A stretch of 64,000 bases of DNA from Rhizophagus irregularis (Eukaryota; Glomeromycota; Glomeromycetes; Glomerales; Glomeraceae), in contig NC_089450.1 in NCBI RefSeq assembly GCF_026210795.1, positions 682,001 to 746,000 on the forward strand, given 5' to 3'. The stretch's first letter is position 1; the number at the start of each line of letters is the position of its first letter. The position numbers and the translations under genes were made by a program. The notes below the pieces were generated by a model. It did no database searches. It had not been told where the DNA came from and was given only the letters and a program-made list of their open reading frames with translations. Shown here piece after piece: positions 1-64,000 of this stretch.

Positions 1-477
1 ACATCATTGGTATTCTTGACCAAACTGAACCAACCGAGCCAACTAAAGTCGCGGGGAAAAAAAATCCCTCTATATTAGAAGGAAGTAAAAAAAAATATCA
101 TTTGTGAATAAACAATTAAAAAAGAACACACAATAATAAAATTTGGTATCAATAATACAATAATAAATAGAAATGTTTTTATTAATAATTTATTATAATA
201 TCCTTTATGATCAGAATAAATTATTTTAATAATCAAGATATTTAATAATATTCATTGTAATTCTAGAGCTTATTTGTTATTTCGTCATTTCAAAAGAACA
301 TATAATTATAAAATAATAAAAAAAGAGTAAAAAAAAAATTTCAAATTATTCACCTTTCAAATTAAACTTTTTTTATTGTTAACTGAAACGAGAAAAAAAA
401 AAGATTTTGATGGAAAAAAAAAAAGTTTTTACTGATTTCTAGATGTCAATATAGTGCGTCGAATTACGTCAATCTGA
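1..477. other. AT-rich intergenic DNA upstream of U6 copy 1
   Basis: This stretch is poly-A/poly-T-rich and has stop codons in every frame. I see no gene in it. Its right end leads into the U6 upstream region. Confidence 0.6.
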
Positions 478-588
478 CTAACCAATCATCGTAAAAGTTT
501 AACAGCCAATTACATTTCGTAAATATGAGAACAGCGTCATTGGGAATCCCATAATTTTTATGAACTCGAATTTTTAGTGATATATAAA
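478..588 (+). promoter_or_regulatory. U6 promoter, copy 1 (CCAAT-like, -62 block, TATA)
   Basis: Three blocks are shared with the second U6 locus. A TATA box (tatataaa, 581-588) lies 29 bases before the U6 start, exactly as in copy 2. A 20-base block at 548-567 (cccataatttttatgaactc) lies 62 bases before the start in both copies and is identical. A CCAAT-like block (taaccaatcat, about 479-489) is also shared, but its spacing differs by 14 bases. A TATA box plus an upstream element fits the external RNA polymerase III promoters of U6 genes. The role of the -62 block is inferred from conservation alone. Confidence 0.7.
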
Positions 589-609
589 CTAAATGATATC
601 TATAAGGTT

Positions 610-634
610 GTCGTCTCTTCGGAGCGACACTTAT

Positions 635-666
<32 letters not shown>

Positions 667-726
667 GGCCCCTGCACAAGGATGACACGTTATCTTGAGT
701 GGATAGCAGCTAAGGCTGCAATATTT
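610..726 (+). ncRNA. U6 spliceosomal snRNA, copy 1
   Basis: U6 is the catalytic snRNA of the major spliceosome. The gene opens with a 5' stem-loop (gtcg-t-ctc, ttcg loop, gag-cgac). The invariant U6 core follows: aattggaacgatacagagaa (with the ACAGAGA box), the AGC region in gattagcatggcc, then gcacaaggatgacacg. Instead of the usual short 3' end, an internal stem-loop (gttatc/gatagc) is followed by an extra hairpin (gcagc-taag-gctgc) and a T-run that would terminate Pol III. The transcribed part is identical to the copy at 38262-38380. An open frame on the opposite strand is a by-product. Confidence 0.95.
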
Positions 727-765
727 TTTTTGAAAAAATTTAAAAAACTTGAATTTTATTAATTT

Positions 766-955
766 TATTACCAAGCATTTATTATCAAACAATCAAACAT
801 TTATTATCAAGCATTTACTATCAAACATATATTATCGAACATTTACTATCAAATATATATTATCAAACATATATTATCAAAACATATTAACAAATTATCA
901 AAAATATATTATCAAACATATATTATCAAACATATATTATTTACATATATTATCA
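766..955. repeat. Minisatellite of ttatcaaacat-type units
   Basis: Irregular tandem units built from attatcaaacat and atatattatc run from just downstream of U6 copy 1. They produce an open frame with an I/K/Y/N-only translation that I do not regard as coding. Confidence 0.75.
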
Positions 956-3900
956 GTTATAAAAAAAAACCGGTATTTCATTTTAACTATTAAAAAGTAA
1001 CATCAATAATTCTTTATTAGTTTATTGAATCTATTTTTTAGGCAATCACCAAAAGTAAGGACTGCATTTAAAAATTTATTGTCGTCATTAAAAAAAAAAA
1101 AATTCGTTCCTTGTTGATTTTATTTAGTCAAATTAATTCAAATTAATGAAAAGTTAAAAAACTGACACTTTTTTAGTAAGAGTATAAAGAAAGCATCATT
1201 TTAACCAAAATTGGAGTAATTATTGCGGATCCTTAGATTGAAAAGAGATTAAGGAGATATGGCTAATTAAAATCAACCATCATCCCCTTAAATGGATGGA
1301 AAAAAATTTCGCCGAATTACGCCGAAACGTTTAACCGATCGGGTTAATATCCTCATAGAGTGAGGATTTTCTTTTCGGATCTTTTTTTTATTTTAAACCA
1401 GTTATTTTAATTAAAGTTTTTAAGATTAAAGGGTTATAAACTTTTTTGATTGAAAATTATAAAAATTTCATATAATCCATATAATCAATATAATTAATTA
1501 ATATAATCAATATAATCATTGTATGATCTTCCTTATAATAATAACAAGTGTACTTTTTAAAAAATCATACTGTATTCTAAAATAAGGTTTCAACACCAAA
1601 ATGATAACGTTATTGTAATTTTCGGTAGTTGTCGGAACTATCCTAATTCAGTAAATTATTTGTAACAAAAGAACTCGCGTCTTTTTAATATTAATGGTAA
1701 TCGAACTATCCCAATATAAGTAAGTTGATATAACATATGATTCCCAAATTTATCTTGGCAAACTAAAGTTCTTTATTGCATTTAATGGCGTCACTCAAGT
1801 ATGATTTTCAAATATATATACATATATATATATGTGTGTGGGAAATATGCAAAAAATTGTGATGGGCGTGCGCAAGTATCGCAGTATCGCATTAGCCTAC
1901 CATTTACCCTATTTACCAATTACTTATACAACCTGATGAAAGGAATTCTCTGTGCGAACTTTTTTTTTTGCAAAGCGCACATGTCCGCACTGGCGTCGTA
2001 AAAGTGACGGTTAATTCGGATAATATAATGAGATTTATCTAATGTTTTTGCGTAATGCGTTAAATATCTTTTTATATTAATTTATTAAATTTTATGTATG
2101 AAATACTTGAATGTTTTTTGGTTTTTTTTTTAAAGACCGGAAAAAAGATCAAGAATTACGCGAAATTTCTCGCGTATTACAACATTATTATGCAGAGAAA
2201 AAAATGATTGCGTGTTTTTTTAACTGCGAGTTTATTATATGACACGAATTTTACTTAAAATTGATGATTTGTTCGGTCGTTTCACTTAGTTTATAAGTAA
2301 TACTTGTACGTTTTTTTAAAAAATATATATTAAAAAAAAAAATAGAGGGACGAATATTTATTTGTTAAATTAAATTTTTTGTACTTTTGTTTCATGAAAC
2401 ACAATTCATATAGAATTGATAATTAACTAATTAAGGCATGAATGTGAATTTCATTAATGTATTACTCATAGAATCATAGTAAAAGTCAATTATCACGATC
2501 AGAATAATTATAATTCAAAATTCAAATGCAAGGAAAATGAAACTTATTTAATAATTACAATCTTCATTTATTTTAAATTAAGTTTGTTTTACCAAGGAAA
2601 AACAAAAGCCAGCCATAAAAAAAAAAAATAAAATAAATAATAAATAAACAAATTCAAAAATAAGAAATTTACAAAAAAAAAAATTATTATTAGAATAATA
2701 TTTTTTTTTTCTAGAGAATGAAATCATTTAAGTGGTATTCAATAGAAAGGTTGCATCTGAAACAGTTATTATTTGTAACCTAACTTATCATAGCTTTTAG
2801 TAATGCAATTTGGGAAAGTCATTATTTCCTTATTATATGCTGTAATCCAATAAAAATCTTTTGTTATGTTGTTACGTTGCATTTTTGTCTTATTCCAATG
2901 AGTAATGCAAGAACTAAATTAGTTCAATCCCGCAATGATTGAAAAAAAAAAAAAGATCTAAATTTGTGATCAAGGTTTCACTACATGGATCATTGTTTTA
3001 ATATAGTCGAAAAAAAAATTATATATATTTTCTTTTGTATTAATCCTTTTATGGTTAAATGATATTATTTATCGGAAAATCGAACTTCCATAGGATAAAA
3101 TTACGGTGTTTACAAAAAAAAAGAAAAAATGTCAATCACGCGAAACGAAAAAAAAAAAGAAGAAAGAAAAAAAAAAAATCAATTCAGTTTGCCATATTAT
3201 TTTGCCATGTATGCAATGCGGGAATACTTTAATTTTCTTGTGATCGTGAAGTTTTTAAAATCTTTCGCAGATCTGTTTATAAAAATTTCTTAGATATGTT
3301 TCTTATATATCTTAGATATCTTTTTTAAAATTTTTTTATTCTTTATTTACTTTAAATAAAAAAAAAACTAGAAATTTTTCTTTAAAAAAAAATATACAAA
3401 TTTATCATGTAATTTCATTGTTTTTAATGATTTTTTTTTTTGTTGTTAAAAGGAAAATCTTAAAATGAGTTTGGAATTCATATTCTAACGTAAAAAAATA
3501 AGAATTCTAAGGGAAATAATATAATAATAATATAATTAAAAATATATACATTCATTGCTTAAGCCAGCCCTGAAATTTCTAAGAATTCAGGTAATGATAA
3601 AGTAATAATAGTAATAAATAAAAAAGAAAAAAGGAAATAGATGAATATAAGGTAATATAGGTAAGAACCGGGAAAAAAATTTTACATAGAAAAAGACTTA
3701 AATAAATACATGATTTTTTTTTTAAGAAAAAAAAATCGAATTTCATACGATTATGTTTTATTTTTACAAGGAAGGAGAGTTGTTAAAACCCTTAAAAAAA
3801 CTTATATATTTTTGTGATTGAATCAGGATCGGATTATGTCCTGATCTCAAAACTTCTCATTTCATGTAGATAAAATGTCTTTAATAGGGATAGAAGATTA

Positions 3901-4213
3901 ATCCACCATAATAATAATAATACAAGTGATTTAAACAATAATAGTAATAAATCCAACAATTAAAATTACGTTTCATACTGAAATTTACTACGCCCAGCGT
4001 ATTCCCAGCAAATAATAAATAAATTATTCTAAAGGCGAGTAATTAAAGTTTTTTTTTTTTTGGATTTGATGATGATCAGATTAATTATATTTACAATCGC
4101 CTAATAATATTTTTTAAAAAAAAAGAAAAATTTTTTAATAAGTAAGAATCCTTTATATTAAAAAAAGAATTTTTTTTTTAAAAAAAATAAAATATTAAAG
4201 AATTCTTACCAAA
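956..4213. other. Long AT-rich intergenic region
   Basis: I see no supportable gene here. It contains poly-A/T tracts and small hairpins, for example the stem in atcctcatagagtgaggat near 1352 and acgcgaaatttctcgcgt near 2158. A short mixed-composition stretch at 1850-2000 has no recognisable product. The 3' part probably includes the 3' UTR of the minus-strand gene ending at 4214. Confidence 0.5.
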
Positions 4214-5131
4214 TTAACAAGTAACTGTTCGACGACATTGTTGTAACTTGGATGGAATTCCAGATGAAAGACCGGAAGGAATACCGGTTGTAATAGTTGG
4301 ATGAATATTTGCTGGTGGAGGTGTGTGGGGTCGAGAAGGGATATTAGAGCAACAACTTCCTGTTCTTGGTCTTTGTTTTTTATTTAGTGATGATGCTAAA
4401 GAATTATTTTGAATTGAATTAACAGAATTTGATTGATAATGATTTCCTGAAGGAGTATTAGATCTAGAGGGTAAATGAGAAGCTTTTGGTGAAGTAGGAT
4501 TCTTTGTTGGAATGTGACTTGACAATGAATTTGGTGGTGAAATCGCTCCTGAAGGGGTTACATTTCTTGAAGTTGGAATAGAAACTGGCGTCCATGGTCT
4601 ACTGATCGTTTTTGAAGGTGATATGAGACCATCAGTTGGACTAGGTGATTTTGATGAGATAGATTTTGCACTTTGTCTCATCGGTCTCATTGGTAATTGA
4701 GATTCTGTTGGAATCTTCATATTTATCGCTTTTTGGCAATCAGATTTCATATTTTCGACAAGTTTTAAGATACGTTCGTATATAATTTCTTCTTCTTTGT
4801 TTATATTCGATATTACATCCGATATATCATCCGATATATCTTCATTGGTGGTATTATTTAAAACTTTTTCATCTTTCTCTATGTTCTTTAAAGAGGAAAC
4901 TTCCTTTTCAGGACTTTTCACACTTATATGTGCTATGGTTTGTTTCAACTTGTTACATTCCTCATTTGACTCTTTTAAAGAAGCCTCAAGTTCTGCAACA
5001 CGTTTTTCTAACGCTGCTTTTGAGGTTCTTAATAACGTATTTTCTACTTCTATTGTCCTTAGTTCTAAAGAGTTAAGTCTTTTTTCTCTTTTCTCATCGG
5101 CTCGTACTTCTTCTGAAAGTGGATGTGCCAT
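4214..5131 (-). CDS. Coiled-coil protein with Ser/Pro-rich tail and SxIP motifs
   Basis: This is a single 305-residue open frame; I do not recognise a named family. Residues ~5-70 are charged and heptad-like (SLELRTIEVENTLLR, ALEKRVAELEASLKE), so a coiled coil is likely. Residues ~90-140 are acidic with a second helical stretch. Residues 150-305 are low-complexity Ser/Pro/Thr/Asn with many S/T-P sites (SPSP, TPV, TPSG, HTPPP). The tail carries SHIP (205-208), SNIP (262-265) and SGIP (290-293), next to basic and S/P residues, plus TGIP (282-285). S-x-I-P in a basic S/P-rich disordered segment is the known EB1-family (Mal3/Bim1) microtubule plus-end binding motif. A plus-end-tracking role is inference. 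The start is the first Met after an A-rich leader. A GTAAGA-like site just after the stop may be chance. Confidence 0.8.
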   Translation of the reverse strand: MAHPLSEEVRADEKREKRLNSLELRTIEVENTLLRTSKAALEKRVAELEASLKESNEECNKLKQTIAHISVKSPEKEVSSLKNIEKDEKVLNNTTNEDISDDISDVISNINKEEEIIYERILKLVENMKSDCQKAINMKIPTESQLPMRPMRQSAKSISSKSPSPTDGLISPSKTISRPWTPVSIPTSRNVTPSGAISPPNSLSSHIPTKNPTSPKASHLPSRSNTPSGNHYQSNSVNSIQNNSLASSLNKKQRPRTGSCCSNIPSRPHTPPPANIHPTITTGIPSGLSSGIPSKLQQCRRTVTC

Positions 5132-6575
5132 TTTTTTTTTTAAAAAAAAACAAATAAAATAGTATCTATTATATGATAAGTAAGAATTTGAATTATGAAA
5201 TATTTACAAATATAACAAAATAAAAAAAAAAAAAAGTTTTTTTAATTTTTTTTTATAAAAAAAATAAAATGTTTGAAATATATAATTTTTCGTGAGTGAG
5301 TTTGCCGCGAAGGTCTACAACGCGGGTTCTCTCGTTGAGTTTGACTTTTTATTAGATTTTAAGTGCACTGCACAAAGTTACGCATAATAAGTGGCAACGG
5401 GAGAGTTCCCCTACTTGGTGTAGCTGAAAAATCTTCTTTGTTTTTTTTTTGGTTTCTAATAGGTCACATGAAACTATATAAAATGGATCCGCGCGACACT
5501 GCATTTGTTCTTGCACAAGATAAAAAAAAATATATGCACTGTAAATTCTTCTCTATAAATAAAAAAACCCTTTTCTTACTTTAAATCAAGCCACTAACTT
5601 AAATTTCTTACATTATCAATAATTATGGTATTTATGGTATTTGTTTATTAACCCATTTCCAAAATCAAATTTTTTTAATGTAATGTAAAATAAAAAAATC
5701 TTACATTCAAAAAGTCGAGAAGTAGAAGTTAAGTTGATCAAACGTTTCCTTCCTCTTTCGCTTTAAAGGTTTCACAATTCATTTAATTTATAATTCATTT
5801 AAACTAATTAAGGTAATATTATACATTATTGTAACTTATATAAAATATTATATAATTTTTCTTTTTTATTATTTTTTTTGCCCCACATTTGAAATTTATA
5901 TTGGCAAAAAAAAAAAAAAAAAAAAAAGGTTAAAAAATTTGGAAATAAATTAATTTATTCATCTTTGGGTTGGTAAAAAAAAAGATTATATAGTAAACCG
6001 TAAATGGTTGTAAATATTTGGTAAATATTTAAGGTAAAATATTATAAATGTAGTGTGTTATTAATCCATTATTGGGAGAAATATTTATTTTAGTGTAAAT
6101 ATGTAAATAATAAATTTTTTAAACTTCTTCATTATATAATTTTTTTTTTTATTTTTTTTGAAATCTTTTCCGTGTATGACAAATAATAATATAATAATCC
6201 CTAAATCTCAAAACTCATTTTAGATACTAGTCGTGCATTTATGACTTTAACTGCGTAAAGTATGTGCTGTCTGTTCTCAAAATTAATTAACTGATCTTGT
6301 CACTTTTTACAACATAGCCATTACTATATTTGTCATTGGTAAGAATGGAAATTATGAGATTATTCAATTATATGATCTGGTGATAAATCACCCTATCTGA
6401 TAGATTCTGCAGTGATAAAGTGTTCACATGTGCTTTTGGGCGTCCTGGCGTTTTTTTTCAATTTGTACAACCTTTCATTTTGGTAATGAACTACTTACCA
6501 CATTTCTTTGGGGCACTGATTCTTTTTTTCCATCCAAATATTCTGCTTTTTTGTAATAGGAAGAAGAAATACAAA
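5132..6575. other. Intergenic region between two divergently oriented genes
   Basis: The flanking genes point away from each other, so this should hold both promoters. A less AT-rich stretch at 5290-5530 has no convincing product. A Met codon at 6420 is in frame with the gene starting at 6576 and could give an N-terminal extension. Alternatively, the tag before position 6560 could be the acceptor of a 5' UTR intron. Confidence 0.45.
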
Positions 6576-7601
6576 ATGCAACGAGTCCAAGAAGAAGAGT
6601 CTCACGTTGGGTATACTCCTCCTCCTCCTTATACTTTGGTCGACCAACATACCCATAATTGCAATAGCAATAATAATATTATTAATAATAATACCAACAA
6701 TAATAATAATCCGGTAAGAGTACAGTATATATAATAAAAAAAGATAGTAATATCTAGAGGACACCCTTTTTTTTTATATATATCTTAAATCATACTCTTA
6801 AATCATAACAAAAAAAAAAACTTTTTTATCATGTTAAAATAATAAATCTTTTTTATTTGTTATCAAGACTCAACAACAGTATCACTCCCAAAACCCTTAC
6901 CCTGCCACTGTCATCCCTCCAGACGCTGATTTTCGTCTTGCTCAAAAACTTCAAGATGAAGAATATGCTCAAGCTCAAGCTCATTGGGTAGATACAAACC
7001 CGCAGCAAGATTATTATTCAAATGTTCGTTCTGGAGAAACATCCATTAGCACCAATTTACCTAGAGCTCCAATGCCACCAATACCTGAACATTATCAATA
7101 TAATCATTATCAATCATATCAAAGTGAACAAAATTATCAACATTCAGGTGAATCGCAATATCCAATAGTTTACGCTTCACCAAATCAACCACCATTACCA
7201 TATCAAACTTCCCCATATGCAAATAATTGTGCAAGTAATGGAGTTAACGGACAGGCGTGTTACGGGAGTATGAATCAAGGTAAGATCTAAATTATTGATT
7301 ATTTCAACACATTGATTTTAAACCATTGATTTAACATGATTAATATTTGATCCAAAACGTTGATCTATCATGATTTAATTTATTAATTTTATTAGGATAT
7401 TATCATTCATCACAATCACATCCATTCTACAACGCTCCTTATCACAATTATCAACAAATTCCTCAACGAGAAGTGGAGGAGGATAATTCAAGTTGTTTTT
7501 CTGGATTGTATGATCAGTTTTTTATTATTTCAGTTTGTGTGATAATAGTTTTATACATTTTAAAATATTATTATGATTTCGATTTTAATTTTGATACTTG
7601 A
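6576..7601 (+). CDS. Tail-anchored PPxY protein with MIU-like motif (3 exons)
   Basis: The exons are 6576-6713, 6868-7279 and 7396-7601; both introns have GTAAGA donors and AG acceptors, and the sum is 252 codons with stop (251 residues). The N-terminus has PPPPY (15-19), a PPxY motif that WW domains of Nedd4/Rsp5 ubiquitin ligases bind. An Asn-rich linker follows. Residues 68-80 (FRLAQKLQDEEYA) resemble the MIU ubiquitin-binding motif (LA..LQ.EE). The middle is Gln/Tyr/Pro-rich and probably disordered. The C-terminus ends with one hydrophobic segment (225-239, FFIISVCVIIVLYIL), a KYYY flank and a short acidic tail, which fits a tail anchor. By analogy with membrane-bound Rsp5 adaptors it may recruit a ligase to a membrane; this is inferred from motifs, not homology. 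An upstream in-frame Met at 6420 is an alternative start. Confidence 0.82.
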
Positions 7602-9613
7602 GAAGAATAATTAGTTGTTTAAGGGGAAAATGGGGTGTTTTTTTTTTTGTGAAAAATTATTATCAATATTGATTATTGGCTGGACAAATTTCTCACAATT
7701 GCTCTTTTTTTTCTCTCTTTTTTTTTCAATTCTTCGCCATTCTTCACCATTCTTCACCAATTGGGGTGGGATTATTATTGAAATCATCAGTGCTCTAGCG
7801 TCGCTCTTGTGCTATTGTTTCTCGTTGTACGATGAATAAAGAAACCCAGATCTGGATGCTCAATCTTTGCTTTATTTTTTTTCTTTTTCCTTTAATTTGT
7901 TTTCTTTTTTTTATTATAAAATTCTTCCGAGAACAATCGAAAACCTCAATTTGGCAAGTCATTTGTTATTATCATACTTGATTGTACATAACTTTTTCAT
8001 TTAAAACCTCTTAATAGGAAAGAATATAAAAAACTCTTTGATTTAGAAAACTATTAATACTCGGGTAGTATGTAATATGTTTTCTATTTTAATTTATTTA
8101 ATATGTAAAAATAAATAATAATAATTTACCTTGAAATAAAAAAAAAAAATCCTCTTTTTTTTTTTTGATTGTCGAATGACTTTATATAAATTTAAATGAG
8201 TGGGACAAGAGATTTTAAAGAAAACGTAAAGAATATTATACAATATATAATAAATATATTACATTATATCGTTTTTTTTTTTAATATCGATTATATATCA
8301 ACTTAAAATATCATATATACATCGTTTCTTTTATTGATTAGTAGGATCTCTCCTTAATGCAAGTTTCGAAAGATAATGAATGAGTATGCATAACGAACAG
8401 GTTGTACGATTTCGGAGAAATACAACATTTAAATTTTATTCTTGGTAAATTTCTCGATAATGAAGAATCGATGAATTTTTTGAATTGTTCTGCGCGTTGA
8501 ATATTTTGGTAAAGTTTCTCTCATCATGTGATTTAGATAAACGATTTTTAGATGATTTAGATGATTTAATTAAAAAAATTGTAATTATCGGTAATTGTTG
8601 GAAAATAAACAAAAAAGCATGAAAACGTGAATATTATGAATTACTACTTGATATAGTGAATCATAATTTAATTAAATTGACTCGAACCCCCCCTTATCTC
8701 GCCACTATGAAAAAAAACCTAGTTTGAAAGGTTCGCCACCTACATTAAAAAAGTTATATTATGTATATGTAAGTTTATTTAGGAAATAGTGATTGTTTCC
8801 GATGCATGAATGACATGATTTATTTATTATTTAATCAATACAGTTTTTTTTTTAAAATAACTTTCTTTTTTCAAAATCTGCCTGCAGGTAAGTAAATAAA
8901 TAATTTTTTTTTTTTTCATATGAAATGATCTTTTTTTTAATGCAATATTACATTTTAGATGAGTAAGATGTTCGTCTGATCGCTTATTTATTTTAATTTA
9001 GTTTAGATATAAAAATTTTTTTTTTTTTTTTTTTTTAAACAAAGGCTAATGAAAACTAAAAAAGAAAATAAGATTTCGAACAATTCGAACAATATGAAAA
9101 TAATTTAGTCATTCAAATAATAGCCTGATAGTAAGATAATAATTATAAGGGATAATAATAAAAAAAAATTTTTTTTTTTTTTTTTTCCGTAACCGTAAAT
9201 TTCGTAATGATATGCGTGATAATTTTTTTTTATAATTGTGATAATTTTTTTTATTATAATAATGAATATAATGAATATAATATGAAAAGATGGAAATTTT
9301 CTCACTCTCTCACATTTCTCACACATTATTCACTTTTTTCTCTCCTTTTTTTTCCCATTCATCTTTTCTTCCATTCTTCTAATTCTTTATCTCATTTTTT
9401 TTTTCATCTCAATTAATTATTTTATCTCATTCTTCATCTCATTCTTTCGTCTTCAATCTTTTTTATCATCTTTTAATTCTTTTTAATCTCAATCATGTTT
9501 TTTTTTTTCTCATAAAGTCAATTTTTTTTTGAAAAAAATTGTGGCAAGGTAAAATAAGCCAATTTACCTTGCTTGGTATTTTAATTATATGTGTATACGT
9601 GTAATAAATACAT
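7602..9613. other. 3' UTR and AT-rich intergenic region
   Basis: The first ~250 bases include a pyrimidine-rich stretch with a T-rich open frame that is probably 3' UTR. The rest is AT-rich with long T and A runs and a CT-rich tract at 9300-9500. I see no gene or RNA that I can support. Confidence 0.5.
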
Positions 9614-9639
9614 TCAATTTAGATTTTTAAAGTTAATGT

Positions 9640-9900
9640 GGTATTTTTTATATATTTGGCATTTTTTTGTTATATTTGTTATATTTGGAATTTTGGGTAA
9701 GTATATTTGGTATTTGAAATATATTTGGGCATCCTGAGTGAATATATGAAATTTGAAATATATTTGTGTATTTGAAATATATTTGGTATTTGAAAATATA
9801 TTTTGGACATCCTGAGTGAATATATATTTGGATATTTGAAATATATTTGGTATTTGAAATATTTGAATATATATTTGGTATTTTAAATATATATGCATTA
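9640..9900. repeat. Minisatellite of atatttggtatttgaa units
   Basis: About a dozen imperfect units of roughly 16-20 bases (variations of atatttggtatttgaaat) run across this interval. Two copies of a longer variant containing catcctgagtgaatatat occur near 9730 and 9808. Open frames on the opposite strand are translations of the repeat. Confidence 0.85.
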
Positions 9901-12539
9901 TTTGAAAAAAATAAAATAAAATAAAAAAGCAACAAAAAAAATTTTTAAGTTTAAAACAAATAAAACAAATAAATAAGCAAGAAAATACAAATACAGATAA
10001 CAGATATGTAAAAAGAGAGAGAAATGTTTCAAAAAAATAAATAAATAAATAAATTTAATAATAATAATAATAATAAAAATAATAATTATAATAATGATAA
10101 TTTAAAATTAGAAAAAGATTTCACACAAAAATTTAAAAAAAAATTTAAAATTTGAAACAAGTTATTGTTTTTTTTTTTGAAACAAAAAGGTGTAAAAAAA
10201 AAGTTTATTTTGGTGTAAGAGTGTAAAAAAGTGTAATATGTTGTTTATAAAAAAAAAATAAAGAGAGAATTGAATATTTTAATTGTAAAAAAGTCGAAAT
10301 ATCGAAAGAACTAATTGAAAATAATACTATTAAATTTTTATTACATTTAAATTACTGTAATACTATTAAATTTTTATTTTTTAATCAATCAATCACGTGT
10401 GCAGATTCAGATTGTTCAGATGAACATGTCCCAATTTTTTTTTTTTTAACGCGGGCCCAATTCGAAAACTAGAACGAAAAAGAATTTTTAAAGAATTCAC
10501 ATATGATAATGAACAAATAATTGTTTCAAAATAAGGACATACTATTCTATAAACAAATAAAAAAAAAAAGTATCCTATAATTATCTATAATTAATTAATT
10601 AATAAATAAGAATAATTTTTTCTTCCTTTTTTCTTCTTTTTTCTTTTTAAGGGAAAAGACACGTATTGCATAATTAAAAAAACTTTTAAAAAAATAGTAA
10701 TAAAATTATTATTTTTTTTAATGGAAAATTTTAATTTATAATAAATTATAATAAATTATAATAAAAAAAAAAAAAACTTTTAATCACATGTTAATTACGA
10801 TATTATAACGTCCGTGAGCAAAACTGTTTTTCCTAACGAAAAAAGATTTCACTTTTTTTTTTTTGTTTCACACGGAGTCCGTCCGTTCAAAAAAAAAAAA
10901 ATCTAAACTAATCCCAATTAAAAAAAAATCCTGTTTATAAAATTTAATATATATATTTAACTTATTTTATATAATTTTTAACTTATTTTAAACTTATTAT
11001 TAATTACTGTAATTAATTATTTGTTGTTTGTTATGCTTGAAAAAAAAAAATTTTTTTTTTTTTTCTTTCTATGAATATCGATTGGATCTCAACGAAAAAA
11101 AAAAAATAAAAAAAAATTTTTTTTTTTCTTTTTACTTTTTTATGATGTAATATTTTATTTTGTTATAAAATGAGCCCCGTTGTTATTTATCATGATACTT
11201 AAATGGGAAAAGAAAAGAAAAGAAATTCGGTTCACAAAATGGTTGTAATTTCCATTTTATCATAAAAAAAAATTAAAGTTTAAAAAATCCTTGAGCCTTT
11301 TTTTAGTCGTTTTTTTTTTAAAAAAAAAATTTTTCCTTGAGCCTTTTTTTAGTTCACATTTTTCAGCCCATTACCTAGATAAGTTATTATGAGTCATTTT
11401 AATATATAATTTCACTGCGGCGTAATCGTACCTTAAAAATAAAAACAAAAAGGTTTCATAAGGTTCATAAGATTCATAAACACAAAAGCAGGGTAAAAAA
11501 AAATAAAAAACAAAATAAAATAAAAACAAATAAGATAAATTCACGAATAAGAAAAGATTACTTTAAAAAAAATTTTTTTTTTTTGCTTTTTAATATTTGC
11601 TTTTTACATTACATTTGATTATTACATTTGATTATTACACTTGCTTAAAAATCAATCAAAATATCACGCGATGAATTTTTCCTTAAAAAACACGCGACAT
11701 TTAAAGATGTAAAAACGTGTGTAATTAAAGAAAGTTCAAAGTTTTTGTTTCGATTTCGATTTTAGATTTTCGATTTTCGATTTTATTTATGATTATTATT
11801 ATTTTTAAACAAAGAAATATTTTTTTCTCCGCAAAAAAAAAAAAATGTCAAGAATCATGGCAAATTCCGATTTAATACTTAGCCTTTACTTACATTACTT
11901 ACTTACATTACTTACTTACATTTACTTACTTACATTTACTTACATTACTTACTTACATAAAACATAACATACCTTATACCTTTCGCCGTTAGGATGCAAA
12001 AGTACGGCAAAAAGTACTATTTACCTGCGCCTTTTCAACTTTTATGGGATAAACCAATAAGTATTCTAAATATAGTCATTTCTCATTATCATCATTCAAA
12101 CAAATACATTTTTTTCTTGGTGCAAAGGCAAAAAAAAAAAAAAAAAAAGATAATATTAGTCATTGAAAATAGTTCTTATTAGTATTCATTCAAATTACTT
12201 TTCCAGCCTAAATGATTATTGATTTCCAACGAATTATAGAAAGAAAAGAAGAGATTAAAAAAGGAACACAATTGACGGAAATGCAGTCGAAATGCAAAGG
12301 GCAGAAGAATGCATAATGAAAGTCATTTATTTTAAAAGAAAGGGAAAGTTCTTTTTTTTATTAGGGCTAATATAAAATTGCTAATATAAAAATGCCAAGC
12401 CAATATAAAAGTATATAAAAGTATTAAAAAAATGCCAATATAAAAAAAAATATCAAGCCATCGATGAGCCACGCATTGGCCAACTCTTAATCTTTTTGAA
12501 AATTATGTTAGGTGTGTACGATAGTGTGATAAACACGGT
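9901..12539. other. AT-rich intergenic region with simple repeats
   Basis: This contains poly-A/T tracts, trinucleotide runs (aat repeats near 10050) and no supportable gene. One higher-complexity stretch at 11990-12340 contains no frame of convincing composition. Confidence 0.5.
11880..11965. repeat. Short tandem repeat of cttacttacatta
   Basis: A run of tetranucleotide-based units (cttacttacatt and variants) fills this interval. Confidence 0.85.
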
Positions 12540-12945
12540 TAAAATGATACCAGATAACGGATAATAGCGGGACAACAGGGAATAGGTAATATCGGAGTGC
12601 GGGACATAATAACATTAATAGCACATAATAGCGGGATAACAGGTAATAGCGGGATAACAGATAATAATAGCGGGACGGGACAACAGATAATATACCAGAT
12701 AAATAAATTTAATAGCAGACAATAATAACGTTAACAGCCCTATAAAACAATAACAAGCTAACAGTCCAATAACAAGTAACAGTAATAGTCCAACAGCAAG
12801 TAATAATAGCAATAGTCCAACATCCAACAGCAAGTAATAATGGCAATAGTCCAACATCCAACAGCAAGTAATAATGGCAATAGTCCAACATCCAACAGGA
12901 AGCAACAAGTTAACAGTCCCCAATAACAACAGTCCTACTACTAAT
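12540..12945. repeat. Compound minisatellite downstream of the phosphatase gene
   Basis: The left part repeats agcgggataacagataat-like units. The right part (about 12790-12900) repeats a 34-base unit (caatagtccaacatccaaca followed by gcaagtaataatgg) roughly three times. It sits immediately downstream of the stop codon of the minus-strand gene at 12960, so it may be transcribed into the 3' UTR. Cys/Leu-rich open frames through it come from the repeat. Confidence 0.85.
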
Positions 12946-12959
12946 CTTTCAATAACAAA

Positions 12960-14036
12960 CTACCTAGGTCCAAAAATTCTCCATTGAGCTACTTCTAAAT
13001 GATTTAATGATCTATGTAAATTGGTATCAGCATTCTCAAAAGCCGTTTGTAAAATTTGCAATGGATCCCCATGACTAACTAATATCGCAATTATATGATG
13101 TTCTCGTTCAATCTCATTAACTACGTTACATATTCGTGATCTGACTTCTTCACAAGTTTCAACTTGTAATTCTTTATATTCATTTTCTAAAGTATAAGAT
13201 TCATCCATTTTCCATACTTTAGAATAAGATTCTTTATCAGATTTTAATTCAAAAATTCCAAAATTACGTTCCATTAAATCATCATGAATAATAATTTCTG
13301 AATGAATTGATAAATTATTATTTGTTAATAATAATTCATTGAGTAAAATATTTGCAGTTTCAACAGTACGAATAAATGGGGATGAATAAATTTTAATATG
13401 AAATTTTTGTAATTTCTCAGAATTTTTGAATTTATCAAGTATATTATCATCATCTATTTCCTGATTTTGAAAATTATTAAAATAGTTTGATAAATCTCGT
13501 GAAGCCTAAAAATAAAAATAAAAAAAAACATGTTTAAAGTTTTCTTTTTTCCTAATTAGAAAAATGTTTGTTGTAACTTCCATTGTTATTATTTTGCATA
13601 AAAAAAGCAAAGGGCACGAATAAAAAAATAAATAAAATTAGGTAATTAAGAGGAATGTGATTATGCATTTTATAGCATAAATAAATGTAGGGTGGAATTC
13701 ATACAATAATTATGCGATTACGAAACACTTTTTTTTTTTCAATAAAACCATTTTTGGACTTATTGTTTCACTATTTGAATGAGAAAAAAAGAGTTCATTG
13801 TTTCCACTATAACTTACATTTTTAACTTGTTCTTTACCAAATTCTGTTAATCCCCAACCTTTACCTTCACTAGAGTTGGAAGATGGAGAAGGAGGTCCTA
13901 CTCCTTTAGAAGGTATTCCATTCTCCGGTCGGGATACTACAATTTTGGCAACATTTGCTTTAGATTGTCCATGTCTGAAAAGAATATAATGATTATTTAA
14001 TTGTTCTAAAGAAAGTTTTGTTGGGGTCGATTTCAT
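12960..14036 (-). CDS. Histidine phosphatase superfamily protein (phosphoglycerate mutase-like), 2 exons
   Basis: Exon 1 is 13818-14036 (73 codons) and exon 2 is 12960-13505. The 312-bp intron has a GTAAGT donor and TTTTAG acceptor, phase 0, giving 254 residues. RHGQS at 21-25 contains the catalytic phospho-acceptor histidine (H22). The second arginine signature is in SSPFIRTVETA (R119). The family's E..FG.FE pattern is ERNFGIFE (from residue 152), and the second catalytic histidine is in LVSHGDP (H218). Length and motif order fit small fructose-bisphosphatase/GpmB-like broad-specificity phosphatases rather than true glycolytic mutase. A Ser/Pro insert at ~43-57 separates the RHG motif from GWGLTEFGKEQ. 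The substrate cannot be read from sequence. Confidence 0.9.
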
Positions 14037-15369
14037 GTTTTTTTTGTTTATTCAAGAGAATGAAAATGTTTCGATAAATATATAGTTTATCATATCTTTA
14101 TTAAGTATAATAAATAAAGGGTTTTTAATAAAATTAAAGTTTTTATTTATAAAATATTTATTTTGACATAAAAAAAAAATTGACATATAAAAATAACTAA
14201 AATAACTAAAATAACTAAAATAACTGTATAATAATAATATATATATATAATATATATTTATATATATAACTCTCATATTTTTTTCCGAGATATACAGCCC
14301 ACGATAACGATTTTTTTTATTATTATGTAAACCATTCATGGTAAAATGGCAAAAAAAAATATTAATGGCTAAAAAGCCTTACTGCAAAATATGTATTAGT
14401 ATGTGAAATTCGTAATAAAAACTGTTTAAGTAATTTTAAGTAATTTAAGTAATTTCAGGTGATATCCCTTAATACCACGAATCGATTTTTTATAAAGCGG
14501 GAAACACGTTTTCTTTTTTTTTTTAACTTTTACTTTGAATGGTTATTTTCTTTTTGCTTTTAAAAAGAATGAAAATGGATGGAAATTTTTTTTTTCTTTT
14601 CATTAACAATAATGCACGCACTGTTTTGTTACTTGTTTTGATCCAATAAATCCAATAACTAAAAAAAAAACGCCCAATTTTTTTTTCTCACAAGTATTTA
14701 AAAAGGTTTAACTTAATGAATTCGAATGAACCAATTTTAATGATTCGTTGAAAAAAAAAAAAGAAATCCTGTTTAATTTCTTGTCAGAATGTAACCGATA
14801 AGGTGAAAGATCGTCTATACATTTCCTCCTTTCTTTCTATTAAAGATAAACTTTAACATTTTTAATATTTAGGGAAAATAACCCGCCAAATCAGGAGAGA
14901 ATATTACGCGTAATTTTATTTATCAATAGATTAGTATCACCACATTATTGTTTATTTCAAAAGGGTTCCGTGATTCTTTTTTCATCTCGCGTTTAATAAA
15001 ATTTTTTCGATTATTTGTAACACCTGAGATATAAATAATAAACAATACTGCAAATTTGAACCAAAAATCTTGTTACCTTCAAGTTGGACCCTTAAATAAA
15101 TATTGATAATAAGGATTGGGCTGTGTTAAACTTGTGTAATTTTAAGATTTTTAAGGAGGTTTTCGCCATATTATCCATATATTATTCGTGAATTATATAT
15201 AATACCTTTTTATGACGTGGAAATTTTATATTTTTTCGGTTAGATTATTTTTATTCCGATGTTTTATTCCGATAATTTATTTCGATAAGATGTGATAATT
15301 TTTAAAAAAGTAAAAAAAGTAAATAAAATAAGGGGTAAAGTCCGAACCAAAACCGAAGAATTTTTTTGG

Positions 15370-15665
15370 GATGACGGTAATGACGACATGATGGACTTTG
15401 ACGACATGATAAACTTTGATGGACATTAATGACAATGTAACTGTAACTGTAACTGTAACCGTATGTCTGTATATCTACGATGTCTAACGAACTACGAAGT
15501 CACGATATCGAATATCTACGATGTTCTACGATGTTCTACAATGTCATGATGTCACGGTTTTGCGATGATGTCACAAATGTTACAATAACGTCTACAAACC
15601 TACAAACAGTCTATAAACGTTTACAAACGTAACGTCAAACAACGTAACACGTCAAATACCTTGTA
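15370..15665. repeat. Mixed short tandem repeats (gacgacatgat, ctgtaa, tacgatgttc, acgtaac)
   Basis: Consecutive short motifs expand locally: gatggactttgacgacatga, ctgtaactgtaactgtaa, tctacgatgttctacgatg and cgtaacacgtcaa. The sequence is distinctly less AT-rich than its surroundings but does not form a frame. Confidence 0.7.
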
Positions 15666-16664
15666 AAATTTGGAAATTTTTGGTGTAATAAATATTTTTT
15701 ACCCCAACAAAAATAACAAAATAACGGAATAAATAACAAATAACGGGGCAAAATTGGCAAAATATTTTTTTTTAGGCCAGATTTTTAGCCCGACGATCAG
15801 ATTTACAATATGAAGATTGAAGTAAAAAAGAAAAAAGAATTTGAGATTTTTTTAACCCCAGATCTACTTTTTTTGATCTACTTTTTAATGAAAATAACTA
15901 AACGAAGTGGAAAGATTTATATTTTATTGAACTTACGATATTTTTGATATTTTTTAAAAAAGAAAATAATCTACCAAGTAATGATCGATCCACAATCAAT
16001 TGTAGATGATTAATCAATCTAATAATAATTAGATAATAAAATAATAATTTTTTTATTGAAAATTATTTTTAAAATTATTTTAGATTTTTTTTTTTTTGAT
16101 TGTTTCTTGAATAATTGTTCTAATTAATCTTTTTTCGAAACTTTAAAAAACAATAAATAAATCCGTTACTTATGTTTTAATTCGTTTATGACTTTTATAA
16201 AAATGGGGAAATATTTTAAGTATATCATGGTACAAAAATTTAAAAGAACAATTAGGTTTAAAATTATTGCATTGTTTTTTTTAAAAAAAAAATTTAGGTT
16301 TTTTCGTTTTTTTTTTTTTTTTGATCTCCCGTGATCTTTTCTTGGGGTAATTTATTTATTTGTTTAATATAACCTTTTTTATTATTATGTTTTTACTAAA
16401 TTAGAGTTTTAACTGGTAAACTTTCTTGTAAAATTTTATATAAAAACTCGTTTTTTTTAAATAAAAATAGTAATTATAGGTATATATAAAGGGGTCTAAA
16501 AAAAAATATAATTCTTTTTTTTAAAAAAGATTTTCTTAAAAAAAAAATAAAAAAAAAAATTGTTATTTTTTTATCTCCTTAGAAGAAAAAATTTTATTAT
16601 TTCGTTCAAATAATATTGAAAAAAAGAGTTCTATTATATATCAACAACTGAAATATATATATAA

Positions 16665-16795
16665 TAGTTCAATACCAATACCCAACTTTAGTCCCGAACT
16701 CCCAATACTAAATAATCCAATACCAAATAGTCCAATACCAATCAATATCCAATATATCCAATATATTCAATATATTCAATATATTCATCTCCTTT
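16665..16795. repeat. ccaatacc / tccaatata tandem repeat
   Basis: Imperfect units of tccaataccaa grade into tccaatatattcaatatatt. Confidence 0.75.
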
Positions 16796-18398
16796 CGGTT
16801 TCCTTAACGTAGAATTATTTGTTAGACTTTTTGGATTTTAACATTGTTAACGAATTCTTTTTTAATCAAAAAAAGAATTATCATTTTTGATTAATTAATT
16901 TATTTATTATTATTATTTTCTTCTTTTGAGAAAAAAAAATAAAAAGAAATAACAATATTATATTGTTATTTTAAACGATTTTGGTTTAAATACCTTTTTT
17001 TTTTAAAAAAAAACTTTATTACTTTTTTTTTCCCTCTAAGATTTATGATAACCCCCTTTTTTTTCTAAAACAATAAGAATTTATCGACAAATTTGAATTA
17101 TTTGAATTTCATTATTTATTGATAATCAATTAATAATCATCATCATATTAAGTCATATAAGGTTATTTTAAGAAATTTAAAGAAATTCTCTTCCCCCCGA
17201 AAAAAAAAAAAAAATTTTAAGACCATTCCTTTGATATAATAATAACAATAAGTAATATTTTTCCCGGATATTTTAAATAATTAGTAAGTATGGCAAAAAA
17301 AAATTATGGCTGAATGAAAAAAAGCAAGGGTTTTATTTATAAGTTTATATATAAGTTTATATATATGTTTATATATATGTTTATATATAAGGGGGTGATC
17401 TATTTATTACACATATTCCGCAGTAGAACAATTTTGTTTAACGGTAAAGTGTTGAAAAAGAAAATTCTTTTATTCTTGTTTGACTTGTTTGACATATTGT
17501 AGCTTAGATAACATAGATAAAGAAATCAACCACCAAAAAATTTACCAAAATATTCAAATATCAATAACAAAAATATTTGTTTTTAAAAGATCAAATGATT
17601 TTTGAATATATAAAACTAATTAAATAGTAAATTCAACAATCTGACATGTGAAATTCAATATTTTTCAGAACGAAACTTTAGTGAACTGTCATTTGTAGCT
17701 CATCTCCTTATTTATCATATTACGGTAAGACCCTCTAATGTTTAATCATTACACAATCTCATGTTAATACTTTTTAATTCGAATTTATTGCGCCTCTTTT
17801 TTATAAAAAATTTACATTTATAACCAAATGTTTTGCTTAAATAAAAAAGGGCGTTTTTTTTTTCTTTACTAAAATTAAAAAAAAAATTTAAATTTATCAT
17901 TTTTATCATTCGAAAAAAAAAACCTTTCTTCTATTTTCTTTTTTATTATCAAAATATTTTTTTCAAAATATTTTTTTATTTTTCTTTTTTTTCTTTTTTT
18001 CTTAAAAAAAAAATAATCCCCCCTTATCCTTTTATATTTTTTGTTCTTTTTCGCTAAAAAACTAAAAAAAACTTTTTTCGTAAACTTCAATAAAACTAAC
18101 GCAGTATGTATTTATTTATTTTTTTTTTTATAAATAACGATTTTGGGGGTTTTTTATGGGTTATTCAAAATATCCATTATAGCTATTATTATAAGCTATT
18201 ATATCTGATATAAATAGATACGATTGATTATATCCTTTATATCCAACAAAGCAACCAATTAGTTTCAGCGCTTTCTGTTGTAAAACCTGCTTGAAAAAAA
18301 AAAGACCAACAAAAAAAAAAAAAAAAAATTTTAATATATTACCGTCTTAAAATTCTTTTTTTTTCCATTGAGTTCACTTTTTTTTTTTTCTTACACAA

Positions 18399-20436
18399 AT
18401 GTTTCTTTATAATTATTTATCTAATATAGTATATTCCGATAACATCGAAAGATCTCGTAAACCAACTCAACCAATACCATCTCCTATACCACAACAACAA
18501 CATCATCATCATCATCAACAACAATACTATTATTATAGTAGCAGTAAGCAAAAAAAATCAACAAATAATCATCATCAAAGTTTTTATTACGATTATCAAA
18601 AATTTCATAATAAATCTTCTTTTAATAAATCAAAATCTTCAACAAAATCTTCAAAATTCAATAATAATTATTATTATAATAACAATTATAAAATGCCTCC
18701 TTCAGCATATTCAAATTTCCATAATCATACTACTTCGGCTTATGCTGCTGCTACAATGAATTCTCCAAATAATAATAATTCTTCAAATAAAACTCCTCAA
18801 AATAGGAGAGTAATTGATAGTGAACATAGATATAAGATCGTTGATGATATTTGTGCTGAATCAAATTTATATAATATACTTGGTGTTGAAAGAACTTGTT
18901 CAACAGAAGAACTCAGAAGGGCTTATATTAGTGTAAGTAAAATTTTTTGAAAGTGTGAGGTTATATGGATGTGAGGTTATGAATGAATGTGAGGTTATGG
19001 ATGTGAGGTTATGGATGTTAGGTTATGGATGTGATATTGTGGAGTAAATGTGGGAGGAAGGGGAAAATGAGGGAAGTGAAAAGCGAAGGAGGAGGGGAAA
19101 ATGAAGGGAAATTGAATAATTGGAGTAGTAGAGTAGTGACTTACCAACATTGGTGTTGACGGATCACACGGTTCATACGGTTCATACGGTTCATACAGTT
19201 CAACATGGTTTATACTTTATACGGTTCACATAATTAACATAATTATACGATTGTACAACACACTCGGACCGTGCGGACCGTGCGGACCATATGGAACATA
19301 CGGATCATACGGATCACACGGACCATACGGTTCATACTGTTCAACACCGCCACCATCACACGGTTCATATCACATCCCTATCACCACCACCACGTGGTTC
19401 ATACCATAGTTTACACAACCACATGGTTCACGCACGTCATCAATTGATTTATTAATGTATGTCGATTTTTTTTTTCTATATATTATAGAGATCACGAATC
19501 TGTCACCCTGATAAATTCCCAGAATATCCAAAAGCAACCGAGGCTTTTCAAAGTTTGTACTAATCAACGAAATCATCAATCTTAATTTACTCTTTTTGGA
19601 TCATAGAAACTAACCCGATTTTCTTTTACTATTAATTAGAGTTATCTTATTCTTATGAAACGTTAAACAAACCGTCCTCGCGCCGTGCTTACGATATATC
19701 GGGTACTAGTGAACTTGGTAACGTAAACGGTATGGGTGACGAAACATTACACAGCGTTTTATATCAAGTATGGAAATTTTTTTTTTAAAAAAAAATGTTG
19801 ACTTCTTTCATCATTATGTTAATTAATTGTACCTTTTTTTTTTAGTTATTTTTGGAATTTATGGATGGTGATTTCGAAATGATCCGCGCCTTAGTTAGTG
19901 AGTATCTTTACTGAAAATTGATAACAGGACGAAATTACAAAGATGCTAATGTCACGTGCTTAATTATAGATGCCCTAAATGAAAATAATCCCGGACTTAA
20001 CTTGGGAGATGATGCCATTGAAACTTTGGAAATTGCTTTCCGAAGAATGAGAGATTTACTTTTGGGTAAATAACCGGTCGCACTTGGACTTTTTTAACTT
20101 ATCCTATAATTTCCTATAATACTAACTTTATTTTTTTAATTTATAATAGCTGGTAAAAAATACGTTAAAATTGTTCAATTTGAGCTTATTCGTTTGTACG
20201 AATTACAACAACAATTACGATCACTCTCATATTTTGACGTATTTGGTCGCTTGCGTTTAACCATGCAATTGACGAAAATATCACTGACTATACCGATGCT
20301 CATCGATAATGCTATGAAGGCAGAATCTGATGCATTAGGCAATAAAGGTACCCATAAAGGACTATTAGGTGATGGCGTGTCCAAAGTTATTTCTAGTTTA
20401 ATAACAGTTTTGGAAGCGGGTGAACAATACGTATAA
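18399..20436 (+). CDS. J-domain (DnaJ/Hsp40) protein with low-complexity N-terminus, 6 exons
   Basis: The exons are 18399-18932, 19489-19552, 19640-19767, 19846-19897, 19970-20065 and 20150-20436; all introns are GT-AG, every junction keeps frame, and the total is 386 residues. Residues 1-150 are rich in Pro, Gln, His, Asn, Ser and Tyr (an HHHHH run, Asn runs). The J domain spans ~153-220: YNILGVERTCSTEELRRAY, then the HPD tripeptide at 184-186 (in ICHPDKFPEYPKATEAFQ), then SYSYETLNKPSSRRAYD. HPD is the residue set that stimulates Hsp70 ATPase. The remaining ~165 residues are helical and match no domain I recognise; there is no Gly/Phe region and no zinc-finger repeat, so it is a class III (DNAJC-like) J protein. 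Intron 1 is unusually long and holds minisatellite DNA. Confidence 0.88.
18955..19435. repeat. Minisatellites inside intron 1 of the J-domain gene
   Basis: Two blocks are visible. Units of gttatggatgtgag are at 18958-19045. A 9-base family (cggttcata, cggatcata, cggaccgtg, cggaccata) runs from about 19165 to 19390. Both lie within the 556-bp intron 18933-19488. They are more GC-rich than the flanking introns. Confidence 0.85.
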
Positions 20437-21886
20437 GATTATTTTTAGACAGCATGTAAAAAAAATAGGACGAGATGAAAATAGTTTATTTGCAATAATC
20501 ACCCATATAAGATATATTTTACTTTATTATTATTATGATATATATATTTTTTTGGTATTTGGCATTACACACACACTTTTTTTATAATGTATCATTTTTC
20601 TTATAGACGTTTTGATAACGATAAGATTTTTGTTTTTTTTAATATATACAGAGTATATATATAATATATATATGAAAAAAAAAGAAATCAATTTAAAAAG
20701 TTATTAAGGCGATGGTTTTTCGAATTGAAGAATTTCCTTTCATTTTTAAATATTTTCTTCTAAAACAAAAAAAAAAAACCATATTTATTATATATTAATA
20801 TTTTTTAACATCATATATATTCATATCCCCCTCCCACATCCACTTTTGTATTTAGTTTTTTTTCATTTTTATTATTAACGCGTGCGATGTTTATATAATA
20901 TATTTTTTTTTATTTTCCTTTTTATCTATATATAATATCATTATTTTTTTTTAACTGGTATTACGAAGGCTTTTTTTTTTTTTTTAGATAATTAATATAA
21001 CAAAAAAAAAATCCTTTGTAATATCACTTCGCACGCTTTAATTTTTATATACAAAAAAAAAAAAGGAAAAAAAGAAAAAAAAAATTTAAATAATTTTTGT
21101 CAAATATATAGTAAAGATTTATTATACATACTTGTAATATGTATACAAACCAATTAATAATGTTTTTTGTTTGAAAGTTTTGGTGAAATGTGGAAAATGG
21201 CTGAAAATACGAAATTACGTGTTTCAACTGTGTTTCATGAAATTCACTCATGAATTCATGGTGAATTAAATTAAAAGATCGTGCGCGGGAATTTATACGG
21301 TGAGGTGAGTGGAGTGATGATGCAAAGTTAATCTAAGTAATCTATTGCGCGGGTTCGCATGATTTCAATAACGTAAAGAATTTTTGACACGTGTGAAATT
21401 ATAAGTTATAATGTATTTTTAGGGAGACTTTTCGTCAAATTGACGAACTACTAACTAAATTGTATTTTGACAGACAATTAGCCAAAATACGACGTAATTA
21501 ATTAGTGAAAGTATAATTAGGATTAGGATTAGCCAAGCTTTATAATTATTTATGTGAATTTACTAATAATATCCGATCAAAGAAGGGTGCAATTTTAGTA
21601 GACTTCCTCCATATTAACAGTTAATCTATAAAAAGTTTATTATGTTTGGCGATCTTTAAGTTCATAGCCCTGTGAAATTTAAACCCTTTGATCAAATTGT
21701 TGGGACGCACAATTACGCACAATTTACGCACAATAATATTTATAATATTTTATCAGAATTTTTTAAACAAGAATAAATTTCTTTTTTTTCAATTCAATGG
21801 TAAAATGTTTCACGGTCATTATCCTAATCATTATCTTATGGTGTATTTTATTATACTGTATTAGGTACTGATCTATTTCTATGGTT
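20437..21886. other. 3' flank of the J-domain gene and intergenic DNA
   Basis: The first ~600 bases are AT-rich and probably include the 3' UTR. At 21240-21640 the sequence becomes more complex (hairpin cgtcaaattgacg near 21437, a ggatta repeat near 21520), suggesting old repeat DNA, but I cannot define an element. Confidence 0.4.
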
Positions 21887-21894
21887 GTAGAACC

Positions 21895-22088
21895 TAAAGG
21901 TGCAAACTTAATGACGTGACGTAACTCTTAGTTTAGTCACGTCATAGACATAATTAGGAAGTTTGCATTCTACTACTAATTATATTATAATTAAACATGT
22001 AGACGTATGATACATTTGCAACACTTAGTTAAGTCACGTCATATACATAACTAGGACGTAACCATAAGAGGATAAGTTTGCACCCTTA
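21895..22088. mobile_element. 194-bp hAT-like MITE
   Basis: Terminal inverted repeats of about 16 bp (left taaaggtgcaaactta, right reading taagggtgcaaactta) are flanked by an exact 8-bp direct repeat gtagaacc at 21887-21894 and 22089-22096. An 8-bp target-site duplication and this type of end fit hAT-superfamily non-autonomous elements. The interior contains a duplicated segment around gtcacgtcata (at about 21935 and 22033). There is no coding capacity. Confidence 0.8.
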
Positions 22089-22096
22089 GTAGAACC

Positions 22097-23424
22097 CTCC
22101 TTGTAATTAACTTGTCCTGGTTGATGTTATCTTTCTCTTCCTTTATTTCCATGGTTGAGAACTTGGACTACTGTACTAGTGGCATCAAAAGAATTGTTGG
22201 TTACTTTCATTCTTCTTTGATAGAATCCTTATCATCTATAATTCACTCTTATTGCTTTTTTGTGTGCTGAATTTCCTCTGCAATAGGATTCAGCACATCT
22301 TTAAGCAAATGCTTGAGCTATTGAAAATGTGAAAATGTAGGTTGAATTATTAATTATTAAAATTTAAAAATTACAAATATGTGATATATAAATATACTTA
22401 TTTTGTCAGACTGCCTAGATATACTTATGACAAATACTTTAGATTTGAATCAACATTTTGTTTCTTGAGTTGACCTGGATCCATTTGATTTTTTCATTTG
22501 TTGATTTTTGTAATTCATACAATGTTCGAATTTGTATACAATTTAGACAATTCCTTTTTGCAATTTTATATAAATAGATAACATTTACATTAAATCATCA
22601 AAATCATCTGATACCTATAGTTTGTAATCATAATGAGCTTTACCTTTTATTATTAACATAACTTCTATATTATTTTACTTACTTTTATGATAAAGTTTAG
22701 CATCTATGTCAATTTCAGTGATAAAGTACTTTTGTTAAAAAATTGTTTTAAATACCAATTGTATCCAACAATGATTTTTTTTTGTATCTCTTTAAATTTT
22801 GTCATTTGCCTTTGAAAAATTTAAGAAAAAATATATTTATCAAAAGAACTCTACCAAGTTTCTCAATTTTATCTTCAGGATTAAATGAAATAGAATTTCA
22901 TAAAATTAAGTAAAATCATTTTACTTCATATCTAAATTTCAGTTAAAAAGAATTATAATAACATTATTAAATCAGAAGTATTTAAAAAGTATAATTTTTA
23001 TAAGAATTTATTACTTATGTGTAAAAAATTAGAATGCAAAAGATTTATCTAAAGGAAATGGATTAATATGTAAGAGAACTATAGAAACTAGTAATTATTT
23101 TATTATTTTATTTTTTCATTTTTTTTTTTTTTTGCTATACTTGAAGTTTAATACAAGTATAAAAATATAAAAAAAATAATGTATACATGTATAAAAGGTA
23201 TATATATATATTGTCGTATATATAAAACAATTATTTATTATTTTGCTGATTGAAATCAATATTATAAAATATATACAAACCATATTAGTTTTTTTTCGCA
23301 TAATTTTTTACTGATAAATTATTTTATACTATTTTTTTTGAAGTATGAATAATTCAAATTTCTATTTAAAAAAAAAATTATTATTTAAGTTTTTTGTTTA
23401 TTATTATTATGCAAATGGAAATGG
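22097..23424. other. Intergenic repeat-like DNA without a recognisable gene
   Basis: The sequence is moderately complex with no frame of length or composition that I would defend. It may contain older degraded elements. Confidence 0.4.
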
Positions 23425-23432
23425 GAATAAAT

Positions 23433-23726
23433 AGGATCCCAGACATCTCTTATAGAACTCACAACTGACTTTTTGCCAAAAAAGATCCAATTTGCTCTTT
23501 TTTATTTTCCTTTTTTTGCGATTATTTCGGTATCCAGTGATCTGATTCATGCGGATTTTTTTTTATTTTGTAGAGCTCGATGAGAGCTACAAAACAAAAA
23601 AATGTTCGTACAAATTGAACCACTGGATGCTGAGATAATCGTGAAAAACTGATTTTTTTTTTGTGAAATTTAGGTCAATTTGCAAAAAAGTTGCCACTGA
23701 ATTGTATATGTAATGTCTGGGATCCT
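23433..23726. mobile_element. 294-bp fold-back MITE with 8-bp target-site duplication
   Basis: The ends form a 14-bp inverted repeat (aggatcccagacat). The flanks are an exact direct repeat gaataaat at 23425-23432 and 23727-23734. Most of the element is a long imperfect palindrome: cgattatttcggtatccagt on the left pairs with actggatgctgagataatcg on the right, and the centre is a gtagagctc/gagagctac hairpin around 23574-23595. It carries no ORF. Transcribed, it would make a long hairpin RNA. Confidence 0.82.
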
Positions 23727-23863
23727 GAATAAATTGTTTTCAATATTTTAGCTGACTGGCTCTTTTTTATGTATTTACATACAAAAAAAAAATAATAAAT
23801 GAATTTACTTTATTTTTTAAAATTTTGTATATTGTATACAATTACAATCAGCTTTCGGTATAA

Positions 23864-24142
23864 CACTGGTAAAAAAATGATTTATCCTACACATATCTTA
23901 CACATATTGGGTACTCAAAATGTAGAAAATCATACACAAATAATACACATATCATACACATATCGGGTACTAATATATATATCATACATATATCAGGTAC
24001 CTGATAGGTATACTATATATATAAGTACCCGATATGTGTATGATATGTGTATTATTTGTGTATGATTTTCTACATTTTGAGTACCCGATATATGTAAGAT
24101 ATGTGTAGCATATGTGTAGGATAGACCATTTTTTTACCAGTG
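23864..24142. mobile_element. 279-bp palindromic MITE with perfect terminal repeats
   Basis: The first and last 16 bases are perfect inverted repeats (cactggtaaaaaaatg). The flanks carry a 3-bp direct repeat taa, the size and sequence class used by PIF/Harbinger elements. The arms continue as a near-perfect palindrome: cctacacatatcttacacat on the left is mirrored on the right, and actcaaaatgtagaaaatca pairs with tgattttctacattttgagt. The loop lies around 24010. Confidence 0.8.
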
Positions 24143-25077
24143 TAATGAAGTAGACGTTTAGGCAGGACTCGTCTACTATTAAGATAGGTCGCCTGTGGCC
24201 TGGGTAAGGTTTACATATAAAACTCTTTGAAGATACTACTATAAAAGGAAATTTTATGTTACATTGTTATGATTTTTTTCTTTTTAGTCAATTAACCAAT
24301 AGAATTTAAATATGAAAGTGAAATTTCTACTGGTAATATATTTTAGTAGTAGGTGGGATCCTGTTTAGGTTGATCAGACCTCTGTTATAAGTAAATTTGT
24401 TAATATTATAATGGATTATTTAGTATAGTGAAAAAATTTGGTATAATACAATAAAATATAGAAAAATCAATACATTTATAAAACTTTATGATCATAAAAG
24501 AAAAAGAAAACGTTATTTTCTAATATCAAATTGCCTTTTATATTAAAAATTTATCAGTTTAAAAGAAATTCAGTATAAATACTGGTCAAAAACTAGGAAA
24601 ACATAGCTTGAGCTTAAATTTTATTAATTAATGCTGAAGTGACTTTAGAGAACACAGAGTGATCTATAAAGTACCGCAACAAGTGCAGAACTAATAGAAA
24701 ACAAAGAACAAATAATCTTCCAAAATTACATATAAGAAAAGCTAAGATTAAAAACCCCACCCTCTCTATATAAATAACTACAGCTACTCCCCCAAATCTA
24801 TTTCAAAATTAGTAGAGTCGACTATGCTATACGTAACCCATCTAGCGCCGTACCTACTACAAGAATTGGTAAAGAATCTTTAAGCTACTATTAGCACTAT
24901 CAAAAATGCATAAAATTCAATTTTTCCTATTTGACTACATACTATAAATAATGAACCTATTTTACAAAGACCTCCAGAAACTTTTTAGTGTTGTGCAGTC
25001 CAGCCAATGAGGAACTTTTTAGTGTTGTGCAATTCCTGAAGAACCACTCACCTCATTGTGAATGATCCTATACAGAG
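24143..25077. other. Intergenic repeat-like DNA
   Basis: No intact frame is visible. A 20-base direct repeat (aactttttagtgttgtgcag/a) occurs near 24980 and 25013. Confidence 0.4.
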
Positions 25078-25282
25078 GACACTCATAGAGTTCCAAACGG
25101 GTCAGGTCAACCTGGGTGATCCGACGGGTTGACCCAAAAAATTTGGGTCGGGTAGCAAATTTAATGACCTGACCTTAGGTCAGGTTAGTCACAAGTTGGA
25201 TACCTGACCTGACTCGTTGACCTGATATATTTTGGGTAAAAAAAAAACGTTTTGGCATTTTTTATATATAAAAAATGCCAAC

Positions 25283-25814
25283 AGGACCCAGAAATATATA
25301 TACAGGAGTAGGGTACACAGATGCGTCACCATCATAGTGGAATTAGACGTAGTAAAGTTTTGATTTGCGTACAATTTTAGAATTTTTCATCTATAGTTAG
25401 GTCATCAAGATTGCGTATTTTTTATCAAAATTTTTATATATAAAAAAATAGTTTGCGTATTTTTGACCTAAATTTGGCTAATCTTATATATATAATATAT
25501 TTACTGTACGTACTTATTTAATTAACCGAATTGTAAGAAATTTCTAAGGGTTAAAAAGTGAAATTTTAGAAAAATATTATTAAAAAAATGGTAAATTCTA
25601 TTTTTTCACATTAGTATTTTATTTTATAAATAATATAGAAGCCATGATAAAATAATTAATAACTTAATGTCTGAAATTTTATTTGTGTATTTTTGCAGGA
25701 TTTTCAATATCAGGTGTCAATTATGCGTACTACTCATATAAAAAGTCTCTGCGTACAGCTCATAGTAAAAAAATTTTTCGCCACCTGACCCCTATATATA
25801 TATTTCTGGGTCCT
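25283..25814. mobile_element. 532-bp MITE nested in the larger element
   Basis: The inverted ends are about 20 bp (aggacccagaaatatatata on both arms). The exact 8-bp direct repeat atgccaac flanks it at 25275-25282 and 25815-25822, showing that it inserted into the larger element. The interior is AT-rich and non-coding. Confidence 0.82.
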
Positions 25815-25849
25815 ATGCCAACCCATTTTTTTTTGACCTGAATCTGACG

Positions 25850-26400
25850 TTTGTTCATAAAAATAATAATAATAAACGTCTTTTTTTAATGAAAAAATGC
25901 TGAACCTGATGTTATTTCATAAAGTAAATAAAAAAAACATTTTTTAATGAAAAAACGCCAAATCTGACATTATTTCATTAAATAAATCAAAAAAAAAAAC
26001 ATTTTTTTAATGAAAAAATGCTGAACTCAACAGTATTTCATTAAATGAATGAAAAAAAAACATTTTTTAATGAAAAAATGCCAAACCCAACATTATTTTA
26101 TTAAATGAATAAAAAAACGTCTTTTTAATAAAAAAACACTAAAACTGATGTTATTTCATAAAGTAAATCAAAAAAAAACATTTTTTTTAATGAAAAAATG
26201 CTGAACCCGATGTTATTTCATTAAATAAATCAAAAAACTTTAATGAAAAACGCCGAATCTGACATTATTTCATTAAATGAATAAAAAAAATGTTTTTTTA
26301 ATGAAAAAATGCCGAACTTGACATTATTTCATTAAATGAATAAAGAAAATATTTTTTTAATGAAAAAACGTATAACCTGATGTTATTTTATTAAGGAACA
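25850..26400. repeat. ~60-bp minisatellite (aatgaaaaaatgccgaacctg ... type), about 9 units
   Basis: Each unit reads roughly ttttttaatgaaaaaatgc, then a variable gaacctgatgt, then tatttcattaaatgaat and an A-run. The units differ by scattered substitutions. Two further units appear at 27180-27310, beyond the fold-back element, so the array was probably continuous before that insertion. Confidence 0.82.
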
Positions 26401-26429
26401 GTCTATTAGTCAATGGGTGTGCACGATTG

Positions 26430-27140
26430 GCAAAAATGGAATGCCATATTCTTCCAAAGTAAAGTCTATGAGTAAAAAACTAATACTTTACAACTTTGGG
26501 AATATAGAAATATAGGTTTTTGCGTATCATTTTGTGCAATTTTTGGGATAAAATAAAAAATAAAATTTGTGCAACAGAAATCGTCAAATTTGCTGCATTT
26601 TGAAATTTTATATAAAAACTGCGCATCAAATTTGTGAACTTTTTATTATGACAGATTATACATATTTTCCATTTAATTAACAGACATATAACTATATTTT
26701 TAAATTAAAATAAATTTATAATTATAAAACATAATGAATAATTCTAATTTTTTAATAAACCAAAAACTTACTGATTTTGCTAAATAAAAATTTAAAAATA
26801 ACAAAAAATCTAGTTTAATAATCAACTTTTTAACATTAATAAAAGTTGTTTATTTTGTCAAATTGCACCCATGAACAAAGTTTTAAAGGTGATTCTTTGC
26901 TTAGTTATCTATCTCATTTTTTACCATGAAAATAGTTTACGCAAACTATATATAAAAGTCACGTGATTTACCGCAATGCAGTAATTTTAACGATCTCTGT
27001 CACATAAATTTTATTTTTTATTTTATTTGAAAATAACTCGAAATGATAGGCAAAATCTTCATTTTTATATTTTCAAAATTGCTAAAGTATTAGTTTTTTA
27101 TTCATGGACTTTACTTTGGAAGAACCATTTTTGCTAATCA
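26430..27140. mobile_element. ~0.7-kb fold-back element interrupting the minisatellite
   Basis: The left arm (about 26430-26495: ggcaaaaatgg, then cttccaaagtaaagtctatg, then aaaaaactaatactttac) pairs with the right arm (about 27080-27140), at roughly 85% identity over 60 bp. Minisatellite units lie on both sides. I could not fix the exact ends or a target-site duplication. Confidence 0.6.
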
Positions 27141-27179
27141 TTTTCTCTCGTTAAGTAATGAATCGTCACTTAAATGATT

Positions 27180-27310
27180 AAAAAAATGTTTTTTTAATAA
27201 AAAAATGTATAACCTGACGTTATTTCATTAAATAAATCAAAAAAAGATGTTTTTTTAATGAAAAAAGCTAAAACCTGCCATTTTTCATTAAATGAATCAA
27301 AAAAACGTTT
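27180..27310. repeat. Right-hand remnant of the ~60-bp minisatellite
   Basis: Two units with the same taatgaaaaaa / tatttcattaaat pattern as 25850-26400 resume after the fold-back element. Confidence 0.75.
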
Positions 27311-27637
27311 CTTTTAAACATTAACAGATCAGGTTATGTACCCGACCTGACTCAATATAAAAAATATTTTGGCGTAATCTAATATGTAAAAAATTCTGAA
27401 ATGTTCTTTTCCACAAAATAATTGTAAAAAAAACGTTTAGAGCTTTTTCTTATAATTTGATATATAAAAAATGCTGAAATATTTTTTTTGATCTAAAATA
27501 TTGGGTCAACGGATCAGGTCAGGTATCCGAACTGATCCATAATATTTGGGTCAGGTCATCAAATTTGTGACTCCTCTCAGATCAGGTTAAGTCAATTACC
27601 TGATCCTATCCAACCCATTCAGAACTCTAAACACTCA

Positions 27638-30299
27638 TCTTATTATGAACAATCCTTCAACCTAAGATCTACTAGATAAGTCAATCTAATGATAATCCAA
27701 CATGTGACCACCTTGATCAGCATACTACAAAAACTGCAGTACTGAACCTGTCACCCCTTTATCACTGAGAGATCATTGATTTTAAAATTAGTAATACTGA
27801 ATCACCATGACGATCAAATTTTCCAGTATCCTCTCACCTCAAAGAAAATAAGATTACACTAAAAAAAGCAACTAAAAAAAACAAAAAGCAAAAAATAAAG
27901 ACATAAATCTTAGGAAAACTCAAAGTGTAATAAGAAAAACCTAAGTAAAAAACACCAAATATACATTCCAACTCCATCTTCTTATTTTAAAAAACTAAAA
28001 ATCCTGTTAACAATTTCAATTAGCAAAAAATATGTTGGTTGATAAGCTTTTTCCAAGAAATACTAGTCCAGCTTGTGAACTATTTGGCCAGTTAAACTTT
28101 AAAGACATAGGAACTCAGACACACTACTTTTCAACTTTTCAGAAAGCCCAGAAGAATGTTTGTATGAAACTGCCATCTTATAGCATTGTTGGTAACTCCA
28201 AGACTCATAATAATAGTTCTAACTCAATATAAGCCATAAGGAGTTCAGGCGAAACTAAAGACCTTAGTAATAACTTCATATAACATCAAAAAGTTCTTTT
28301 ACTATCACTCAAGGCAAAAAATCCTTATATTTTTCATCCATGTTTTCTTGGAAAAACTAGGCAAACTAGGCATGATAGCCACAAACTTTATTTAAAAGTG
28401 AATTTCAATATTAATTAATAAACATTAAAACAGCACGATACAAAAGTAAGAGCAACATAACAGTATCACTACAGACTATTCAGAGAATAAACTAAAGTAA
28501 AACTAAAGACTATAAACTAAACAATCTAAAGCATTATTCCTAAAGCTATATTTCAAACCAAGTAAACGCTACTGTACGTAAGATTTACTTCCCACTTAAC
28601 CTTCATAAAGAACGCTAAACTGCCTAAACAGGATTGGACAACTGGTAAACCTAAATGTGCCATTAATCCTTACATAAATTTTTGTAAGGGGAGTAAAATA
28701 AAATTAAACTATAAAGAATAACTATGTAAAAAAAGGAAAAAACACTCATAGGATAAACCTAATTGAGTAAGAATGAAATTTAAAGGAAATAAAAAGAAAC
28801 ACGTACACAAAAAAAAGAAACCATAGACCGGATTACAAAAAGAAACAAAAAGGAGAGGATAGTATAATAAAACTCTACTACAAATAATGGAAATTAAAAT
28901 AAAAATAAAAACAAAAACAGTAAGCCGCTATGAGCTCATAGCCTCATTTCTTTCAATCACGGTTAAAATTCAGTGAGAAAGACGTTGCACTTAATCAGAG
29001 GTGGACAGTCAATACACATGACCAAAAACAGAGCGTGATGTTAGAATAACCCTTTCTCAGCATCGATTACAAAAAGTTAGTAAAAAACAAAACCTATCCA
29101 ATATCGGCAATAGAGATAATAAGGCCAAAGGAGAAATCCATATACAATCAAATCCAAGTCCAAAAGTTTGCCCAAAAATGATCAATGTATATATAGAAAA
29201 AAAAGATCAATCACATGACTAGGATGATTATTTAGAGGGAGTAAATCAATTTTGGTTTATTTTTCAAATTTCCAAAATGCACAGAAAAGTGGCGCAGAAA
29301 AAAAAAAAATAACGAAAATAAAATAAAGATAATAATAGAAAGAGTAAACTTCACTTACCACATATTTCCCTTCAAGAGAAAGCTGGAAATCTAAAAAAAT
29401 AAAAAATGAGTTTGTTAGTATTGTTTAATAACGCTATTTAATATTATACATCCACCTAAACTTAATATACCGCATGCTTCACTTTAAGGAAGGACTAAAA
29501 GAACAAACTCGGCTTACTTAAATTTGCCAAAACTCATTCAGAAGGCCGTCCTTAGTTCGTTCTAACAGAATCCACAAAAGAACAGAAAAAAAAATAAATA
29601 ATAAAAGCCTTATTTTTTTAAAGACTTTTTTTTTAAATTTATGACCAACCGATCAGATTATCAGATTGATAAACTAATCAGATCAGTAAGTCACTTGACT
29701 GATACTGATGCCAAAACTATATGTATATCATATGATATACTATGTTGAAACACTGAAACAGTTTCGGCAAGTTACGGCAGTTTTGCGATTTTGATAGGTT
29801 TTGCAATTTCAGCATTTTTTGATGATTTTGCAAAACTAGTTTCAGCAGTTTCATGTATGCCATTCTGCTAAAACCCTCTAGTTTCGGCAAGCAACCTTAT
29901 AACTCACATTTGAGTTTTAGCAAATTCAATCAAAATTAAGTTAAATTTATAATTTAGATAAAGCAAATTGATTGAAAATTAATTAATAGTCATAATTATG
30001 AGTTTTAGTAAATTGTATTGATTCTACAAAGTCATATTTTATATTTGAGCAAATTGGTACTTTTTTTTATTCTTTTTTTTTTAACTTTTATTGATAATAT
30101 TTTTAAAAATATTAGTTTCAGGGTCCGGGTTATATTTTGGCCAAAATTAAGCATAATACAGGCCAAAAACTGTCCAATGAGTTTCGCAACATTTTATTTT
30201 TTAATAATATTTATATTTAATTTATTATTTTTATTAATTATTATTTTATCTATAATTTACATATTTTTAATTATAAATTACAAAAATTAGCAGTTTAAT
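27638..30299. other. Intergenic DNA, probably degraded repeats
   Basis: The sequence has fewer homopolymers than other gaps. A 66-codon frame at 28032-28232 has balanced composition but no recognisable motif and no extension. A block with gtttcggcaag repeats lies at 29760-29890. I cannot support a gene. Confidence 0.4.
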
Positions 30300-30308
30300 T
30301 TATATTAA

Positions 30309-30645
30309 GAAAAAATGTATTTGTAATAGCCTGTTACATATCTTATTTGTAACATCCTTTTTTTATTTTTTTTTAATAATAAATTTAATGTGTTTTACAA
30401 ATAAAATTTTTATATGCAAAATTTAATTTGGAAAACTTTTACTTAATGTATTTAAGACAGTTTCATAGACAAAATTTTAAGTTATAAGCAGTTTCTTGAA
30501 ATTTTTTAAAAAATTCTTTTGTCTTAGTTACACAACTGATCTTTTGTTTTTGTTTACATTACGCCTGATCTTAAATTTTAATTGGATAAAATTGGAGGTT
30601 GTTACAAATAAGACGCGTAACAGGCTGTTACAATTAGATTTATCC
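30309..30645. mobile_element. 337-bp inverted-repeat element with 9-bp target-site duplication
   Basis: The ends are imperfect inverted repeats of ~50 bp sharing tgtaatagcctgttac / tgtaacagcctgttac and tcttatttgtaaca. An exact 9-bp direct repeat ttatattaa flanks it (30300-30308 and 30646-30654). A 9-bp duplication points to Mutator-like elements. There is no coding content. Confidence 0.78.
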
Positions 30646-30952
30646 TTATATTAATTATTGATTTTTTTTATTGATAATAAAAAAAAAAATTGTTAATTTT
30701 AGTAAATTAACAATTAAATTTACCAATCTACAAATAATTTGAATAAACTGAAATTATATTTTATTAAGCAAATTTAAACTTATATTATTTAGTATTTTAC
30801 TATAACTCGTATTTTGAGTTTTAGCAAATTAGTATAGATTTAAAATGTGATAATTTGATTTTTAGCAAATTAGATCTATTTTAGTATGAGCAAAAATGCT
30901 TAAATTTATGCAGATCAATTATGGTTATATATGTGATGTCTGGAATTCTGCA

Positions 30953-33900
30953 TTTACTTATTATAAAAAAAAAAAAAATTAGTAATAATGTTATATATGC
31001 CACCCAAATTATTTTGGACTGCCGTAATTATAAGTAAAATCCCAAATTCAATTATGGCATCCCAAATTATTTTGGCACTTTACATAGTAAATTATATATA
31101 AATCGAATGAATTATGGCATCCCAAATTATAATTATGGCATCCCAAAATAATTTGGGCAGCATGTATAAATAATGTGCTAAATTTTTATTTAATGGTAAA
31201 GAAAACAGCCAATTCCTTTTTTAGAATTAGCAGACTTTACTAATAACAAAGTAGGATATTATCTGCTTGAGTTGGTTATCAAGTGAACAAGAGAAATAAA
31301 AAAAATAAAAAAAAAAGAAAAAAAGGGAATAAAAAAATAAAAATAAAAATAAAAATAAAATAAAATAAATAAAAAAAAGCAGGTAATTTCAAGGAATTAC
31401 CCACTTTGCTCACTCTTACCCAACCCAAACAAACAAATCCAGTACCCTTCTAAGTAAAATTTGTGAACTCCCCGACTCAAATGAGTTATCCGTTCTAATT
31501 TTAACTTAGAAAGTTACCCACTTTGCAAATAAAAAAATACACACCTCTTTTAAAGTCTCCTAAGCCATTTACAATTATTAAGAAAATCAGCAATGTTTCA
31601 TTTAGAAAGTTTTTGTCTGTTATCTAATATTTCAATATAAAAATAATGCTGTAGCTAATAAATAAAAAAAGGAATGAGATTAGATAACAAATATAAATAT
31701 CAAAAAAAAAAAAATTTCACATTTTTAATATTTAATACGCACTCTTTTTCAAAAACTCTAAAAAATTTCTTCATTTTACCAGTAATTGTAAATCTCTTCA
31801 TTTACCTATTATAAGAAAGAAAAAATTGTTAATAGTGTGCTAAATTTTTATTTAATAGTAAAGAAGACATAGCCAATTCCTCCTTTAGAATTAGCAGACT
31901 TTACTAATAACAAAGTAGGATATTATCTGCTTGAGTTGGTTATCAAGTGAACAAGAGAAATAAAAAAAAGAAAAAAAAAAGAAAAAAAGGGAATAAAAAA
32001 ATAAAAATAAAAATAAAAATAAAAATAAAATAAAATAAATAAAAAAAAGCAGGTAATTTCAAGGAATTACCCACTTTGCTCACTCTTACCCAACCCAAAC
32101 AAACAAATCCAGTACCCTTCTAAGTAAAATTTGTGAACTTCCCGACTCAAATGAGTTATCCGTTCTAATTTTAACTTAGAAAGTTACCCACTTTGCAAAT
32201 AAAAAAATACACATCTCTTTTAAAGTCTCCTAAGCCATTTACAATTATTAAGAAAATCAGCAATGTTTCATTTAGAAAGTTTTTGTCTGTTATCTAATAT
32301 TTCAATATAAAAATAATGCTGTAGCTAATAAATAAAAAAAGGAATGAGATTAGATAACAAATATAAATATCAAAAAAAAAAAAATTTCACATTTTTAATA
32401 TTTAATACGCACTCTTTTTCAAAAACTCTAAAAAATTTCTTCATTTTACCAGTAATTGTAAATCTCTTCATTTACCTATTATAAGAAAGAAAAAATTGTT
32501 AATAGTGTGCTAAATTTTTATTTAATAGTAAAGAAGACATAGCCAATTCCTCCTTTAGAATTAGCAGACTTTACTAATAACAAAGTAGGATATTATCTGC
32601 TTGAGTTGGTTATCAAGTGAACAAGAGAAATAAAAAAAAGAAAAAAAAAGAAAAAAAGGGAATAAAAAAATAAAAATAAAAATAAAAATAAAATAAAATA
32701 AATAAAAAAAAGCAGGTAATTTCAAGGAATTACCCACTTTGCTCACTCTTACCCAACCCAAACAAACAAATCCAGTACCCTTCTAAGTAAAATTTGTGAA
32801 CTCCCCGACTCAAATGAGTTATCCGTTCTAATTTTAACTTAGAAAGTTACCCACTTTGCAAATAAAAAAATACACACCTCTTTTAAAGTCTCCTAAGCCA
32901 TTTACAATTATTAAGAAAATCAGCAATGTTTCATTTAGAAAGTTTTTGTCTGTTATCTAATATTTCAATATAAAAATAATGCTGTAGCTAATAAATAAAA
33001 AAAGGAATGAGATTAGATAACAAATATAAATATCAAAAAAAAAAAAAAATTTCACATTTTTAATATTTAATACGCACTCTTTTTCAAAAACTCTAAAAAA
33101 TTTCTTCATTTTACCAGTAATTGTAAATCTCTTCATTTACCTATTATAAGAAAGAAAAAATTGTTAATAGTGTGCTAAATTTTTATTTAATAGTAAAGAA
33201 GACATAGCCAATTCCTCCTTTAGAATTAGCAGACTTTACTAATAACAAAGTAGGATATTATCTGCTTGAGTTGGTTATCAAGTGAACAAGAGAAATAAAA
33301 AAAAGAAAAAAAAAAGAAAAAAAGGGAATAAAAAAATAAAAATAAAAATAAAAATAAAATAAAATAAATAAAAAAAAGCAGGTAATTTCAAGGAATTACC
33401 CACTTTGCTCACTCTTACCCAACCCAAACAAACAAATCCAGTACCCTTCTAAGTAAAATTTGTGAACTCCCCGACTCAAATGAGTTATCCGTTCTAATTT
33501 TAACTTAGAAAGTTACCCACTTTGCAAATAAAAAAATACACACCTCTTTTAAAGTCTCCTAAGCCATTTACAATTATTAAGAAAATCAGCAATGTTTCAT
33601 TTAGAAAGTTTTTGTCTGTTATCTAATATTTCAATATAAAAATAATGCTGTAGCTAATAAATAAAAAAAGGAATGAGATTAGATAACAAATATAAATATC
33701 AAAAAAAAAAAAATTTCACATTTTTAATATTTAATACGCACTCTTTTTCAAAAACTCTAAAAAATTTCTTCATTTTACCAGTAATTGTAAATCTCTTCAT
33801 TTACCTATTATAAGAAAGAAAAAATTGTTAATAGTGTGCTAAATTTTTATTTAATAGTAAAGAAGACATAGCCAATTCCTCCTTTAGAATTAGCAGACTT

Positions 33901-35545
33901 TACTAATAACAAAGTAGGATATTATCTGCTTGAGTTGGTTATCAAGTGAACAAGAGAAATAAAAAAAGAAAAAAAAAAGAAAAAAAGGGAATAAAAAAAT
34001 AAAAATAAAAATAAAAATAAAAATAAAAATAAAATAAAATAAATAAAAAAAAGCAGGTAATTTCAAGGAATTACCCACTTTGCTCACTCTTACCCAACCC
34101 AAACAAACAAATCCAGTACCCTTCTAAGTAAAATTTGTGAACTCCCCGACTCAAATGAGTTATCCGTTCTAATTTTAACTTAGAAAGTTACCCACTTTGC
34201 AAATAAAAAAATACACACCTCTTTTAAAGTCTCCTAAGCCATTTACAATTATTAAGAAAATCAGCAATGTTTCATTTAGAAAGTTTTTGTCTGTTATCTA
34301 ATATTTCAATATAAAAATAATGCTGTAGCTAATAAATAAAAAAAGGAATGAGATTAGATAACAAATATAAATATCAAAAAAAAAAAAATTTCACATTTTT
34401 TAATATTTAATACGCACTCTTTTTCAAAAACTCTAAAAAATTTCTTCATTTTACCAGTAATTGTAAATCTCTTCATTTACCTATTATAAGAAAGAAAAAA
34501 TTGTTAATAGTGTGCTAAATTTTTATTTAATAGTAAAGAAGACATAGCCAATTCCTCCTTTAGAATTAGCAGACTTTACTAATAACAAAGTAGGATATTA
34601 TCTGCTTGAGTTGGTTATCAAGTGAACAAGAGAAATAAAAAAAAGAAAAAAAAAAGAAAAAAAGGGAATAAAAAAATAAAAATAAAAATAAAAATAAAAT
34701 AAAATAAATAAAAAAAAGCAGGTAATTTCAAGGAATTACCCACTTTGCTCACTCTTACCCAACCCAAACAAACAAATCCAGTACCCTTCTAAGTAAAATT
34801 TGTGAACTCCCCGACTCAAATGAGTTATCCGTTCTAATTTTAACTTAGAAAGTTACCCACTTTGCAAATAAAAAAATACACACCTCTTTTAAAGTCTCCT
34901 GAGCCATTTACAATTATTAAGAAAATCAGCAATGTTTCATTCAGAAAGTTTTTGTCTGTTATCTAATATTTCAATATAAAAATAATTATAAATAAAAAAA
35001 GGAATGAGATTAGATAACAAATATAAATATCAAAAAAAAAAAATTTCACATTTTTAATATTTAATACGCACTCTTTTTCAAAAACTCTAAAAAATTTCTT
35101 CATTTTACCAGTAATTGTAAATCTCTTCATTTACCTATTATAAGAAAGAAAAAATTGTTAATAGTGTGCTAAATTTTTATTTAATAGTAAAGAAGACATA
35201 GCCAATTCCTCCTTTAGAATTAGCAGACTTTACTAATAACAAAGTAGGATATTATCTGCTTGAGTTGGTTATCAAGTGAACAAGAGAAATAAAAAAAGTA
35301 AAAAAAAAAGAAAAAAAGGGAATAAAAAAATAAAAATAAAAATAAAATAAAATAAATAAAAAAAAGCAGGTAATTTCAAGGAATTACCCACTTTGCTCAC
35401 TCTTACCCAACCCAAACAAACAAATCCAGTACCCTTCTAAGTAAAATTTGTGAACTCCCCGACTCAAATGAGTTATCCGTTCTAATTTTAACTTAGAAAG
35501 TTACCCACTTTGCAAATAAAAAAATACACACCTCTTTTAAAGTCT
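30953..35545. repeat. Tandem array, seven ~665-bp units
   Basis: The landmark gagttggttatcaagtgaac recurs at 31269, 31933, 32603, 33268, 33932, 34608 and 35252, giving periods of 664, 670, 665, 664, 676 and 644. Units are nearly identical except for A-run lengths and one deletion near 34985. The first unit is interrupted by a MITE. The minus strand of each unit carries a decayed coding fragment: KLSK-stop-NIADFLNN and CKWLRRL-stop correspond to KLSEWSITGFLDE and CLWLKRL-stop in the flanking copy at 35536-35785. Short frames beginning MGWVRVSKVGNSLKLP in some units cross A/T-rich intron-like sequence and are probably not expressed. Confidence 0.92.
30991..31168. mobile_element. 178-bp MITE inserted in the first tandem-array unit
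   Basis: Inverted ends read ttatatatgccacccaaatt and, reversed, tatacatgctgcccaaatta. The direct repeat aataatg flanks it (30984-30990 and 31169-31175). The flanking DNA (cttattataaaaaaa on the left, tgctaaatttttatttaat on the right) matches adjacent parts of the canonical 665-bp unit, so the insertion is inside the array. An internal aattatggcatcccaaatta motif repeats several times. Confidence 0.75.
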
Positions 35546-36087
35546 CTTGAGCCATAAACACTCATCTAGAAAACCAGTAATGCTCCATTCAGAGAGCTTT
35601 TGTCTGTTGTCTAGTGTTTCAATACTGTAACTGATAAATAAAAAAAGGAATAAGGTCAGATAACAAATACAAGTATAAACATCAAATAAAAATTTCGCGT
35701 TTTTTAATACTTGATACGCACTCTTTTTCAAGAACTCTAAGAAAATATGTGCGCCTTCATCTTCGTTTTGTCCTATCACTCTATAATAAAAAAAAGATTT
35801 TTTTTAATATTTATAATAAAGATTCAGGTATAAAAATAATAAAGTAATAAATATTTACTATTAGCTTTGCTGAAAATATCGTCAAAAATTTTGATCACGG
35901 GAGTCATTTCGTCATTTCGTCCCTTTCTTAGGCGTACGCGACGTCTTTGTTTGTTAGGCTTCTTCAGAACGGTCTTTTCAAAACTCCTTAGAAATGAATA
36001 TTGTAGAATCGTCCGATGAGTCAAAAAAAAATTTACATAAAACAATACAAAAAAAAAACAAAAAATGGAATTTTTACTATAATGCAA
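35536..36087 (-). pseudogene. Unrecognised coding fragment, source-like copy of the tandem array
   Basis: Three exon-like pieces can be read on the minus strand. The first (about 36030-35870) contains FEKTVLKKPNKQRRRVRLR and MTPVIKIFDDIFSKAN and ends at a GTAAAT donor. After a TTATAG acceptor, a second begins VIGQNEDEGAHIFLEFL and continues KKSAYQVLKN. After a TTTATCAG acceptor near 35630, a third reads SIETLDNRQKLSEWSITGF and ends CLWLKRL-stop. The last two match the 665-bp units base for base apart from about two dozen substitutions. I see no complete start and do not recognise the family; the basic stretch could be a nuclear signal. It lies directly downstream of the Arb1 pseudogene on the same strand. 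Confidence 0.5.
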
Positions 36088-36102
36088 AATCTAAAATTTA
36101 AT

Positions 36103-37392
36103 TTAATCATCATCATCGGAATCATCTTCACAAGGTTGATAATATGAAGGATATACATTTGTTACTTTATCTCAATAGGCCAATACCAAAATCCATTAGA
36201 TAACTTATGAAAATCGGCAGTGATACGCATTCCGGGTATAGCATAAATTCCTAAATCTGAATTTACACAGATAAAAAAAGGTTCCGCAGTAGACACATCG
36301 AATTCACGTAACTTTATTTTCTTGAGAAATTCATTAGAATTTGAAGGGTTTCATCTGCGGAAGCCTCCGATATATCCTTTTGAAAAGGTTCAACTCTAAT
36401 AATTTCACATTGTCAAAGAGGTTCTAGAATCTTCTTTAACTCGGGTCAACTCTTCGACTGCATTAGCGCCAAATAACTCTCTAATGAGTTGTTTTCCTTC
36501 CCCTTGATATTCCAATCATTGACGCTACCATTTCTTCTCCATTCCAAGGATCATCAAGCATACCATATAATTCTCCTCCGAATAATAAAGAACACGCCTT
36601 GTTGAGTTTTCCTGGCGCATTCTGTGCGAACGCTTTGCAATTTGGTAATTCTTCTTTTGCTTTGTGAGCGATTTGCAAAGCCATTTGCATATCTTCTTCA
36701 TACTCCGGACATACCTTATGGTTATGTAAATAATTTAAAAATGATATCACAACCTGAGGTCCTTCGCGAAATTGGTCCATTTGAACATAACCAGATTTAA
36801 AAAGCTAGACAAGTAGATGCGAACAATGTACGTGAAGTTTACTTCCATGTCATCTGCTTCGTAGTCGATATAATCTGTTACGCGGCGTGCAGCAATTTCT
36901 TCTGCGTCCGCGTCTGCGTTATCGAGTCCATCTTGACCTAAGAAAGACTTAGGACCAGTGCTAATTCCTCCGAAACGTAGATAAGAATTGAAAACCTGAT
37001 TCCGAGTGGAATTGAATTTACGGTTCTTTTTATATTTCTAAACAGCTATTTCCACGCGATGTGTTAGTGATTTCGATGGATCATAGAGTCTATTCTCATC
37101 ATCTTCAATTGGTCCACTATCATGAAAATCTATATTAGCTGATTTCTTCTTCTTCTTCTTCTTCTGCTGAGGAATTGCTACGTCAACGGTCTCACTGGTC
37201 GAAGCGGTAGGATTATTTGCATCATTTTTTGAATTCGTATCGTCTGAATTTTTATCTTCCGTATCTTCTTCTATTGTTACTTTGCGATCCACAGTTTGTC
37301 AGTTGAAGGGGATCATTTGTGCCATTAACCAAAGTTGTATCACTTTTTGTTATCGTTTAAATTTTTATTTCCGGATTCTCGTCTTCCTTCAT
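36103..37392 (-). pseudogene. Arb1-like (Argonaute siRNA chaperone complex subunit) pseudogene
   Basis: Arb1 is a subunit of the ARC complex of fission yeast, which holds Argonaute with double-stranded siRNA. The minus strand reads, in order, an acidic N-terminus, a lysine run (QQKKKKKKKSANIDFHD), the family hallmark FNSYLRFGGISTGPKSFLGQ, then YIVRIYLSSF, GPQVVISFLNYLHNHKVCPE, LIRELFGANAVEELTRVKED, IKLREFDVSTAEPF, GIYAIPGMRITADFH, GFWYWPIEIKVTNVYPSYYQ and a DDSDDDD end. The order and content match the family, but the frame is broken: a TAG near 37038, frameshifts near 36790, 36500, 36415, 36330, 36275 and 36165, and probably two more before 37292. Not all breaks are in homopolymers and one is a substitution, so sequencing error alone is unlikely. 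The start near 37392 is a guess. Confidence 0.8.
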
Positions 37393-38143
37393 ATTCACAA
37401 TTTCACTGGTTGAAAAGGGATCGTTTGTCTTTTATTTTCGACCAAGTTTTTATTTTCTATTAATTGAGAGTGTTTTTAATTTTCGAGAGTATGAGAGTAT
37501 TGTTTTTAGTCTGTTGTTTATAAAAATTTGATACTTGTAAGAATGATATACTTGTAAAAAGGATAGGTTTTATTTTTTAGAGTATGAGAGTATTTTTTTT
37601 TTAGAAAACTGATGGTATATATATATGTTGAGAGTATATATATATTTGTAAAAAAATCGCGACTCGCGACTCGTGAGTAAAAAAATGATGACTCATCGTA
37701 TCTCAAATAGATGAGATGATGTGAACTTGTGTGCGCGCCTATCATGATTATCATGATACGGCGATTGAATATATTAATACACTAACAGCTAATATAAATC
37801 ATACTATAAAACAACTACTTTATGTATATATTAATATAATACACAATTAGCTTTATGTAAATTTTAAAGAAATTATAATTATAATATAATATTTATTTAC
37901 AAAAAAAAAAGTAATTATAATACTATTCTGTATCTTCAGGAAAATAAAACGATAAAAGAAAGTAGTTAAGTCAATCAAAAAGTACCTATATCGTAACAAG
38001 TGTAGATTTTTTCAATTGCTTTTCATAAACGGCAAATGAATTTAATAAATATTTTTATTTTGGTTATAAAGATAATAGAGAAAATAAAAAATAAAAATGA
38101 ATAAAAAATAGGGCAAACCGATTTTTTAATTTGCAACGTAAAA
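37393..38143. other. AT-rich intergenic region
   Basis: I see no gene. T-rich and TATATA stretches at 37600-37660 and long A-runs dominate. Confidence 0.5.
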
Positions 38144-38240
38144 TTAACCAATCATGTTTCGCTGAACATCATGACGTCATGTGAGGTTGAAACTTGAAAC
38201 CCATAATTTTTATGAACTCAATTTTTTAGTGTTATATAAA
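38144..38240 (+). promoter_or_regulatory. U6 promoter, copy 2
   Basis: The TATA box (tatataaa, 38233-38240) is 29 bases before the U6 start and the block cccataatttttatgaactc (38200-38219) is 62 bases before it, both as in copy 1. The CCAAT-like block (ttaaccaatcat) starts at 38144. A perfect CRE-like palindrome (atgacgtcat, 38171-38180) lies between; copy 1 has only a partial match (gcgtcat). Confidence 0.7.
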
Positions 38241-38261
38241 CCAAATGACAACTATAAGATT

Positions 38262-38286
38262 GTCGTCTCTTCGGAGCGACACTTAT

Positions 38287-38318
<32 letters not shown>

Positions 38319-38380
38319 GGCCCCTGCACAAGGATGACACGTTATCTTGAGTGGATAGCAGCTAAGGCTGCAATATTTTT
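38262..38380 (+). ncRNA. U6 spliceosomal snRNA, copy 2
   Basis: The transcribed sequence is identical to the copy at 610-726, including the 5' stem-loop, the acagaga box, the internal stem-loop and the extra gcagc-taag-gctgc hairpin. The terminating T-run is longer here (about 20). The T-run ends only ~90 bases before the start codon of the PPR gene on the same strand. Confidence 0.95.
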
Positions 38381-38479
38381 TTTTTTTTTTTTTTACTAAT
38401 AACATTTAACTTATCGTCTCGTGACATCAAAAATTCAAAAAAAAAAAATTATCGATCAGTTTCATTTTTCAATTTCACA

Positions 38480-41400
38480 ATGTTATCTTCTAAATTAATG
38501 AATTTTAATAAAATTAATTTATTGCCTTTGCGTAATATAATTTTTTATGAAACGCAGCCAAAATATTCACTCTATTCCATATTTCTTCGACAACTGAGTA
38601 GTAATATAAATAAAAAGTAAACACTTTTGCCAACTTCAATATTCTTATGTTCAGCATTAGCTTATTATTGAAAAAAAAAAATTCTCTTTTATGCTACAGA
38701 TTAAAACTCCATGAAAAAATTCTACAATCAGAAAAAGATATAAAGAAGTTGGAACGGAAAATTTCAGCATTTGATAAGCAAGTTATAAATTTAGAAGTAT
38801 GAATAATTAATTAAATTATTTTATTCAGTAATTTCATTTTCTTACTTAAACTTGATTTATTAGTCAGATAAACAACAGTCATTATCAGAAGATTTTCTTT
38901 CACAAATTCATAAAGCAATTTCTGCACCACCTGAAATTCCTCGATTTCGACATAATCATGATCTTAAATTACCAATCGCAGATGAGAAAAGGCTTGATTC
39001 CCCCCAGGAACTATCTTTACCTACTGTTAGTGATTTACAAGCATCAAAACGTGAACAAATACGTCTATTAACCCAAATGAAAAAAGAAAATTTAAAGTCT
39101 ATAGAACAGTTCAATAATTGGTTATATGCTTGTGTAAGTTAAATACAAGGGTATATTATTTTTAAATCTTGTAGATTTTTCTAAATAATAGCTGTTTTTA
39201 CAGGCATTAACGGAACGAGTTGATGAAGCATCAGATATACTTTTTTTGATGGAGGTTAGAACAAAACAAAATGCGGTATTTCTTTAATTCGCGCATTTAT
39301 ATTCTCAACAATTTTATCTCAGAAAGCAGGTGTTATTCCTAACGCCGTTACATATGATCATTTAATAAATCTCTATGCTTCTGTGGGAGAATTGCAAAAA
39401 GCAATAGGAGCGTTTGATTTAATTGAAGCTGGTAAATATTCTCCTAATTATATCTTAATTGTAATTTATATCACGTTATCATTATATTAATATTATCTCA
39501 TTATGTTATATTTAGCTGGACTTAAGCCAACGGTCCATAGTTTTACAAATTTGATTAAAGCATATAATAAACATAATCGAGTTGAGGATGCATTTAACGT
39601 ATACTTGGATATGAAAATTTATGGGTTAATACCGACTCAAGTTAGTAACTATTATCAGAATATACATAGCCTTTTGAATATTCATTAAACTTGTCTCTTC
39701 TTTAACATAGCCTATATTTACAACCCTTATTAAAGGATGCATTGATAATGGAGATATAGTACGTGCATGGATAACATTTGATCATATGCGATTGGAAGTA
39801 TGTCAACCCGATGAGGTTACATTTAGTTTGATGATTCATGCATGTGCAAAAGTGAGTATAGATTATAACCCTTATTATAAAAAATATATATATAATATTA
39901 TTGATGCGGTTATTTAATATACTAGGGTGGAAATACCGAAAGAGCCTTTGATTTGTATCAAGAAATGAAAGAAAAAGGATTATGCCCAACTGATGTTACA
40001 TTTAATTCTTTGATTCACGCTTGTGCAATGAGAAAAGATATCCTTTAATATATTATCATTTAAGAATTTATATTATATATATTCTTAATTAAAATTCTTA
40101 CATTATTATAAAGAAGCGTTTAAGTTATTACAAGAAATGAGAGAATATGGATATCAACCTGATATCACTACATGTAATTCATTAATGTTTGCATGTTCAA
40201 AGAACGGAGATCTACAAATGGCCAGGAGTTTATTAATAACAATGATGCAAAGGTAACATTTATGTTATCTTTCAAATGTTTTCATTACATTTAAATGATG
40301 TTAAAATAATTATTTATTTATTTGATTTATTTATTAGGGTAAAAACTGATCCATTATTAACTCCAGATGAGTTAACATTTACAAATTTATTCTGGACATA
40401 TTCTACTTATAAAGAACCCATGAATTATATAAATAGGAGTCAAAATGGAAGGTTGTCGGAAAGTAAACAATTAAAAGTAGCAGATTTGTCGTCTGAAACT
40501 GATAATAAGATAGGATTATCTCATGAGAATCACAAAGTTTTATTAAGAAATGAAGATACAGAGACAGAAAATAATCAAGAATTACGATCAGAACTAACAA
40601 TATCAGAGGAGACACTATCAGAAGACACAAATTCAAGAAACCACGACTTGTTAATAGTAGGGTCAGATACTTATCCGTTTTTTAACAATGTGCCCGTTAC
40701 TGTTTCACAAACTGTTAAAGAAGCAGAGATGATTTTCAATCATATAATCACGTCACAAACTAACGCGAAAATAACATCATCCTTTCCTATAAATTTATCA
40801 CCAAAATTAGTTATTTCATATTTAAACATTTTAGTTAAAAAGTCTAAATATAATAAAGTATTCGACTTCTATAAAAATTTTATACCAAAATATAATATCC
40901 AATTAAATGGGTGGATCTTTTTAAACGGATTAACAGTATGTTATAAACATAAAAGAGTTGAAGAATCTTGGAGTATATGGCGAGATTGGGAAAATTGGCG
41001 AAAGGAACAAAGTAGAGAGATTAAAAAAATTTATGATGATGAGCATGATAGGAAGAATTCATTTAAAAAAATTGGAATGACTGAAAAAATGGAATACGAA
41101 ATTTATAAATTAATGATTAAGATATTAGCTAGGTAAGTGATTTCCAAATTGGGCTTTTAATTGTTCATTTTATTGAAAGTATTTATTTATTTACAGGTGT
41201 AATGAAATACATAGTGCTATTAGATTGTTACAAAATTTATCAAATTTACAAAAACCTGATATACAAGATTTTACATTATTATTACAAAAATGCGTGGAAA
41301 ATGATGAAATGGCATATAGAAAAGTATTTAAATTATGTTATAATTCAGGAAATGACAATGTATTACAATATAGAAATTCATTAGCGAAAAAATGGAAAGG

Positions 41401-41518
41401 ACGAGGAATTAAATTGCCGCCAAAGAATAAATATGATGAGAAAGAAAAAGGATTGAATCACAATAAATGGAGGAGTGGGAATTATGGAAAGAAAAGAGAA
41501 TCTGTCCAAAATAAATAA
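38480..41518 (+). CDS. Mitochondrial-type pentatricopeptide repeat (PPR) protein, 11 exons
   Basis: The exons are 38480-38616, 38700-38796, 38864-39133, 39204-39254, 39323-39431, 39516-39640, 39711-39851, 39926-40037, 40102-40252, 40338-41132 and 41197-41518; every junction keeps frame, giving 769 residues. The N-terminus is basic, Ser/Leu-rich and acid-poor, ending FLRQLSSNINKK, as in a mitochondrial presequence. From residue ~193 come at least five consecutive repeats of 35-36 residues, for example HSFTNLIKAYNKHNRVEDAF, FTTLIKGCIDNGDIVRAW and VTFSLMIHACAKGGNTERAF. A long acidic linker, further degenerate helices (LVISYLNILVKKSKYNKVFD) and a basic C-terminus (KKWKGRGIKLPPKNK) follow. PPR proteins bind organelle RNA, so a role in mitochondrial RNA processing or translation is likely; the target is unknown. 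Intron 8 is AT-AC. Confidence 0.9.
40038..40101 (+). other. Putative U12-type (minor spliceosome) AT-AC intron
   Basis: Exon 8 ends ATG AGA AAA G, and the next bases are ATATCCTTT, the exact nine-base consensus for AT-AC U12-type 5' splice sites. In-frame reading through it meets TAA within four codons, and there is no usable GT donor here. The 64-base intron ends ATTCTTAATTAAAATTCTTAC: ttcttaat resembles the U12 branch site (tccttaac/t), with its second A 13 bases from the terminal AC. Joining G to ATTATTATAAAGAAGCG restores the PPR frame with a 36-residue repeat. The nearby AG (after ATAAAG) also keeps frame but gives a 32-residue repeat. Confidence 0.82.
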
Positions 41519-41814
41519 ATAAATATTATTTTCCACCAAATGATCAGAAAGATTTTTTAAATACTTGGTTTCATGACGATTATTATCAGGCATTATTAAT
41601 AATTGATTAACTTTCGTTTACCTTATATAAATGATGTTTATTTAATAAATGATACTTATATAATGGAAAGAAATACATATATATATATAATTAATATATA
41701 TTCTAAAATAATTCTAATAATTATTAGTCTAATAAATATTCTACATAATAATAAAAATCAAATAATTAGGTACATATTTAGAATATTTAGAATATTTAGA
41801 ATATTTAATCTGAT
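41519..41814. other. Convergent intergenic gap
   Basis: An AT-rich 3' flank shared by the converging PPR and BTB-TLDc genes. Short atttagaat repeats occur near 41775. Confidence 0.5.
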
Positions 41815-43423
41815 TTAATATTCAATAATCTCGCTATTAAAAATGGTAGTATGATCGTCGTTATATTCATCAAAAAAGATATTATTATTATTAACTTTAA
41901 GTAAAACCTTATAAACTTCAACATCTTCAGAATTAAATTTTTCAAAATCTACAATTTGTTTTTCATAAATTTGTTGTTTACATACTCCCTTGATCCAATT
42001 CAAATCATTACCAAACCAAGGAAGTTTTTCTTGCCCAGCACAACCAACTTTATTAACATTATTTTTAACTCTACTACATATACCGGTATCATCTTCATTA
42101 TTGATACCTAACGAAAAAATAAAGCTATTGGTTACGGTATCATATTTTTGATTTTTGTTCCAAACATCAGCATTATAACCACCAATAATTTTATTGACAC
42201 CAGAAGGTTTTATAATAACTATAGTTGGACCCTGATAATTACACTTTTGGTAAAATTTATCGGCATCTTTTAATCCATCACGACTACCACGATAAAGTAA
42301 TCTAAAAACATAAGGAACTTGTTCGGGCTGATAACCTTGTCTTTTTCTATCAATCCATGAAGAAATCAAAGTAAAATGTTTCAATTGAATTAAAATAGAT
42401 TCTTCATCAGCATACTTTAATCTTGGTAATAAAATATTTGAACGATTTGGTTTTCTACCTGCGACATAAAATTCTCTTAATTCATTTTTTAATTCCTTTG
42501 ATAGAATTTTTTTAAAAGGTCTAATTTTATCATGATAATCAGCTCCAGAGATTAAAAAGAATCTAACATGTGATAAACAATTCGCCAAAGTTGATCTTAA
42601 CATATCAAAATCTTCAGTAGACCAATCTTTAATGTTTTCCTTGTCATTACTATTTAAAGAACATTGTACTTTACCCCATTTAATTATTTGATTCCAAATT
42701 TCAATTTCTTTTAAATCTAGATTATCACTTTTTAATAATCTAATTAAAATACTTTCTTCTAAATTTCCTATATCTTTTGATCTCAAAAATGTTGATGAAT
42801 CTTTTTGAATAATTTCTTCACATGTTGTCTTCAATTTATGAAATGCTTCATGTTGTGATGATATTCTATGAATTTTTACCAAATTTCTTCGAAACCAGAA
42901 CGTTTCTTTTTTAAGAATATATTCAACGAGATAATCAATCAACTCGATCAATGCAAGTTCATCTGCTGCTATTAATATATCGAGGTAATATGAAAGCATA
43001 TTATCAGACATAACGATAGTTCCAGTATACATAAATCTAATTAATAATAAAAAAGAAAAAAATAAGATTTATTAATATTATAAAAAGAAAAGAAAAGAAA
43101 AAAGAAAAGAAAGAAAGAAAAAAAAGAGTTTACTTTAATATAACACGAAATACATCCGGTGTAATATTTGGTTTGTTCATTTTGATAATACCATCGTTAG
43201 TTTTGGCCCAATTAGTAGATAAAGCCGCACGAAAATACGTAGATCTAGCTCTTAAGATGACAGAATGTGCCTTAAAGGTTTCGATGTTTGGTTCCTGACC
43301 AACTTCGAGTAATACATTATAATCATCTGCTTCATGAAGTAATTGCCGGATATCTCGTAAGAATGAATTTTCCAATGATTTTTCCAACGATTTTTCCAAC
43401 AATTTTTCCAACTTATTCGCCAT
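41815..43423 (-). CDS. BTB-BACK-TLDc domain protein, 2 exons
   Basis: Exon 1 is 43134-43423 and exon 2 is 41815-43036; the 97-bp intron has a GTAAAC donor and ATTAG acceptor, and the total is 503 residues. A Leu/Lys/Glu-rich repeat (residues 4-20) leads into a BTB/POZ domain (~23-135: DYNVLLEVGQEPNIETFKAH, STYFRAALSTNWA, FRVILKFMYTGTIV). A BACK-like helical region follows (~145-265). A TLDc domain runs from ~311 to the end, with FRLLYRGSRDGLKDADKFYQ, GPTIVIIKPSG, IIGGYNADVW and SFIFSLG. BTB proteins commonly act as CUL3 ubiquitin ligase adaptors, and TLDc is linked to oxidative stress and V-ATPase regulation. This architecture is strongly expanded in Rhizophagus-type fungi. Substrates are unknown. 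Confidence 0.92.
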
Positions 43424-43940
43424 TTATTATTAAAAAATACGTAATAAATGCTAAGTAAGAGGGAAAAGTAGAACGTTTTTAACGGAAAAAATTTTAGAGT
43501 TTTATAAATGGAAGTTTATTTTATACCCCCATTGTCAGCCAGCACGCCTTAATATCAACATATTAATTGGTAAAGATTTACAAAATTACTCATATGACTT
43601 TTATAAAAGGTAAAATGATTACAAATACTAATCCTTTATAAGTAAATCAGCAAAAACGTTTACGGATTTTACATTCTTTTTTCAGATGAAAATTATGAAA
43701 TTTGGGAAATAATTAAATATAATTCGCCAAATAATTAAATAAATTAATCAATTATAGAAAGAATCGCCGATTTAACAATCACCTGCAAGGTTGCTGAATC
43801 TGTATAATTATGATTTGAAAACCTTAAAATTTATTTATGAAACAAAACTTAAATCATAATTGCTTTATTTATTTTTTATTGTGTACAATTTTTTTCGACA
43901 TTGTTGTAAAGTGATCTATTTTTTTGTCCTCCTTCACTAT
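43424..43940. other. Intergenic region, probable BTB-TLDc promoter
   Basis: Upstream of one minus-strand gene and downstream of another. I see no gene; the composition is moderate AT. Confidence 0.45.
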
Positions 43941-43944
43941 CTGT

Positions 43945-44070
43945 TGATCTCCATAAAAAGATATTGTTTAAGTACTGAATTCATTAGAATGACATTATTT
44001 TAGCAATTTTTGTCCGATCTCCATAAAAAGATATTGTTTAAGTACTGAATTCTTTGAACGATTCATTATT
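43945..44070. repeat. ~65-bp tandem duplication across the 3' end of the Myb gene
   Basis: The segment gatctccataaaaagatatt plus gtttaagtactgaattc occurs at about 43948-43983 and again at 44011-44048. Each copy is followed by a near-copy of cattattttagcaatttttg. The stop codon used by the Myb gene lies in the left copy. Confidence 0.85.
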
Positions 44071-45383
44071 TTAGCAATTTTTGTCCAATCCCTACCATAT
44101 TTATCGATTAACTTTTGTAGCTCATCATAATTTTCATATAAATTATATTTTTTCCGATCCCGGTACGTCAAACGCTTTTCACGCTTTTCACATTTTTCAT
44201 GCGTAACCTTTTCATAACGTTTTGAGACAGAATCATGAGACCGATTCATTAATTTAGATATTTTCTTCCAATGCATTCCATGTTCTTTAATTAAATCAAA
44301 TAATAATTTGTCCTCTTCTTTGGACCATGATTCATTCTTAAACTGTTTCCATTTATTTGAAATTGCTCTTAATGACCGATTTCCATGAAAATATTTTTTG
44401 AATATAAGCTTCCAATCACATCCATGTACTTCAACGGCATTTTTAAGTGTTTTTAATTCATCTTCGGTCCAACGATTACCAATAATTTTGGAATCTTTCA
44501 AATTTGAAACAACATCTTCAGTTTTATCTAACTCATTTTTTAAATACTTCCATTTGGTTAATAATGCATTTGATGTCCGATTATTATTAAAATATTTTTC
44601 TGATATATAATTCCAATCTTTTCCATGTTTTTTTACGGCTGTTTTAAGTGTTTTTAATTCATCTTCGGTCCAACGATTACCAATAATTTTGGAATCTTTC
44701 AAATTTGAAACAACATCTTCAGTTTTATCTAACTCATTTTTTAAATACTTCCATTTGGCTAATAATGCATTTGATGTCCGATTATTATTAAAATATTTTT
44801 CTGATATATAATTCCAATCTTTTCCATGTTTTTTTACGGCATTTTTAAGTGTTTTTAATTCATCTTCGGTCCAACGATTACCAATAATTTTGGAATTTTT
44901 CAAATTTAACTCATTTTTTAAATACTTCCATTTGGTTAATAATGCATTTGATGTCCGATTATTATTAAAATATTTTTCTGATATATAATTCCAATCTTTT
45001 CCATGTTTTTTTACGGCTTTTTTAAGTGTTTGTAATTCATTTATGGTCCAGAAACGATTCCATTTAGTTAATATTGCACTTGGTGTCCGATTTTCAAAAA
45101 AATAATTCTTTGATATATAATTCCAATCTTTTCCATGTTTATTAACGGCATTTCTAAGTGTTATAAATTCATCTTCGGTCCAAAGTTTACTTCTATTTCC
45201 TTTTAACAGTTCTTTTTTTGGGACAATTGTTGATTCTGATACTCTTGATGATGTTGACTTCAATCTTATCAACAAAAGTGTACTTGGAATCTTTATTAAT
45301 CGAAAATGGTTTAAGTTTGGTATTATCGTTTGAAAACTGTCATTATATACATTATATTTAAAGTGTATCATTCCTTTAAACAT
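43995..45383 (-). CDS. Protein with seven SANT/Myb repeats and a presequence-like N-terminus
   Basis: A single 462-residue frame. Seven Myb/SANT-like repeats start near residues 68, 111, 170, 237, 304, 352 and 415. The first five share W-T-x-(D/N)-E-L-x-T-L-x-x-A-V and HGKDWNYISEKYFNNNRTSN, with tryptophans at the first and second core positions; the last two (WSKEEDKLLFDLIKEHG, DWTKIAKIMNRSKNSVL) are closer to classical Myb repeats. Such tandem repeats bind DNA. Residues 1-60 are basic and hydroxylated with almost no acids and contain LLLIRLKSTSSRVS, similar to a mitochondrial presequence with a cleavage site. Repeats 3 and 4 are nearly identical at DNA level over a 201-bp period, so recently duplicated. 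The last residues (GQKLLK) derive from a duplicated segment read in another frame. Confidence 0.87.
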   Translation of the reverse strand: MFKGMIHFKYNVYNDSFQTIIPNLNHFRLIKIPSTLLLIRLKSTSSRVSESTIVPKKELLKGNRSKLWTEDEFITLRNAVNKHGKDWNYISKNYFFENRTPSAILTKWNRFWTINELQTLKKAVKKHGKDWNYISEKYFNNNRTSNALLTKWKYLKNELNLKNSKIIGNRWTEDELKTLKNAVKKHGKDWNYISEKYFNNNRTSNALLAKWKYLKNELDKTEDVVSNLKDSKIIGNRWTEDELKTLKTAVKKHGKDWNYISEKYFNNNRTSNALLTKWKYLKNELDKTEDVVSNLKDSKIIGNRWTEDELKTLKNAVEVHGCDWKLIFKKYFHGNRSLRAISNKWKQFKNESWSKEEDKLLFDLIKEHGMHWKKISKLMNRSHDSVSKRYEKVTHEKCEKREKRLTYRDRKKYNLYENYDELQKLIDKYGRDWTKIAKIMNRSKNSVLKQYLFMEIGQKLLK

Positions 45384-46113
45384 GTTGAATGAAAATGAAA
45401 ATACGTGTAATAATATTAAAGAGTTTTCTTTTTATAATAATTAACAAAATAGCAACATGTAAAGATTAAAAGGAGAAAGAAAAAAAAGAAGTAAAAAAAT
45501 TTTTTTATCATCATTTTACTAACATCACGTGATTAGCTCCACACAAAATTGGGAAATGTCCATGAGGGAATCTGGGAATCTTAATAGTTGACCATCAATA
45601 CATCAACCGGGGAAAAAACAAGTTTGCGAACAAAATGAACAAAAATCTCTAAAAAAGGTCAAGATTCATTGAATTTATCTTAATTTTATCTTAATTTTAG
45701 TTAATGAATTGTTGGATATTTAGTGCAAATAATTTTTTAAAGATCAAACCAAGCCAATTTGAATATTTTATATATTTTATTGAAAATGGTCACATAAATA
45801 TAAAACCGGTTTAAAAAATCAATAAATTTTTTCTTTTGAATCAATGATTGTTATCATTCCAATCTTTTAAAAATTCATTTATTTATCCGAAATTGGTGCG
45901 AATAAATACTTACGGTAGATATAAAAAATAAAATAAAATTAAAGTAGTTGAAAAGTAGGCGTTTTTGAGCCAAAATTGTTCATACTTGGCTGACTACACG
46001 CATGCGTGACTATATACTTGACTACATATGCGCAGTGTTGTACATGGGACATAACCCGGTGATTTTTTGTGGACACGAACGTCCAAAAATCCCATGTCCC
46101 ACGTCCATAGTCC
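45384..46113. other. Intergenic region upstream of the Myb gene
   Basis: AT-rich to about 45950, then more GC-rich. I see no supportable gene. Confidence 0.45.
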
Positions 46114-46323
46114 GTGAACTCCGCGGACATAGACAAGCTGTTAACCACTTTAAAAATCTTGTGGCCAGAATTAACAAGAAGTATGGGTGGCATTAAGGCG
46201 GATAAAGTGTCCGGGCATAAAAGAATACCGGACAGTCCGCACGTTTATATGTCTTTTTCATGGAACAAGCTAACCGAGATTAAAAAATATGATATCAAAT
46301 GTACGTTGAAGAGAAGAAAATAA
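46114..46323 (+). pseudogene. Short unrecognised coding-like fragment
   Basis: A frame starting at a GTG reads NSADIDKLLTTLKILWPELT, then KADKVSGHKRIPDSPHVYMS and ends in a basic CTLKRRK. Composition is more protein-like than the surroundings. There is no clear start, and upstream protein-like sequence (CGHERPKIPCPTSIVREL) is in another frame. It may be the 3' end of a decayed gene; I do not recognise it. Confidence 0.3.
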
Positions 46324-46462
46324 AGACAATAAATTAGTGTAAAGTTAAAGTTAATAAGCTATTCAGAGACAATAAAAAAGCTTATTTTCTATTAACCAAA
46401 AATGACTGGAGAGAATTGCGAAGCAATATCATAATGATATCATCGTTAAAAAAAATAATAAA

Positions 46463-46614
46463 ATGCGTATGAAATTTTCATACGCAGCCATACGCAGTCA
46501 TACACGCATGGTAAACTGCTAGAATTATGAAAAATTCAAAAAATGAGTTTGACGGTCCGGACAGATATTATCATGCGTTGCGTATGACTGCGTATGAAAA
46601 TTTCATACGCAGTC
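46463..46614. mobile_element. ~150-bp fold-back element with self-palindromic arms
   Basis: Left and right arms of ~45 bp are inverted copies. Each arm itself contains the palindrome gcgtatgaaattttcatacg (or one base different), plus catacgcagtcat. The centre is the unrelated tgagtttgacggtccggaca. I could not identify a target-site duplication. Confidence 0.6.
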
Positions 46615-47538
46615 GAAAAATGAATTAGGTGATCCGTTATTTTCGCAAATAGCTGTAACCTGTGAAACTGAACAAAGCTGCTAAGACGAAAATAGACAAG
46701 TACGAAACTCCATTAATCTCGGGCAATTTTTTCGATTTTACCTATACCATGTGGCATTTATGCCAAATTAATGTATTTACGGAACAACCATAAACAGAAT
46801 AGACTCGTTAATATAAATACTCTGTTTACTTCTCGATGAAATGACTGGAAAAATAGAGTGAGGACTGGAACATTAGAAAAAAAATGTTAGTGAAACTGAG
46901 CGAAGCTCACATGCGAAAGTTTCATACTAACACATTAATTGACGAAATAAGTAATAAAAATATTATTAATACGCATTAAAAAGTTATATGGCGCAGCTTA
47001 TACATATACATTGTCTAACTGCAGTACTCAATGTAATATTTAAAGAGAACGAATCTTGTTTTTTGTATCAGTGTTAGGAAGGCCCCCGTCTAGCCTCAAA
47101 ACTGACCATCTTTTCCCGAATAGTTCTGATAACCATGCAGAGCACTTTTTGGTATTCATTCGTATTGTCCGGAAGACTTGGAGAAGGAATTTACAATATC
47201 CCGAAATTATTCTTAGATTCTCTTTCCGCTCAGTGTTTTTACTTGCGTCATCAAAAAAATGATGTGAACTTTGTTGTTTCATATCGGGATAACATCACAA
47301 AACCGAGATAGTAGATTGTTATTGAAGAGAAAAGAAAAAAATATAGGAAAAAGCATTAAAATGTATTATTATTTCAGTAGATTGTTATAATTTTCTTGGA
47401 AGTAACATATTACGTTAAAATTAAAATTATATAAACTAATTCATCGATATTTTTTTATTAATTCCTCTATTTCCATTTTCGCTTCAGGATATACATCTGA
47501 AAGAAAGTATATATAAAAATTAACCAAAATAACATAAT
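46615..47538. other. Decayed intergenic DNA
   Basis: A short inverted repeat (tgttagtgaaact ... agtttcatactaaca) spans about 46888-46943. Around 47040-47285 overlapping open frames exist on both strands; neither gives a product I recognise, and I do not call a gene. Confidence 0.35.
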
Positions 47539-48305
47539 CAATACACAATGTTGCCATAATAATTTTTTTGCATACAGTACATACAATGAGATTTCCTAAT
47601 ATATTCGCGTACAACTCCATTCTCTACGAACCATGCTAACTTATCTCCAAAAGGTGCATATTTTTGCGCTTCTTCAGGAGAATCCCCAAGTGATCATAAA
47701 AATTGACTCTCATCATCCAACTGAAAACCCGGCCATAGCAACCTAAAAATATCATTCCATAAGTTGTCTCTCCAACAATAATAATATGATCAAAGCCATA
47801 TTCAGCAACACAAGTTATATAGTATGTTAATTCCTTTGGATCAGTATCAAGAACCTTAAAACCAATAAATTTCGCAATGCAAGATTTGTCTTTAAAAATT
47901 TTTCAACTAATATTGATATGGGAGTATCATTACAGCTCCGCCGTTGTGAAGCATCTTTATCATTACATACTTGCACTTGCGACATCTATCAATCCTGACT
48001 GATTCTTCCTGGGCAAGGTCCGGCAGGCTTCTCATTATATAATATATTTTTTCCTCTAACGTCCTTTTTCGAAGCCCGTCTCGAAGGCCGATGGACGTAA
48101 GTCCAAAGAAGACTCCATGCATTCCAAATTGGAATAATTTTAATTGGTTGAAACTTGTATAATTCTACCTTCTTCCCCGTAGGACCGAAATGGGTCATTA
48201 TTCCATCCTTTCTACATAAAATGATCGTTGAATCTCGTTCAATTATTTTTTTTCTGTACTCTCTCTCCTTACCTGAAGAATTCTGTAATCAACTTTATCT
48301 GCCAT
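47539..48305 (-). pseudogene. Frameshifted pseudogene of an unrecognised fungal family
   Basis: Starting at MADKVDYRILQ (48305), the minus strand reads IIERDSTIILCRKDGIMTHF, then PTGKKVELYKFQPIKIIPIW, IGLRDGLRKRTLEEKIYYIM, RIDRCRKCKYVMIKMLHN, FKDKSCIAKFIGFKVLDTDP, YGFDHIIIVGETTYGMIF and LAWFVENGVVREYIRKS, ending near 47539. These pieces follow one another in different frames (at least four shifts, one in an A-run near 48243). The ancestral protein was about 240-250 residues. I see no catalytic motif and cannot name the family. Confidence 0.6.
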
Positions 48306-48579
48306 TTTTCTCGACGTGTAAAAATGGAAAAGCAGCCGATAAGGTTGTATGTGCTAGCTCTATGTAGGCGAAGTTTTTTTATCAAAATTGAACTTATATG
48401 TTTTTGCCTTATATATATACAGTATATATATATAGGTATCACGTGAAAAGTTCAATTCTGACATTTAATACTTCTATATTACATCATATCTGTGTATAGG
48501 CGCAGTGACGCGTAGCACGACGCAAAAAAAACAAATCAATAGGAAATCGAACCTAGAAGATGCTTGATTAACGAACTCC

Positions 48580-49266
48580 TTAATTTTTGTATCCTTTAGG
48601 AATAACGATTTCTGCTTTTTCATCATACCATACCTCAAGAAGGCAAATTCCATTATCATCTTTTTTGCCGATCACGATTAACAATGTCTTCGAGTTTTTT
48701 GACATCCTTATAGCTAGTGCTATGAAGTGCACCTCCAATGCAATTCGATATTTTTGGAAGAAGGAATCAAGCTCTAATCCATTCAAAAATAGAGGACGAT
48801 AATCGATCATAGGTTCTTCATTTCCTTAGCTATTTGGATGCATATAGTCTGGAATTTGCGATTTTTTAATTCTTTTTTAAGCTCATCGATATTATGCCTT
48901 AATTTTGCTACCTCAGCTTTAAAAGCTCTCCGACTTTAGGCTTGAGTTCAGCATTTTCAGCAGTAATAACCGCTCTACTTTTCTCCAACTCCTCGATACG
49001 ACACCAAAACTGCCTGAGCTTCGCAATCTCGTTTTTTAAGATCTAAATTCTTAACCACGAGGTTACCACTTTTAAGCCTTAAGCTCGCCAACCTTTTCTT
49101 TATGCAGAGTAACACGTTGCCTCCATACTTCAAGCTCGGCATTCTTAGGCTCAAGCTCGGCGTTACGCTGTTTAATTACTTTGAGTTCGGGCTTTCTCAG
49201 CCTCAAGCTCAATGATACGCTGTCTTAATATTCAAGTTCGGAAGGAATTGCTTTGTTAACTGACAT
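48580..49266 (-). pseudogene. Frameshifted coiled-coil protein pseudogene
   Basis: The start is MSVNKAIPSELE at 49266. Long coiled-coil stretches follow in alternating frames: ILRQRIIELEAEKAR, RNAELEPKNAELEVWRQRVT, KLRQFWCRIEELEKSRAVIT, RHNIDELKKELKNRKF, then EEPMIDYRPLFLNGLELDSF and a non-coil tail (EVHFIALAIRMSKNSKTLLI, EVWYDEKAEIVIPKGYKN). At least four frame changes separate them. The repeated ELEAE/AELE pattern resembles a large coiled-coil family of Rhizophagus-like fungi (from memory, not a search). The C-terminal 75 residues remain open. Confidence 0.6.
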
Positions 49267-49502
49267 TATGGATATTATTAACATGTGTAAAAATGTTTAA
49301 TTAGGAAAAATATTCATGCCACAAAAATGAAAAGACTATTATACACGAGTGAAGTGCAAAAATAAATAAAGTAAATAAATACATATCGGGACGTAGTATT
49401 AGTACATGCAAGAAAAATAAATACAAAAGATACGGTGACAGTCGATACGTGACGAATTTTCTATGCTAAGACCTATCTAAAGTCGACTGTTCCGTATTCA
49501 TT

Positions 49503-49772
49503 TTGTCCTGCGATATTTTTTTCTGGTCGGAGCTCAAACTTGTCTTTGTACAGATTTACCCTAGCGACGAGCAAGCATATTGTGATTTCGATGCTTCATT
49601 TCCACTAATTGAAATTGACTTGAGACAGACTATAAGAATTGCCCGGGAAGAATCGTCTTTCAGATCTTCCTTTAAAGGAGAATTATGGGAAGTTATTCAA
49701 AAGCTTGGAATTTTAGAAAAAATTGAAAATAGCATTCAATTTATCAATTTAAATGAACATTATTTCATTTGA
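49503..49772 (+). CDS. Possible C-terminal gene fragment, unrecognised
   Basis: An 89-codon open frame without a clear ATG ends at 49772. It has protein-like composition (SDEQAYCDFDASFPLIEIDL, ELWEVIQKLGILEKIENSIQ). No upstream exon joins it convincingly. It may be a remnant rather than an expressed gene. Confidence 0.25.
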   Translation: MSCDIFFWSELKLVFVQIYPSDEQAYCDFDASFPLIEIDLRQTIRIAREESSFRSSFKGELWEVIQKLGILEKIENSIQFINLNEHYFI

Positions 49773-51216
49773 TGAAAATTTTAGATACAGTAATCAATCA
49801 ATGTTGAGCGGTTAGGTTCCCATTAAACTATATATTGTGAGTTTTTGTAATTGACACAATGTCAGGAGCCTTAGATAATAAATTTTTTTTTAGAAATTTT
49901 TAGAAATACTGTATCTTTATATATATATATATTTTTACAATATTTTATCTTTAAATATAACAAATATAGAATTATTTTTTAGTATTTTTTGTTAAATATT
50001 AAAAGAATAAAAGTATTTCATTTTCGTTAAATTATAAATTTCTAATAAATCGCATTATCAATCATCACATTTCGGGTCAAGGAAGGACAAAAAAAAAGTG
50101 GATGGTTAAGTTGATTTCTATTGTGTACAGTTTAATAAAAAAGCGGTTACAACTTTAAAAAGCTTTTAAATTCCGTAACGTTGTTGCTTATAATTAGCAA
50201 GCAAAAATTTTGAAGTCGAAATATACAGACTGGTAAGAAAAAAAATGAAAATAGGAACAGTGCCGCTTAGTTTATAAAGATCTTTGACTATTTTAAGTCC
50301 TTCAAAAGAATTAATTTCTGCAAATTATTATGAAAATGGAAGGGAAGTGGGAAGCGTAATTTCCCCAATCCCTGTTGAATTAAAGAGAAAAAATTGAAAG
50401 GTAAGTAAAAATGTTTATTAATACGGTCAATTTCCAGATATAAAAATAGATTTTGTTCCTTTGTTTTTATTTTTTTTCTTTAAACTCCGAACCCTTATCA
50501 CAAACAGAGATCATCTCTTCATAATAAGTTCCTTAAAAAACCAACCTCTATGCACTCACAGTAAGATTACATTGTACTTTTGTGATACCACATAGAACTT
50601 CTGCCTTGTTTATTCTAATGAGATTCTAATATGCGTTCTTAAGACCAAAAAGGAAAGTGTGTTATAATACATAATTTTAATACCTGTTTTTATTGCACCA
50701 TTTATTTAATTTTAATTTGTTTAAACCTTTCGATAAAAACCGTCATTTTATTCTTTCTAAAATTGGATTTCCTCTTTTCAGTTCACTTTGTCATACAGTC
50801 ATAGGTTTCACTTAATTAAAACTTTTCACTGTACCACCACCTTTAAAAGTGATGTTCGTGTCAATGATTGATATTAACAATCTGCTCGAATTAAGTTTAT
50901 CTAAACTACAGATGATGTAACGATAGTTATGTAACGAGACGGAGGATTTCATAATTTTAAATAGTGTAACAAGATACGGATTTCATAATTTTTAAATAAT
51001 GATTGTTAAGCTACAATACAATAATAACGCAATGAAGCACGGTTCTTCAAGCTTGGCGATTTGAATATACTTAAAATTAGTAAGTTAGAAAATAATAATA
51101 TAAAAATGAATATAAAAGAACTCACTTCCCAGTTCCCATCAGAGTCTTAATTCATAATAACAGATATACAGCATTAAATTTCGCCCACCAAATTAATTTA
51201 TAAACTCTATTAACAA
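49773..51216. other. Intergenic region
   Basis: I see no supportable gene. The last ~40 bases contain the leader ataaactctattaacaaatg, which is also found at 56581 and 58370. Confidence 0.45.
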
Positions 51217-51702
51217 ATGGATAATAATTTCAATTTTATTAATGATGGATTTAATAATGATTTACGACCTACAACAAGTGATTCTCAAGCAGAAAATCCA
51301 AATGTTAATTTCAATGCTTCTTGTAATTACAACAATAATAATAGTTATCCCACGATGAATGGTGATGTTTCCTCAGTATCTTATAGCAATACACCTGGTA
51401 ACTTTCCTATGTCTTCGCAATCTTATCCTATCGCTTCATCAGATCCTCCACTTTTCTTACCGCAATATATTGCCCAGAATGCACCGCAGTTCGTTCAAAA
51501 TAATTCTTCGCCATCGAGTATGACCGATTCTTCACAAATTAACCATACTAAAATCTTTACATTTGAAATTCCCGGGATCAAAATTATCGTTATACCTACT
51601 TTCCCACTAATGATTAATTCCTCTCAAACGAATAATTCTGAAATCTTTACATTAGACATTCCTGGGTCCAAAGTCATCATTGTCACACTTTCTTTCCAAT
51701 GA
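51217..51702 (+). CDS. Short Asn/Ser-rich protein of a local family
   Basis: A 161-residue frame with no domain that I recognise. Residues 1-80 are rich in Asn, Ser, Pro and Tyr (MDNNFNFINDGFNND, CNYNNNNSYPTMNGD). The C-terminus holds two related segments (KIFTFEIPGIKIIVIPTFPL and EIFTLDIPGSKVIIVTLSF). At DNA level these belong to a ~90-bp unit repeated about three times up to 51770, so the stop may truncate a longer ancestor. A degraded copy lies at 58388-58930, and its leader is also repeated at ~56575. There is no signal peptide. It may itself be non-functional. Confidence 0.5.
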   Translation: MDNNFNFINDGFNNDLRPTTSDSQAENPNVNFNASCNYNNNNSYPTMNGDVSSVSYSNTPGNFPMSSQSYPIASSDPPLFLPQYIAQNAPQFVQNNSSPSSMTDSSQINHTKIFTFEIPGIKIIVIPTFPLMINSSQTNNSEIFTLDIPGSKVIIVTLSFQ

Positions 51703-52572
51703 TTGATTCCTTTAAATGAACCTTTCTGAAATCCTTATACAAGTATTTAACATTCTCAGGATCTAACTTATTCATTTGATATGTATTTACTTGTAACTCA
51801 TAAACATATTTATTGTACGTGTTATTATTATCATAGTTAATTATTATTATTTTTTTTTTATTTCATTCTTTTATTATCTCCTATTTGTAAGACGGTATTT
51901 AAATTTTCAAATAAAGGATTTGTAAAATCACATTTAATAATTATGAAAAAGATACCCATCAAAGTGTCAAATAACTATTACACGGTTATTATGTTAGTTA
52001 CATTATGATTGAACCACTTACCCTTACTCTGATTGTTTTTATGTAAAGGAACCAGCATCAAAAAAGTTTCGAGGTAAATAGTTAAAATACCGATTCCAAC
52101 TAAGGCAATGTATAATGGTTATAGTAAAAATTTATTAAAAAGTGGTAAATATAAAAAGGAGAGTTTGTTGTTAATTAATTTTATCGCTATAAAAAAAGAA
52201 GAAAATGAAAATGGACAAAAAAAAATGCCAAAAAAGAACTTTTGTATTCTTAAATGCAAGTCCATTATTATTATTAAAATAACTTAATAGAAAGTGAAAA
52301 ATGAATAAAGGCTATTTATTACTGCCGGAACATAGGCTATAATTACGATAAGGGTCTATACCAATGAGCAATGGGCGTGATATACATAATATGTATTAAT
52401 AATATTAATATCGTTGCGACATTGACCTTCTTTCATTTATCATTATATGAGTTTATTTCAAAATCAAAATAAAATAAGTAAAAAATGAAAAATAATAAAG
52501 TATCAAAAATCTGCATAATTATGTATTTTTCTTTAAAGTAATAGAAATAGTTTGTAAGATTAAATTTACAAT
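51703..52572. other. Intergenic region
   Basis: AT-rich, includes a third partial copy of the ~90-bp repeat of the preceding gene at 51703-51770. I see no further gene. Confidence 0.45.
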
Positions 52573-52731
52573 TGGGGACTGGTCTAGCAAAACAAGGGGT
52601 TTGGTCTTAAAAAAAACTTTTTAAGTTTATATGACAATTATATGTCAATTCCACTAAAAATTACAAATATAATAAAATTTCAAAAAAAAATTTTTTGGAC
52701 CTAACCCCTTGTTTTGCTGGACCAGTCCCCA
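52573..52731. mobile_element. 159-bp inverted-repeat element
   Basis: Inverted ends of ~34 bp: tggggactggtctagcaaaa then caaggggtttggtc on the left, and tggggactggtccagcaaaa then caaggggttaggtc on the reversed right. The centre is AT-rich. Flanks (ttacaat / catattt) do not give a clear target-site duplication. Confidence 0.7.
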
Positions 52732-54597
52732 CATATTTTTAAATCTAATTATTAATATTACTTCTTGCTGTTTCTAGAGTTTTAATAATACAGTATCATA
52801 CTTTACTTTCATGTTCTATTCATTAAATTAAAAAATAAACCCTTATGAACATGAATTATAGTAGTTACATTATAATTTTGTAATAATTGTTCAAATAACA
52901 TATTGATTGAAGGTAGTAATTGAATTTCATTGGTCACTAATTGAAAAATATATTACATATTGATTATTAGATACATTTGGGCTTTTTTTTTTGCTGGAAA
53001 TATAGGATTTTTCTCCTGCTATAAATCCAGGTTTATCAATGAAATGACATTCAATGATTCAAACTCCTTGGCCGAACAGCAAAAATTATCGATTGATATC
53101 ATTTTGTTAACCCTGTTAAAAAAGTCAATCCGTTTTTTATATTCCATCTTTTTCCCGTAAAAGGCTCATATTTCCGGAATTAATAACCTTATATCGCGGA
53201 ATTTATCTAATTATTTACATTTTCCGTGAATGGATCCGTGAAAGGCTCATTTTTAGGGAGTTTTTACAGAAATACGGATAAAAATTTTTTATAGGGTAAT
53301 GGTTGACTCTTCCAAATAAGTAAATTTTCAATATGTGTAAATCTGATGATTTAAGCGATTACGTTATGTGTTTTTCTTAAAAGATCGACATATTACCAAA
53401 ACATGTATTTGAATGGTCGCAAGTGCCAATCAGACTTTCATTATAAGAAAATTCGTTAGCATGATGTGAAAATCTGGTAAGACTCGGGAAAATTTGATAT
53501 ATTACAGTAAATTGTCATTTTATATATATTTTATATATAATTTATAGACTCCATTAAACGGCATACGGTCTTTTAACATAAACAAAAAAGGCGCATGAAT
53601 AATTTTGATATGCACCTTTTTATAATTTTTGATAGGGTTTTTTTAGTTGATTATTAATTGAGTTAATAATACTGCTGCGTAGCAGTGCAGGATTATTGTT
53701 ACACCGTATCACAATTTTCTGTGTTTTTTTCAAATATTTTTAAAAGTACTAAGTGATTAATAGCAAGAAATAAATAAAAAAAATAGACATTCAAATTAAT
53801 GCAAAGAATATTGAGTACAGCTGTCATCTTTCATAATTGTTTTATATATGCTATATTTTTGTTCAAAAAAATTGGGTTTAACTAACTGGATAATAATCTT
53901 ATAAGATTGTTATCCAGTATATTGTTATCTAGTTATGGGTATAATGTTATCTAGTTATGGGTATATTGTTATCTAGTTATGAGTATAATGTTACCTAATT
54001 ACTGTTTCCAGCATTCTGTGGTCTTTTTACGACCAAGTTGATCTATTTGTTTTCATCTGTGCTCTTCTTGTTGCCTTCGGTATCTTCCGCTTTTTTACTG
54101 GACGATTTTTCAGTGTAAAATGCAGGTTTGCTGGAACATTTATTTCCATGGAAAAAAAAATTTCTTTTGATTGTTTCCTGATGGAACTGTTTTTATTAAT
54201 TCTGCTATCCAAACGTTTTTTGGTATCATTTTTTGAGATGTTAATTACATATTATAATAAATCATATGAGAGTGATACAATATTTACTTTATGGTACAAA
54301 TCTTATTACAATGAGTTTTATACAAGAGTTTTGCCACACAATATACAACAACCCTTATGATATTATTAACTTTTTTACGCTGGCTTTCGAAGGTTCTTCT
54401 GATATTAAATTTTTATCGTCTGGAAGTTTAGTATTTATCAAATAATGAAATACAATAAAAACTATTGAAACTTATTGAAACATAATTTTTTTCTAATTGT
54501 TGTCCTGCCTGTACGAAAAAATAGCTATACTCCGCAAAAAAATAAAATAAAATAAAATAATCATAACTCCTCTTGTTTCTCCCCTATATTACAACAT
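52732..54597. other. Intergenic region
   Basis: Contains the tandem repeat listed at 53918-54000 and several non-coding open frames around 54030-54360. I see no gene. Confidence 0.4.
53918..54000. repeat. 22-bp tandem repeat (ttgttatctagttatgggta), ~4 units
   Basis: Units of roughly tattgttatctagttatggg repeat with small changes. The preceding bases (taatcttataagattgttat) form a hairpin. Confidence 0.85.
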
Positions 54598-56158
54598 CTA
54601 CATGGTAATCAGCTGAACTAGAGAAATTAATATCCTCCTTCCATTCTTTGGGTGGGGCTTTAAAGTTAGAGTCTGTTTTTGGACATATATCTTTCTGAAC
54701 AAATTAAATTTGGGTAGTTGGTCATCAGAACACGCTTCAATTACGTAGCTGAGCACAGCCAACCTCAAATAAAAGTTGACGATATCCTTTTTTTATTGCC
54801 TTAGACACTTTTGATGACTTTATCTCTCCTAGTTCAATTTTTATATTTGTAATATCGATGCCTGAGGTTCTTCCACGCAAATCAATGTTTAGACGATAAT
54901 AAAAAGGAACCTAAAACATAATGGATAAGATGTCAGTATACTTTATTCAATTTCAAATTAATTCTTAAAAAAAAATATAAAAAATGCCTGATTGTTTTTA
55001 ATGGATATCTTTGCGTCTAACACATATGCCATCATGAGTATAATGCCCAACTCGGGTGTGTTTGCTAAATATTGCCGTTTTTCGGCTGATTTAACGGTAC
55101 CTAATTGGATACATTAAGACTAAAGTTACTTTTTGTTTGATTTTTCAAATATAGTCACTAACAAAGCTTGCCCCCAATCTTTAAGTGCCAAGTCTGCTTT
55201 GTCTGCAAGTTCGTGGAGGTTTGATAGAGTGATGTATTTAATTAATTCTTCAAGTTTTTGTCGCATACTTGTTTCTATTAGATTGTAACATTACAATAAA
55301 TGAAAATAAGTGAAAACTGTAAAAGACCCATAATATTCTATATCCACTTACATAAATATGATTCGAAAGTTCGTTAGCACGAAAAAATAGTAAATATGCC
55401 TGGGTATCATAAGATGCATTTTCAAATGGAAGTTGCTTTCGAGGCAACGCAAAACTAACTAATCCGAAAATGACAAAAGCTTCAAATTTTGAAGCATAGT
55501 TGGAAACTTGTAACTTTGATATTTCTAAACGTGCAGACAATTCATAAATGTCTCCTAATTTTTCCTTAATGTCTTCAACTATACTTTTCAAATCATCTTC
55601 GTCTGTTATTTAACATATGTATGAGTTAATTGACCAAAAAAAGGAAAAAACAGATATAAAAAAGCGACCAATTTATTACGACTCACTTACCAACAACGGG
55701 TTGATCTACGATAACACGAATGCATTTTTTGGGGCGGATTTGACGATAAGAAGCAGGAAAGAAAGCTCAAGATTAAGTAAGATTCGGTCACCTTACAAAT
55801 TTATTAAGTTTAGAATTTTTCTTTATTGATGGTTACGATTGTATAACAAAAAATAAAAATTGAAATGTGAAGATCACTGACTATTGTTGGCGAATATGAC
55901 GAAAAGATGAGAATCTAAGCCACATTATTCTTATACTTTTATATAATCTCTGTAAGAACATACCAGGCAAGAAAGCCTTAAGGTAACTAAATCTTCATCC
56001 GCTTCAAAATTACTAAGGTCAGAGAACACTTCAGTTTGCTGATCTTGATATTTAGTGAAATAGGCAAGTAAACTAGCTTTCTCCTTTTGAGATTCAACGA
56101 GGCGAACAATTTCCGTTTTAATGTTATTGGAACTGGAACTGGAGGTGAAACCTGACAT
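54598..56158 (-). pseudogene. Multi-exon gene remnant with possible PD-(D/E)XK nuclease-like C-terminus
   Basis: Exon-like pieces run along the minus strand. 55964-56158 starts at MSGFTSSSS and continues IVRLVESQKEKASLLAYFTK before a GTATGT donor. About 55690-55765 contains SYRQIRPKKCIRVIVDQPVV. 55355-55606 contains DIKEKLGDIYELSARLEISK and SYDTQAYLLFFRANELSNH. 55130-55275 contains SMRQKLEELIKYITLSNLHE. 55000-55105 contains SAEKRQYLANTPELGIILMM. 54598-54910 contains RLNIDLRG, IELGEIKSSKVSKAIKKGYR and FNLFRKIYVQKQTL. D...E-I-K followed by a Y-R-Q helix resembles the PD-(D/E)XK core; this is tentative. Several junctions do not keep frame and the last exon has an internal frameshift near 54770, so I treat it as decayed. 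Confidence 0.5.
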
Positions 56159-56851
56159 ATTTAGTTTGGATAAAAGAGGAAGGTGTAAAACAGTAGTAAC
56201 AGTATGAGAAAGAAAATTTTTTTGCAAATAACTGATGATTATTTTATTAGTAATTTTTAATCACGTGCGCGTTACACATGAGATATAAATTTATTCATGT
56301 TTAACGATATTCTTTTTTTAGTTTCATTATTTAATTGTTACACTTATTAACGCATAAACAAAGACAGGTATAAAAACCTAATGAAGTTTGATTTATATAT
56401 GATTGAAAATATCACCTTTATAGTAGAATAATTGATCTCATAAATTTATAATATGTAATTTTCAAACACTCATCCGTATCTTATATAAAAAATAATAATA
56501 AAATATGGTTCATAATAATATAATAATAGATACATCAGCAAACAGAACCTTTAAAAATTTCTTTCCCTTAAAATCAATTTATAAACTCTATTAATAAATG
56601 AATAATAATTTCACTTATTTTTTTTTTGGGAATTTAGATTTTGTGCGTGATGCAACTGATGCATTTTATGCACCCCAGCATATTTTTTTTTTGTGCATGG
56701 GGATTTTTTTTTATAAAGTTTATTTGTCGGATATTTGTGATCATCACATGATTTATCCAAACTTTTAATAAGCTCCATTTTCTTTCTCACGCTCTCATTA
56801 TTTTTCTTTTCTCTCATTTATTATTTATGGCTTTAACAATGTCAATGACTA
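56159..56851. other. Intergenic region
   Basis: I see no gene. It contains the orphan leader copy at 56575-56618 and a T-rich stretch at 56620-56720. Confidence 0.45.
56575..56618 (+). repeat. Orphan copy of the 51.2-kb gene's leader
   Basis: atttataaactctattaat followed by aaatgaataataatttcact matches the leader and first codons of the gene at 51217, but similarity stops ~25 bases after the ATG. Confidence 0.7.
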
Positions 56852-57266
56852 ATGAGTGATATTGAATCTATGTCCAGTGATTGCTCTGATAGTGACCTTT
56901 TTACTGAAGAGTTTCTTGAGAATATTCCAGACGACAGTGACTTAAGCGATAATGAAGTCTGCTTTGATAATACTGCGGAAACATACAAATTTAACATTAA
57001 AAGTTGGCCTAAGAATTAGACCAGCCTAAGAATATGAATAACCTATCAGGAAAATGTTAGAAATCCCGTGATAGACATCCAAAGGGAAGACTACCAGAAA
57101 ACACCAGATTTAAAAGACCTTTAGAAACTTCAAATGACTCTAATAAAATCACTAATGGGCGACTCAAAACAAACGTAGTTGTTGTAATAATAAAGGACAT
57201 AATCATGCTACTTGTCCATCAAATCACTGTCAAAAGAAAAGAAAGAATGACGAATATAAGCTCTAA
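56852..57266 (+). pseudogene. Transposon-type remnant: acidic N-terminus plus zinc-knuckle C-terminus
   Basis: An open frame 56852-57019 encodes a very acidic segment (MSDIESMSSDCSDSDLFTEE, DDSDLSDNEVCFDN). After a stop, another frame to 57266 reads DRHPKGRLPENTRFKRPLE and then CCNNKGHNHATCP. This matches the basic linker and CX2CX4HX4C zinc knuckle at the C-terminus of Mutator-like and related transposases, but the first cysteine position is Arg (CGT, one transition from TGT). The catalytic middle is absent, suggesting an internally deleted element. I found no convincing terminal repeats. Confidence 0.5.
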
Positions 57267-57282
57267 TTGGTATGTTATTATG

Positions 57283-57550
57283 AGTTGGTTAGCGTTGGCT
57301 TAGGTTTAGGCGTTGGCTTAGAGTTAGATTAGGATTAGGATTAGGGCTGGGGAGTTGGTTTAGGGTTAGGAGTTTGTTTCATTAACTTAAGGCTAAGGTC
57401 AGGGATGGGTTGGTTTAGGAAAAAAAATGCTAATTATAATCTTTCTTTTTTAATTATGTAGGATTTTGCATTAACTTAGGGTTATGCGTTAGCTTCGGGT
57501 CTAAGAGTTGACTTAAGTTTTGACATTGGCTTAGAATATTAACAGATTCA
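57283..57550. repeat. Degenerate ttagg / gttggctta repeats
   Basis: Runs such as attaggattaggattaggg and gttagcgttggcttaggttt recur. They resemble the fungal telomere repeat (ttaggg) but are imperfect, with interspersed motifs. Confidence 0.6.
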
Positions 57551-58387
57551 GGAAAAAATGAGGTTTTGCCTTTCACTTTTGTATAGGATTGTTAATTGAC
57601 ATTTATGACGAAAATCGTTAACTTATCATTGTTTTAATTATAGATATTGTAGTCGTATTATTTAAAGTTTCATTTTTATCAATAATTGTATTATTATTAG
57701 GATGCGTAAAAAAAAAATATGTGCACTCAGATAAATTTTGTAAATTTTAATAAAATTTCATATAATGCGTAAAATTGTAAATTTTCAATTTATGCAGGTG
57801 CGTAGAAAACCTCCCCTCCTTTTTTTTTTTTTATTTAAAATTTAAAAATTCATTTTTTTTTTATCGGTCAGCAAAAAGTGATTCCTTAAAGAAAAGAATG
57901 TGCACTTTATTCATGTTGATATTTCGTTGAATATCTTAAAGAACATTTGAAGGTTATAAGATAAATCGGTAAATCTGGAAGTTCGATATTGATAAAATAA
58001 CTTCGCTTCGGCTTTGTTTCCGTTTCCTAGTAAAATAACAAACATATGAAGTGATAAATTTTGTTTATTCAATTAAAAAAAATTGTTTGGATCATTATAA
58101 TGAGATTCTTACTATGCGATTCTTGTTCTATACTTTGTTTTTTGTTTCAATAATTTATTCTGAAATTATTCTTTTGCAACCGTATTTATTCACATTATTT
58201 TAAAAAGAATAAATAATTAAATATTCACACTTTTACGGTCTAGCTTTTAAAAGCAATAAGAATAACATTAAAACCTTTAATTACTATTATTTAAAAAGGT
58301 TACCGCCATTGTAAAAAAGCCCAGATGTGATTGACATATCAACCAATTAAATTCCGTACTTTATATATATATAAACTCTATTAACAA
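57551..58387. other. Intergenic region
   Basis: I see no gene. The right end carries the leader tatataaactctattaaca of the next pseudogene. Confidence 0.45.
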
Positions 58388-58930
58388 ATGGATAACAACT
58401 AATTATAATTTCAACTTTATTAAAGATGGGGATATACGACCGCAAACAACTGATTCTCAAACAAAAAATCCAAATGTTAATTACAATAATCTTTGCAATT
58501 ACAATAATAATAGTTGTTCCATGATGAATACCAATACACCTGATAACGTTACTTCGCAATCTTATCTTATCGCTTCATCAGATCTCTCACTCCCTTTACC
58601 GCAGTATACTCAATAAATTCAACAAGTTCAACAACCTATTTATCAACAAAATAATACTGAAAATAACATTCAATAACAATTATTCGACATTACTCAGCCT
58701 ATTTCTCTGAATGTACCGTATTTCGTTCAAAATAGTTCTTCACCGTTCGATGCTGAAATCTTTAGTTATACCTACTTTCCCTCCAATGATTAATTCCTCT
58801 CAAACGAATAATTCTGAAATCTTTACATTTGAGACTTCTGGGTCCAAAAGTTATCATTATCACACTTTCTTTTCAATGATTAATTCCTTTAAAATGAAAC
58901 TTTCTGAAATCTTTAACATTCTCAGGACCT
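58388..58930 (+). pseudogene. Degraded copy of the Asn/Ser-rich gene at 51217
   Basis: The leader and first codons match (aaatggataacaac), but the frame stops after four codons. Downstream DNA still matches the intact relative in several frames (ttgattctcaaacaaaaaatc, gtaccgtatttcgttcaaaa, cctctcaaacgaataattct). It lacks part of the middle. The ~90-bp C-terminal repeat units are present. Confidence 0.75.
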
Positions 58931-59292
58931 AATATATTAATTTGATATGTTACCTTGAAACCCATAAATATAGTGTACGCATTATTATTATCACAGTTAA
59001 TTTTTTTTCATTATTATTCTTTTTATTTCATTCTTTTATTATTTCCTATTTGTAAGATGGTTATCAAATAAAGATCTAAATCACATTTAATATTTGTGAT
59101 ATAGTTTAAGAGTTTGAAATAAGCATATAAAGTTTACTTGTGGCTGAAAATCACGTGCGTTCTTATGGCAATTTTCCAAATATCGGCGGATTTATCCCCT
59201 TTTTGCGTTAAAAGTGATTTTTTATGAGTTAAATAAAAATCTATGTTTGCGAAATTTATTTAAATATAGAATAGGCATAAAACCCCCAATTT
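58931..59292. other. 3' flank of the pseudogene
   Basis: The DNA to about 59095 still resembles the flank of the 51217 gene (tttcattcttttattat, cctatttgtaaga). No gene. Confidence 0.5.
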
Positions 59293-59462
59293 CGCTAACA
59301 ATTATAAAATATCATAAGTTGAGACCTCAATATCGTACCGTCTAAATAAGGGCGACAAGGAAACGACAAGAACATTGTAAAGTAGCAAAAGATCTGTTCA
59401 TCGTTATAGAAGAATGTACAGTACATTATCCTAATAAAATTTCTGAGATATATTTTTTTTCC
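59293..59462 (+). repeat. Inverted repeat A, left copy
   Basis: About 160 bp, including cgtaccgtctaaataagggc, gacaaggaaacgaca and gtaaagtagcaaaagatctg, recurs inverted at 62659-62820 with ~85% identity. Confidence 0.85.
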
Positions 59463-59794
59463 ATGCCAAAATAAAACTTTCCAATTTGTTGTCCACAAGA
59501 AATTAGAAATGGTTAGTTTCATATATAATTCCAAGTTATCTGGTTTAGGAAAAAAAAAAAAGCTTTTCATATTTTTGACAAACAAACAAAAAATCGATAA
59601 ACTTACGAATTTTTACGATATCATGTCCGGGTATCCCGCAACACAGGGGATTTGTGTTGTGCAATCATATTTTATCATATTACAATCTTTTATTAAACAT
59701 TCCCTATTAGTAAAAATCCAAGTATGTAAATTTTGTAAACAAATGGATTTCATGTACGCCCTAATTTAAAAAAAAAAAAAATATGTCAAAGCAA

Positions 59795-59930
59795 TTTATC
59801 GGCTATCGGTATTTAAAGTATTAATAAATTCCGGCAAAAAACTTTTAATAAAACTTTTTTTACTTTTGTAATGACATTTCCTTTTTATTAATAAATTCGA
59901 TGGCGTAAAATTGAACATGAAATCCGATTC
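59795..59930 (+). repeat. Inverted repeat B, left copy
   Basis: About 130 bp, including ttaataaattcgatggcgta and aattgaacatgaaatccga, recurs inverted at 61345-61480. Confidence 0.85.
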
Positions 59931-60265
59931 CTATATTTACGCAAGTATATGTTGTATCAGGTCTACATATCAGATATAGAAATAAATTATGCATGGATGA
60001 TTTCCTTTTTTCTTTTTTAAAAAAAAGAAACAAAGGAAAAGAAAAAAGAAAAAGAATATTTTTTTTTTGTTAATTTATATTTACATTTTAGCCTGACAAT
60101 AAAAATTTGATCCCAAAACAATCATCGTCTTTAATTCTTTTTTTTTTAAAAAAACATGGTAATGCGTTATACAGTATAAATGAATAATTTAAAATAAAGT
60201 AATAATTATTTAGTATTTACTAATTCATAAATTTTTTCTCGTAAATTCCAAGTTTGTTCCAATTC

Positions 60266-61205
60266 TATCATGAAGAAATTTTCTTATTGTTCTATTTTTT
60301 GGAAATATCTTTTTATTTTGACATTTTAGTAGAAATTATCTGAAAAGTAATGAGAGGATGAGAGTGATGTGAAATTAATCTGATTGGCGTGAGAATTCAC
60401 GTGCAAGGTTAATTGGATAGAAATTCCCATCAGCTTTCCGTACAAATAAATTAGGGGCTGTTCGCCTGTTCCCCAATATTATCTATACTATTTAGGGGAG
60501 AGTACTTTAGAGAAGATCTTTTTCGAAAAATAGAAGCATTCTAAATCTACTTACTGTAATCAGTGCTATAACTGCTATACAAGCGGTAATTAAAGAATAT
60601 TCACAGGATTTCTTATTCGAGCAACAAGATTTTCTCTTCTTTATCAACATCAATTTTTTTTAACGGAATTAACGGAAAGATGATCAAAGATTTTTTTTTC
60701 CGGTTTGCTCCTTATTTTAATATCTTTTTTTTTCTTGTTAAATTTTTTTTTTTGATTCTTCAAATATTTACAATTAAACGATTATCAATCCATTACTTTT
60801 CCATCCTTATTATCCCGCGTTTCCATGCATTATCTTCTATTGGCAATCAAATATATTTGATAAGATAATGAATGATAAGATTGTTTATTATTCGCTAAAA
60901 AAGAATTTCTTTTTCGGTTTATTTGTTACCTTAAAAACAGAAGTCGAATTTATATTTGTTACTGATAGACAATGTTTTCTTATCATATTATAAAAATAAA
61001 TTTCTGATAGACAATGTTTTTTCTTATCAAACTATTTTTTTTTTTTACTGTTTATATTATATTATTAATATGAATCAATACATGGGTTATTGATAATATT
61101 GATAACAGAATGTCACAAAAAACAAATGATAAACATATTGCATTCTATCAAATTATATAATTTGTTTATAACTTTTAGTTATAATAAAAATTTTGATGAA
61201 AATTC
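60266..61205 (+). repeat. Direct repeat C, first copy
   Basis: About 0.95 kb, from tcatgaagaaattttc to tagttataataaaaattttg, recurs in the same orientation at 62847-64000. Shared blocks include gtaatgaga-ggatgagag, ttaatctgattggcg, ctatacaagcggtaattaaa, acggaaagatgatcaaagat and ccgcgtttccatgcattatc (reading tcccgcgtttccatgcatta). No frame is conserved, so it is probably non-coding repeat DNA. Confidence 0.85.
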
Positions 61206-61344
61206 TTCCGAGTAAACACATGTTCAATAAATTTATCCTTTTTCGATAAAGTATGGCAAATTTGAGGGCTCAGATGTGGTGTTTCTATAAACACAGCTTT
61301 TCTTTTGATTTTGTTTATTATGCAAAATCCCGAGCCAGCAATAA

Positions 61345-61480
61345 GCATAATGCTGGCCGGTTCGGATTTTTCATGTTCAATTTACGCCATCGAATTTATT
61401 AATAAAAAAGAAATGTTATTACAAAAGTAAAAAAAAAAAGTTTTAAAAGTTTTCACCGGAATTATTACTTTAAAATACGA
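61345..61480 (-). repeat. Inverted repeat B, right copy
   Basis: Reverse-complement match to 59795-59930, including tttacgccatcgaatttatt. Together with the left copy it encloses direct repeat C copy 1. Confidence 0.85.
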
Positions 61481-61558
61481 TAGCCTTCTTTTTTGATGAT
61501 ATCATGGTTTTGTTTTTTTATTTATATTATTGTGAAACTATTTGCCATTACTAAATAA

Positions 61559-61971
61559 GGGACCATCTAAGCGGGGGTGTCAAATCACATGACTTCGAAA
61601 AAAAATTCATTTTCTAAATAAACTTTTCGCCATATATACACAACCTCTTAAACATACATATTAAGTGTATTTTGGCCTGCTCTGCAAGTTTACTTAGAAC
61701 GATAAAATGAGTTTTGAATGCCGTTTTCGATTTATTTGACTTTTTAATTTTGTCTATCCATTTTTGGATATGATCGGCAAAAAAGCTTTTGCTTATATGT
61801 AAAGTGAAAACCAGTATTTAAAATCTACCTTTTGACCTTAAGTAAACTTGTAGAGCAGGCTAAGATATGCTTATTTTATGATTTTCAAGTTTATATTAGA
61901 CTTGATTCATAAAAAAAATTAGTCTACTCATATTATATCGAATCACGTGATTACCCCGCGTTAAAACGACC
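61559..61971. mobile_element. 413-bp MITE with 8-bp target-site duplication
   Basis: Imperfect inverted ends (gggaccatctaagcgggggt and reversed gggtcgttttaacgcggggt, followed by aatcac-tga on both) are flanked by ctaaataa at 61551-61558 and 61972-61979. Inner arms also mirror each other: ggcctgctctgcaagtttac on the left and agcctgctctacaagtttac on the reversed right. An 8-bp duplication fits hAT-like elements. Confidence 0.75.
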
Positions 61972-61979
61972 CTAAATAA

Positions 61980-62658
61980 GGAATATACGCTACACTACAT
62001 CAATAACCAATTTGTGTTACTTGATCATCTTGATGACCGATTAAAAAAAAATTTTTTATACTTAAAAATAAAAAATATGTTCCATAAATACTGGGTTTTT
62101 AAGATTCCAATGGGTTTTTTTTGGTGACAATTTCATTCTATTTGCATATTAAATATAGTTAGAAACTATTTTTTTTGTTTTCATAAAGTCTTTAACGTGT
62201 AGTGAAGTTGGGAGAAGTTGTAAGTGTTTAGAACTTTAAACAAAACTTGGTATGATTTTATTTCTTTTTTGTTTATGTCATATTTTAGTAAAGAAATTTA
62301 AGTAACAATAAAATTTTTTATTATAATTGACTTTAAAGTTAGGTGAACTTTATTATTCAAAATCTGAGAGTGGGGAAATTTTTGTGAATTTTTTAACTCC
62401 TTATCATTAAGATTTTTATTTTAGTATCATTAGAATCATCTTGATTAAAGCTTTATTTTGATATAATTTCACCTTATATTAAACATAAGTTATCAAGATT
62501 ATTATTTTTTTTTTTGAAAAATACATATTAAACCTATTAAACCACAAAAATAAATAATTTAGCTAATTTTATTTTACACACGTGATGGTATCGTACATTC
62601 AATCATTTCTGTAATAATTTTACATTATTAATTAACGGGTGATTTATACGATTTTAAG
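61980..62658. other. AT-rich DNA without recognisable features
   Basis: I see no gene or repeat boundary here. Confidence 0.45.
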
Positions 62659-62820
62659 GTCAATTCCGTATCTCGGAGATTTTATTACTGTACATTCTTC
62701 TATAACAATGACAGATCTTTTGCTACTTTACAATATTCCTGTCGTTTCCTTGTCGCCTTTATTTAGACGGTACGACATTGAGGTCTCATTTTACAATAAC
62801 TTATGACATTTTATAAAATA
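62659..62820 (-). repeat. Inverted repeat A, right copy
   Basis: Reverse-complement match to 59293-59462, including cagatcttttgctactttac and gtcgtttccttgtcgcc. It directly precedes direct repeat C copy 2. Confidence 0.85.
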
Positions 62821-62846
62821 GTTAATTAAAGGCTGTGATTCAGGTT

Positions 62847-64000
62847 TATCATGAAGAAATTTTCATATTGTTCTATTTTTTTTTTGAAAATATCCTTTTC
62901 TTTTAGAAATGATCTGAAACGTAATGAGAGGATGAGAGTAACAAGATTGAAATTAATCTGATTGGCGTTGAGAATTTACATGCAAGATTAATTTTATTGG
63001 CTAATTGATGTCGTAGAAATTCCGTGGAATTAAGCTCGATATTACCTATCAGTTTTCCGTCAATACTATCTATACTATTTAAGGGAGAATACTTTAGAGA
63101 CGATCTTTTTCGATAAATAGAAGCATTCTACTGTAATCAGGCTATACAAGCGGTAATTAAAGAATATTTACAGGATTTCTTATTCAAGCAACAAGATTTT
63201 CTTTATCAACATCAATTTTTTTTTTAACGGAATTAACGGAAAGATGATCAAAGATTTTTTTCCGGTTTGCTCCTTATTTAATATCTTTTTTTTCTTGCTT
63301 CGTTTATAGGTAAAATTCTTTTTTTTTTTTGACTCTTCAAAATTTACAATTAAACGATTGTCTAGATCAATCCATTACTTTTCCATCCTTATTATCCCGC
63401 GTTTCCATGCATTATCTTCTATTTGCAGTAAATCAAATTATTTGATAAGATAAGATAAGATTATTGTATTTTTTTTTTCTCCGTAATCCCCGTAAATCGT
63501 GCAATCAAATTTCTTTTTCGGTTTATATGTTACTAATTCACTGATAGACAATGTTTTTCTTATCATACTATAAAAATTTACCGATTATATTATATCAATA
63601 CATATGTTATTGATAACATGATAACAAAATGTCACAACAAACAAAACAAACAAATGATAAGCATATTGCATCCTATCAAATTATATAATTTGATCACAAA
63701 TTATTCAATGTAAAGTTAGATCCTTAGATCCTTTACATATATAAAAAAAAAATGATTTATAAAAAAAAAGAATCGTTTTTTTTTATTCCGTTCAAAAATT
63801 TTTTTTGAATTCATAAAAAAAAATTATTTATTAAGCAGTATAAAGTATTAATTAAATTTTTTTAATGCAAAAATAATAATTACGTCTAAAATTTATTGGT
63901 AGATATTAAAAAAAAAAATTAAATCTTTCTTTGAATAATGTAATACATAAAAAATATAACTTTTTAGTTATAATAAAAAATTTTGATGGGGATAATAAAA
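62847..64000 (+). repeat. Direct repeat C, second copy (runs off the window)
   Basis: Matches 60266-61205. An extra ~270-bp AT-rich segment (about 63690-63960) separates tcaaattatataatttg from the terminal tttagttataataaaaaatt. Confidence 0.8.

Follow-up and report, generated by a model that had tools for sequence, protein, structure and literature searches.

The locus and its gene

The window analysed here, a stretch of 64,000 nucleotides of the Rhizophagus irregularis genome, carries a gene of 11 exons whose spliced translation of 769 residues is open throughout. Its product is a pentatricopeptide repeat (PPR) protein with tandem 35-residue repeats: it matches the Pfam families PPR_2 (PF13041) at 164.1 bits over seven stretches and PPR (PF01535) at 132.1 bits, and it is matched by solved PPR proteins in the PDB, the best of them at 297.4 bits. 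Nine of the ten introns of the gene have GT-AG termini, the remaining one being intron 8. The coordinates of the gene, of this intron and of the other features described below are collected in Table 1. A protein search of the same genome returned 31 match rows, four of which correspond to the gene's own exons; no close copy of the PPR region was found by it, no relative exceeding 37% identity and the best ones sitting in long open frames. The 31 rows offered no paralog with which the position of intron 8 could be compared. Two U6 snRNA genes also lie in the window, 37.7 kb from each other and with the same sequence over 119 bases. The second of them ends about 100 bases 5' of the PPR start codon, on the same strand.

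Table 1 Features of the window and of related loci elsewhere in the genome. Positions are those of the window, except where a locus (L) is named.
Feature	Position	Strand	Remarks
PPR gene	38480..41518	+	11 exons
Exons 1-6 of PPR gene	38480-38616, 38700-38796, 38864-39133, 39204-39254, 39323-39431, 39516-39640	+	
Exons 7-11 of PPR gene	39711-39851, 39926-40037, 40102-40252, 40338-41132, 41197-41518	+	
AT-AC intron (intron 8 of 10)	40038..40101	+	64 nt, phase 1
U12-type 5' splice site	40038..40046	+	ATATCCTTT
Candidate U12-type branch site	40081..40089	+	ATTCTTAAT, best 9-mer
3' splice site	40100..40101	+	AC, TTAC context
Sister AT-AC intron, METTL14-like gene (MT-A70)	L020, about 1500-1575		Pfam match across junction
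Sister AT-AC intron, importin-9-like gene (importin-beta N-terminal)	L010, about 1500-1570		Pfam match across junction
Sister AT-AC intron, ubiquitin-conjugating enzyme gene	L016, about 1500-1569		Pfam match across junction
Sister AT-AC intron, GAA1 gene	L008, about 1500-1586		Pfam match across junction
Sister AT-AC intron, ChAPs gene	L013, about 1500-1577		reverse complement; Pfam match across junction
U6 snRNA gene	610-728		
U6 snRNA gene	38262-38380	+	
Shared upstream element	549-728 and 38201-38380; L001 and L002, about 1440-1500		
snoRNA snR77 match	L047, 373-458	-	
Repeat copies with promoter stretch (18 read)	L029-L034, L036, L037, L039, L041, L045, L046, L049-L051, L053, L056, L058		promoter stretch near 1500 of the oriented locus

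Intron 8

Intron 8 reads ATATCCTTT...TTCTTAC. Its 5' splice site agrees with the U12 consensus RTATCCTTT at all nine positions, compared with two to seven positions in the remaining nine introns of the gene. Read through without splicing, it encodes D-I-L followed by a stop codon; excised, it leaves VTFNSLIHACAMRKDYYKEAFKLLQEMREYGYQPD, which is an exact 35-residue PPR unit, as counted by eye. Intron 8 thereby combines AT-AC termini, which together with GT-AG are those taken as U12-type, with a frame that is restored on removal. The original prediction had set its borders at 40038 and 40101, with an AC end and a 5' site matching at nine of nine positions, and all of these proved exact. It had further described the other introns of an 11-exon gene as GT-AG, a stop within four codons on read-through and the recovery of the frame within the series of PPR repeats, and these points agree with the gene as we find it (nine of nine remaining introns, D-I-L-stop, and one exact unit rebuilt in an open frame of 769 residues). 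The middle of the intron folds as a weak hairpin with a z-score of -1.47, 14 of 200 shuffled sequences folding equally well.

Minor-spliceosome components and sister introns in the genome

The genome searched amounts to 146.7 Mb in 32 contigs, and snRNA matches were judged by the Rfam gathering scores. Matches above these scores were obtained for U12 (68.9 bits), U11 (71.9 and 55.5 bits), U6atac (79.9 bits) and U4atac (55.0 bits, with a margin of 2 bits over the cut-off of 53). The segment GTCCTTATCGAGGGG of U4atac is the perfect complement of CCCCTCGATAAGGAC of U6atac over 15 bp, or over 16 with one wobble. The 5' site of intron 8 is complementary to the 5' end of U11, with a duplex energy of -9.1 kcal/mol, and to the AAAGGA in U6atac, with -6.4 kcal/mol. 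In addition, a domain of the SNRNP25 (U11/U12-25K) type, PF18036, is matched in two adjacent pieces of 50.4 and 30.4 bits. PDCD7 (PF16021) gave no match in the genome; the control genomes are likewise without a match, and this search is hence uninformative. A check for the four snRNAs and for minor-spliceosome proteins had been proposed together with the original prediction, and each part of it returned matches: R. irregularis is predicted to possess U11, U12, U4atac and U6atac as well as a minor-spliceosome protein domain.

Further AT-AC introns were sought across the genome with a strict pattern that uses the consensus branch site and that intron 8 itself would fail. The pattern occurs in 15 places, as against four for its reversed form. 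Ten of these 15 places were submitted to Pfam as spliced peptides, and five have a match that extends across the junction (Table 1). The peptide of the MT-A70 gene aligns to METTL14 across its junction, and that of the importin gene aligns to importin-9. The other five of the ten submitted peptides matched no Pfam family; one of these (L019) was also compared with the PDB, again with no match. The GT-AG version of the pattern, again with the strict branch site, occurs in nine places versus three for the reversed control; these matches served only for a tally of branch-site bases.

The candidate branch site and its predicted pairing with U12

The candidate branch site of intron 8, ATTCTTAAT, has its putative branch A at position 40088, 13 nt before the last base of the intron. 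It agrees with the consensus TTCCTTAAC at six of nine positions, a T replacing the consensus C. A U12-like branch site 13 nt upstream of the intron end had been predicted, and the candidate fits this position; its strength is lower than had been implied. The predicted pairing of ATTCTTAAT with the local U12 amounts to -6.4 kcal/mol. The duplex energy was rejected as support for this branch site: within the final 32 nt of intron 8, U12 pairs best, at -7.0 kcal/mol, with the 3'-terminal TTCTTAC instead. Nor does it discriminate, as the same part of the PPR gene's nine U2-type introns gives -3.8 to -10.2 kcal/mol, with four of the nine about equal or better (-7.1, -7.8 and -10.2, and -6.1 just short).

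The sole U12 match found (L001, 1514-1529) has GGAUAA, within AUGAGUAAGGAUAAUA, where the Rfam consensus has GGAAAA, a U replacing the consensus A in the stretch that pairs with the branch site. Intron 8 has A at the first branch-site position, matching this changed U. That minor-intron branch sites of Glomeromycota co-evolved with an altered U12 is unlikely, however, and the idea was dropped as an explanation: the 24 strict AT-AC and GT-AG candidates, which include some chance matches, have T at this position in 10 cases, A in nine, G in four and C in one, a tally that gives no preference for A and no genome-wide shift.

Interpretation and alternative readings

That intron 8 of this PPR gene belongs to the U12-type AT-AC class has, in our estimate, a probability of roughly 0.94; that it is spliced in RNA, where it branches and whether this affects the protein are what we infer from the DNA. 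This reading accounts best for the locus because the 5' site is perfect and removal of the intron repairs an exact 35-residue PPR unit, and because the genome contains matches to the four snRNAs and to the protein domain, together with sister AT-AC introns of like form in conserved genes. The original prediction, which placed an intron of this type in a PPR gene of a fungus, is supported by the 5' site, the repair of the repeat and the snRNAs. Following the order of snRNP events established for the minor spliceosome, U11 would pair with ATATCCTTT and U12 with the branch site; U6atac would then leave U4atac by unwinding and take the place of U11 at the 5' site, and the minor spliceosome would excise positions 40038-40101, giving an unbroken PPR array.

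A conventional intron of U2 type might instead span the site, the AT-AC signals being coincidental. Splice choices were enumerated with donors from 39990 to 40099 and acceptors up to 40199, and 16 of them keep the frame without a stop: two GT-AG, two GC-AG and 12 AT-AC, including 40038-40101. The two GT-AG introns, 40023-40116 and 39995-40124, contradict the earlier claim that a GT donor is lacking, yet each damages a repeat, and indeed all four GT-AG and GC-AG choices lose part of one. Excision of 40023-40116 deletes 10 PPR residues and lowers the PPR_2 score from 77.5 to 69.9 bits and that of PPR_1 from 42.6 to 35.2; excision of 39995-40124 deletes 22 residues, and the two scores fall to 51.3 and 16.7 bits. 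Of the 16 choices, this scoring covered the two GT-AG ones and 40038-40101. The AT-AC choice, by comparison, yields one exact 35-residue unit. Coincidence finds some ground in that the genome is AT-rich and ATATCCTTT alone occurs six times on the two strands of the window, where 2.2 copies are expected from 100 first-order Markov simulations. The combination of ATATCCTT, TTCTTAAY and AC at intron-like spacing is seen once, against an expectation of 0.02 (two hits in 100 simulations), and a looser form is seen twice, the second time at 36372, against 0.24; these combined patterns were composed with intron 8 already in view, and the chance figures are indicative only. In view of the damage to the repeats, we regard a GT-AG intron at this site as very unlikely.

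Rare AT-AC introns of U2 type exist and are removed by the major spliceosome. Intron 8 would resemble them in that its branch site has only six of nine consensus positions and its pairing with U12 is unremarkable; its 5' site is nevertheless the exact U12 consensus, to which both U11 and U6atac of this genome are complementary, and removal by the major spliceosome seems to us even less probable than a spanning GT-AG intron. The lowest probability of all we assign to an error of sequencing or assembly, or a decaying gene, that mimics an interruption of an ordinary exon: an AT-rich insert of 64 nt with a U12 5' site is unlike a base-call error, and the frame of 769 residues is otherwise open across the 11 exons.

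The U12-type intron proposed here would join a set that is already described. Larue and Roy (2023; PMC10639083) give 205 predicted minor introns for R. irregularis, or 0.272% of 75,377, and report in this species all four minor snRNAs and orthologs of ZMAT5, RNPC3, SNRNP35 and SNRNP25. According to the same text the phases of the minor introns follow the order 1 > 2 > 0. Intron 8 shares with these introns, as they are presented there, the 5' signal, the AT-AC class and the commonest phase, 1, and differs from them in a branch site that is weaker than the consensus. It may already be among the 205. The earlier description of intron 8 as an informative, rare example from an early-diverging fungus is outdated, and since minor introns of R. 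irregularis were already predicted in this number in 2023, we consider it an added example and not a new fact. The AT-AC class is also shared, among early-diverging fungi, with U12 introns that Bartschat and Samuelsson (2010; PMC2846911) describe from Rhizopus oryzae and Phycomyces blakesleeanus; the reported number of minor introns is about four in the former and about 20 in the latter, in figures quoted through PMC10639083. A literature search, which did not extend to supplementary tables, found no paper that joins pentatricopeptide, minor intron and fungus. Intron 8 would show, in one well-formed case from a single gene, how a glomeromycote fungus uses the minor spliceosome, and it bears on annotation, where gene finders limited to GT-AG introns would break the PPR repeat at this point.

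A shared putative snRNA promoter element and LTR retrotransposons

Both U6 genes of the window, as well as the U12 and U6atac genes, are preceded by the element CCATAATTTTT(A)TGAA and then a TATA-like box; weaker versions were seen by eye upstream of U11 and U4atac. In sequence, this arrangement resembles a PSE-TATA snRNA promoter. A scan of the genome for the element gave 33 rows, as against two for the reversed pattern, and these correspond to 26 distinct places after overlaps were merged by eye. Four of the 26 places are the two U6 genes, the U12 gene and the U6atac gene. Rfam, applied to 24 of the 26, added to these snRNA genes one match, a snoRNA beside a U6 gene: it is snR77, on the minus strand near the U6 gene at 610, with 51.7 bits for a cut-off of 50, and it was not reported when the window itself was scanned. 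Two places, on contigs C15 and C27, look unrelated.

The other 20 places belong to one repeat family; 18 of these copies were read (Table 1), and two on contig C29 were judged by their matched letters only. Six pairs of repeats were compared, and they have 1.2 to 1.4 kb in common at 99.8-100% identity. The spacing within a pair is 8.8-10.1 kb in five cases and 22.5 kb in one (on contig C26). The one interval that was read (L059) encodes gag, protease, reverse transcriptase-RNase H and integrase domains in a Ty3-like order. A literature search on Rhizophagus snRNA promoters yielded nothing on promoter-bearing LTRs among the matches listed. On the simplest reading of these sequences, the LTR of a family of Ty3-like LTR retrotransposons has apparently acquired an snRNA promoter of the U6 type. 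The copy at L029 shares its promoter stretch with the U6 gene at 610 (L047) at 98.6% identity over 70 bases, and the copy at L032 shares its own with the U6 gene at 38262 at 85% identity over 62 bases; in L032, the promoter stretch is flanked by a direct duplication of 24 bases.
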